Source: Muribaculaceae bacterium (lineage in GTDB: Bacteria > Bacteroidota > Bacteroidia > Bacteroidales > Muribaculaceae). Taken from it: 42,003 nucleotides of DNA. This document shows, piece after piece, positions 1 to 42,003 of the stretch (position 1 is the first letter of the stretch; each line of letters starts with the position of its first letter). Location of the stretch: the NCBI GenBank assembly GCA_029055345.1, contig JAIDDJ010000053.1, positions 1 to 42,003 on the forward strand, in the 5' to 3' direction. Both the position numbers and the translations under genes were made by a program. The notes below the pieces were generated by a model that saw only the letters and a program-made list of their open reading frames with translations, had not been told where the DNA came from and searched no databases.

Positions 1-6
1 GCACGC

Positions 7-40
7 TATGCTCCTTCGTCTGCAAGACGATATATGCTCC
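7..40. repeat. Two short direct repeats flanking a small hairpin
   Basis: The octamer TATGCTCC occurs at 7-14 and again at 33-40, and between them CGTCT (17-21) and AGACG (25-29) form a 5-bp stem with a 3-nt loop. The reverse complement, GGAGCATA, recurs at 41977-41984 near the other end of the window, next to a CATACCGAGGTATG palindrome. This is suggestive of a dispersed intergenic repeat family but the match is short. Nothing else is evident in 1-163, the region downstream of the TPR gene. Confidence 0.3.
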
Positions 41-163
41 CTGAGATGCGACCCTGCATTAATATTTTTTATTGGATGGAGTCTAATGCTCGGAAATATA
101 AAAATGTATGAAAGCGAAAATCCGGCCCGTTCTACATGAGAAGCTTATGAAGGGTTGAGGCGA

Positions 164-2122
164 TTACTGTTTCATCCGTTTGAGGAGATTGTAAGCCGAG
201 AGGGTGCCGAGTTCGCCGGCTTTCGAGAGGTCGGCGAAGGCCTGGCGTTTATTGCCGAGGCGCAGATATGTGATGCCTCTATTGTAGAGTGCCGGAGCGA
301 AAGCCGGGTCAAGACGGAGGGCTTCGTTGTAGGCGCTCAGTGCGGAAGTATAGTCGCCGGAGTTATAATAAATATTGCCCTTGTTATGGCATGCGTAGAC
401 CAGCCGGGGATTGGCTTTCAGGGCTTGGTCATAGTCGGCGACGGCAAGCGGCGCCTGGCGGGGATCACCGGAGATAAGGCGCGCGTAAGCCCGAGCCATA
501 AGAGTTACCGAATATCCGGGCATAAGCCTCAGGGCCTCGTTGAGGGCTGCGACAGCGGCTTCACTATCCTTGAGCATCGACCTTGCTACACCGAGCGCTA
601 TCCAATCGGCCGCACGGTCGCTATGGGCTGTGGTCTCTGCCAGTTTGTCGGCAAGCGAGAATAGAGATTCATAACTTTCCGGCGTCAGGTCGGCGACGGG
701 ACTGAGGTATAATTTCTGTCCTATGTAGCGGCCATTGTTGAAATCCTCCAGTTCCCTGAAATAATTGGATGTGGATTTGAGTGAGGCAGGACCATCGGCA
801 AGCGACACCATAAACATCGGTTCGATTTCGATAAGGACATCCCTGTCCTGAACGCGTCCCTTGATACGGTCGTTATATGCGAGTTGCGTCTCGGAAGCAT
901 TTCCGGCCGTAACGAGTTGATTGAAGCGGTCCATCACCTCCTCCTCGGACTCCGCAGAGTCCGCTTGGCGTCCGTCGTTGGCTTTACCTGCGGCAATGGT
1001 AGGCCTGTCAAGCGGATTCTTTTCCGGATTTTTGACATATGCCTTTATCAGATTTTCGGCGTGAAGCATACTCTTCACGGCGAGTTGCTGCTGCCCCATA
1101 TGGTCGTAAGCCTGCGCCATGGCATAGAATGCCGGATGGAAACGCGGGTATCGCGTGGCAATTGACTGGAAGTCGGCGAGCGCTTCCTTATTATTGCCTC
1201 TTTCAAGATTTATAAGTCCGCGGTTGTAGCGGGCGTGAAAGTTCTCGGGGTCCAGACGAAGCACTTCTTCAAGATCGGCGGCAGCACGGTTGAGGTCGCG
1301 CACCTCGTAACGCAGCAGAGCTCTGTTGAAGAGTGCCGCGGTGTTGTAGGGCTCAAGTTCGAGAGTATAATTATAGTCTGCCAGCGCGCCCTGGAAATCG
1401 TCGAGGTTATAGCGGATGAAGGCCCTGTTGAGATAATAGTCTGCATCGCGGGGTTTCAGCCGGATTGCCTCGTTGATATCCTCCAGCGCTCCCTCCCAGT
1501 TTTTCTGACGGACACGGATGTCGGCGCGAATAAGGTATGGCTGAATGGAAGTCCGGGAGAGCTCGATTGCATGAGTGACATCGGCCAGCGCCTGCACCGT
1601 GTCGCCCCTCAACGCATTCATTCTGCCACGCGCCGCGAAACCATCCTCAAAACGGGGATAAAGCCGAAGCAGCGACGAATAAGTGGAATCAGCGGCATCA
1701 TACCTGTGCAGTTCGCCTTCAGCCACGGCCTTGTAGAAAAGGAAATACTTATCCTGGGGATTATATCGCAGGCCCTCGTCATAGTCAGTCACGGCGAGCG
1801 AGTCTTTTCCGAGTTGCTGCCTCACGAAACCGCGAAGTTTATACGTTTCTGTCAGGAATTTATTTCTTTCGATAGAGAGCGAGCAGTCCTGCTCGGCCCC
1901 TTCATAATCTTCGAGCTGCATTTTAGCGAAGGCCCTCAGATAATAGGGTTCTGCAAGATATGGCTTTGCCTTGATTGCCTGGTTGAAGTATTGGATGGAG
2001 AGCATATAATCATCCATCGACATGACATTGCGTCCGATAGCAATGACCTGGTCGGCATCGGTCTGAGCGAAAGCCGGGAAAGCCATCGCAAAGGCCAGTA
2101 TTACAGCTGTGAGCCACTTCAT
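164..2122 (-). CDS. Secreted tetratricopeptide-repeat protein
   Basis: A 652-residue protein with an N-terminal signal peptide (MKWLTAVILAFAMAFPAFA, then Q), so probably periplasmic or outer-membrane associated. From about residue 25 to 350 it is a run of 34-residue TPR units with recurring A..Y..RA, AL.DYN.AL.L.P and YNRG cores. A less regular, charged segment lies at about 370-500, and another TPR block runs from about 505 to the end. TPR arrays act as protein-binding scaffolds, and no enzymatic motif is visible. It is the last gene of an apparent operon with the DUF115-like gene 30 nt upstream and the SDR-like gene before that. The partner is unknown. Confidence 0.85.
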   Translation of the reverse strand: MKWLTAVILAFAMAFPAFAQTDADQVIAIGRNVMSMDDYMLSIQYFNQAIKAKPYLAEPYYLRAFAKMQLEDYEGAEQDCSLSIERNKFLTETYKLRGFVRQQLGKDSLAVTDYDEGLRYNPQDKYFLFYKAVAEGELHRYDAADSTYSSLLRLYPRFEDGFAARGRMNALRGDTVQALADVTHAIELSRTSIQPYLIRADIRVRQKNWEGALEDINEAIRLKPRDADYYLNRAFIRYNLDDFQGALADYNYTLELEPYNTAALFNRALLRYEVRDLNRAAADLEEVLRLDPENFHARYNRGLINLERGNNKEALADFQSIATRYPRFHPAFYAMAQAYDHMGQQQLAVKSMLHAENLIKAYVKNPEKNPLDRPTIAAGKANDGRQADSAESEEEVMDRFNQLVTAGNASETQLAYNDRIKGRVQDRDVLIEIEPMFMVSLADGPASLKSTSNYFRELEDFNNGRYIGQKLYLSPVADLTPESYESLFSLADKLAETTAHSDRAADWIALGVARSMLKDSEAAVAALNEALRLMPGYSVTLMARAYARLISGDPRQAPLAVADYDQALKANPRLVYACHNKGNIYYNSGDYTSALSAYNEALRLDPAFAPALYNRGITYLRLGNKRQAFADLSKAGELGTLSAYNLLKRMKQ

Positions 2123-2152
2123 ATCAATCTAACGCAATTTTAAGGCACTCTA

Positions 2153-3031
2153 TTATTTTTCAGCCTGTGTCGGGGCGGGCATCAATGACCCGAGCGAGAT
2201 GCGCGGGAAGGCATCGATAAAACTGCCGGGCGTGGCGTTAAGTATCTCTATTCCACGGCGGTCGGTATATGCCTTCACGTTGAAATAAGATCGGAACGCT
2301 ATGGCATAGTTTTCATAGACGTCATGGATATGGACGTTGCTGAATATTTCTTCGGCGCGCCGGAGTTCCTTGTCATCATCCTTATAGAAATGGGGCTGGA
2401 CAGAAACGACTCGGTTGCGGTCGGTCACCCAGAGAGTCTTGCTCCAGTTATGGTCGGCGCCAATAAGCACTATTTTTTGGAACCCCTCGCGCATGGCGCA
2501 TATTATTGAAGGAATCAGCACATTTCTGGGTCTGGGCATGGCCAGGCCAGAATCGTAAACAGGATGAGTGAACCATTTCCATCCTTCGGCCGGAGTGAGG
2601 TTGTAATATTTTACATTAACGCATTCGGGCAAGCGCGTTACTTCAGGCATGCGGCGGGCAGTTGCCGGCAGAAAGAGTGTCATTAGCCAGTCCACGGCGG
2701 CGAGCGCATCCCAGAGAGCCGGCACCTTGCCTGTCTTCTCCTTCAGGAAGAACGCGATGTCGGCAAGGATGTAATAGTCCGGTTTAAGAGTTCTGAACTC
2801 CGGAGCCAGCGCTGAAAGATTCACAGCCATGCGAGGGAATGATGTCAGGACGTCGAAGTCATTCTCGATGGCATCGCGAAGAGAGGGGCCGTTACCCATT
2901 ATAATTATAGTATCCTTGCGCTCGTGGCATCTGGGCGAAGGGCGTCGTGACATGAGAGGAATCTTTATCATCGTGGCGAGAGTCGCACCGGCCTGTGAAA
3001 GAGTTCTTTGAATTTTATCTGCAAATTTCAT
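2153..3031 (-). CDS. DUF115 / GT42-like Rossmann-fold protein (putative glycosyltransferase-like)
   Basis: A 292-residue protein without a signal peptide. After a basic N-terminal stretch it has a hydrophobic strand ending in MGNGPSL (residues about 45-51), the phosphate/nucleotide-loop motif shared by DUF115/MptE-like proteins (flagellin-glycosylation Maf family) and the CstI/CstII sialyltransferases (GT42). A second strand reads IVLIGADHNW (about 187-196) and the C-terminal part contains IEILNATPGSFIDAF, as at the end of DUF115 domains. The family link is read by eye. Donor and acceptor are unknown, and a non-enzymatic homologue cannot be excluded. Its start lies 1 nt beyond the stop of the SDR-like gene, so the two are almost certainly translated from one mRNA. 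Confidence 0.55.
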   Translation of the reverse strand: MKFADKIQRTLSQAGATLATMIKIPLMSRRPSPRCHERKDTIIIMGNGPSLRDAIENDFDVLTSFPRMAVNLSALAPEFRTLKPDYYILADIAFFLKEKTGKVPALWDALAAVDWLMTLFLPATARRMPEVTRLPECVNVKYYNLTPAEGWKWFTHPVYDSGLAMPRPRNVLIPSIICAMREGFQKIVLIGADHNWSKTLWVTDRNRVVSVQPHFYKDDDKELRRAEEIFSNVHIHDVYENYAIAFRSYFNVKAYTDRRGIEILNATPGSFIDAFPRISLGSLMPAPTQAEK

Positions 3032-3032
3032 A

Positions 3033-3878
3033 TCAGTCTTTGTAAGGATATGTCTTGTCGCGCCTGGCTATAACGTCGAGCGTGTTATGGAATTTAAGTC
3101 CGATTGCCTGTCGGAGTTTTGTATTGTCGAGGGTGAGTGTCCGCGAAGTTTGTGAGAGGGCCTCCTCGCTCATTGTCTCCGCCACAATCGGCACTCTTCC
3201 GAAAAGGCGTACAATCCATTTGACCCATTTGGGGGGAAGATGAGTCATGCGTTTTTCGGTACCGACATTGGCTGTCATGGCCTCGGCGAGCTGCAACCAG
3301 GTATATTCGTTTCCATCCGAAAGATTGTAAATTCCCTCGGCTTCAGAATTTGCGAGGGCAATCAGGGCTTTCGCCACATCGACCGAAGTGACAGCCGCCA
3401 AAGAGGCATCGTTTCCGCGCACATGCACGTAATGGCCACGAATCACACGGTTGAACAACCGGAGCATCTCTCCATCGACCCCGTCACCAAATATATTGGC
3501 TGCACGGACAATTATAAGCCGCGCGCCGTTGGATTTGGCCCACTCAGTCAGCAAACTTTCCACCCGCGCGAATCTTGGGCCCGCCTTATCGGTAGGAGAA
3601 ATATGGCCATCCTCGTTGACGTTATGCCCTGCATCCATGCCGTAGACGCGTTGTGAGCTAAGGTACACGACCGTGTCGGGAAGTGGTCTTCCCATATCAT
3701 GTAGAGCAGACATTGCGGTCTCCGCATCGATTCCCTGCCCGTTGCTTTCCGTGTCGCTGTCACAACATAGAAACAGAGTGTTGTCGACCCTGAGGTCACC
3801 ATTCTTTAACAACCGGACGAGTTGCCTTCCGACAATGCTACGTTCTCCAACAACGCGCCAAGAATTACTTTCCGCCAT
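3033..3878 (-). CDS. Epimerase-type SDR protein with degenerate active site
   Basis: A 281-residue protein resembling extended short-chain dehydrogenases (NAD-dependent epimerase/dehydratase family). Recognisable parts are VVYLSSQRVYG (about 70-80), VRAANIFGDG (about 124-133), the SVDVAKAL helix (about 165-172) and GIYNLSDG (about 182-189). The key residues are not intact. The expected Gly-rich loop GxxGxxG reads GERSIVG, and the place where the catalytic YxxxK should lie (about 103-107) reads FARVE. It therefore may bind a nucleotide sugar or cofactor without normal catalysis, or may be a scaffold. It is the first gene of a three-gene operon, and its promoter lies about 45 nt upstream. Confidence 0.7.
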   Translation of the reverse strand: MAESNSWRVVGERSIVGRQLVRLLKNGDLRVDNTLFLCCDSDTESNGQGIDAETAMSALHDMGRPLPDTVVYLSSQRVYGMDAGHNVNEDGHISPTDKAGPRFARVESLLTEWAKSNGARLIIVRAANIFGDGVDGEMLRLFNRVIRGHYVHVRGNDASLAAVTSVDVAKALIALANSEAEGIYNLSDGNEYTWLQLAEAMTANVGTEKRMTHLPPKWVKWIVRLFGRVPIVAETMSEEALSQTSRTLTLDNTKLRQAIGLKFHNTLDVIARRDKTYPYKD

Positions 3879-3890
3879 TTAAAAAAATTT

Positions 3891-3921
3891 AGTCCGGAAC
3901 GCTCGGTTTTCGGCGTCCGGA
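3891..3921 (-). other. Inverted repeat in the leader of the SDR-like operon
   Basis: On the minus strand GTCCGGA and TCCGGAC flank a 17-nt loop just downstream of the predicted transcription start and before the SDR start codon. The left arm is also part of the palindrome GTCCGGAC. It could be an operator or a leader hairpin; the sequence does not say which. Confidence 0.4.
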
Positions 3922-3923
3922 CA

Positions 3924-3955
3924 CAAAAATATAAAAAAATCAGCTCCAAGCCAAA
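3924..3955 (-). promoter_or_regulatory. Bacteroidetes-type promoter of the SDR/DUF115/TPR operon
   Basis: On the minus strand TTTG (3955-3952), exactly 20 nt, then TATTTTTG (3931-3924), a full match to the Bacteroidetes housekeeping consensus TTTG-N19/21-TAnnTTTG. The start would fall about 40 nt before the SDR ATG. It lies in the 135-bp gap after the hydrolase gene, so this operon can be expressed independently of the adenylation operon upstream. Confidence 0.75.
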
Positions 3956-4013
3956 TATTAATGATCATTCGGCAGCTTTACGATATGGGGTCGATGCTTG
4001 ATTTTACCTGAGT

Positions 4014-4688
4014 TCAGGACTTACTAAGAAATTCGAGGGCCATTTCGAGACGTTCGTTGCCATACTGGAAATGGTTGCCCCTCACGGAGCGGAATTCAGT
4101 CGAAATACCATTTGACTTGAGAGTGGATATCACCGATTCGGTATCTTCCCCCACGCTACGGAATTCGGGCACCGGGGATTTACTCTCCTGGTCTCCCAAA
4201 GAAAAATATGCTCTTCCCTGCTTATGGGGTATCTTCTGCTTAGAGAGCCACTCGGTGAATCCTTCATACCAGAACGACCCGGAAATAGATGCGATGGAGC
4301 GGAACAAATCGCATTCCACCCATTGCCACAGCGTAAAGAGTCCTGAAAGGGAAATGCCAAGCAGGTCGTATTCGTAATCCTTATGGTTGATTCCCATCAA
4401 ATCATTTATTTTCGGAATAACATCCGATCGCAGAGTGGCGAGGAACTCGGCTGCAAGTCCCTTGAAGTCGGGCGACCCGGCGGGCACTCCGGGAGCAGGC
4501 CAGGGCGTCAGGTCGTTGTCCCAGTCCATACCTGTAATGACCACTAAAGATGAGTCATAGCGTTTGGAAGCATCATCAACCCATTTCCCGGTGGCTTCGA
4601 GAGGAGAGAGCACGTAAATAATCCTGGTTGACTCTTCATTTCTTGCCCAGAGGCAGGTGAGGTTTCCTATTTGGGTTTTATAAGCCAT
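4014..4688 (-). CDS. Alpha/beta-hydrolase, esterase-like
   Basis: A 224-residue cytoplasmic protein of the alpha/beta-hydrolase fold. GISLSGLFTLW (about 111-121) corresponds to the GYSLAGLFALW nucleophile elbow of esterase-D-like hydrolases, with Ser113 as the likely nucleophile. SLGDQESKSP supplies the likely acid (Asp166) and RGNHFQYG the histidine (His206), so the triad looks complete. Substrates of this family vary (acyl esters, siderophore lactones), so a thioesterase or ester-cleaving role in the adenylation pathway is only inferred. Its ATG overlaps the stop of the acetyltransferase gene by one base, showing tight coupling. Confidence 0.75.
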   Translation of the reverse strand: MAYKTQIGNLTCLWARNEESTRIIYVLSPLEATGKWVDDASKRYDSSLVVITGMDWDNDLTPWPAPGVPAGSPDFKGLAAEFLATLRSDVIPKINDLMGINHKDYEYDLLGISLSGLFTLWQWVECDLFRSIASISGSFWYEGFTEWLSKQKIPHKQGRAYFSLGDQESKSPVPEFRSVGEDTESVISTLKSNGISTEFRSVRGNHFQYGNERLEMALEFLSKS

Positions 4689-5140
4689 TACTCTTCACTT
4701 TTAAGTTTCATCATATCTTTCATTTCGCCGAAGCCGATAGAAGAGTAAAGCTCTCTGGCAATGTCGGTGGTTTCAAGATAAATTTTTTTGCAATTGCGTT
4801 TTTTAGCCTCGTTGACGAGGTGGCGCACCACAGTATGTGCGACTCCTTCCTTACGGAATGGTTTGCGCACGTAAATGTTCATCAGATATGCACATCTGCC
4901 GGTCTCATTATCAGGGGAGGGGAGTTCCTCGCTGAAGCAGAGGGCACCGCACCCGACATCCTCGCCTTCGATAGATGCGATGACGGCCAAGTGGTTGCCC
5001 GAAGGGACGGCCCGCTCATAATAATCCCTGTTGGCCTCTATTAGCGCCTTGGAAGGTTCTTCGCCAAATACATTGTTTATCACTTCAATACGCCATCTGA
5101 TAAGCGTGTTGATGTCTGTGACGGGTCGTAAGGTGATCAT
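4688..5140 (-). CDS. GNAT-family N-acetyltransferase
   Basis: A 150-residue GNAT domain spanning the whole protein. The acetyl-CoA pyrophosphate-binding motif A is seen as LMNIYVRKPFRKEGVAHTVV (about 88-107), followed by the beta-5 strand IYLETTDIARELYSSIGF near the C-terminus, both typical of the fold. It overlaps the adenylation gene by 4 nt (ATGA), and its stop overlaps the start of the hydrolase gene. The acceptor amine is unknown. Because the upstream enzyme activates an amino-acid-like carboxylate, this enzyme might acylate the same substrate or, more speculatively, use the acyl-adenylate; neither can be decided from sequence. Confidence 0.85.
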   Translation of the reverse strand: MITLRPVTDINTLIRWRIEVINNVFGEEPSKALIEANRDYYERAVPSGNHLAVIASIEGEDVGCGALCFSEELPSPDNETGRCAYLMNIYVRKPFRKEGVAHTVVRHLVNEAKKRNCKKIYLETTDIARELYSSIGFGEMKDMMKLKSEE

Positions 5141-6573
5141 TTGTATTCTCCCTCCTTGAGCACTTTAGGCAATTTATCCATATCCACTTTCCCTCGCCTT
5201 GTAACCGGTATATTATCCACTTCAATGAAGAATTCCGGAATCATAAAATCAGTAAGTTTCGAGCGCATCTGTTTCTTTAGTTCAAGGAAAGAGAAATTCT
5301 TTGCCGAAACAATGTAAGCTACAAGAAATGCAAGGCCGTTTGCATCTTCGAAAGCCCGGACTATACCACGTTCGACACCCTGATATTCATTGAGCACATT
5401 CTCCACTTCATCGGGTTCAACTCTTTTACCGAGAATCATCACCTGCTGGTCACGTCGGTGCTGGAAAGCGAAATTGCCATCGGGAAGGACGTATCCCATA
5501 TCACCGCTTCGGTAGAAGCGAGTGCCGTCAGGTAGAGTCACGAAGTTCGATTGTTCGGGAGGATTCCCGAGATAGCCCCTGCTGACTCCTTCACCGAATA
5601 TGCATATCTCACCCGGCGTGCCGTCGGGCACTTCGTTGAAGTCGCTGTCAAGAATCTTTACCTCCACTCCTTTTATCGGTTTGCCGATTAAAAAAGTTCC
5701 ATCATCAAGCGGGGTGGCATTATCCACCCGAAAATAGTTGGAGCAGACCGTGGTTTCCGAAGGGCCGTAGGTATTATAGATTTTAATACCCATATTCTTC
5801 AGGCGCGAAATATAGCTTGCGCGAATCACATCGCCACCGCTTATGATGAGCTTTATGCTAACCGGCAATTTCGGCAGGCGGTTAAGGTCGGCAAGAAAAT
5901 AAGGGAAGCCGTCAAGAATGGTAACTTTGTGGCGCTCTACGAACTCCAGAAGGCCTAAAAGTGAACCATTATGCACTTCTGTGGTCGGAATGGCAAGTGC
6001 GGCACCGTTGAGAAGAGTGGTGAACACTTCCTCGACAAATATATCGAATGAGCAGACCGAATACTGCAGCATCACATCGCCGGGTCCGGTATGGAATTCA
6101 TTTTCGAACGCCTCGCAATAATTGACCACGGAATGATTTTCGACCACCACTCCTTTCGGACGTCCGGTGGTTCCGGACGTATAAAGGACATACGCTACAC
6201 CATCGGGAGTCGACAAATCCTCGCTGAAAGAGGGTAATGGCTTAAGATCTTCGCAAAAAGCATCGTCAATAATAAGTTTTACTCCGGCCGACTTCATCAT
6301 ATACTTTATCCGGTCATGGGGGAGGGACGGTTCTGCCGGAATATAAGCGGCTCCGCTTTTAAGCACGGCAAGCATTGCGGCAATCTGCTCGGCGCCATGA
6401 TTCATCACGATTCCGATGTAATTCTGCTTATCTTTGGGGAAGCGGGCAAGAACAGCATTAGCCATACCATCCAGTTCGGCATAAGTTATTGTACGTCCGT
6501 CTTCCTTGACCGCGATTGCATCGGGATTCTTATCAACCTGCTCTTTAAATTTCGAGTATATTGTGTTTTTCAT
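5137..6573 (-). CDS. Stand-alone amino-acid adenylation enzyme
   Basis: A 478-residue AMP-forming ligase of the NRPS adenylation/DltA type. Core motifs are present: A3 YTSGTTGRPKGV (131-142), A4 SFDIFVEE (175-182) with the substrate-anchoring Asp177, A5 NTYGPSETTV (267-276), A7 YRSGDMGYVLPDG (354-366), A8 from RRDQQV to EPDEVE (373-391) and A10 RRGKVD with catalytic Lys462. It should form an aminoacyl-AMP. There is no condensation, carrier or thioesterase domain, and no carrier-protein gene nearby, unlike dlt operons. The downstream GNAT and hydrolase genes overlap it. The only upstream sequence is a long leader with attenuator-like pairing (6682-7092). Gene symbol withheld because DltA function is unlikely without dltBCD. 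Confidence 0.85.
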   Translation of the reverse strand: MKNTIYSKFKEQVDKNPDAIAVKEDGRTITYAELDGMANAVLARFPKDKQNYIGIVMNHGAEQIAAMLAVLKSGAAYIPAEPSLPHDRIKYMMKSAGVKLIIDDAFCEDLKPLPSFSEDLSTPDGVAYVLYTSGTTGRPKGVVVENHSVVNYCEAFENEFHTGPGDVMLQYSVCSFDIFVEEVFTTLLNGAALAIPTTEVHNGSLLGLLEFVERHKVTILDGFPYFLADLNRLPKLPVSIKLIISGGDVIRASYISRLKNMGIKIYNTYGPSETTVCSNYFRVDNATPLDDGTFLIGKPIKGVEVKILDSDFNEVPDGTPGEICIFGEGVSRGYLGNPPEQSNFVTLPDGTRFYRSGDMGYVLPDGNFAFQHRRDQQVMILGKRVEPDEVENVLNEYQGVERGIVRAFEDANGLAFLVAYIVSAKNFSFLELKKQMRSKLTDFMIPEFFIEVDNIPVTRRGKVDMDKLPKVLKEGEYK

Positions 6574-6681
6574 AAAGTGTTTTTCATAAAAGGTTTTGTT
6601 ATATTCTGATTTTTAAACAAATCCGAATAAACGATGGTTCGCGGCCCAAGTAAAACTCCTATCCTGAAGCACTTTATTAAT

Positions 6682-6782
6682 AAAAAGCGTAGGAATCTGT
6701 ATCTGTTGCCGTCCTACACTTCGAGGCTTCTCGCATTGCCCATCAATAGTCGGACGGCAACTGCAGAAGCCCACGCCAGTAT
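6682..6782 (-). terminator. Terminator-like long hairpin in the adenylation-operon leader
   Basis: Read on the minus strand, GCGUGGG (6776-6770) pairs with CCUACGC (6693-6687), UCUG (6767-6764) with CAGA (6699-6696), and GUUGCCGUCC (6761-6752) with GGACGGCAAC (6714-6705). This gives 21 bp with two internal loops, followed directly by UUUUU (6686-6682). The 37-nt apical part can form two more small hairpins, AUUG/CAAU and CGAG/CUCG. The left arm (6763-6782) can instead pair with the transcript's 5' end, so this terminator could be conditional. The remaining 108 nt to the adenylation start show nothing recognisable. Confidence 0.6.
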
Positions 6783-7092
6783 ATGCAATCAATATTCACG
6801 GTTTCGAATTTCGCAACTCGAACATTATATGCTTAATCACGTCTTAACTTGAAGGACGCAACAATTTGCATAATGATACCGGGAAATTATTATCACATAT
6901 CCACGGGCATCTACCGTTGCTTAATCCCTGACTATTGATTGAAATTTTGCGAGAATTTCGAAGTGTCAAGAATAAGCGCGGATAAACGCTTTCGTACCAA
7001 TATTTATACATCCCGCCCCACTCGCCACAGACTTTAAATCACAAGGTCATGACGACCCGATCATACTGGCGTGGTCTGCGTGGCAGTCTGCT
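6682..7092 (-). ncRNA. Candidate structured leader RNA / sRNA upstream of the adenylation operon
   Basis: A predicted transcript of about 410 nt, bounded by a consensus promoter (7097-7127) and a hairpin with U5 at its end. Near its 5' end CCACGCCAGUAU (7074-7063) is perfectly complementary to AUACUGGCGUGG (6782-6771). The pairing continues as GCAGA (7079-7075) with UCUGC (6767-6763) across a 3-nt bulge. This long-range helix closes about 280 nt and shares bases 6763-6776 with the terminator-like hairpin, so the two structures exclude each other. There is no convincing leader peptide; the short AUG frames hit stops within a few codons. I see none of the conserved cores of RNase P, tmRNA, SRP RNA or known riboswitches. 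It could be an independent sRNA or a cis leader. Confidence 0.5.
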
Positions 7093-7096
7093 GTCG

Positions 7097-7127
7097 CAAA
7101 TTTATAATAAAATTTTCAAAATTACAA
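7097..7127 (-). promoter_or_regulatory. Leftward Bacteroidetes-type promoter for the leader RNA
   Basis: Minus strand: TTG (7127-7125, in context CTTG), 20 nt, then TAAATTTG (7104-7097), an exact TAnnTTTG box. Transcription would begin at about 7092, just before the first arm of the long-range helix. That exact placement strengthens both predictions. Confidence 0.65.
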
Positions 7128-7140
7128 GATTTTAATAAAA

Positions 7141-7390
7141 TTCCGAAATCCGAAATCTACATATTGATTTCTATAATGTGTAAATTGGGGATATGATGAG
7201 GGAAAAGGATTGATTGGGGTCATGGTGGAATCAGATTTTGAAAAATTTTCGGGGGGTGATGTCACAAAATGGGGGTGGGTGCGGTTTTGTAGACAGAGGG
7301 TCGGAACAGAATCGATTCAGCCCGGATTTAATTCCGGATGAATGATTCTTTTGATTAATGATTCCGACGCCGGGTTAAATCATAATTCTT
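7141..7390. other. Intergenic region upstream of the TonB receptor
   Basis: No gene is seen. Small palindromes occur: GTGATGTCAC (at about 7257-7266) and CCGGATTTAATTCCGG (at about 7323-7338), either of which could be an operator for the rightward receptor gene. No clear TAnnTTTG promoter lies in front of the receptor. This would fit an alternative (ECF) promoter, but I cannot identify its boxes. Confidence 0.3.
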
Positions 7391-9691
7391 ATGAAAAAAG
7401 GTTCCACTATCGTCGCATTAGCGGCTTTTGCACTGACAACAATCTCATACCTAAATAGCCCCGCGGCTACCGGGAGCGCGTTACTTCCGGAAGAGGAGGG
7501 GCCGACATCGGAGCCCAACTCTTCTGATATTCCCGCCGCGAGGCCCGATTCACTTGACTTGGCCACAGATTCTATCTTCGATGAGACGATGCTCGATGAC
7601 TTTGTAGTCGTCGAGCGCCGTCGCCTCATTCAGAATGACGGTGCCACGCTGACGTATAATATAAGTGAGGATCCCGAAGCGGCCAGCTCCAACATTCTTG
7701 ATATCCTGAAAAAAGTTCCGGGAGTATCCGTAGATGGAGAGGACAACGTGAGGGTAAACGGTCAGACGAATTTCAAGATGCTCATCAATGGCCGAGAGGA
7801 CCCGATGTTGTCGGGAGATGTCAAATCCGTGCTCAAATCCCTGCCTGCCGCCTCCATCAAGAAGGTAGAGGTGATATCGGAGCCCGGTGCGAAGTATTCG
7901 GCCGAGGGCACGGGCGGAATCCTGAATTTCGTGATGGATACAGGCAAAAAGCTTTCCGGCTTCTCCGCCGACCTCTCGCTCTGGGGGAACAACTATAATG
8001 TCGGCGGCTCTATTAATGCCCGGCGTCAGATAGGCAACGTGATGCTTGGAGTGAATCTTACCGGCAATATATCATTGCCGCGGCCGAAGACATATAACCG
8101 GACCACAACAGAAGACCTTTCTGTGGCCGACCCGACGATAATGGTGTCGGAATCTGAAACAGACAGCAAATGGGCCTATATGGGACCGCGATTCAACCTG
8201 TCGTGGGAGCCCGATACACTCAATCTCTTTACAATCGCGGCTAATTTCGGCAGCAATCCCAACAGCTCCACGCAGGATTATCTCCGCTATATGAATCAGA
8301 GCGACGGAACTCCTATATGGAGCGTAGACAATAGGTTTGAGAATAAGACCAAATATACGGGTGCGGGGATGCAGGCCTCTTATCAGCACTCCTTCCATCG
8401 GCCTGATCATACGCTTGTGTTCTCCTATCTTTTCGACTGGTATTCCTGGCAGGATAAGAACCGCTACTATCTGAAAGACATTCAAGGCGATATCCACGAG
8501 GCGCCGTTCTCTTTGCGTAGCTCGGATAATTACCGCCAGGCCCACGTGATACAGCTCGATTACTCAAACCGGCTTGCGCCTCACTCATTGATAGAGGCCG
8601 GTGCGAAGGTCAATATTGACAACAATCCTTCAGATTCTTACACGGCAGAGGGAGAGGAAGAATCGGTGGCCGTGACTATCCCGACCTCAAGAGTGGATTT
8701 CAGTCAGTTCAAGGATATCTACGCCGTGTATGCCTCCTACAGCGGCACCTACGGGAGATGGAACGCGAAGGCCGGACTGCGCTATGAGCACACACGGATG
8801 GGTATGCGCTACCGGGAAGGAGATTATCCCGACTTCACCTCACGTCTTAACGATATTGTGCCAAATCTGGCCGTAAGTTATAATTTCACCGATGCCTCCT
8901 CACTCCGTCTGGCCTATCAGATGCGCATCTGGCGTCCCGGAATCTATATGGTGAATCCTTATGTCAACGATTTGATACCCGGAGCCGTAAGATATGGTAA
9001 TCCCAACCTCGAGAGCGAGAAAAGTCACGACATATCGATTGGCTACTCCAACTATGGCGGCCGATTCTCGGGGGGAGGAAAAGTGTCTTATCGATACATA
9101 GCAAATTCAATTACCGACGTTATATTCATGAAGGACGGGGTAATCAACACCACTTACGCCAATATCGGCCATTATTCCAACGTTTCGCTTGATGCCAATT
9201 TTGACTGGAAGATAAGCGATGTGTTCAATTGGGGTTTCAATGCCGGGGTAACCTATATGGATATCAAGGCCAACAGCGAGATGTTGAAGCAGCACAACAG
9301 CGGGTGGCAGACCAACCTTTCGACCAATATCGGATGGCAGATGCCGGGCAAAGTGCGTATGAGTGCCTATGGAGGCTACTGGAGTCCGTGGATTGATCTC
9401 CAGAGCCGCGGCAGCGACGGTTACTACTACAGTTTAGGATTCAGCCGATCGTTCCTGAAGGATGATGCGCTGACGCTCCAGGTGAATGCGGGGAATTTCC
9501 TCCCCTCGAGGAAGAGCAACAAATATACGCAGACCAGTGAGACCGTACGGTATACGAGCCGGACCGAGTATACGAGCTGGTATGTGGGAGTAGGCCTCAC
9601 GTTCCGGTTTGGCGGATTGAAAGCCGATGTAAAGAAGACGGCAGCCTCGGTAGAAGCTGAAGGTTCGGCTGGTGGAGGTGGGAATAAGTGA
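7391..9691 (+). CDS. TonB-dependent outer-membrane receptor (beta-barrel family)
   Basis: A 766-residue outer-membrane protein with an N-terminal signal sequence and a plug domain at about 75-180 (NILDILKKVPGVSVDG, then VRVNGQTNFKMLINGR, then SIKKVEVISEPGAKYSAEG and GGILNFVMD). A long beta-barrel follows to the C-terminus (..GVGLTFRFGG..). The layout matches the OMP_b-brl_3 TonB receptor group, which lacks the SusC-type carboxypeptidase-regulatory domain. The ligand is unknown and could be a siderophore, metal complex or small glycan. It is followed after 76 nt by an ECF sigma factor gene and a putative anti-sigma gene, suggesting a regulatory link, although no extended N-terminal signalling domain is present. 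Confidence 0.85.
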   Translation: MKKGSTIVALAAFALTTISYLNSPAATGSALLPEEEGPTSEPNSSDIPAARPDSLDLATDSIFDETMLDDFVVVERRRLIQNDGATLTYNISEDPEAASSNILDILKKVPGVSVDGEDNVRVNGQTNFKMLINGREDPMLSGDVKSVLKSLPAASIKKVEVISEPGAKYSAEGTGGILNFVMDTGKKLSGFSADLSLWGNNYNVGGSINARRQIGNVMLGVNLTGNISLPRPKTYNRTTTEDLSVADPTIMVSESETDSKWAYMGPRFNLSWEPDTLNLFTIAANFGSNPNSSTQDYLRYMNQSDGTPIWSVDNRFENKTKYTGAGMQASYQHSFHRPDHTLVFSYLFDWYSWQDKNRYYLKDIQGDIHEAPFSLRSSDNYRQAHVIQLDYSNRLAPHSLIEAGAKVNIDNNPSDSYTAEGEEESVAVTIPTSRVDFSQFKDIYAVYASYSGTYGRWNAKAGLRYEHTRMGMRYREGDYPDFTSRLNDIVPNLAVSYNFTDASSLRLAYQMRIWRPGIYMVNPYVNDLIPGAVRYGNPNLESEKSHDISIGYSNYGGRFSGGGKVSYRYIANSITDVIFMKDGVINTTYANIGHYSNVSLDANFDWKISDVFNWGFNAGVTYMDIKANSEMLKQHNSGWQTNLSTNIGWQMPGKVRMSAYGGYWSPWIDLQSRGSDGYYYSLGFSRSFLKDDALTLQVNAGNFLPSRKSNKYTQTSETVRYTSRTEYTSWYVGVGLTFRFGGLKADVKKTAASVEAEGSAGGGGNK

Positions 9692-9767
9692 TTCAGGCCC
9701 TTTGGGTCTGAGGTTTATGGGGGCCGGATTGGGGGTGAAATGAGATTAAGAGATTCTCGGAAATGAG

Positions 9768-10256
9768 ATGACGGAGACGGAGTTCAGGAAACATGTCATG
9801 CCGCTCCAGCGGCTGATGTATGGTATAGCGCTTCGGATGGGTATTCCCCCGGATGAAGCCGGCGATACGGTGCAGGAGTCACTTCTGCGTCTATGGCGTC
9901 ATCGTAACCGGATTCCATCGCCTGATGCAGGGTTAAAGGTCTATTGCATAGCCGCCCACAGAAATGAATGTATTTCCTGGTTAAAGCATTCCCGTTATGA
10001 TGCCCCCATCGAAGAGGCGAGCAATATATCGGCACCGCTTTCCGAGGATGCGGAGTTCAGGGATACCTCATCGCGGCTCAGTGAACTGATAGATGCGTTG
10101 CCGGCCGGTCAGCGAGAGGTGATAAGACTCTCCGGGATAGGCGGTCTCGACAATAACGAAATCGCGGAGCTAACCGGACAGACCGACAATAATGTAAGGC
10201 AACTCCTGAGTCGTGGACGAAGAAAGCTAAGAGTGCTGTTGGAAACTCGGTTTTGA
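9768..10256 (+). CDS. ECF-type RNA polymerase sigma factor
   Basis: A 162-residue sigma-70 family protein with region 2 at about 8-75 (MGIPPDEAGDTVQESLLRLW, the region 2.2/2.3 core) and region 4 at about 105-158 (LPAGQREVIRLSGIGGLDNN and the DNA-binding helix EIAELTGQTDNNVRQLLSRG). Regions 1 and 3 are absent, as is normal for ECF factors. It sits 79 nt upstream of a membrane protein that is the likely anti-sigma, and downstream of a TonB receptor. Its target promoters cannot be named from this window. Confidence 0.9.
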   Translation: MTETEFRKHVMPLQRLMYGIALRMGIPPDEAGDTVQESLLRLWRHRNRIPSPDAGLKVYCIAAHRNECISWLKHSRYDAPIEEASNISAPLSEDAEFRDTSSRLSELIDALPAGQREVIRLSGIGGLDNNEIAELTGQTDNNVRQLLSRGRRKLRVLLETRF

Positions 10257-10335
10257 ATACAACCTTAAAACTATTTTGAAATATCAACTATCAACTACAT
10301 ATCTCCTCACAATATTCTCCTCAAGACAAAAAACT

Positions 10336-11136
10336 ATGACTCAAAAAAGAATAAAAGAGATACGCGAGCTCTTGGAGCGGTTCTATACTGGAGCGACCTT
10401 ACCGGAAGAAGAGCGGCAATTGGCAGAAATGCTCAAGGAGGCGGAAGGGTTGCCTACGGACCTTGAGGCAGATTGCCGGCTGTTTGTTTCATTAAGCGCG
10501 GATATGCCCGATGAAGTATCGGAGCGCATAGAGCGGGCTCTGGATACCGAGATGGCAAAAGAGCGGAGACGGTTTGCAACGCGCTCCCGCCGGTGGTATA
10601 TAGCGGGAGCTGCGGCTGTTTGTTTTCTTATACTTGCCATAGGTGTGGGTCTGTTGCTTCCGGAAAGGGACTCGACAGATCAAGACAGACAGATGCAATA
10701 TGCTCTGGTGAAGACTAATGGAAAAAATGTCAAGGTTCCGACCCCGGAACTCCCGGAATGCGATTCGCTTATAATGAATCCGATAGCCCAAAGCGTTACC
10801 CGGCCGGCCAAATCGGAGAAATTGCCTCAAAGAGGGGAAAAGATAGAGCAATCGGCTCCTCGTGCTGAAAGATTGAGTACCACAAAGCCGAATATATCCG
10901 ACAGAGAGGCCCCGGTTGTTACAATGGAGGCGTCGTCAGAATCCTATCCGGATGATCCTTATGGTTATATCGCATCAAATTATAGGATAATAGATGATCC
11001 TCGTGAGGCTGAGGCGCTTGTGGGGGAGCTGATAGCCATAATGGAAAGCAATCTGATGATAGAGCAGAGTCGCGTGATTGGAGTCTACGACAATCTGCAG
11101 CTTGAATTGACAAATTGTTGTGCGCAGTTGCAATAA
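10336..11136 (+). CDS. Putative anti-sigma factor, single-pass membrane protein
   Basis: A 266-residue protein. I chose the ATG at 10336 (MTQKRIKEIREL) over an in-frame TTG 60 nt upstream, because the upstream residues are non-conserved-looking and the sequence there is AT-rich leader. The N-terminal about 85 residues are a charged helical cytoplasmic domain, followed by one membrane span at about residues 88-110 (AAAVCFLILAIGVGLLL) and a low-complexity periplasmic part of about 155 residues. It has no zinc (HxxxCxxC) motif. The assignment rests on position directly after an ECF sigma gene and on topology. It may alternatively be a generic sigma-operon membrane protein. Confidence 0.6.
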   Translation: MTQKRIKEIRELLERFYTGATLPEEERQLAEMLKEAEGLPTDLEADCRLFVSLSADMPDEVSERIERALDTEMAKERRRFATRSRRWYIAGAAAVCFLILAIGVGLLLPERDSTDQDRQMQYALVKTNGKNVKVPTPELPECDSLIMNPIAQSVTRPAKSEKLPQRGEKIEQSAPRAERLSTTKPNISDREAPVVTMEASSESYPDDPYGYIASNYRIIDDPREAEALVGELIAIMESNLMIEQSRVIGVYDNLQLELTNCCAQLQ

Positions 11137-11187
11137 ACGGACTCCAATATGATGTTACATAATATAGAAAGCTAAGTAAATACACCA

Positions 11188-11730
11188 ATGGATAAAAAAA
11201 GAAGAAATAGGAAGTCTCTGATTCGGGGAATGATAATGCTTATAATGCTTTTGGTTGCAAACATAGGGGCGACCGCAAAAGAAATATTTGCGGAACTGAC
11301 AGCAATGCCGCATGTTGAGAGCACCTTTATTTCCGGAAGGGTAGGGACTTCGATGATGACTGTGCCGGAAGTAGCGCGGGGCGCGAAGAACGGTGTATGG
11401 ATTGATTCCGACTTCAAGGCGATGTTCATCTACCGGTGCTATTCGGAAGATAGCGTGAAGAAAGCGCGTGAGCTACTGTCGAATTATGTAAAATCCAATA
11501 ACAATGTAGAGCTCGTGATGCGTACACGGCAGGGCATGCAGGAATATTCAATGTATGAAGTTGTGAATGCCGGAGCCCGTAACACCGATAATCGTGCGAA
11601 ATTGATTATATGGAACGAGGATGCCCCCAACGTATGCCAGATAGTTGTAATCGACTGGGAGGAACTACCCGATTTGTCTGACATCACAAAAGCAGGCGAT
11701 CCGTTGCGATTTATCGCCGGATTGTCCTGA
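11188..11730 (+). CDS. DUF4252-like secreted protein
   Basis: A 180-residue protein with a basic N-terminus and a hydrophobic signal/anchor (MIMLIMLLVANIGATA, about residues 15-30). The rest resembles DUF4252, small secreted Bacteroidetes proteins usually encoded beside ECF sigma factors: FISGRVGTSMM, the IYRCYSEDSVKKARELL helix and KLIIWNEDAPN. The molecular function of the family is not known. It lies 51 nt after the putative anti-sigma gene on the same strand and is probably part of the same regulon. Confidence 0.65.
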   Translation: MDKKRRNRKSLIRGMIMLIMLLVANIGATAKEIFAELTAMPHVESTFISGRVGTSMMTVPEVARGAKNGVWIDSDFKAMFIYRCYSEDSVKKARELLSNYVKSNNNVELVMRTRQGMQEYSMYEVVNAGARNTDNRAKLIIWNEDAPNVCQIVVIDWEELPDLSDITKAGDPLRFIAGLS

Positions 11731-11846
11731 CGTTCTCCGGAGATTTTTCATTCAGAGGCAAGAGAACAGAGAACAGGCATAATCGGCCGCAAAGCGGATG
11801 AACTATAGCGGAACTTGCTGCAAAACACAAAGAAAGGATTAAGTTA

Positions 11847-12407
11847 ATGAATAAAAGCACGAACTACAGGCCAACCGAGCATTCCCGGGCTTTAGTAGAG
11901 GAGGCATTGTCCAGGGCCAAGTCAGAGGGGCGGGTGCCAAAGATTCTATTTGTATGTCTGGGTAATATCTGCAGGAGCCCGGCAGCTCAGGGCATAACGG
12001 AAAAGATGGCTTCCGAGCGGGGTATGGATTTGGAGTGCGACTCTGCGGGATTCTATGGGGGGCACGCAGGCGACCTGCCCGACCGGCGAATGCGAGAGGC
12101 TGCTTACGGCCGAGGCTACCGGCTTGAGCATAGGGCGAGAAAGATAAAGAGTTATGACCTTGACGATTACGATATCGTGATAGGAATGGATGATTATAAT
12201 ATCTCAGACCTCCACGCTCTTGCCGACACAGAGGATAAAGACCGGCGCATCGTGAGGATGACCGATTTCGCCGTGGCCTATCCGGAATATGATTCGGTTC
12301 CCGATCCATATTATGAAGGGGCGGCCGGTTTTCAGCTTGTGCTCAATCTGCTTGAAGATTCATGCGCCACACTTCTTGATCTGATAGAATCAGAGTCAAA
12401 GAAATAA
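11847..12407 (+). CDS. Low-molecular-weight protein-tyrosine phosphatase
   Basis: A 186-residue cytoplasmic phosphatase. The P-loop CLGNICRS (Cys37 to Arg43, CX5R) gives the nucleophile and phosphate-binding arginine, and VPDPYYEG near residue 150 supplies the general-acid Asp. The first about 30 residues precede the usual start of the fold (KILFVCLGN). They may be a real extension or reflect a start too far upstream, with a GTG at about 11934 as an alternative. Such enzymes dephosphorylate tyrosine kinases of capsule systems, or low-molecular-weight substrates. No capsule genes lie nearby, so its partner here is unknown. Confidence 0.9.
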   Translation: MNKSTNYRPTEHSRALVEEALSRAKSEGRVPKILFVCLGNICRSPAAQGITEKMASERGMDLECDSAGFYGGHAGDLPDRRMREAAYGRGYRLEHRARKIKSYDLDDYDIVIGMDDYNISDLHALADTEDKDRRIVRMTDFAVAYPEYDSVPDPYYEGAAGFQLVLNLLEDSCATLLDLIESESKK

Positions 12408-12443
12408 TTTATACTCAGTAACCACCAATAGTTCTCAGAAGCT

Positions 12444-13532
12444 ATGAGAAAAAATATCCTCATCTCCATCTTAATAAGTCTGTGCATTCTTACGCCCGGA
12501 TATACTGATGCCCGGAAGAGCGTTAAGACGAGTAAGTCTCAATCCCGGAGTAATGGCAAGACTGTAAAAACCGAGTCAGTCGTCAATGATGATAAGAGTG
12601 TGTATATAGTGTCCACACTTGATGACGGGACCAGAATAATAACCGAGGTGGATCCTCAGGGAAACGTGACAGTACGGAGTGAGAGCAGCGGCAATTCAAA
12701 GGTCGCGACCAAGAATAATAGGAAAGAATCCTCCAAGCAGTCGAGTCGCCGGGTGGAGCAGGCGGTTAGAAAAGCCGAGGCGCAATTCAAGGCTGCTCAC
12801 GAAGAATCCAAGTCCGCGTTAAAGAGTGTTACCGGAAAGGGCACCGGCGCGGTCAAGATTTATTCCGGACTCCCGATTAATTATATCCGGAATACCGGGT
12901 GGCTGGATGTGGAAGTCAAGTATGCTGATACTCCCGGTATTGAGGTTTCCGGAATTGATCATGGTTCTCTCAACGAAGTGATTGATTATGTTAATGGAGA
13001 AGTGGAGATACGGTCGGCAAGCGCAAAAAAAATTTCAAGCAAAGCGAAGGTAACGGTTTACAGCAACGATCTCCGATCGCTATTCATATTGGGTAGCGGA
13101 AATGTAAGGTGCGATAAGATAATGGGACGCAATCTTGATGTCGGAATCATGGGCTCTGGCGATCTGGCGATAAAGGAAGCGATGGCAACGAGCATAAGAT
13201 TTCTTATAAACGGTTCGGGCGATATCCGATGCAACAGCTTAAGCGCCACTACTTTGCAGGTAGCCATCAATGGCTCGGGTGATTTATTTCTGGATAAAGC
13301 TATGGTCACGTCATTAGACTGTTTGGTTCAGGGCTCGGGCGATACGTTTCTAAAAGGAATAGAAGCCACGACACTGAGTGTTTCGAGTATGGGGTCGGGC
13401 GACGTAACGGTATCCGGTAAAGCCACGTCCGCCATGTATTCCATCCGCGGGACCGGTGATATAAGTGTCGGGGGTCTTAAAGCGACAAGAGTGTCGCAGA
13501 CCACCTATGGAACGGGTGAAATCATCCATTGA
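12444..13532 (+). CDS. Secreted head-GIN (DUF2807) beta-repeat protein
   Basis: A 362-residue protein with a signal peptide (about residues 1-23), a Ser/Lys-rich linker to about 125, then a right-handed repeat region. From about residue 210 onward, GSGN, GSGD, GSGD, GSGD, GSGD, GSGD, GTGD and GTGE recur roughly every 20 residues, the signature of the DUF2807/head-GIN beta-helix. Bacteroidetes carry these next to ECF sigma/anti-sigma and DUF4252 genes, and their function is not established; cell-envelope sensing or adhesion are guesses. It follows the phosphatase gene by 36 nt. Confidence 0.8.
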   Translation: MRKNILISILISLCILTPGYTDARKSVKTSKSQSRSNGKTVKTESVVNDDKSVYIVSTLDDGTRIITEVDPQGNVTVRSESSGNSKVATKNNRKESSKQSSRRVEQAVRKAEAQFKAAHEESKSALKSVTGKGTGAVKIYSGLPINYIRNTGWLDVEVKYADTPGIEVSGIDHGSLNEVIDYVNGEVEIRSASAKKISSKAKVTVYSNDLRSLFILGSGNVRCDKIMGRNLDVGIMGSGDLAIKEAMATSIRFLINGSGDIRCNSLSATTLQVAINGSGDLFLDKAMVTSLDCLVQGSGDTFLKGIEATTLSVSSMGSGDVTVSGKATSAMYSIRGTGDISVGGLKATRVSQTTYGTGEIIH

Positions 13533-13644
13533 GTGATGAAAATTGCGGAATGGAACTTCTTTGGCATATTATTTGTTTCATAAATAGATGGATTCCTGAT
13601 TTGGAGTCCGATTTAAGACCTCATTCAATAAAAAATATAAGGAT

Positions 13645-14232
13645 ATGGATAAAGAGCTTAAGGTAGGCCCCGGAATGTTTGTGGCCTATTCCTATAAATT
13701 GTATAATGAGTCAGATGGTAAGTTACTTTTTGAGACTCCGAAGGACCGTCCGGATGTGATGGTTTACGGAGTGTCGCAGGAAGTGGTGCCCGGTTTGATA
13801 GCCGCGATGGAGGGCTTGAAAGCCGGTGACCGTTTCGGAGTCACCTTGCCTCCGATGGCAGCGTTCGGAGAGCGTCATGAGGAGGATGTGGTTGAACTTG
13901 ACCGCGAGATTTTTACGCGAGAAGGGAAATTGGCAGAGGAGGTTAAGACCGGGGCTATCCTACCGATGATGACAGCAGATGGTCATCGGGTGATAGGCAC
14001 CGTGCTTGAAATCGGCGATGAGAAAATAAAGATGGATTTCAATCATCCGTTTGCCGGCCTGACCGTGCGTTATGACGGAGAGGTTGTGGAGGTCCGCGAA
14101 GCAACCGAGCAGGAGCTTAAGCCGATGCATGGATGCGGAGGCGGTTGCTGCGGAGGCTGCGGTGACAGCGGTTGTGACTGCGAAAAAGACGAAAATGGTG
14201 GCAACAAGGAATGTGGGTGCGGTTGCCATTAA
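13645..14232 (+). CDS. slyD: SlyD-like FKBP peptidyl-prolyl isomerase with Cys-rich tail
   Basis: A 195-residue cytoplasmic FKBP. The isomerase core is at about 1-70 and 125-150, and an insert-in-flap chaperone domain lies between (FGERHEEDVVELDREIF to LPMMTADG), as in SlyD. The C-terminal about 35 residues carry 9 cysteines and 2 histidines among glycines (for example HGCGGGCC and CGCGCH). This is comparable to the nickel-binding His/Cys tail of E. coli SlyD but dominated by Cys rather than His. Proline isomerisation, chaperone and metal-storage roles are expected from the family; the metal is unknown. It ends at a strong bidirectional terminator. Confidence 0.85.
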   Translation: MDKELKVGPGMFVAYSYKLYNESDGKLLFETPKDRPDVMVYGVSQEVVPGLIAAMEGLKAGDRFGVTLPPMAAFGERHEEDVVELDREIFTREGKLAEEVKTGAILPMMTADGHRVIGTVLEIGDEKIKMDFNHPFAGLTVRYDGEVVEVREATEQELKPMHGCGGGCCGGCGDSGCDCEKDENGGNKECGCGCH

Positions 14233-14299
14233 TATCTATACCCATTACAAATATCAAGATATCTAAGGAAGATACGCCCGAAAGATATTTAAGGCAAAA

Positions 14300-14345
14300 A
14301 GAAATCGGAATTCACTTGATTGTGAGTTCCGATTTCTCTTTATTT
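14300..14345 (+). terminator. Bidirectional terminator between slyD and ribH
   Basis: AGAAATCGGAATTCAC (14300-14315) and its near-perfect reverse complement (14322-14337; one position a G-U wobble) form a 16-bp stem with a 6-nt loop. It is followed by CTTTATTTT on the plus strand and TTTTTGCC on the minus strand, so it can end both convergent transcripts. Confidence 0.85.
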
Positions 14346-14386
14346 TCGAATAAAGTATAATGCGCCTTATTTTCAGATAAAGGATA

Positions 14387-14911
14387 TTATTGACGGAAAG
14401 AGGTATATCGCAATCCTGCGGCGAGAGTATGGAGGTTTGCCATCTTTATAGCTGCAACGGCTGCTTCAGCCCCTTTGTTCCCAAGTTCGCCCCCTGCGCG
14501 GTCGAGAGCCTGCTGCTCGTTGTCGACTGTCAGGACCCCGAAAATTACCGGGGATTTCCCACGAGAGTTCAGGTCGGCGGTGCCCTTAGCCACGATGTCG
14601 CATACGTAATCGAAATGGGGAGTGTCTCCACGGATCACGCATCCGATAATAATAACTGCCGAGACATCGGGCATATAGTTCAGGGCCATAGCGGCGGCAT
14701 TGACAAGCTCGACCGTTCCCGGCACATCCTGAAGGAAAATAGCGTTGTCGCCCACGCCCGCCTTATGGAGCACATCTAAAGCTCCGTCGCGCAGAGCTCC
14801 AGTGACGCGAGGATTCCATTCGGCGGTGAATATCGCGCATTTAAAAGCTGCCGGCTCCATTATGCGGGGAATTTCAAGCAGCTTCCCATCGGTATTGAGA
14901 ATTGTAGACAT
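14387..14911 (-). CDS. ribH: 6,7-dimethyl-8-ribityllumazine synthase
   Basis: A 174-residue lumazine synthase, which condenses the pyrimidinedione intermediate with 3,4-dihydroxybutanone phosphate in the penultimate riboflavin step. The family motifs are intact: TAEWN (substrate site), VPGTVELVNAA, GCVIRGDTPHFDYV with the catalytic His, and GVLTVDNEQQALDRAGG near the C-terminus. Subunits normally assemble as pentamers or icosahedra. It lies 15 nt downstream of a TPR gene, a pairing familiar in Bacteroidales. No FMN riboswitch is visible in the gap upstream of that gene. Confidence 0.95.
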   Translation of the reverse strand: MSTILNTDGKLLEIPRIMEPAAFKCAIFTAEWNPRVTGALRDGALDVLHKAGVGDNAIFLQDVPGTVELVNAAAMALNYMPDVSAVIIIGCVIRGDTPHFDYVCDIVAKGTADLNSRGKSPVIFGVLTVDNEQQALDRAGGELGNKGAEAAVAAIKMANLHTLAAGLRYTSFRQ

Positions 14912-14926
14912 ATTGAGGAATCGGAA

Positions 14927-15964
14927 TTAGGGGTTATTTTTTTTCTTCTTTTCCTCTGCCTTTTCCTCTGCCTCTGCCTCAGCCTCTTTCTTAGCCTGCT
15001 TTTTGGCCTCCTTTTCGGCTTTCTTCAGTTCGTTTTCGGCTTTTTTAGCATCAGCTTTGATATCCTTCTCTTCGGCCTTTTCCTCAGCCTCTTCGGCCTT
15101 TTCCTCAGCCTTTACCTTGCGTAGTCTGGTTTTTGCCGCGCGTTGAATCTTGTCGAGGAAGGATTTCCACATCGGTTCGTGGGCTGCCTCGTTATCCAGC
15201 TGCTCAAGGAGAGTGAGAATCTCTTGCTCGAGTTCGAGAATTTCGAGCGAGACGGCGTGAGGGAGAATAGCCTGCAGAAGTCTTTTTGCTCTTGCCATTT
15301 CTGACTTGCTGTGCATCATCGCGCGGGCCATGTCGATTGTCATTCTGACCTCGCGTCGAGCCACACGTCCGGTGCGTTTTTTTGCGAGTTTTATAGCCTC
15401 CATATAGAATCTCACGGCGCCGCGGTAATCTCCGGTCTGAGCCATCATTTCAGCTCCCTTGCGAAGAGATTCCACAAGTTTATCGGTAGCGGCCGCTACT
15501 CCGGCGTTAACCTTTTCGTAAAGTACGCCGGTATTGATTTGCTGCTTGGCGAGCAGGTCGAGGGTTTTCTTGCGAGAGCGTAGAATACGTGTTGAAAGTT
15601 CCATTGCAAGCACGTGCATCTCGCCGAAGCGGTCAGCATCCTCCTTGAGAAGCTGCTCGAGGACCTTGAATAGCACTTCAAGTTCTTTCTCGCTCTGCTT
15701 ATAATCTTTAAGGGCGAAATGGATTTCCGAGATGTCGAAAAGGAGAACGGCCAAAAAAGCCCGGAATTCCTTGTGGCTGAAATCGGAGAAGTCGCGCAGC
15801 TGGCGCAGCGCCTCGACCACTTTCGCAAGAGCCTCGTCATATTTTTCCTCGACGTATAGTGTGAGGGCCTCGCGGCGGAGGTCCATGGCTGCCTTGAAAG
15901 CCTCCTTGTCGGATTCAAGCTTCGGCAGTTCCTTTAGATTCAGATTCAGATCCTTTATAGTCAT
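14927..15964 (-). CDS. TPR protein with Lys/Glu-rich tail, ribH neighbour
   Basis: A 345-residue, predominantly alpha-helical cytoplasmic protein. TPR-like helix pairs occupy about 20-265 (EALTLYVEEKYDEALAKVVEAL, DYRGAVRFYMEAIKLAKK). After about residue 275 the sequence becomes a highly charged K/E/A-rich coiled-coil or single alpha-helix (EEKAEEAEEKAEEKD and similar). No signal peptide or catalytic motif is present. Conserved position in front of ribH suggests co-expression, but a role in flavin metabolism is not shown. The lysine-rich tail could contact RNA or acidic partners (inference). Confidence 0.75.
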   Translation of the reverse strand: MTIKDLNLNLKELPKLESDKEAFKAAMDLRREALTLYVEEKYDEALAKVVEALRQLRDFSDFSHKEFRAFLAVLLFDISEIHFALKDYKQSEKELEVLFKVLEQLLKEDADRFGEMHVLAMELSTRILRSRKKTLDLLAKQQINTGVLYEKVNAGVAAATDKLVESLRKGAEMMAQTGDYRGAVRFYMEAIKLAKKRTGRVARREVRMTIDMARAMMHSKSEMARAKRLLQAILPHAVSLEILELEQEILTLLEQLDNEAAHEPMWKSFLDKIQRAAKTRLRKVKAEEKAEEAEEKAEEKDIKADAKKAENELKKAEKEAKKQAKKEAEAEAEEKAEEKKKKNNP

Positions 15965-16051
15965 ATGCTGTTGGATAATTATTTACTAATTAATAACAAA
16001 TTCCGGAATATAACGGTTTAGATCTCCACATAAAAACGATAAAATCAGGGT

Positions 16052-16100
16052 CTTGGACCTCATTTAAAAAATCTGTTAGTGCCGGCACTTGGACCTCATT
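16052..16100. repeat. 36-bp spaced direct repeat and 12-bp palindrome
   Basis: CTTGGACCTCATT occurs at 16052-16064 and 16088-16100 (period 36), and the palindrome AGTGCCGGCACT lies at 16078-16089. The second copy runs up to the stop codon of the thioesterase gene. On the minus strand the palindrome is followed about 10 nt later by TTTTTT, so it might work as a weak terminator between the thioesterase and TPR genes. Confidence 0.45.
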
Positions 16101-16540
16101 CAGTAAAATTTCATTGATTTTTCGAGGGCCGCGCGCCAGGTGTCGGATATTTTCTGAGAAGTCTTTGATACAGGGTCGAAGCATACCATTACGGTCTCCG
16201 CGCAAGATTTGAGTTGCTTGGTCTTCTTCTCCACAATCATTTGCTGCAGCCGGAAACTCTTTTCGTGGATTTCCATGCAGCGGGTCCAGACCTCGATCTC
16301 CTCGCCGAAATAGGTTGGCGCCACGTATGCACAATCTATGTTGGCGATAACAGATTCCACTTTCTGCCAATTTATGTTGCCATCCATAATGTGTTCGAAG
16401 AAGTAAGCCTTTCCGGTATCATAAAATGAAAGATATACTGTGTTGTTGAGATGGCCTAAGATATCGATGTCGTTGAAACGTATCTGGAGATCGACCGAAT
16501 GATAAAATTTGCTTATGTGTGGTAAAGTATCGGGTTTCAT
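16100..16540 (-). CDS. Acyl-CoA thioesterase, 4HBT hotdog fold (YbgC-like)
   Basis: A 146-residue hotdog-fold thioesterase. The active-site region reads IRFNDIDILGHLNNTVYLSFYD (about 20-41), containing the Asp and the HxNN element typical of 4-hydroxybenzoyl-CoA/YbgC-type enzymes, followed by the long helix and SVIANIDCAYVAPTYFGEEIEV strands. It probably hydrolyses an acyl-CoA; chain length cannot be predicted. It lies 6 nt after the DciA-like gene in the recF operon. Confidence 0.85.
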   Translation of the reverse strand: MKPDTLPHISKFYHSVDLQIRFNDIDILGHLNNTVYLSFYDTGKAYFFEHIMDGNINWQKVESVIANIDCAYVAPTYFGEEIEVWTRCMEIHEKSFRLQQMIVEKKTKQLKSCAETVMVCFDPVSKTSQKISDTWRAALEKSMKFY

Positions 16541-16546
16541 TTTAAA

Positions 16547-16837
16547 TCATTTGAATCTAATTTCAGAGATAACTTGCCGTCCGAGGTTGTCGTTTATCAT
16601 ATCCCGGATTCGCGACCGGCTCATGTTAAGTTCCTGACGGAGAGAAGCATTGCGGACGAAAATGGTCATAAGACCGTTTGTCACAATCGGTCGGCCGGCC
16701 ATTGCAGCGATAGCCTCGCCGACCACAAGCGGCCAGACATTAATGGCGCGTATTTCGTAAAGCCTGTCGTTCATTCCCTGTTCTGACAAGGCCTGCCGGA
16801 GCACATCGCCCACGCTTTCGGAATCCAGTCTTTTCAT
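16547..16837 (-). CDS. DUF721 / DciA-like protein
   Basis: A 96-residue protein matching the DUF721 core: the N-terminal helix SVGDVLRQAL, then WPLVVGEAIAAMAGRPIVTNGLMTIFV, the NASLRQEL helix and a C-terminal strand VISEIRFK. DciA, a DUF721 member, helps load the replicative helicase in bacteria lacking DnaC; whether this homologue does so is inferred. The gene lies 5 nt after recF, a common arrangement (recF-DUF721), which supports a replication or repair role. Confidence 0.8.
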   Translation of the reverse strand: MKRLDSESVGDVLRQALSEQGMNDRLYEIRAINVWPLVVGEAIAAMAGRPIVTNGLMTIFVRNASLRQELNMSRSRIRDMINDNLGRQVISEIRFK

Positions 16838-16842
16838 GTCAA

Positions 16843-17952
16843 CTAAGATAGAGATGATATTTTAGCGAAAGAGCCGTCGGTCACTTCGAAAAGTTTGCTT
16901 TCCGACCGAATTGTCTGCATGGTTTCATCGATGTGTTCGCGGTTTGTATCCGTGATGAATATCTGGCCGAAATTCTCGCCACCGCTCACTTCCGCGATGA
17001 TTCTTGCCACGCGCGAAGAGTCAAGTTTGTCGAAAATGTCATCGAGGAGCAGTATCGGGGTCGCGCCGCTGTTTTTTCTCAGGTAATCGAATATTGCGAA
17101 TTTAAGGGCGATAGTGAAAGTCTTCACCTGTCCCTGGCTTCCGAGTCTCCTCATCGAATAGTCTCCGAGACTTGTGGAGAGATCATCGCGGTGAATGCCT
17201 GAGGAGGTGAAACCGAGAACCATATCCTTCGTTCTCAGCTCATTGAGCACATCCGGGAATTTCTTGTCGTTCAGGATGCTGCGGTAGCTGAGCGATGCTG
17301 TCTCCGCATCATCGGAAATACGAGAATAATACCGGACGAAGTCAGGTTTGATATCCTCGACCCATTTCATTCGGGCGGCATGGATTTGCTCGGCGGCCTC
17401 GGTCATTGAGTTTTCGACCGACTCATAAAGCAGTGTATCGCGGATGCCGGCCCGGAGCATTTTGTTGCGACTCTCCAGCGCCTTGTTGTATTTGATGAGT
17501 CGGGCGAGGTAAGATTTATCAGCCTGAGATATAACCACATCCATCAGGCGTCGGCGGACTTCTCCGCTTCCGCTTACAATTTCAGAGTCTGCCGGGGCAA
17601 CGCTTACAATCGGAAACCTCCCTATATGCTCGGAAATCCTCGGATATTCCTTGTCATTGCGTCTGAGTGTCTTCCCTTTTGCTCGGGCGATGCTGCAGGC
17701 CACTGATTCAGTTGACCCGGAATCCATGATGTATATGCCTTTGACCATCAGCAGGTCGGATCCATGCCGGATGAGCGCGCTCTCCGGGATAGGCCGTATG
17801 GGACGGGCCATACTCAGGAAATGCACGGCTTCAAGCAGGTTGCTCTTGCCCATTCCGTTCCGACCGAGCAGACAGTTTACGCCGGGAGAGAAGTCGAGTT
17901 TGGCTGCGGCGATATTCTTGAAGTCGAGGATGTCGATAGTGTCCAGTCGCAT
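16843..17952 (-). CDS. recF: DNA replication and repair protein RecF
   Basis: A 369-residue SMC-like ATPase of the RecFOR pathway, which loads RecA at ssDNA gaps. Walker A is GRNGMGKSN (about 30-38), the ABC-type signature is LGSQGQVKTFTIALKFA (about 270-286), and Walker B is PILLLDDIFDKLD (about 307-319). Also typical are IDILDFKNI at the N-terminus and FITDTNREHI near the end. Length is normal for RecF. It is the first gene of recF-dciA-thioesterase, starting 35 nt downstream of the upp stop. Confidence 0.95.
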   Translation of the reverse strand: MRLDTIDILDFKNIAAAKLDFSPGVNCLLGRNGMGKSNLLEAVHFLSMARPIRPIPESALIRHGSDLLMVKGIYIMDSGSTESVACSIARAKGKTLRRNDKEYPRISEHIGRFPIVSVAPADSEIVSGSGEVRRRLMDVVISQADKSYLARLIKYNKALESRNKMLRAGIRDTLLYESVENSMTEAAEQIHAARMKWVEDIKPDFVRYYSRISDDAETASLSYRSILNDKKFPDVLNELRTKDMVLGFTSSGIHRDDLSTSLGDYSMRRLGSQGQVKTFTIALKFAIFDYLRKNSGATPILLLDDIFDKLDSSRVARIIAEVSGGENFGQIFITDTNREHIDETMQTIRSESKLFEVTDGSFAKISSLS

Positions 17953-17987
17953 AACTTAGGAAGGAAATAAGAGGAGCGGAAAAAGTA

Positions 17988-18641
17988 TCAGTCCTTAATA
18001 CCATAAGCGAGATCGCCGGCATCGCCGAGACCGGGCACGATATAGCTGTGGGCATTGACTTCGGCATCGATATCGCCACACCAGAGGGTGGTGTCGTCCG
18101 GGAAGTGAGCCTTGACATAATCAACGCTTTGAGCCGAAGCGATGACGCTTGCCACGTGGATTTTTGCCGGAGTGCCTTTTCCCAATAATGCCTTGTATGC
18201 GAGTTCCATTGAGCTGCCGGTGGCGAGCATCGGGTCAACGAGGATAAGAGTTTTTCCATCAAGGCGCGGGGATGCGAGATATTCCACGAGCACATCGAAA
18301 GTATCCCCTTTCTCGCGGTATTTGCGGTAGGCACTGACGAAAGCGTTCTCCGCGCGGTCGAAATAATTGAGGAATCCGTGGTGGAAGGGAAGACCGGCCC
18401 GCAGAATAGTGGCGAGTACAACCTTGTCGGCAGGTTCGCGACACACGCATTTGCCAAGCGGTGTCTGTATTTCGGTATCCTTATATTCGAGACGTTTGGA
18501 AATCTCATATGCCATTATCTGGCCGATACGGTCGAGGTTAGTGCGGAACCGCAAGGGGTCATGCTGGATTGTTACATCGCGGAGCTCCATCATATATCGG
18601 TTGACGATGCTCGGAGTATCGGCGAAATTGATTACTTCCAT
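17988..18641 (-). CDS. upp: Uracil phosphoribosyltransferase
   Basis: A 217-residue type I PRTase converting uracil and PRPP to UMP (pyrimidine salvage). I chose the ATG at 18641 (MEVINFADTPS). A frame extension of 25 residues upstream overlaps the 3' end of ribF and does not look like part of the family. The PRPP-binding loop is TLILVDPMLATGSSM, the flexible region LRAGLPFHHGFLNYF, and the uracil-binding end IVPGLGDAGDLAYG. All key elements are present. Confidence 0.95.
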   Translation of the reverse strand: MEVINFADTPSIVNRYMMELRDVTIQHDPLRFRTNLDRIGQIMAYEISKRLEYKDTEIQTPLGKCVCREPADKVVLATILRAGLPFHHGFLNYFDRAENAFVSAYRKYREKGDTFDVLVEYLASPRLDGKTLILVDPMLATGSSMELAYKALLGKGTPAKIHVASVIASAQSVDYVKAHFPDDTTLWCGDIDAEVNAHSYIVPGLGDAGDLAYGIKD

Positions 18642-18690
18642 ATATTTAATTTTTAAGGTTTGCTGGAAATGAGGAATCAGGAATGAGGAA

Positions 18691-19578
18691 TTAGGGCTTG
18701 GGGCGAGGCAGGGCAAGTTTTTTTCTGGCTGCTTCGATATCGGCGGCGATTCTGAGCTTGAGGGCCTCGACTGAGGGGAACTTCATTTCATCACGCAATC
18801 TGGGCCCGAATTTGACTTCTATCGTTTTGCCATAGAGGTCGCCATCGAAGTCGAGCAGATGGGCTTCGAGAGCCAAAGATGTTCCATCCGTAAGCGTGGG
18901 AGCGCGCCCGATATTCACCACTGCGAGGAATTCGCCGTCCGGTGCCGCTACAGTAGCGGCATATACTCCCTCCAGGGGCAACAGCTGGCGAGGGTCGGTG
19001 GAGAGATTCACCGTAGGGACACCGATAGTGCGTCCGATGCCACGGCCATGTTCCACGCGGCCTGATACGCAGAAGGGCCTGCCAAGTATTTTTTGCGCCG
19101 ACGACGTGTCACCGGCAGCTATGGCGCGTCGGGCCGCCGATGAGCTGCATCCCGGAATAGCCGGCGCTTCGATGATTTCCACGCCTGTTTCCTCTCCGAG
19201 TCTACGGAAGTCAGCAATCGTCAGGTCGGCGCCATCTGAGCCGAAAGTGTTGTCATAACCGATCACTATGGCCTCCGCGCCATAATTATGCGCCAATCTT
19301 GTCATCCATTCTTTAGCGGAAATTTGACGCAATTCATCGGTGAATTCGAGTCTGACCACTTCCACGCCCGCTTCTTGGAGTAGTTTGTCGCGGCGTTCGA
19401 TTCCGGATAGGAGCCTGGGGGCCCTTTCCGGAGCGACAGTCTCGAGAGGATGGCGGTCGAAAGTCATCACCGTGGGGGTAAGCCCGCGGCGGTCAGCCTC
19501 TGCGAGCAATGTGCGGATCACTTCGTGGTGGCCGCGGTGCAGGCCATCGAATGTGCCGATTGTGACAATTCTTTTCAT
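18691..19578 (-). CDS. ribF: Bifunctional riboflavin kinase / FAD synthetase
   Basis: A 295-residue enzyme making FMN and then FAD. The N-terminal nucleotidyltransferase half has VTIGTFDGLHRGHHEVI (about 4-20) and VIGYDNTFGSDG. The C-terminal kinase half has GRVEHGRGIGRTIGVPTVNL (the GxPTxN ATP/Mg site), GVYAATV, NIGRAPT and EAHLLDFDGDLYG. It lies 17 nt downstream of the HAD phosphatase gene. A Nudix or HAD phosphatase is needed earlier in the riboflavin pathway to dephosphorylate the pyrimidine intermediate, so the adjacent HAD gene is a possible, unproven, pathway partner. Confidence 0.95.
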   Translation of the reverse strand: MKRIVTIGTFDGLHRGHHEVIRTLLAEADRRGLTPTVMTFDRHPLETVAPERAPRLLSGIERRDKLLQEAGVEVVRLEFTDELRQISAKEWMTRLAHNYGAEAIVIGYDNTFGSDGADLTIADFRRLGEETGVEIIEAPAIPGCSSSAARRAIAAGDTSSAQKILGRPFCVSGRVEHGRGIGRTIGVPTVNLSTDPRQLLPLEGVYAATVAAPDGEFLAVVNIGRAPTLTDGTSLALEAHLLDFDGDLYGKTIEVKFGPRLRDEMKFPSVEALKLRIAADIEAARKKLALPRPKP

Positions 19579-19595
19579 GGTATCTATCGTCAGTG

Positions 19596-20240
19596 TCAGG
19601 ACTTAATATCAGGCTGTGTGCGGAGTCGTTCGGCAGCCGTAAGCAGGGTTTCCGCGCCCCATATCCTCAAGGCGTGCATGCCGAGTCGACGCGCCTCTTC
19701 GCAGTTGGCTTCCGAGTCGTCAAGAAGGATTGACTCCCGGGGCTGAAGAGAATACCGGCGCAGGACTGTCTCGAAAATCTGAGGGTCGGGCTTGCACACA
19801 CCTTCGGCAAAACTCGTAACGATGCCGTCGAAATAATCTCCTACCCGAAGGCCTTCCTGCATGAAAGCCTGTTTTATCCATCCGTCATACATAATGACGT
19901 TGGTGTTGGATATCATGAAAAGCCTGAGTCCGGCCGAGCGCATGCTTCGGAGCGCAGCGAGTCTTTCAGGGGGCAACTTTACGAGGAAAGCATAGAAGGC
20001 CTTTTCCAAGAGTTTGTCATCGATGTTTCGGCCCGCGAGTTCGCGCAATTTGTCGTAGAAATCGGCCACTGAGATGCTTCCCGTCTCGATAGAAAGAAAA
20101 GGCTCTTTCTGACGGTAAAGGCCGAGCATCTCATTGACACCGGGAATGCCGAGGGCCTCGAACTCCCTGACGCAGCGGTCGCGGTCAAGGTCAATCATGA
20201 CACCACCGAGGTCGATAATTACATTTTTTATACCATTCAT
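19596..20240 (-). CDS. HAD-family phosphatase (subclass IA)
   Basis: A 214-residue HAD hydrolase. Motif I is VIIDLGGVMIDLD (nucleophile Asp near residue 11), motif II MISNTN, motif III the Lys of EGVCKPDP, and motif IV ILLDDSEANCEEARRLG, so the active site is complete. The substrate is unknown; candidates include sugar phosphates, nucleotides or the riboflavin-pathway pyrimidine phosphate, given ribF 17 nt downstream. The -10-like box ends about 5 nt before the ATG, implying a nearly leaderless mRNA. Confidence 0.85.
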   Translation of the reverse strand: MNGIKNVIIDLGGVMIDLDRDRCVREFEALGIPGVNEMLGLYRQKEPFLSIETGSISVADFYDKLRELAGRNIDDKLLEKAFYAFLVKLPPERLAALRSMRSAGLRLFMISNTNVIMYDGWIKQAFMQEGLRVGDYFDGIVTSFAEGVCKPDPQIFETVLRRYSLQPRESILLDDSEANCEEARRLGMHALRIWGAETLLTAAERLRTQPDIKS

Positions 20241-20244
20241 GCTG

Positions 20245-20275
20245 CAAAGTTAATAATTTTTACTAATTTTGTGAA
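20245..20275. promoter_or_regulatory. Overlapping divergent promoters of the HAD gene and pfkA
   Basis: In the 64-bp gap, the minus strand carries TTTC-N20-TAACTTTG (-7 box at 20252-20245), pointing at the HAD gene. The plus strand carries CTG (20242-20244), 19 nt, then TAATTTTG (20264-20271), pointing at pfkA with a leader of about 27 nt. The two overlap, so the promoters could compete. The TAACTTTGCAGC context is nearly identical to that of the tRNA-Tyr promoter at 21358. Confidence 0.6.
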
Positions 20276-20304
20276 ATTCAAAATCTATATAAACCATCGG
20301 ACAT

Positions 20305-21285
20305 ATGAGCAACGTGAAGTCAATAGGCATTCTGACGTCGGGAGGTGATGCCCCCGGCATGAATGCGGCAATCCGGGCAGTGACGCGAGCCGGCATCTTC
20401 GCCGGGTTCAAGGTTTACGGCATTTACCGCGGATACCGCGGTTTGATTTATGACGAGATAGAGGAATTCTCGACGCAGAACGTATCGAATATCATCCAGC
20501 GAGGGGGTACGATACTGAAGACGGCACGTTGCAAGGAATTTCAGACCCCGGAGGGTCGGCAATGCGCCTACGATGTGCTTAAACGCCACGAGATAGATGC
20601 GCTTGTCGTAATTGGCGGTGACGGTTCGCTGACCGGTGCCCGCATCTTCGGTAATGAGTTCCAGTTCCCGATAATCGGATTGCCCGGCACTATCGACAAC
20701 GATTTATACGGGACCGACACGACCATCGGCTATGACACCGCTTTGAACACCATAATGGAATGTGTCGACAAGATTCGCGACACGGCCACGTCGCACGAGC
20801 GGTTGTTCTTCATCGAGGTGATGGGGCGCGATGCCGGATTCCTTGCGCTTAACGGCGCGATAGCCTCCGGGGCTGAGGCCGCCATTATCCCCGAAATTTC
20901 GACTCAGGTCGACCAGCTTTCCGAACTTATCAAGAACGGCTTCCGGAAATCGAAGAACTCCTCGATAGTTCTCGTGGCCGAGTCTCCGATCACCGGAGGA
21001 GCCATGGGCCTGGCCCAGCGTGTCAACGAGGAATATCCGGGTTATGATGTTCGCGTATCGATTCTGGGGCACCTGCAGCGCGGTGGTCAGCCTACGGCAC
21101 ACGACCGCATACTTGCCTCGCGCATGGGAGCAGCCGCTATAGATGCCCTTTTGGACGACCAGCGCAACGTGATGATCGGCGTGAAGAACGATGAGATCGT
21201 ATATGTGCCTATCACGAAGGCGATCAAGAACGATAAACCTATCAACGAGGAGCTGATGTCGACGCTCAGGCGTCTCTCCATCTGA
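20305..21285 (+). CDS. pfkA: ATP-dependent 6-phosphofructokinase
   Basis: A 326-residue glycolytic enzyme phosphorylating fructose 6-phosphate. GGDAPGMNA (N-terminal ATP loop), [16 protein letters not shown] (catalytic Asp) and [12 protein letters not shown] are all present. Glycines in GGDGS and PGTIDND, rather than the Asp/Lys of PPi-dependent enzymes, indicate ATP use. [13 protein letters not shown] near the end completes the sugar-phosphate site. Length is typical of the bacterial type I enzyme. Confidence 0.95.
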
Positions 21286-21334
21286 TAGAGCAGCAGGCGG
21301 CTTTTGAGGTATCGGCACTTTTTCTTGCAATAAT

Positions 21335-21365
21335 TTTGGAGAATGAGAAAAAATGCTTAACTTTG
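21335..21365 (+). promoter_or_regulatory. Promoter of tRNA-Tyr
   Basis: TTTG (21335-21338), 19 nt, then TAACTTTG (21358-21365), an exact consensus match. The tRNA begins 12 nt after the box, leaving a very short leader. Confidence 0.8.
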
Positions 21366-21376
21366 CAGCCGCAAAA

Positions 21377-21459
21377 GGGTGGTTACCAGAGTGGCCAAAT
21401 GGGGCAGACTGTAAATCTGCTGGCTTACGCCTTCGGTGGTTCGAATCCATCACCACCCA
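21377..21459 (+). tRNA. tRNA-Tyr (GTA)
   Basis: An 83-nt class II tRNA. The acceptor arm GGGTGGT (21377-21383) pairs with ACCACCC (21452-21458), with discriminator A at 21459. The anticodon loop ACTGTAAAT has GTA at 21411-21413, a long variable arm follows, and the T-loop is GGTTCGAATCC. CCA is not encoded. It stands alone between pfkA and its own terminator. Confidence 0.95.
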
Positions 21460-21473
21460 CCCGAATAAAATGC

Positions 21474-21510
21474 AAAAGAGAGCGAACCGATGGTCCGCTC
21501 TCTTTTGTTT
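21474..21510 (+). terminator. Terminator after tRNA-Tyr
   Basis: AAAAGAGAGCG (21474-21484) and CGCTCTCTTTT (21496-21506) form a perfect 11-bp stem with an 11-nt loop, ending in a T-run (TTTTGTTT). Confidence 0.85.
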
Positions 21511-21558
21511 AAGTTGAAACAGATACTTTAGTTTGAATTGAAACAGATACTTTAGTTT
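21504..21558 (+). repeat. Two 21-bp direct repeats with promoter-like boxes upstream of DUF4836
   Basis: TTGAAACAGATACTTTAGTTT occurs at 21514-21534 and again, identical, at 21538-21558 (period 24). TTTG (21504-21507), 20 nt and TTAGTTTG (21528-21535) give a one-mismatch Bacteroidetes promoter embedded in the first copy. The second copy repeats the -7-like sequence. This may be a duplicated binding site or promoter for the DUF4836 operon. Confidence 0.55.
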
Positions 21559-21608
21559 AAGGATAATGCAAATCTGTCGGAGTAACCGGCACTTAAAATC
21601 ATAATGGT

Positions 21609-22943
21609 ATGAAAAGAATCACGAACTCACTGTTGGCGATAGCCACTCTGCTGGTCATATTGCTTCCCTCCTGTTCGGGAAAAGAAAGCGCGAATGCGGG
21701 CGACCTCCTCGCCACTGTCCCCAGCGATGCATCCGTAGTGTCGGTAATGAATGTAAAGGCCATCCTTGAAAAAGCGGGTTGCAAGGTGTCGGACGATAAA
21801 ATCGAACTGAGCCCGGAGCTGAAGGCGCTTGCGGAGAAGCAGAATAATCCCGGCGGAGTCAAGGAGCTTACGTCATTGTGCAACGGAGCATCGGGTGTGG
21901 ACCCGACGGTGATGGCGGCATATAAGGAAGGTTATGACTATTATGTCACCGGCTATCTGGCCGATCCTGATAAGTTCAAGGCCTATATCGCTGAAAAGAA
22001 AGGGGGCTCTTTCTCTACGGAGAACGGCATTGATATCTGCGGCAACGTGGCCGTATCCAACAGTCGCTTCTGGGTAAACCTTCAGAAAGGTTCCATTCAA
22101 TCGGACGAGATAAGCAGGTTCACCTCCCTTTCAAAAAGCCAGAGTTTCCTTGACAATGGATATGCACAGAAAATGAGCGAGTTCAGCACCGATATAGAAG
22201 GCTGGGGCGACATCAACGGGCTTCTGAATACTGCGGATCTCGGTTTCCAGGGCAAAGCTTGGACGCAGATAGCCGTGCAGACTCTTTATGAGGACCCGAG
22301 CGCGCTGGTCTTTTCGGTAGATTTCAAGAAAGGCGCGGCCGAGGTCAATATCGGTATTCTGAATTCGAAGGATAAGGAGGCCAAGTTTCAGCTTGCAACT
22401 GAGAAAATAGATTTGAATGCCGTAGCCTCGATAGGTGGCAAGGCAGACATTCTTGCAGCCATAGCTATTCCCGAGAAACTCATATCCCAGCTTACCAAAG
22501 AAGCTTCATCAAAAAGGCCGTCGATGATGGGTGAATACTTGAAATTGTTCCAATCTCTCGACGGGACGACCGCCCTTGCAATCGGGGCCGAGGGTAGCCG
22601 GGGACTTCGCGGTATCGTGACCACCAACGGCAAGGATTTATCTCCGCTCACCTCTATATTAGGGAGTATGGGAATAAACGTCAGCAAGGAGGGCAATGTG
22701 CTGAGACTGTCGGAGGGCGAAGTGTCAGGCGCGCTTGAGGTCTCCGCCGCGAGCAACGATCTCAAGGGAGCGATGGGAGGAGTTGTTCTTTCCTCAGCTG
22801 CGACCAATCGATTCAAGAAAAGCGGACTGGACCGTGTGGTTGTCACGCTCATTCCCGAATCGGGTTCACTTCGTTTCCGCATAGCCGGTATTGCGGCAGA
22901 TGACAGCGAGAACATCCTGAAGACCATAATAAAGAATCAGTGA
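21609..22943 (+). CDS. DUF4836-like lipoprotein
   Basis: A 444-residue exported lipoprotein: a hydrophobic signal ending in LLPSCSGK (lipobox Cys near residue 22), then a DUF4836-type sequence starting ATVPSDASVVSVMNVKAILEKAGCKV. The family is common in Bacteroidales and has no assigned function; the opening resembles proteins that present a pair of similar alpha/beta domains. The next gene, an ABC ATPase, begins 13 nt after its stop, so it probably forms an operon with an ABC exporter. Confidence 0.75.
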   Translation: MKRITNSLLAIATLLVILLPSCSGKESANAGDLLATVPSDASVVSVMNVKAILEKAGCKVSDDKIELSPELKALAEKQNNPGGVKELTSLCNGASGVDPTVMAAYKEGYDYYVTGYLADPDKFKAYIAEKKGGSFSTENGIDICGNVAVSNSRFWVNLQKGSIQSDEISRFTSLSKSQSFLDNGYAQKMSEFSTDIEGWGDINGLLNTADLGFQGKAWTQIAVQTLYEDPSALVFSVDFKKGAAEVNIGILNSKDKEAKFQLATEKIDLNAVASIGGKADILAAIAIPEKLISQLTKEASSKRPSMMGEYLKLFQSLDGTTALAIGAEGSRGLRGIVTTNGKDLSPLTSILGSMGINVSKEGNVLRLSEGEVSGALEVSAASNDLKGAMGGVVLSSAATNRFKKSGLDRVVVTLIPESGSLRFRIAGIAADDSENILKTIIKNQ

Positions 22944-22956
22944 AAGAAATTTTCGA

Positions 22957-23601
22957 GTGAAGACAATAACACTTGAATCGACATTGCCGCGGGTATTCGT
23001 CAACGAGCGTATACCCGCGTCCGATGTCTGGCAACGGCGCATTGAATTCGAGCGCGGGAAGAGTTACCTCGTAGAGGCCACCAGCGGCGGGGGCAAGTCG
23101 TCGATGTGTTCGTTCATCTTCGGCGCCCGAACCGATTACGAGGGCCGCATACTTTTTGACGGGCGCGACAGCCGGGATCTGCAGATGGGGGAGTGGCTTT
23201 CATTGCGGCGCACATCTTTGGCCTATCTTCCGCAGGAGCTTTCATTGTTTGCCGAGTTGTCGGCTTTTGAGAATATAAAGCTAAAGAATCAACTGACAGA
23301 TCATATCCCGGAAGAGCGTATAGAAGAATGGCTCGACCGCCTTGGCATATCATCGCGCAGAAATTATCCGGCAGGGCGCATGTCGATAGGCCAGCAGCAG
23401 CGTGTGGCTATAATCCGAAGCATCTGCCAGCCATTCGATTTTATATTGCTCGATGAACCGGTGAGTCACCTTGACGCCGTCAACAATCGCGTGGCCGCCT
23501 CCCTGATAGTCGAGGAGGCTGCCCGGCAGGGAGCCGCCATCATCTCCACATCCGTTGGTAATCATCTTGACCTTGATTATGATTTTAGGCTGAAATTATG
23601 A
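22957..23601 (+). CDS. ABC transporter ATP-binding protein, atypical
   Basis: A 214-residue ABC ATPase, probably starting at GTG 22957. The Walker A region reads ATSGGGKSS (first Gly of GxxxxGK replaced by Ala), the Q-loop region YLPQELSLF, the signature MSIGQQQRVAIIRSI (in place of LSGGQ) and Walker B FDFILLDEPVSHLD. At the H-loop, where a His is expected, the sequence is ISTSVGNHLD, so the switch His is apparently missing. It overlaps the permease gene by 4 nt and would form the nucleotide-binding subunit of a MacB/FtsX-type transporter. The transport substrate is unknown. Confidence 0.85.
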   Translation: MKTITLESTLPRVFVNERIPASDVWQRRIEFERGKSYLVEATSGGGKSSMCSFIFGARTDYEGRILFDGRDSRDLQMGEWLSLRRTSLAYLPQELSLFAELSAFENIKLKNQLTDHIPEERIEEWLDRLGISSRRNYPAGRMSIGQQQRVAIIRSICQPFDFILLDEPVSHLDAVNNRVAASLIVEEAARQGAAIISTSVGNHLDLDYDFRLKL

Positions 23602-24776
23602 TTTCAAAGATACTGAGAAAAAATACGTCGTTGGCGCAGATAATCGGGTTTGTGCTGTCGAACTTTATCGGTCTGGTGATAGTGCTCGGAGGGCTTCAAT
23701 TTTATCTTGATGCCCGGTCAATATGGGAGGATTCGGATTCGATAATCAATTCCGATTATCTTGTAGTCAACAAGAAAGTGACATCGTCGAATATGCTCGG
23801 TCAGTCTGAGTCGGGTTTTACGGAAGCTGAAATTGCGGACTTGGAGCGTCAGCCGTGGGTGCGTAAAGTCGGCCGGTTTTCAGCTAATGATTACCGCGTG
23901 ACCGCCCGTGTTGAGCAGGGAGGCCGCGGAATGTCGACCTATATGTTTTTCGAATCCATACCTGATGAGTTTGTCGACGTGCCTAAGTCGCAATGGGCTT
24001 ATCAACCGGGATCTGATGAAGTACCCATAATTTTATCGAAAGATTATCTTACGCTTTATAATTTCGGGTTTGCGACATCAGCGGGCCTTCCTCAGTTGTC
24101 GGAAGGATTGATGGGGAGCATCCCCCTTAGTCTTCGGCTGACGAGTGAGGATGGGAGTCGCGTACGCGAGATGCATGGACGCGTTGCCGGCTTCTCAAAC
24201 CGGCTGAATACGATACTCGTGCCCCGGTCATTCATGGAGGAGACCAATTTAACGCTTGGCACCGGGTCGGGTCGGGCGGCGTCTCGATTGATAATAGACG
24301 TGAGTAGTCCCGGGGATGTGGCCATCAACCGATATCTTGAGTCACATGATTGGGAAGTGGCCGGAGACAAGTCGGCAAGTTCTGCGGCATTCATGCTTCG
24401 GGTGGTTGTCGGCATAGTGTTAGGAATCGGTACAGTAATAACCATCTTGTCGCTGTTCATCCTTTTGCTCAGCATATCGCTGATAATGGAGCGCAATCGT
24501 AAGAAGCTGCATCAGTTGCTGATGTTGGGATATGAAGCCGGTCGCGTGGCGCGTCCCTATTCTATGCTTGCCGTTGGGATTCCGGCGGCGGGTCTACTGC
24601 TGTCGGTAGGCGCGATGTTCGGACTCCGTTCCTACTACCTGCTGCCCATAGAGGGCTTGGGAGCGCATCCGGCCTCGGTATGGCTTTCGCTTCTTGTGGG
24701 GATAGGTCTTACATTAGTGGTAATAGGTGTGAATCTGATCACGATCCGGCGCCGCATACGGTCGGCTTTTCGATAG
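23598..24776 (+). CDS. ABC transporter permease, FtsX/MacB-like
   Basis: A 392-residue integral membrane protein with four predicted spans: about 13-35, then a periplasmic domain of about 230 residues, then about 267-297, 320-345 and 361-382. One span followed by a large loop and three C-terminal spans is the MacB/LolC/FtsX topology. These are mechanotransmission-type ABC proteins acting on lipoproteins, toxins or cell-wall hydrolases. With the ATPase (4-nt overlap) and the DUF4836 lipoprotein it may form an envelope machine whose substrate could be that lipoprotein (inference). Confidence 0.8.
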   Translation: MISKILRKNTSLAQIIGFVLSNFIGLVIVLGGLQFYLDARSIWEDSDSIINSDYLVVNKKVTSSNMLGQSESGFTEAEIADLERQPWVRKVGRFSANDYRVTARVEQGGRGMSTYMFFESIPDEFVDVPKSQWAYQPGSDEVPIILSKDYLTLYNFGFATSAGLPQLSEGLMGSIPLSLRLTSEDGSRVREMHGRVAGFSNRLNTILVPRSFMEETNLTLGTGSGRAASRLIIDVSSPGDVAINRYLESHDWEVAGDKSASSAAFMLRVVVGIVLGIGTVITILSLFILLLSISLIMERNRKKLHQLLMLGYEAGRVARPYSMLAVGIPAAGLLLSVGAMFGLRSYYLLPIEGLGAHPASVWLSLLVGIGLTLVVIGVNLITIRRRIRSAFR

Positions 24777-24795
24777 GTTGTTTGCTCCCGGAGTA

Positions 24796-24846
24796 TAAAA
24801 ATAGCGGTTTTTGTTTGCTGTCAGTGAATAAAAACCGCTATTTTTA
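24796..24846 (+). terminator. 17-bp hairpin after the ABC permease, also promoter-like
   Basis: TAAAAATAGCGGTTTTT (24796-24812) and AAAAACCGCTATTTTTA (24830-24846) are perfect inverted repeats with a 17-nt loop, so this can serve as a bidirectional terminator. The right arm also holds a -7-like TATTTTTA (24839-24846) with TTTG 21 nt upstream (24814-24817), and it closely resembles the next promoter. Confidence 0.6.
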
Positions 24847-24878
24847 TTTGCCGGTGTCGAATAAAAATGCTATTTTTG
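24847..24878 (+). promoter_or_regulatory. Promoter of the DUF4143 ATPase with embedded palindrome
   Basis: TTTG (24847-24850), 20 nt, TATTTTTG (24871-24878), an exact consensus promoter. Its -7 part lies in AAAAATGCTATTTTT, a third copy of the palindromic motif found twice just upstream (AAAAACCGCTATTTTT and its inverse). The leader would be about 65 nt. Confidence 0.75.
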
Positions 24879-24950
24879 AAACCTGATCATAAGACACTTG
24901 TGAAAGTCCGTTAGATCCGACACGGACAAAAAATTGGTAAACTTCAGAAA

Positions 24951-26246
24951 ATGAGTTATATAGAGGTTTTAAAGTCGATAATCATAGAGGGGCAGCAACT
25001 GTTGGAGCAGATAACGGCAGTACCCCGGGATTTTGTATTCGAGCGCAATGCCAGATATGTATTTGTTGGGGTTCGTCAGTCGGGGAAGTCGTATATGCTT
25101 TATTTGCGTGCAGGTCAGCTTATCCGGGAAGGGCACTCTTTAAAAGAGATGCTTTTTGTCAATTTTGACGACGAACGACTGATAGGATTCACTGCGGCCG
25201 ACTTCGATTCGATTCTAAAAGGCTATGGAGAATTGTTTGGCGGGCGTCCGGTGCTGTTCCTTGATGAGATTCAGAACGTGGAGGGGTGGGAGCATTTCGC
25301 GCGTCGGCTTGCCAATGAAAAATACATGGCTTACGTCACCGGGAGCAACGCAAAGATGTTGAGCCGGGATATAGCTACAGTTCTCGGTGGAAGGTATATG
25401 GAGAAATATGTGTTTCCATATTCGTTTCAAGAATATTTGTTGGCAAAGGGTCTTAGCCTTGGTCCTAACTGGCAGTATGGCAGTGCTCGTGGCGAAGCGC
25501 AGAGATATCTTGGAGAGTACCTCAACTGGGGTGGTTTCCCTGAAGTCAATCTATATACTAATAAGCGTGGTTGGCTTAACGAGTTATATGAAAAGATCAT
25601 TTTGGGCGATATCATACAACGTAACGGCATCAAGAATGAGACGGCATTACGACTCGTGGTGAAGCGACTTGCTGATTGCGTCAAGACCCCGGTTTCCTAC
25701 AATAGGATAGCCGGAATGTTAAAAGGGGCAGGAACTTCGATATCGGTTTCTTCAGTTTCTGATTACGTGCGTTACTGCACGGAAGCCTGCATGATCTTCT
25801 CAATGGAAAATTTTGCGTCAAAGTTTTCTGAACGCAATGCTGTACGCAAACATTATTTCATAGACACCGGGCTTCTTCATATCTTCCTTACCGACAGTGA
25901 GACGGCGCTTATGGAAAACCTGTGTGCCATAACTTTAAGAAGGAAATATATGGCCGACCGTGAATTTGAGTTCTATTATTATAAAAAGGAGGTAGAAATA
26001 GATTTCTATATCCCTTCCGGAAAAAGGGGGATTCAATGCTCTTTCAGCATATCGGATTCTGTTACATTCGAACGGGAAGTGCGTGCGTTGGAGCAATTTC
26101 ATAAGCAATACGGACTTGATGAGGCGGAAATTGTAACCTATTCAGAGGAGATGGATCTGAGCAGAGGGGATCTGCGGATAAGAGTTGTGCCGTTGGTGAA
26201 ATGGCTGGTGGAAAATGAGGGGAGAATGCGAGGGGATGGTTATTAA
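24951..26246 (+). CDS. AAA-type ATPase with DUF4143-like C-terminus
   Basis: A 431-residue cytoplasmic ATPase. Walker A GVRQSGKS (40-47), Walker B VLFLDEIQN (102-110), sensor-like YVTGSNAKML (about 128-137), then a winged-helix region and a C-terminal part with FYYYKKEVEIDFYIP (about 345-360). Such proteins usually end in a PD-(D/E)XK-like fold; here the expected E-x-K position reads IQCSFS, so any nuclease site is degenerate. These solitary ATPases are abundant in Bacteroidales, with no established function. It is monocistronic, with its own promoter. Confidence 0.8.
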   Translation: MSYIEVLKSIIIEGQQLLEQITAVPRDFVFERNARYVFVGVRQSGKSYMLYLRAGQLIREGHSLKEMLFVNFDDERLIGFTAADFDSILKGYGELFGGRPVLFLDEIQNVEGWEHFARRLANEKYMAYVTGSNAKMLSRDIATVLGGRYMEKYVFPYSFQEYLLAKGLSLGPNWQYGSARGEAQRYLGEYLNWGGFPEVNLYTNKRGWLNELYEKIILGDIIQRNGIKNETALRLVVKRLADCVKTPVSYNRIAGMLKGAGTSISVSSVSDYVRYCTEACMIFSMENFASKFSERNAVRKHYFIDTGLLHIFLTDSETALMENLCAITLRRKYMADREFEFYYYKKEVEIDFYIPSGKRGIQCSFSISDSVTFEREVRALEQFHKQYGLDEAEIVTYSEEMDLSRGDLRIRVVPLVKWLVENEGRMRGDGY

Positions 26247-26283
26247 CATAAGTTAATTAACAATGTTAAAGGATTGTATGATT

Positions 26284-26314
26284 CTGCTCAATTCGGTTGG
26301 ATTTTATATTTTTG
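26284..26314 (+). promoter_or_regulatory. Promoter of the susC operon
   Basis: TATTTTTG (26307-26314) is an exact -7 box; 20 nt upstream lies CTG (26284-26286), a weak -33 element. Transcription from about 26320 would leave a leader of about 320 nt before the SusC start. A weak -33 box is common at activator-dependent promoters of such loci. Confidence 0.55.
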
Positions 26315-26319
26315 TAATT

Positions 26320-26637
26320 GCTTTGCAATAATTAACACTTAAAGTATCGCAAGGCGCAAGGTGGAGGAAACATGAGGCGCGGAAGCCTTTGTTTTCGGAT
26401 GCAAAGTCAATCTTTTGAGTATCAAAAGATTGGTGAAAGACTAACCGCTCAAAAACTAATGCCATAAAATGGAAGTAGCGCCAATGGCGCTGATAAGACG
26501 CCGATACCGGAAAAACTCAGTGCCACTTTCATAAGGATAAATTTTTGGGAGTCCGCCCGGTGACGGGGCGGGCAAAAATTGTGTGAAAAAATTAAAAATA
26601 ACTAATAACCCAATGTAAAACTTAATCACATTCTTGC
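26320..26637 (+). promoter_or_regulatory. Long structured leader of the susC operon
   Basis: No gene is seen. Three hairpins occur: CAATCTTTTGA/TCAAAAGATTG (26408-26418/26422-26432, 11 bp with a 3-nt loop), AGCGCC/GGCGCT (26477-26482/26486-26491), and AATTTTTG/CAAAAATT (26540-26547/26573-26580) enclosing an inner CCGCCC/GGGCGG stem. None is followed by a T-run on the plus strand, so they are unlikely to be plain terminators. Regulation at the leader RNA level is possible. Confidence 0.45.
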
Positions 26638-29600
26638 ATGAAGAACTTATGTTTTCATCTGAACAGGAAGGTATGGGTGACGATGGCAATGCTGTTGACA
26701 CTTGCTCTTCCCTCGCTGGCTCAGAAGATCACAGTCTCCGGACATGTGGCAGATGAGTTAGGCGACGACCTGATCGGTGCGACCGTCATGGAGAAAGGCA
26801 CCACGAATGGTACTTCTGCCGACATTGACGGTAACTTCACGATCAGCGTGCCCGCCAACGCAACGCTCGTTGTGAGCTACGTAGGCTACGACCCGATGGA
26901 TGTGGCGGTCAACGGACAGACACATCTCGACATCGTCATGAAGCAGAACCATACGCTTCTGGCCGAGACGGTGGTCATCGGTTACGGTTCGGTAAAGAAG
27001 TCGGACGCAACAGGTTCGGTAGCAATCGTTACCCCTGACGACATCGATGCCGGTATCTCCACATCGGCTCAGGACCTTCTGGTCGGCGCGAGCCCCGGTG
27101 TCGTTGTAACTACCAACGGTGGTAATCCGACCGGTAACGCAGATATCCGTATCCGTGGTGGTTCCTCACTGAACGCTTCGAACAACCCTCTTATCGTAAT
27201 CGACGGTGTGCCTCAGAATGATATGAGTAACGGTAACGGCACCAACGCCCTGACGATGCTTAATCCTCAGAACATCGAGAGCATGACCATCCTCAAGGAT
27301 GCTTCCGCAACTGCTATCTATGGTTCGCGTGCATCTAACGGTGTGATTATCATCACTACCAAGAAGGGTAAGAGAGGTCGCCCGCAGGTGAACTTCGCTG
27401 CCAACTTCCATGTGAATACAGCCCGCAACACACTTGACCTGATGGATGCAAACCAGATTCTCAATGTGTTTAAGCAGCACGCCAATCCTGATATTTACGA
27501 TACAAAGGTTAAGCCCTTTACAACTCAGAATGCAGATGGTGTAGATATGCCTATCTATAACACCAACTGGCAGGATCAGGTGCTCCGCACTTCCTTCTCT
27601 CAGGACTACTCTCTGAGTGTCGGCGGTTCGGCAGGAAATGTACCTTATCGTGTAAACGCATCTTGGACCGACAATCAGGGTATCATCAAGACTTCCGACA
27701 TGCAGCGTACAACTGTAGGTTTCTCGCTGACTCCGAAGTTCTTCAATGACGCTCTTTCGATCACAGCCAACGCTAACGGTTCATATATCATAAGCAAGGA
27801 GGCTCAGGGTGGTCTCAGCAGCGCAATTGGCTGGTCACCTCTTTATCCGGTATATGAGAATTATCCTACTGTCGATGCAGCCGGCAATCCCGCTTCAAAG
27901 ACTATGTACAACGGATATTTCAATATCACAGACGGTAGTGGTGCCAAGAATACTCTTGTAGGTGCAAACCCGGTTCAGGAGCTTATGGATGCAACTCAGA
28001 TTGGTAAGACTCTTACAAGTACCGGTAACCTCCAGATTGACTATGCTCTCTACTGGGTTCCGGAACTCCACTTCAACCTCAACCTCGGTTATCAGGTGAC
28101 AAAGAACTGGCGTAACAAAGACATCGCACAGAACTCTGCTCAGGCATGGGGTGGTGCATATCATGACGGAGCTGCTCTTCACGATCAGTGGTATGAGCTT
28201 CAGCGCAACACGCTCCTCGACTTCTATGTAAACTATAAGAAGTATTTCGAGGCAGCTAAGTCAGACCTGGACGTTACTCTCGGTTATGATTGGCAGCGCT
28301 TCGACTATCATGGTCGCAGCATCGGCGGTATAATTAATTCGCTCGGATACAATAACGACTGGACATCAATCTATAGCAATGGCACATATACTCTTGTAGA
28401 GGATCCCGCTACCGCCGACCATGTAGGTACGGTTTATGGAAATGCACCTCAGAGCAGATGGGCACAGCAGAATCAGCTCGTTTCATTCTTCGGCCGTGTT
28501 AACTATATCTTCGATGATACATATCTTCTGACATTCACTCTCCGTGGTGACGGTTCTTCGCGTTTCTCGAAAGACAACCGTTGGGGTATCTTCCCGGCTG
28601 TGGCTCTCGGATGGAAGATCAACAACATGAAATTCATGGAGCGCACTCAGGGCTGGCTGAACGACTTCAAACTCCGTCTCGGATGGGGTCAGACCGGTCA
28701 GCAGCAGATGGACCAGTACTTCCCCTATATTCCGAAGTACTCGCTGTCTTATCAGAATGGTTTCAAGTATCTGAATCCTAACGGCAACGGCCAATGGGTA
28801 GAGCCTCTCTATCCTCAGGTTTATAACGGTGACCTTACCTGGGAAACCACTACTACCTGGAACGTTGGTCTTGACATGGGCTTCATGAACAACCGCATCA
28901 CTCTCGCAGCTGACTGGTACTTCCGCAAGACAACAGACCTTCTCGCAAATGTGATCAACGGTGCGATGGGTACATCAAATGAGATGTGGAGCAATATCGG
29001 TTCTCTCGAAAACGTCGGTATCGAGGCTACAATCGGTGCGAAACCGGTCATTACAGAGAACTTCACTTGGAACACCGCATTCAATGTGGCATGGAACAAG
29101 AACAAGATTACTTCACTCCGTACGGACAAGCCTCTTCCTGTAATGGGAACAAGTGGCGACGGCTCCTATACTGTAGGTTGTCATAAAGTCGGTAGCCCGG
29201 CGTTCACATTCCTTGTTTACGAGCAGGTTTACGATTCAAACGGTGATCCTATCGAAGGTCAGTATGTTGACCAGAACAACGACGGTGTGATCAACGAACT
29301 TGACAAGATCGAATATCACTCTCGCGATCCTAAGGTGACAATGACCTGGAACAACAACTTCCAGTGGAAGAACTGGGATCTCGGTATCTCGCTCCGCGCA
29401 TCTTTGGGTAACTATTGCTACAACAAGCTGTCGCTTGACAACCGCACCGCATATAACACGGTGGCTGTTCAGAATATGCTTGGCAACCTTCTCAACACAG
29501 ACGTATTGTTCTATAACTCTCAGTCGGCAGAGCTTCTCAAGCTTTCAAGCTATTTCGTAGAGAATGCATCGTTCCTGCGTTGTGATAACATTACACTCGG

Positions 29601-29778
29601 TTACACATTCCGCGATCTTATCAACGGCAATCTGACTCTCCGTCTGTTCGCAGCAGTACAGAATCCGTTTGTTATCACCACGTTCTCCGGTGTTGATCCC
29701 GAGCAATTTGATGGTCTGCAGCAGAGTCCATATCCGCGCCCAATCACCACGACACTCGGTATTGTGGCTACATTCTAA
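26638..29778 (+). CDS. SusC/RagA-family TonB-linked outer-membrane transporter
   Basis: A 1046-residue outer-membrane protein: signal peptide to about residue 28, carboxypeptidase-regulatory-like domain at about 30-105 (VSGHVADELGDDLIGATV.. DGNFTISVP.. VVSYVGYD), the connecting motif LLAETVVIGYG, a plug domain (DIRIRGGSSL.. NPLIVIDGVP.. ILKDASATAIYGSRASNGVIIITTKKGK) and a C-terminal barrel ending GIVATF. This is the classic SusC arrangement for uptake of oligosaccharide in complex with SusD. It is the first gene of susC-susD-susE/F-like-susE/F-like. The substrate cannot be read from sequence because no glycoside hydrolase lies nearby. Confidence 0.95.
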   Translation: MKNLCFHLNRKVWVTMAMLLTLALPSLAQKITVSGHVADELGDDLIGATVMEKGTTNGTSADIDGNFTISVPANATLVVSYVGYDPMDVAVNGQTHLDIVMKQNHTLLAETVVIGYGSVKKSDATGSVAIVTPDDIDAGISTSAQDLLVGASPGVVVTTNGGNPTGNADIRIRGGSSLNASNNPLIVIDGVPQNDMSNGNGTNALTMLNPQNIESMTILKDASATAIYGSRASNGVIIITTKKGKRGRPQVNFAANFHVNTARNTLDLMDANQILNVFKQHANPDIYDTKVKPFTTQNADGVDMPIYNTNWQDQVLRTSFSQDYSLSVGGSAGNVPYRVNASWTDNQGIIKTSDMQRTTVGFSLTPKFFNDALSITANANGSYIISKEAQGGLSSAIGWSPLYPVYENYPTVDAAGNPASKTMYNGYFNITDGSGAKNTLVGANPVQELMDATQIGKTLTSTGNLQIDYALYWVPELHFNLNLGYQVTKNWRNKDIAQNSAQAWGGAYHDGAALHDQWYELQRNTLLDFYVNYKKYFEAAKSDLDVTLGYDWQRFDYHGRSIGGIINSLGYNNDWTSIYSNGTYTLVEDPATADHVGTVYGNAPQSRWAQQNQLVSFFGRVNYIFDDTYLLTFTLRGDGSSRFSKDNRWGIFPAVALGWKINNMKFMERTQGWLNDFKLRLGWGQTGQQQMDQYFPYIPKYSLSYQNGFKYLNPNGNGQWVEPLYPQVYNGDLTWETTTTWNVGLDMGFMNNRITLAADWYFRKTTDLLANVINGAMGTSNEMWSNIGSLENVGIEATIGAKPVITENFTWNTAFNVAWNKNKITSLRTDKPLPVMGTSGDGSYTVGCHKVGSPAFTFLVYEQVYDSNGDPIEGQYVDQNNDGVINELDKIEYHSRDPKVTMTWNNNFQWKNWDLGISLRASLGNYCYNKLSLDNRTAYNTVAVQNMLGNLLNTDVLFYNSQSAELLKLSSYFVENASFLRCDNITLGYTFRDLINGNLTLRLFAAVQNPFVITTFSGVDPEQFDGLQQSPYPRPITTTLGIVATF

Positions 29779-29812
29779 TCTTTTTATGTAATCAAAGAAT
29801 AGAAAATCCAAT

Positions 29813-31735
29813 ATGAAAACATTAAATAAGATATTTTTAACACTGGGCGTTGCGGCAACATTGGGTATGTCATCGTGTGTCAATGACCTCGACCTGCAGC
29901 CCATCGACCCCAATGAGATGACTGATGTCAGCCAGGATATCAATCAGGCTTTTGCCGGCGTGTATCTGGCCTTTGTAACCTCCGGTCCTAACGGGAGTTC
30001 GCCTGTTGCCGGATTTGACGGCGGTATGGGTTCGTTCCAGCGTGCCCTCTATATCGGAGAGGAGCTGCCGACAGATGAATCCGCATGGGTATGGGACCCC
30101 GAGCGTTACGGACGTATCAACTATGGCTTCGTAACTCCGGATCTTGAGATCGTAACCGGTATGTATTTCCGTCTTATCTGTAATATCGCCCTCTGCAACG
30201 AGTTCATTAAGAATGCTCAGGATGGCTATTTTGCAGGTGAAGGTGCGCAGAATGCAGCTGAATATGCACGTCAGGCAAGAATTCTGCGTGCAGGCGCTTA
30301 CTTCTATGTACTGTCGTTCTACGAGAATCCTCCTTTCGCACTTGAGGATGTGCCGATGGGCGCTGACCCGACTCAGCCCGGCCGCGCAGCCGTGTATGAT
30401 GCGATGGTATCCGAGCTTGAGGATATAGTAGCTTATTATAAGGCAAACTCGACTACTACCTATTATGGCTTCGTAGGTCTTGATGCAGCAGAGTCACTTC
30501 TCGCGAAGTATTACCTCAATGGCGAGGTATTCGCAGGTCGTGCGGACTACGACAAGTGTCTCGCTCACAGCCAGGCTGTAATCGACAGATTGGGTCATGG
30601 CGGTAAGTATGGAAACGGTCTTGCTCCATCTTATTCATGTCTTTTCGGCGCGAACAACCAGCAGTATGCAATCGGTGGCGCAGCTGATGTACATGAAGTA
30701 ATCTGGACTCTTCCCAGCTCACGTTATCAGAATCCTGACGGTACGGTTGTTGACAACCTGACTTCATGGGCAGGTTCGACTTTCCTTTGCGCAGCTTGGA
30801 ATAAATCGAATGGTACGCAGGTTGCGCTTAGAGTTCCAACAAATGACGCAGCATATAAGGACAAGATCGGTGAAGACCTTCTTTTCACTGACGAGGATGG
30901 TGTTCGTCATATGTATCAGTATTACGGTGATGCCACTGCATATGCCGAGGCAAAAGCTGCATATGACAAGGCAAAAGGTGATGATGCTGAAGCATGGAAA
31001 TATAATGTGAATGAGTACATCAACAATGTTCCATGGGCATTTGATCCGACAGCGACATTCCATATGTCTACCGACTGGATGAACTATGATGAGAATTGGG
31101 GTTGTCTTGTGACCCGTAAAGCATTTGTCACCAAGTTTATCTGGAATGATACAAATTATAGCGTCAGTGATGACACCCGCGTGGCATTCTGGCAGACTTC
31201 CGCACATGGATTCACACCGGAGAATAAGTCACTTGTAGGCGATGACTGGGGTAATAATGGTTATCTTGCATGGAAGTGGACTAACTGGATGTTTGACAAT
31301 AATGGTAATGTTGACTATAAACTAAGCGCAGAGCGAGTTCCAAAGACAGGAGCTGCCGGTGGTGACTATGCAGTGATTCGTCTTGCAGAGGTTTATCTGA
31401 TGGCAGCCGAGGCTATTCTTCAGGGTGGCGGCGGTTCGCAGGCAGACGCAGTGAAGTATGTAAACTATATCCGCCAGCGCGCCTATGGTGATGCTTACAC
31501 TCCCTGGTCGTCAGTCAATATGGCTGCTCTTCAGGATGAGCGTTGCCGCGAACTTTATCAGGAGAACTGCCGTCGTACGGACCTTATCCGCTGGAATCTC
31601 TGGTGCACAGGTTACACCTGGGATTGGAAGGGTGGTATTCGGAGTGGTACAAACCTTCCCGAGTACACGAAGAGCTATCCTTTCCCGACCAACGTGATTG
31701 CTACGACTTCACTTAAGCAGCAGACCGGCTATTGA
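29813..31735 (+). CDS. SusD/RagB-family nutrient-binding lipoprotein
   Basis: A 640-residue lipoprotein with a signal peptide and lipobox (GMSSC, Cys near residue 21), then the SusD helical TPR-like core (RQARILRAGAYFYVLSFYENPPFAL; AVIRLAEVYLMAAEAILQ; VKYVNYIRQRAYGD; ELYQENCRRTDLIRWNLW) and the Pro/Tyr-rich C-terminus (KSYPFPTNVIATT). It caps the SusC transporter and binds the polymer. It is 34 nt after SusC. Length is on the long side for the family, from insertions around residues 300-420. Confidence 0.95.
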   Translation: MKTLNKIFLTLGVAATLGMSSCVNDLDLQPIDPNEMTDVSQDINQAFAGVYLAFVTSGPNGSSPVAGFDGGMGSFQRALYIGEELPTDESAWVWDPERYGRINYGFVTPDLEIVTGMYFRLICNIALCNEFIKNAQDGYFAGEGAQNAAEYARQARILRAGAYFYVLSFYENPPFALEDVPMGADPTQPGRAAVYDAMVSELEDIVAYYKANSTTTYYGFVGLDAAESLLAKYYLNGEVFAGRADYDKCLAHSQAVIDRLGHGGKYGNGLAPSYSCLFGANNQQYAIGGAADVHEVIWTLPSSRYQNPDGTVVDNLTSWAGSTFLCAAWNKSNGTQVALRVPTNDAAYKDKIGEDLLFTDEDGVRHMYQYYGDATAYAEAKAAYDKAKGDDAEAWKYNVNEYINNVPWAFDPTATFHMSTDWMNYDENWGCLVTRKAFVTKFIWNDTNYSVSDDTRVAFWQTSAHGFTPENKSLVGDDWGNNGYLAWKWTNWMFDNNGNVDYKLSAERVPKTGAAGGDYAVIRLAEVYLMAAEAILQGGGGSQADAVKYVNYIRQRAYGDAYTPWSSVNMAALQDERCRELYQENCRRTDLIRWNLWCTGYTWDWKGGIRSGTNLPEYTKSYPFPTNVIATTSLKQQTGY

Positions 31736-31778
31736 TCTCCCGGTCAGGATATTTTAATCACACAAAAATAGAAATCAA

Positions 31779-32873
31779 ATGAAAAAAATATCAATAATAC
31801 TCGGTCTGGCTGCCGTAGCGTTGGGCTTTACATCCTGCAAGCAGGAGGATGAGCCACAGTACAAGGTGCCGACTGATAACACGACATTCATCATTTCTAC
31901 TCCTGCGATGCAGAATGTAGAATTTGAGACGGTCACAGAGAATACAGATCCTGCTACGTTCAATCTTTTCTGCTCACAGCCCGATTATGGTTTTTCAGCA
32001 GTCTGTGAATATGCAGCCATAGTATCAATCGATCCGGAATGCCCGGTAGAGAAGGTAATCGATGAGGAGACGGGTGAAACATCCATTCAACCTATCGAGG
32101 GAAAATCAGTGTTGCTGGCTAACTCGACACCGAGTTCCGCTGCCATGACATTCAAGCTCTATGACCTTTCATTGGCTATGATGAGCCTGTATGGCGTTTC
32201 GAACGACCGCCCCGGTTATGATGGTTCTGATCTTGCAAAGGGTCCGGTAAAAGCTTATTTCCGTGCTATTTGCAAAATTAAGGGAATCGACAACTCTGCA
32301 ATTGCTTCTAACAACGTGGTTTCTTTGAATGCAGTCAAGGTGCAGTATACAGAAAAACTTCCTGCATGGATTTATATCCTCGGCGATGTGACCAATCTTG
32401 AAACAGGTGTTTCCAACGGCTTCCTTGCTCCGGGTATCAACAACTATGATATCTATAAAGCAAACTTCGCTGTTTATGAGCCACTTGACATGATCGGTGA
32501 AAAGCTGTATGTAGGTTCATTCCAGCTCGATCCGAAAGAAGCAGCCATGGATCCGAACACTATAAATCCTGAGAATCAGGATCATCGTGCGCAGTTCCGC
32601 TTCATGACAGAACTCGGTGGATGGTCAGATACAAGTGTGATGCTTGGTTCCGGTCTTGATGACTTCTGGAATGAAAATATCACAGACCAATGGGCAAATG
32701 TATTCAAGGGTACTATGGTTACAGGCACAGATAAGGCCAAAGGCAACTGGGGTGCTCTAATCACGACCCCTACCTCCTTTACCGTTGTTGTGGATGTTCC
32801 GGGACTCATGTTATATGTAAAGGAAGGCGTACATACAGTAACATTTACGGGACGCACTCCTGACTTCAATTGA
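31779..32873 (+). CDS. SusE/SusF-like surface lipoprotein (first)
   Basis: A 364-residue lipoprotein with lipobox LGFTSC (Cys near residue 20). It has the beta-rich architecture of SusE/SusF-like starch-binding lipoproteins: an N-terminal Ig-like segment of about 100 residues, then strands including LPAWIYILGDVTN (the strand that in SusE/F begins a carbohydrate-binding module), and a C-terminal GLMLYVKEGVHTVTFTGRTPDF. Exact family membership is read by eye. It follows SusD by 43 nt. It probably holds glycan at the cell surface. Confidence 0.7.
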   Translation: MKKISIILGLAAVALGFTSCKQEDEPQYKVPTDNTTFIISTPAMQNVEFETVTENTDPATFNLFCSQPDYGFSAVCEYAAIVSIDPECPVEKVIDEETGETSIQPIEGKSVLLANSTPSSAAMTFKLYDLSLAMMSLYGVSNDRPGYDGSDLAKGPVKAYFRAICKIKGIDNSAIASNNVVSLNAVKVQYTEKLPAWIYILGDVTNLETGVSNGFLAPGINNYDIYKANFAVYEPLDMIGEKLYVGSFQLDPKEAAMDPNTINPENQDHRAQFRFMTELGGWSDTSVMLGSGLDDFWNENITDQWANVFKGTMVTGTDKAKGNWGALITTPTSFTVVVDVPGLMLYVKEGVHTVTFTGRTPDFN

Positions 32874-32941
32874 TGCTATCATAGGAGGGGGTGGCAACAC
32901 CCTCTCCGAATGCCAAAAAACTTAAACAGAAATTTTGAATT

Positions 32942-34447
32942 ATGAAAAAATTTAAATTCATATCCGCAATAGCTCTGACCATGGTGATGGCATCGTGCGA
33001 TAATTTCGACCTGCCGAATCCTCCCGGTCAGACGAACCCGGAGCCGGATGGAGTGTTCGAGAATTCGGGCATTCAGCTTGCTCAGGGCGAAGCTGCCATC
33101 AATCTCATTGATGCAAACAAGGCCAATGAGAATGTAAAAGTAGCAACAATCACCGAGCTTGTAAACTTCCCCGTAGAGTATGAGCTTGAAGTTCTTATGG
33201 AAGTGGCCGGTGATGAAAGCTTCAATAAGGCTACCACCATCAATACTACTATTGTTGACAACAACATAATGGTAAATCCCGATGTCTTTAATGGCGCTAT
33301 TCAGGAAGTAATGACCAAGAAGCCGGGAACCTACGAAGTTTACGCCCGCTATCTTGCATATGCAGTCCGCGAAAATTCGCGTCTGCGTCTCGGTGGCCTC
33401 GATGCTTATTTCGCAGCAGGTTCAAAATATAGCGTAACCACGCTTGATCCGACAGAAGTGTTTGAGGATACTTATTATCTCGTTCCTTGCGATGCTGCCG
33501 GCAATCTGAATTATGGCAAGGCTCTCAAGATGAACAATACCAACAGCAGTGTTAGCGTTTATGATAATCCTGAGTTCGCCGTGAAGCTCAACATTGAGGA
33601 ATCTCAGGCAGCCGGCGACGGATATCTATTCAAAATCGCTCCTCAGTCAGCTGTTGCAGCTGCGAATGCTGACGGTGTTTATGGATGTAAGCCTGCAAAC
33701 GACCTGAGCGGTAAGCTCGAAGTCGGCGCGGCTCCCGGCGGAATCAAGATCTTCGGCCCCATCCTCGTAACAATCAATCTTGAGAACAAGGGTTACACAC
33801 TGAGCTACGCTCTCGAGAACCTATGGCCGCTTTCAGGTCCTACTCAAAACAATCCGGCAAACGCTCTCTTGCTTTATACGAATGACTATATCACGTATAC
33901 AGGTGTGAGCGTGCTTCAGAAGGCATATATCCTTGCAGGACAGCCTGACAAGACCGGTCCGGTAATCTTCAAGCAGGATCCTGATGACGAGCCTGTGGTT
34001 TCGGAAGACGGGTTCTCACAGACAGGTCTTCTCACGGCCGCCTCAACAGGTTCTACTCTCCGCACTCCTAACAATTCATCCGGTCTCTTCTGGATCAATG
34101 CAAACATCATACTCAATACGTATGAAGTTCATTTCCTCGAGAAACTTTCGGTAATCGGAAACGGCAATGGCTGGGATCTCGCAACAGCAGTAGAACTCAC
34201 TCACTCGAAAGATTACCATGTCTGGACTGCTACCGACGTCAAGATTGACGGTGAATTCAAGATCAATGCCAACGGTGCATGGACAATCTCATTCAGCGGA
34301 ACCAAGATTGCGGATACAACCGGTGAGCATGTATATCAGATTAACAAGCAGGATGGTGGTGAAAACCTCAACGCACCGACCGGTGTATATGATGTGACAG
34401 TCGACTTCTCGACAATGCCTTACATCCTTACTCTTAAATCGAAATAA
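32942..34447 (+). CDS. SusE/SusF-like surface lipoprotein (second)
   Basis: A 501-residue lipoprotein with lipobox VMASC (Cys near residue 19) and a Pro/Asn/Gly-rich linker. An N-terminal SusE-type domain follows (NLIDANKANENVKVATITEL..NFPVEYELEVLME), then two beta modules and a final module with LSVIGNGNGWDLATAVELTHSKDYHVWTATDV, matching the SusF carbohydrate-binding repeat (xGxxNGWD and W). Aromatic residues W and Y in that module would stack on sugar rings. It is the last gene of the operon and is followed by an 11-bp terminator hairpin. Confidence 0.75.
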   Translation: MKKFKFISAIALTMVMASCDNFDLPNPPGQTNPEPDGVFENSGIQLAQGEAAINLIDANKANENVKVATITELVNFPVEYELEVLMEVAGDESFNKATTINTTIVDNNIMVNPDVFNGAIQEVMTKKPGTYEVYARYLAYAVRENSRLRLGGLDAYFAAGSKYSVTTLDPTEVFEDTYYLVPCDAAGNLNYGKALKMNNTNSSVSVYDNPEFAVKLNIEESQAAGDGYLFKIAPQSAVAAANADGVYGCKPANDLSGKLEVGAAPGGIKIFGPILVTINLENKGYTLSYALENLWPLSGPTQNNPANALLLYTNDYITYTGVSVLQKAYILAGQPDKTGPVIFKQDPDDEPVVSEDGFSQTGLLTAASTGSTLRTPNNSSGLFWINANIILNTYEVHFLEKLSVIGNGNGWDLATAVELTHSKDYHVWTATDVKIDGEFKINANGAWTISFSGTKIADTTGEHVYQINKQDGGENLNAPTGVYDVTVDFSTMPYILTLKSK

Positions 34448-34473
34448 TCCGGAAACCCCGAATAACTGAACAA

Positions 34474-34510
34474 GAGGCCCGTCGAGTTAGCGCGACGGGC
34501 CTCTTCTATA
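34474..34510 (+). terminator. Terminator of the susC operon
   Basis: GAGGCCCGTCG (34474-34484) and CGACGGGCCTC (34493-34503) form a perfect 11-bp stem with an 8-nt loop, followed by TTCTATAAT. The T-tract is short, but the stem is strong. Confidence 0.75.
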
Positions 34511-34574
34511 ATATTGTGCCGGGCCACTTCTATAATGTCTTTCCGAACCATTTCTATAATATCATGAATTACTA
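34503..34574. repeat. Three degenerate 24-bp tandem repeats after the sus terminator
   Basis: Units begin at 34503 and 34527 (each CTTCTATAAT plus 14 nt ending in CCA) and 34551 (TTTCTATAAT). The first two agree at about 18 of 24 positions, and the third is clearly related for its first half. The repeat overlaps the terminator tail. Translated on the minus strand it gives three 8-residue repeats (HDIIEMVR, KDIIEVAR, HNIIEEAR), but I do not call a gene there. Confidence 0.5.
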
Positions 34575-34651
34575 ATTCTAATGCTTTGAGGGGTAAGAAA
34601 AAGGAAATTTTAGGGAATTTAAGAAATAAAAGAAAAATTTTATAAAAAAGA

Positions 34652-34682
34652 TTGTGAATCAAAAATATTATGATTAAATTTG
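34652..34682 (+). promoter_or_regulatory. Promoter of the secreted SusF-motif gene
   Basis: TTG (34652-34654), 20 nt, TAAATTTG (34675-34682), an exact -7 box. The leader is about 165 nt long and contains a CCTCCGGAGG palindrome at about 34739-34748. The gene is therefore separately controlled from the susC operon. Confidence 0.65.
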
Positions 34683-34853
34683 CAGCCAAATAGGGTTTGG
34701 CAAAAGCGTATATTTCATCGAACCATGAATACTCGCGCCTCCGGAGGAGGAATCATACCAACCTTATAATCACCAGAGTTACCTTAAAATCCGAAAGGAT
34801 AATCGATAGAAAACAATTAATATTAAAATAACCAAAATCTAAACAAAACAACA

Positions 34854-35765
34854 ATGAAAAAATTTTACGCTTTTGCAGCTGCAGCTTTCTTGGCACTCGC
34901 AGCTAACGCACAGAATGGTGCTCCTCTGTACATCACAGGTCAGGCAGGTCCGGACGATGCCAGCGGTTTCGTAAACGGTAACTGGAATGCCACAACTCCT
35001 GATGAGTTCACTTTCGCAAACGGTGAATACACAATCCACGTAAACAACCTTTCTTCATTCACAATCTCCAAGGCTTGCGGTAGCTGGGACGAACTTCAGG
35101 CTGAAGGCATGCCTTTGACTTGCGAATATGGCGACGAACCCGGTGTAGCAGTTGCACTTGTAGACGGCAAAGCTAACATCCTTACTCCCTGGCAGGGCGA
35201 TTGGGACCTCGTTGTAAAGGGCGACCTTTCCACTATCACAATGACTACTACAACTCCTCAGCCCCCGGTAGAGGTTTATCTCCGCGGCGGTATGAACGGG
35301 TGGGGCAATCCTGCTGAATGGATGCTTACTGCAAGCAATAACAACAAGCTCTTCCACTTCGTATGCAGCGGCGACCAGGTAATCGCAGCAGGTGAAGAAT
35401 TCAAGATTGCTGATGCAGGTTGGGCAAAATTCAACTATGGTGGCAACGGCGAAGCTCTTCTTACTGATCTTGAAACTGATATCTTCTACAATGGTGACAA
35501 TCTCAAGCTCGAAGAAGAATGGGACGGCGCTGTTTGGGTACTCATCACTAAAGAAGTTCAGCAGATTTTCTTCTCTAACGACAAGACTGTTGAAATGCCC
35601 GAATCTTGGGAAGAACTTCTTAACTCAGGCGTATCTAACGTAACTCTCGATGAGAATGCACCTGCAGTTTACTACAACCTCCAGGGTGTACGCGTAAACA
35701 ATGTAGAGAATGGCCTTTACATCGTAGTTAAGGGTGGCAAGACTCAGAAAGTTCTCGTGAAATAA
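34854..35765 (+). CDS. Secreted protein with SusF-like glycan-binding motif and C-terminal sorting-like segment
   Basis: A 303-residue protein with a clear signal peptide (FYAFAAAAFLALAANAQ) but no lipobox Cys. It has an N-terminal beta domain of about 120 residues, then YLRGGMNGWGNP, which matches the first strand of SusF/CBM-type modules, with W and F residues after it. The C-terminus, AVYYNLQGVRVNNVENGLYIV, resembles the type-IX-secretion or sorting segment common in Bacteroidales surface proteins (YNLQGxRV). No lipid anchor suggests release or attachment through that tail. It lies 0.4 kb after the susC operon, with its own promoter and terminator. Function is inferred only. Confidence 0.6.
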   Translation: MKKFYAFAAAAFLALAANAQNGAPLYITGQAGPDDASGFVNGNWNATTPDEFTFANGEYTIHVNNLSSFTISKACGSWDELQAEGMPLTCEYGDEPGVAVALVDGKANILTPWQGDWDLVVKGDLSTITMTTTTPQPPVEVYLRGGMNGWGNPAEWMLTASNNNKLFHFVCSGDQVIAAGEEFKIADAGWAKFNYGGNGEALLTDLETDIFYNGDNLKLEEEWDGAVWVLITKEVQQIFFSNDKTVEMPESWEELLNSGVSNVTLDENAPAVYYNLQGVRVNNVENGLYIVVKGGKTQKVLVK

Positions 35766-35789
35766 TTTTCACTCCACAATTATAGCGAA

Positions 35790-35817
35790 AGGCGGCTCCA
35801 AAGAGCCGCCTTTTTTC
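35790..35817 (+). terminator. Terminator of the secreted SusF-motif gene
   Basis: AGGCGGCTC and GAGCCGCCT form a 9-bp GC-rich stem with a short CAAA loop, followed immediately by a T-run. It is a textbook intrinsic terminator. Confidence 0.9.
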
Positions 35818-36055
35818 AGCTTCAATCCTTACCCAGAAAGCGGGCGCGGAATCATGCAGAAAATCATGCTCGTCTTCCGCTTGGGTCCGGCTATGCGAGT
35901 CTTACAAGCATTTACATCGACTGCCCGGTACCCGACCCCGTAAATAATTTATTCTGCGTCTTTCTTGCGTTCGCTTTCCAAATTGACGGCGGCCGGAAAG
36001 GGCCTCTCTATATCTTAATTCCTCAGTGTGTGGCGGGATAAGGGTGGGGGATGTG
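35818..36055. other. Intergenic region before the orphan gene
   Basis: No gene is evident. ACCCA and AGCGG near 35835 can pair with CCGCT and TGGGT near 35880 (imperfect hairpin), and AATCATGC is repeated twice between them (around 35852 and 35864). No TAnnTTTG promoter is seen for the downstream gene. Confidence 0.3.
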
Positions 36056-36085
36056 GCTTTTTTGCCAATTTTACGGCAAAAAAGC
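36056..36085 (+). promoter_or_regulatory. Perfect 11-bp hairpin abutting a start codon
   Basis: GCTTTTTTGCC (36056-36066) and GGCAAAAAAGC (36075-36085) are perfect inverted repeats with an 8-nt loop. The ATG at 36087 follows two bases later. If translation starts there, the hairpin would hide the ribosome-binding region, which suggests translational control. If it starts at 36051, the hairpin is inside the coding sequence. Confidence 0.5.
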
Positions 36086-36086
36086 T

Positions 36087-37388
36087 ATGATTATCAGAGT
36101 TCCACTTGATGACACCAATTCGCGTGTAAGTTATGGTTACAGGACTGCTTTGAATCCTATTTCAAAACACCCCGTGACAGTATGCCAGACTCCGGAGAAG
36201 CTGAGCGAAGAAAGAACAGCATCGTTTTCGGATTTTTCCCTTCTTGATTATTCTCTCGTCAAAGCATTGCTCCCGGCCTATTCTTCTTCAAGGTATGATT
36301 ACCCCGTGAAGCAAATTGATATTGTGGTGCCGGATGATGATAAGCCGACAGTGGCAGGATGGTTCGGCAATGGAACCGGAAGCGTGGCGAGTGATACGCT
36401 TGTAAAGCGAATGACTGCCGCGGTTATTCCCGCTATCCGGACGTTCCAGGGGGATGCGGCCCGGATCGGTCTCTTCACGCGGCCGTTTAGGCTTGGTTAT
36501 GCTTTGCGGTCAAAATCGGGTAAGTTGTTTGAAGTGCAACCACCTGTTATTATCACTCCAAACGCGCAGTCGCCGGTTATGGTAATCAGAGAAGCGTCCC
36601 ATTCAGCAGATGATCTGAAGACGGTAACTGAAATTCGTAACGGTGCGTATGAGTTGCGAGTGTCCCTTCCCCCATTCTCCCTTCCTGAGACACTTGACGA
36701 GGAGGTGACGGAAGTGGTGTTCTATGTGACAGAGCAATGCTCGATGATGGCCGGGAATGAGCAGGTAACGGGGGTGAGGACGTATAATCTTGATGGAGGC
36801 CGCTACCCGGGCTGGTATTACCAGCGGCTTTCGGCCGAGGAAGTAAGACAGCGGGCGATCGCCGATTCTACATTCCGTATTATCGGGCGCGTTGCGCTCG
36901 GCGATGCACTGAACGGCATAACTGATTACCGCTTGCCGGATTCCAGTCTTGACCTGACGGATTTCACTTCATATCCTGATGCAGGTAAGGAAGCGGGTGG
37001 AGATGATCCTGAAGATCCAAACGGTCCGGGAGACCCAGATTATCCACGGCCAGTTTCAGTCACGGTGACAAGTGAAGCCCTTGATTTGGGCCTGCCCGAA
37101 CGAGACAAACGTATACTCTCGGTTACAGCCCGTGGGATATTCAGCCGTCATCCGGATTCAGTGACGTTTACGCTTTATGGAGCCCATCATCGGCCATATG
37201 AAGATGCAGATGCTCCTGTAGAGGATATAAACGCAGCAGGACATTGGCATCGGATTGCGACTGCCAACGGACCCCATATTCGGTTCCTGCGAGGAATCCG
37301 GTACAGGTGGCTGAAAGCCATTGTGACGGCTCCGTTCCCTGCGCGGGTCGATGCCCTCACTTTTGGAATATCTGCCCGAAAAGGCTGA
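36087..37388 (+). CDS. Hypothetical protein, two-part, no signal peptide
   Basis: I do not recognise this family. I prefer the ATG at 36087 (MIIRVPLDDTN; 433 residues) to an in-frame ATG at 36051, because the extra 12 residues are encoded by a perfect hairpin. There is no signal peptide or membrane span. Residues about 1-310 form one part with beta-rich segments (VVFYVTEQCSMM; FRLGYALRSKSGKLFEV). A Gly/Asp/Pro-rich linker of about 20 residues follows, then a second part of about 100 residues starting VTVTSEALDLG and ending FPARVDALTFGISARK. Repetitive structural proteins of this style occur in mobile or surface contexts, but no neighbour supports either. It is probably monocistronic. Confidence 0.6.
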   Translation: MIIRVPLDDTNSRVSYGYRTALNPISKHPVTVCQTPEKLSEERTASFSDFSLLDYSLVKALLPAYSSSRYDYPVKQIDIVVPDDDKPTVAGWFGNGTGSVASDTLVKRMTAAVIPAIRTFQGDAARIGLFTRPFRLGYALRSKSGKLFEVQPPVIITPNAQSPVMVIREASHSADDLKTVTEIRNGAYELRVSLPPFSLPETLDEEVTEVVFYVTEQCSMMAGNEQVTGVRTYNLDGGRYPGWYYQRLSAEEVRQRAIADSTFRIIGRVALGDALNGITDYRLPDSSLDLTDFTSYPDAGKEAGGDDPEDPNGPGDPDYPRPVSVTVTSEALDLGLPERDKRILSVTARGIFSRHPDSVTFTLYGAHHRPYEDADAPVEDINAAGHWHRIATANGPHIRFLRGIRYRWLKAIVTAPFPARVDALTFGISARKG

Positions 37389-37393
37389 CGAGA

Positions 37394-37425
37394 TATGGGA
37401 AATTCATTTTTTTTCGTTATTTTTG
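37394..37425 (+). promoter_or_regulatory. Possible promoter of the TPR/beta-barrel pair
   Basis: TATG (37394-37397), 20 nt, TATTTTTG (37418-37425). The -7 box is exact; the -33 box has one mismatch. The leader, about 138 nt, contains a 9-bp tandem repeat. Confidence 0.45.
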
Positions 37426-37460
37426 CAGTAATATAAGATTCATAATTAGTTAGAAATAGG

Positions 37461-37515
37461 ATTTTATAAGATTTCTAAGATTTATAAGTTTTATAAAATT
37501 TCTAAGATTTCTAAT
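37461..37515 (+). repeat. Tandem 9-bp repeat, about six units
   Basis: Starting from ATTTTATAAG (10 nt), the units are ATTTCTAAG, ATTTATAAG, TTTTATAAA, ATTTCTAAG and ATTTCTAAT, contiguous from 37461 to 37515. They lie in the predicted leader of the TPR gene. Short units like this can change copy number by slippage, which would alter leader length. Within an untranslated leader the effect on expression is uncertain. Confidence 0.6.
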
Positions 37516-37568
37516 TGATTTGGATTGTAGGGGTTCTGTGAGTTCGAACTTAAATCATACATCGATAG

Positions 37569-40022
37569 ATGAAGATAGCGAAAATAATGATGGCGGCATT
37601 GGCTTTAGCCGTCCCTCTTTTGACCAAGGGTCAGGCCTCCACCTCTCCGGAGATTTTTTCTCCTTTGGCCAAGGGTTATATTGAAAGGTCCCGCGCCATG
37701 AGCGGAGAAGGCAATTATGCGGGAGTAATCGACCAGTTGCGCCATCTTGATACGCAGCAAGTGCTCCTCACGGCATCTGAGGCTGAGGAATATACCTTTT
37801 TGCTGGCGGAGGCCTATTATGAGCGCGGAGATGAAGAGTGCGTCAGATTGCTGACAGAATTCGCGGAGTCATATCCGGCATCCTATCTTGCGCCGAAGGC
37901 ATCGCTCGCAATGGCTGACTTTTATTTCTTCCGCCATGATTGGGCCAGAGCTCTTGAAGCATTCGATGACATCGACTTCGGTCGTCTCAACCGCGAGGAG
38001 CAGACTCTCTACACATATCGCAAGGGTTTATGTATGATTCGCTCCGGTTATTATAAGGAGGCGCGGCCGCTCATTAACCGACTGAAGGATGCTGCCGGTT
38101 ATGCTGACGCATATAATTTCTACACGGCGTATCTTGACTATATTGACGGGGATTATGACCGGGCCTATACGCGGTTCATGAAGGTGACTCCCGGAATCGA
38201 AGGGCTCGATGCAGGATATTATATGACACAGATCGAATATAAGCGCGGCGAATATGAAAATGTTATAAATCATGGCAACTCGCTCCTTCGAAAGCAACCA
38301 CAACCCGAACTTGCTCCCGAGCTGCAGCGAATAGTAGGCCTCAGTTATTTCCACATAGGGGAACCGGCCGTGGCCGAGGGTTACCTTGAGAGTTATTTTG
38401 CCAAGACCGAGGGGACTCCGGAGGCCGATGCATTGTATGCGATGGGTGCTATCGATTATGCCAACGGGCGATATGGTGCAGCCATTAATCGTCTGTCGGA
38501 AATTACTGACAGGCCCGATGCAATCTCACAGGGAGCATGGCTCTATCTCGGTCAATGCTATCTCCGGCAGGATAATCCAACGGCCGCCGCTTTGGCATTC
38601 GAAAAAGCGAGCCGGCTTGATTATGATCGCAATGTGACGGAAACGGCACTGTATAATTACGTCACATCGCTGACAAGGGGCGGGAAAGTTCCTTTCTCGT
38701 CTTCCTCCGATTTGCTCGAAAGTTTTGTCAGACGTTTCCCGGATTCGGAATATACTCCCGAAGTGGAGGGTTATCTTGCGACAGCATATTATAATGACCG
38801 CAACTACGAGAAGGCCCTCGGATATATCAATGCCATCCGTCATCCGTCTGCCCCGATTCTCGACTTAAAACAGAAAGTGCTTTACGAACTTGGAGTGGAG
38901 ACACTCAGCAATGGGAATCCGGATAAGGCGGCTGCCTATCTGCGACAGTGTGTGGCACTCAAGGGGAGAGACAAGTCGCTCGGAGCGCAGGCATCGTTAT
39001 GGCTCGGAGATGCTCTCTATCAACTTGGCCGCTATAAGGAAGCCCGGCAGGCATATTCCGATTTTATAAAAGAGGGCCGGAGTGCAGATAACCGGGCATT
39101 AGGATATTACGACCTCGCATATACTCAATATAAGCTGGAGAATTACAAAGAGGCGGCTTCCGATTTCGCATCGGCCCTTTCGGCACGTCCACCCCTGCCG
39201 GCTCGTCTTGCCGATGATGCGGTAATACGCCGGGCCGACTGTCTGTATTATACCGGTTCATACGCGGAAGCAGCCGCATTATACACTAAGGCTATCGATT
39301 CGGGAGCCACCGATGCCGACTACGCACTCTATCGGCGGGCGATTATCAAAGGGCTCTCGGGAGAAACTGGTTCGAAACTCGGTGACCTGACACGACTGGA
39401 GCGTGATTTCCCGCAGTCAAGGTGGCTGTCGAAGGCGCTTCTCGAGCAGGCTCTTACCTATGAGGAGACCGGCCGCCGCGATTTAGCCGCCGATGCCTAT
39501 AAGAAGCGACTCAGTGTGGCAACGGATGTAGATATCGATGAATTGCTACGCATGGCTGCCACTATGAACAAGGCCTCACGTTGGAGCGACCTCCTCAACG
39601 TGGTGGAGAGAATCCGGCATGCCGGAGGGCTTGAAGCCGATGAACTTTCCGAGATTGACTTATACGAGGCGGATGCCCTGCGCAATTCCGGACGTAAGAC
39701 CGAGGCTGTTCCCATCTACGAGGAGCTGGCCAGAAATGTTTCCTCTCAGGCCGGTTCAAAGGCAGTGGTTATGCTCGCCGAAATCGATAATGCTGATGGA
39801 GAATTTGAAAAAGCACGAGTCAGAATGGAGGAATTCACCGATGCGGGGACTCCTCATCAGTATTGGCTTGCACGGGGTTTTATCGCCCTTGCGGATGCGT
39901 ACAAGGGTCTCGGTCAGACAGCGCTTGCCAAAGAATATTTGAATAGCCTGATGGAGAATTATCCCGGAGATGATGATGATATAGCATCGCTTATCTCCAC
40001 ACGGCAGAAGAAATGGAAATGA
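37569..40022 (+). CDS. Large periplasmic TPR protein
   Basis: An 817-residue protein with a signal peptide (to about residue 21, ..PLLTKGQ) and TPR-like repeats through nearly its full length, for example AEEYTFLLAEAYYERGDEEC, EARQAYSDFIKEGR and AAALYTKAIDSGATDADYALYRRA, resembling the BamD/YbgF/outer-membrane-assembly type with Y-x-x-G-x-Y spacing. Such proteins act as periplasmic adaptors. It is followed after 28 nt by a beta-barrel gene, so the two are likely a functional pair. Confidence 0.8.
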   Translation: MKIAKIMMAALALAVPLLTKGQASTSPEIFSPLAKGYIERSRAMSGEGNYAGVIDQLRHLDTQQVLLTASEAEEYTFLLAEAYYERGDEECVRLLTEFAESYPASYLAPKASLAMADFYFFRHDWARALEAFDDIDFGRLNREEQTLYTYRKGLCMIRSGYYKEARPLINRLKDAAGYADAYNFYTAYLDYIDGDYDRAYTRFMKVTPGIEGLDAGYYMTQIEYKRGEYENVINHGNSLLRKQPQPELAPELQRIVGLSYFHIGEPAVAEGYLESYFAKTEGTPEADALYAMGAIDYANGRYGAAINRLSEITDRPDAISQGAWLYLGQCYLRQDNPTAAALAFEKASRLDYDRNVTETALYNYVTSLTRGGKVPFSSSSDLLESFVRRFPDSEYTPEVEGYLATAYYNDRNYEKALGYINAIRHPSAPILDLKQKVLYELGVETLSNGNPDKAAAYLRQCVALKGRDKSLGAQASLWLGDALYQLGRYKEARQAYSDFIKEGRSADNRALGYYDLAYTQYKLENYKEAASDFASALSARPPLPARLADDAVIRRADCLYYTGSYAEAAALYTKAIDSGATDADYALYRRAIIKGLSGETGSKLGDLTRLERDFPQSRWLSKALLEQALTYEETGRRDLAADAYKKRLSVATDVDIDELLRMAATMNKASRWSDLLNVVERIRHAGGLEADELSEIDLYEADALRNSGRKTEAVPIYEELARNVSSQAGSKAVVMLAEIDNADGEFEKARVRMEEFTDAGTPHQYWLARGFIALADAYKGLGQTALAKEYLNSLMENYPGDDDDIASLISTRQKKWK

Positions 40023-40050
40023 CCCCGCTAACGGAAGGAAAGAATCTCAC

Positions 40051-41892
40051 ATGACCACAATGACAAGAATCAATATAAAAAGAGCGGTAGTTATCGCCGC
40101 CATAATAACAGGAGGCGCCTCCGCGAGCGCGCAATATGACCAGAGTATCAATGTAGAGGGCAAATATGTGCCGGAATATATCGGCCACGAGCGGATAGGC
40201 CTTTTCCCCGAGCCAATGCGATTCCCGGCTCAGGAATCGGAATTGAATTATTCGTTATCGGGGGTGAATGCTGATTTCGAACCTCAGCTTGTCCCGCTGC
40301 AAGCCACCGGATGGGAAGCCACCCGGTCATATTCGAACAGACGGGGCTACCTTGACCTATCGCTCGGCTCGTGGCTGCGGAGCACTTTGTCGGCCGGTTA
40401 TCGGTTGGTGGACACGCCTGCGACGCTCGCCGGAGTGAGGTTTCAGCATAATTCAACATCATTGTGGAAGCCGGAAGTAAGCGCGGCAGCCGCTGATACG
40501 CGGATGTGGCGTTATGATGAATCCTTCGGCGTATATGCGGCCCATTCTTTCGCCGGGGCGGGACGTCTGGATGCCTCGCTTGACTATCACCTCGGTAACT
40601 TCAATTATTACGGCTATATTTTCCCGTCCGCTCCGACCCAGACGCTTAATGACGTGGCCTTCCGCGCAGGATGGAATTCTCCATCGGGGCGCGACATACT
40701 TACCTGGCATGTAGGCGCGTCGGTGAGATATTTCGGATACAGGAGCCTATATCTTCCCGAAGCCACCTCATCGGCAGGTGTACCCGCAAGCGCGCAGGGT
40801 TCCCGCGAAACAGCGGCGGCCCTTGAGGCGGGGTTGATTTTTCCTCTTTCTTCGCTTTCAGCCATGGGTCTTGATGTGGAAGGTCAGTTGGTGACTTATG
40901 CCGATCCCAATGATGAAGCCTCCCGGGCGAAAAGCGTGATTGCTCCCGACAATTATGGGATGGTCTCGTTGGCCCCTTATTACAGGTTTGTGCGCTCGCG
41001 TCTTAATATCAGCCTGGGAGCGAGAGTGGATCTCGCTTTCAAAGCAGGAGAGGAGAACGACCGCTATTCCACATTCCACATAGCGCCTGACGTGAGGCTT
41101 GACTTCAACGGCGGGGCTGTGGCGCTATATATCCGGGCCACCGGGGGAAGCAGGCTGAACACATTGGCGGCTAATTATGAGCGTGATTATTACCAGACTC
41201 CGGCGGTCTGCTCAAGTCGCCCTGAATATACTCCGCTGGATGCAAAGGCCGGGATATCTTTCGGGCCGTTCGCCGGCTTTCATGCCGGATTGGAAATCGG
41301 TTATCGCATGACCAACGGATTGCATAACGGGGGATGGTACATGCCATGGCTAAATCTTGAGGATATCTATTCCACCTCACTGGCGTTGCCCGGAGAAATA
41401 GATGGCCGACCTGTGGAATATGATTTCAATCCTGCGACAAGCTATAATATCAGAGGCTTTTCATTAGGGCTGGGACTTGGTTATGATGCGGGCAGATATT
41501 TCCGTCTGGATGCATCGGCCTATTATCAGAAACAGAACGGCGACAGCGGATATTTCAACGGCTATGACCGGCCGGAATGGACAACTGAAGTCAGGGCTGA
41601 GACAAACCCATGGCGCACACTGAAGTTCGCTCTGGGATATAAGTTGAGAGCCATGAGAAAGATGGCAGTGGCTGCATATTGGGGTGATGAATCAAGGCTG
41701 AATGGTCCCTTTATCACCGATTACAGGCTTCCAAATACTTCGTTGCTTAGTTTCAGCGCGTCTTATGGCATCACTGAGAACTTCGACATCAGTATTCAGG
41801 CGGATAATCTGCTGAACCGTGAAAGTCTGTATCTGCCGGGTCTTCCGGAGCCGGGGCTGGCTATCAACGGCGGAATCTCCCTGCGATTCTGA
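40051..41892 (+). CDS. Outer-membrane beta-barrel protein, TPR-gene partner
   Basis: A 613-residue protein with a signal peptide (cleavage near ASASAQ, residue about 28; the in-frame ATG at 40060 is an alternative start). The rest consists of alternating aromatic/polar strands typical of outer-membrane barrels (RRGYLDLSLGSWLRSTLSAGYRLV; IRGFSLGLGLGYDAG) and a TonB-receptor-like end (ADNLLNRESLYLPGLPEPGLAINGGISLRF, terminating in Phe). No plug domain or TonB box is seen, unlike the receptor at 7391, so it may be a passive pore or structural barrel. Encoded directly after the large TPR protein. The substrate is unknown. Confidence 0.7.
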   Translation: MTTMTRINIKRAVVIAAIITGGASASAQYDQSINVEGKYVPEYIGHERIGLFPEPMRFPAQESELNYSLSGVNADFEPQLVPLQATGWEATRSYSNRRGYLDLSLGSWLRSTLSAGYRLVDTPATLAGVRFQHNSTSLWKPEVSAAAADTRMWRYDESFGVYAAHSFAGAGRLDASLDYHLGNFNYYGYIFPSAPTQTLNDVAFRAGWNSPSGRDILTWHVGASVRYFGYRSLYLPEATSSAGVPASAQGSRETAAALEAGLIFPLSSLSAMGLDVEGQLVTYADPNDEASRAKSVIAPDNYGMVSLAPYYRFVRSRLNISLGARVDLAFKAGEENDRYSTFHIAPDVRLDFNGGAVALYIRATGGSRLNTLAANYERDYYQTPAVCSSRPEYTPLDAKAGISFGPFAGFHAGLEIGYRMTNGLHNGGWYMPWLNLEDIYSTSLALPGEIDGRPVEYDFNPATSYNIRGFSLGLGLGYDAGRYFRLDASAYYQKQNGDSGYFNGYDRPEWTTEVRAETNPWRTLKFALGYKLRAMRKMAVAAYWGDESRLNGPFITDYRLPNTSLLSFSASYGITENFDISIQADNLLNRESLYLPGLPEPGLAINGGISLRF

Positions 41893-41976
41893 GATGGGTT
41901 CGCTAAGAGCGCGTTCCTTAAAATTTCGGAGTCGTAGAGGTCGCAGCCTTGGAGTGTATTTGGCTTCTTGATGAAA

Positions 41977-41998
41977 GGAGCATACCGAGGTATGTGAC
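41977..41998 (+). repeat. GGAGCATA motif with adjacent palindrome at the window edge
   Basis: GGAGCATA (41977-41984) is the inverse of the octamer repeated at 7-14 and 33-40, and it overlaps the palindrome CATACCGAGGTATG (41981-41994). Nothing else is recognised in the last 110 nt; no clear terminator follows the beta-barrel gene before the window ends. Confidence 0.3.
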
Positions 41999-42003
41999 TG
42001 AAA

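Follow-up and report, generated by a model that had tools for sequence, protein, structure and literature searches.

A stretch of 42,003 nucleotides from a Muribaculaceae bacterium, referred to below as the window, carries on its minus strand a structured leader RNA of about 410 nt, read directly from the sequence at 7092–6682. It is a member of a large class of RNAs that Rfam does not list. From comparison of its copies, it is probably a cis-acting transcription attenuator and a member of a new leader RNA family found across the order Bacteroidales. Its parts are arranged, 5′ to 3′, as a Bacteroidetes promoter, a 5′ hairpin, a long rod and an intrinsic terminator; across the family, these parts stay together as a unit, its rod measuring about 255 nt, and the median distance from the unit to the start codon that follows is 59 nt. 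A first-pass annotation of the window had proposed a leader RNA that ends in a terminator and whose helices exclude one another, and that proposal is supported by the comparisons described here.

The promoter lies at 7097–7120 (this and all features below are on the minus strand), with TTTG at 7117–7120 resembling a −33 element and TAAATTTG at 7097–7104 resembling a −7 element. It is found where the annotation had placed it, and 149 of 170 family copies likewise have the motif TAnnTTTG in the 190 nt that precede the rod, against a mean of 16.35 in shuffled sequences. The 5′ module follows at 7000–7092; it is delimited by folding and by homologous modules, with a putative start, and can form its own hairpin or pair with the core of the rod. 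The latter pairing uses the anti-core strand of the module, CCACGCCAGUA at 7064–7074, and the core, UACUGGCGUGG at 6771–6781. The helix is perfect and continues after a bulge, as the annotation had described for the first of its two helices, of which the anti-core strand is the 5′ side.

The rod, which is the conserved repeat unit, occupies 6682–6992 and comprises two arms, 6891–6992 and 6682–6789, separated by a variable tip. It is also the lowest-energy fold of the leader, one that the annotation had overlooked, extending from 6992 to 6684 with the 5′ arm (6992–6891) paired to the 3′ arm (6789–6682). Rod helix 1 has the 5′ side AAAGCGU (6986–6992, partner 6684–6690; 98.2% of cells paired) and helix C the 5′ side UCUCGCA (6948–6954, partner 6729–6735; 98.4% of cells paired). 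Two further helices are hypervariable: helix A (5′ side 6958–6966, partner 6716–6724), which is copy-specific, and helix B (5′ side 6930–6938, partner 6743–6751; 86.3% of cells paired). The 3′ arm holds the core, which is the target of the 5′ module, and also helix E (5′ side GGCUUCU, 6765–6771, partner 6725–6731), helix D (5′ side GUUGCCGUCC, 6752–6761, partner GGACGGCAAC, 6705–6714) and the intrinsic terminator (6684–6722). The conserved terminator stem, 6712–6717 with 6689–6694, which the window copy lengthens to 11 bp (6712–6722 with 6684–6694), is followed by the remaining part of the U-run. The rod measures 311 nt in the window, compared with about 255 nt in most copies. Its variable tip (6793–6885) exceeds that of most copies by about 55 nt and contains extra hairpins. 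The leader folds with z = −4.96 against dinucleotide shuffles and its folds recur with compensatory changes in homologues, which upholds the earlier contention that the pairing did not arise by chance.

That the element is repeated had also escaped the annotation. A DNA search with the leader matched four further places in the window's genome and 56 of 101 relatives; the majority of matches start near query position 138–141 and stop at 449. These multicopy matches rule out a purely local reading of one leader and one operon. A covariance model of the rod 3′ arm only (R1; 118 positions, 50 sequences) identified eight copies in the window's genome and, in a sample of the genus, 317 matches in 56 of 61 genomes (median 5, maximum 15). 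The model matched 55 of 393 genomes in an order sample, representing 31 of 207 genera, and three of 395 in a phylum sample, these being the window's own genome, another from that order and a third from elsewhere that matched weakly (E = 5.7e-4). A 15-base pattern occurred in at least 117 stretches of named genomes. Of the 80 pattern stretches listed, R1 matched 44, and 43 of these 44 bear Bacteroidales names; the matching genomes include Duncaniella muris DSM 103720, Paraprevotella clara YIT 11840, Hallella mizrahii and Phocaeicola oris. The other match, a strong copy in a record titled Pseudoflavonifractor (L074), probably lies on a mis-binned Bacteroidales contig. A Paludibacteraceae record (L086) has the pattern and no R1 match. 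Among 37 further pattern loci (L137–L173), 21 chosen by title were scanned and 19 matched R1. Counts exclude L005 and L007, which repeat L004 and L006, and L063 and L066, which have cut ends.

In Rfam 15 (4227 families), the whole window at gathering scores yielded tRNA only, and positions 6560–7140 yielded no match at E ≤ 1, in agreement with the annotation, which had recognised no known RNA family. Structured RNAs from the same phylum are represented in Rfam by Bacteroidales-1 (RF01693), Bacteroides-1 (RF01694) and Bacteroid-trp (RF01692), as given in the part of PMC2864571 consulted; the window leader differs from these in matching none of the 4227 families. No description of the leader was found in the literature searched, although an entry among the candidates tabulated in PMC8040213, which in the section consulted reports 3161 of them, is possible.

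Conservation of the rod lies as much in its pairing as in its sequence. In an alignment of 47 copies, the rod contains 78 pairs, with 94.9% of 3635 cells paired, and 27 of these pairs show change on both sides. There are 258 two-sided cells, compared with 77.6 (sd 8.8) after shuffling, and slid registers of the rod give 35.5–45.5% of cells paired and 34–82 two-sided cells. Helices A and B vary in sequence among copies while complementarity is kept: all four Watson–Crick pair types are present at helix A alignment columns 31, 32, 33 and 36, and seven of the nine helix B pairs have changed on both sides. Variation is almost absent from the middle of the rod (GCAACGGUAGAUGCCC with GGGCUUCUGCGUUGC), and at each of two rod pairs a U-G pair stands in 43 of 47 copies. 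Each arm also pairs best with its own partner, the energies being −56.4 against −40.0 kcal/mol for permuted partners in 68 close copies, and −54.1 against −35.7 kcal/mol in 87 divergent ones; the own pairing exceeded all 30 swaps in 62 of 68 and 74 of 87 copies, respectively (22 of 177 copies were omitted, the script being unable to place the rod start, core or module). On this covariation, the structure of the rod is under selection.

Alternative helices have been preserved as well. When 3′ strands were permuted over 174 distinct copies (10 of 184 rows were left out), the local terminator stem had 110 two-sided cells, against a permuted mean of 40.8 and maximum of 58. The corresponding values were 55 for helix D (mean 9.1, maximum 34) and 27 for helix E (mean 3.8, maximum 10). 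The second hairpin of the annotation can be found in the sequence, both as the 10 bp of helix D and as a 7-bp base formed by GCGUGGG (6770–6776) and CCUACGC (6687–6693) and followed by UUUUU. Its 10-bp part covaries, as just described; the base, in which the core pairs with the terminator 3′ strand, gave 13 two-sided cells against a permuted mean of 7.1 and maximum of 14 over the same 174 copies, and as a terminator base it is ruled out by this lack of covariation.

Pairing between the 5′ module and the core is likewise maintained by compensatory change among homologues. The helix is preserved despite substitution in L111 (GCCCACACC/GGUGUGGGC), L202 (CCCACGCUAA/UUAGCGUGGG) and L219 (GCAGAGGCC/GGCCUCUGC), and in L006 the pairing is altered yet kept. 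Across 150 copies, modules bind their own cores at −24.9 kcal/mol, compared with −23.4 for permuted cores (sd 0.21, 20 permutations) and −18.6 for shuffled modules; 27 of 177 copies, in which the rod start, core or module was not placed by the script, were omitted. The longest uninterrupted helix averages 8.19 Watson–Crick pairs with the own core and 7.19 with different cores (n = 135, p = 1.3e-12; 31 of 177 copies could not be placed, and 11 others were dropped because the module was short or different cores were too few). Copy by copy the difference is modest: just 10 of 135 modules did better with their own core than with all of the different ones. The anti-core strand of the module overlaps helix E in most close relatives, so that the order of folding events may differ between copies. 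Judged by these patterns of substitution, selection acts on no fewer than three folds, namely the rod, the local terminator and the pairing of the 5′ module with the 3′-arm core.

The relative stabilities of these folds were computed for the window leader, with the proviso that pseudoknot-free energies for RNAs of 400 nt are rough: −138.8 kcal/mol for the rod, −134.3 with the terminator alone enforced, −131.8 with the terminator and helix E enforced and −132.1 for the second hairpin of the annotation. The pairing of module and core is present in the fold with the terminator and helix E. Among 40 sampled copies, the base of the rod was within the lowest-energy fold in 36 and absent in four, and penalising it cost a median of 7.1 kcal/mol (0 to 14.9). 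The alternative folds contained a local terminator of at least 5 bp in 28 of the 40 copies and lacked one in 12. In computed folds of the nascent transcript, an RNA ending at 6765 prefers the pairing of module with core, while one ending at 6722 prefers the rod.

Two features of the family are those of an attenuator: a covarying intrinsic terminator lies between promoter and gene, and the conserved rod excludes the terminator by using both of its strands. Together, the computed and nascent folds suggest a bistable leader in which formation of the rod would lead to read-through; we infer this polarity from the fact that the rod's 5′ arm pairs with both terminator strands. The stop fold would consist of the 5′ module paired with the core plus the terminator, joined in the window copy by helix E. 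As it emerges, the core may pair first with the 5′ module and, should that pairing persist, the rod would be unable to zip and transcription would stop. The annotation had read the layout as one of anti-terminator and terminator. The terminator and the exclusive helices bear this out, but it is doubtful that the first helix acts as the anti-terminator, since in the window copy this helix forms alongside the terminator in the alternative fold and is a competitor of the rod, the fold that hides the terminator. The balance between the folds might be shifted by a signal common to all of the cell's copies, such as a protein or small molecule recognising the near-invariant core.

The element is closely tied to the starts of genes. 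With nine duplicate copies left out, an ORF start lies within 400 nt of the U-run in 167 of 175 distinct copies, at the median distance given above, and none was found in the other eight; it falls 20–100 nt after the U-run in 137 of 175 copies, compared with 11 of 163 in a mirror control. Many copies also have a short GCC...GGC hairpin with a G-rich loop about 15–45 nt after the U-run and before the start codon, which is perhaps a translation element. No conserved leader peptide was seen in a search by eye. In three loci with truncated terminator ends (L014, L034 and L048), no ORF starts within 200 nt (none, 347 and 213, respectively), as if the leader decays after gene loss; some intact copies also have no start.

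The proteins encoded first downstream are unrelated to one another. They number 162 and fall into 113 clusters, the largest of which holds 17 BspA-type leucine-rich proteins. Pfam and PADLOC were applied to 150 of 156 downstream proteins, using the first 340 residues of each; the main Pfam groups were LRR_5 (14 proteins, the largest), NusG (4) and PEGA (3). By a crude hydropathy test, 80 of 113 first proteins of at least 150 aa have a hydrophobic N-terminus, compared with 139 of 388 other ORFs. Among the PADLOC models listed (25 of the 87 that matched), each was hit by one of the 150 proteins, and a defence theme among the downstream genes was rejected because the matches are too scattered. 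A fixed partner family was also rejected: homologues of a recurrent downstream protein (L187) are accompanied by the RNA in four of 26 loci. In two genomes (L013 and L029) the gene behind the RNA encodes a small protein rich in cysteine and glycine, similar in appearance to a precursor peptide. Four copies stand directly before genes that are most likely of the NusG family (L128:3022-3717, L212:1660-2337, L225:4270-4968 and L227:1129-1872). These neighbours might be the upxY genes of capsule-type operons, and the RNA may serve as the attenuating leader of some capsule loci.

The family shares with transcription-attenuating riboswitches and leader attenuators a promoter, a structured 5′ leader, exclusive helices, a terminator and a nearby gene. 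It is unlike them in that a single RNA class stands before 113 clusters of first proteins, and in its putative antiterminating fold, a rod of about 255 nt in which two helices are hypervariable. A shared downstream pathway, which is usual for riboswitches and not absolute, is not seen here, given the 113 clusters and an LRR_5 group of 14 in 150 as the largest, and the downstream genes point to no ligand. One RNA class before so many clusters implies that the signal does not come from the pathway of the downstream gene.

Such a signal could be a specialised NusG paralogue of the UpxY or LoaP type, binding the nascent leader and blocking termination. The four NusG-family neighbours speak for this, as does the likeness to capsule operons, in which, according to the portion of PMC7819879 consulted, UpxY keeps transcription from terminating prematurely within the 5′ leaders that precede upxY. 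LoaP similarly reads a leader hairpin, according to the part of PMC12691694 consulted. Both systems resemble the present one in their long 5′ leaders, premature termination and accessory operons, and differ from it on two counts. The LoaP signal described in that part of PMC12691694 is one small hairpin, whereas here the whole leader is conserved. A paralogue would also be expected in every genome that uses the RNA, but in nine of the 18 searched genomes with the RNA just one NusG match was obtained, presumably to the housekeeping protein, with the caveat that the Pfam model would miss a paralogue that is too divergent. Single-NusG genomes include G686 and G509, with eight and seven RNA matches, and RNA-free genomes likewise have one to three NusG matches. 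A NusG paralogue is therefore probably not generally needed; as a general requirement it was rejected on these counts, and as an account of the family it is unlikely.

The palindrome might instead act as DNA, as a mobile or repeated element. Integron attC sites and MITEs are imperfect palindromes found in many copies beside unrelated genes, and the present element is like them: it is multicopy and dispersed, its imperfect palindrome ends in AAAGCGU and ACGCUUU, and its neighbours are unrelated. An integron attC site is located at the 3′ end of its cassette gene; the element described here precedes its gene, carries its own promoter and a conserved terminator, and keeps a consistent strand and distance to the gene. 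The standing U-G pairs and the covariation of the terminator stem also argue against a role as DNA. Mobility was looked for in phage and plasmid collections, where the window's rod found no match, and of 70 viral stretches bearing the pattern one matches R1; carriage by phage or plasmids was accordingly rejected. The single match, to the full model, lies near the end of the fetched viral stretch (L301:517-633, IMGVR_UViG_3300021319_000137). With this evidence on either side, a mobile element is very unlikely.

The copies could also be trans-acting small RNAs, each with its own promoter and terminator, that precede genes by chance. A terminated product of about 410 nt and the presence of unlinked copies in one genome would suit this. 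Against it stands the tight spacing to the next start codon. The three truncated loci point the same way, having neither an intact terminator end nor a start within 200 nt, though some intact copies likewise lack a start, and conserved pairings that hide the terminator are unexpected in a stand-alone RNA. We regard this explanation as improbable.

The annotation had gone on to propose that the RNA senses the substrate or product of the enzymes encoded next to it. The leader does lie directly before that operon (4014–6573), which comprises genes for an adenylation protein (5137–6573), whose first codon is 108 nt past the U-run, a GNAT protein (4688–5140) and a third protein (4014–4688), a hydrolase by the annotation's guess, for which neither Pfam nor NCBIfam gave a match. 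In relatives, the adenylation protein has orthologues that are 68–73% identical (11 fetched loci) and, where shown, have the GNAT and third genes alongside. The RNA is present in none of the 11 fetched flanks, which cover about 1.5 kb in ten cases and, at L257, 158 nt on the upstream side, and in none of nine wider stretches (two from additional genomes) that reach 2.6–8 kb upstream. G056, which is among the 11 genomes, has a copy about 1.9 kb upstream of the adenylation orthologue (L042, G056:C98). There, a PEGA gene and then a second gene follow the RNA, and beyond them, on the same strand, lies the adenylation operon. The window's operon is not a fixed partner of the RNA. As a guess, the leader probably came to precede a resident adenylation/GNAT operon by rearrangement, and loss of intervening genes of the PEGA and second-gene type in the window's lineage would explain the longer spacing. 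Absent from these orthologous loci, placed before two other genes in G056 and found ahead of 113 clusters of first proteins, the RNA is most improbably a riboswitch specific to this pathway.

The preferred reading, a cis-acting attenuator belonging to an order-wide family, can be extended tentatively to a general RNA gate, a proposal to which we give rather less than even credence. One leader class would gate accessory genes in Bacteroidales, standing before more than 100 clusters of unrelated genes that encode secreted and surface proteins, capsule-type regulators and a few defence-like functions. A single cell-wide signal would act through the conserved core, acquired genes would join the regulon by gaining a leader, and the hypervariable complementary helices would stop the copies within one genome from pairing with each other.

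If this is true, 31 of 207 sampled Bacteroidales genera would carry a class of switch without an Rfam entry, at a median of five matches per genome in the window's genus, and that switch would precede genes that often encode hydrophobic N-termini, as in secreted proteins. The family would also provide a natural collection of bistable RNAs of 400 nt for folding studies. Identification of the signal would give a handle on the expression of surface and accessory genes in gut symbionts.
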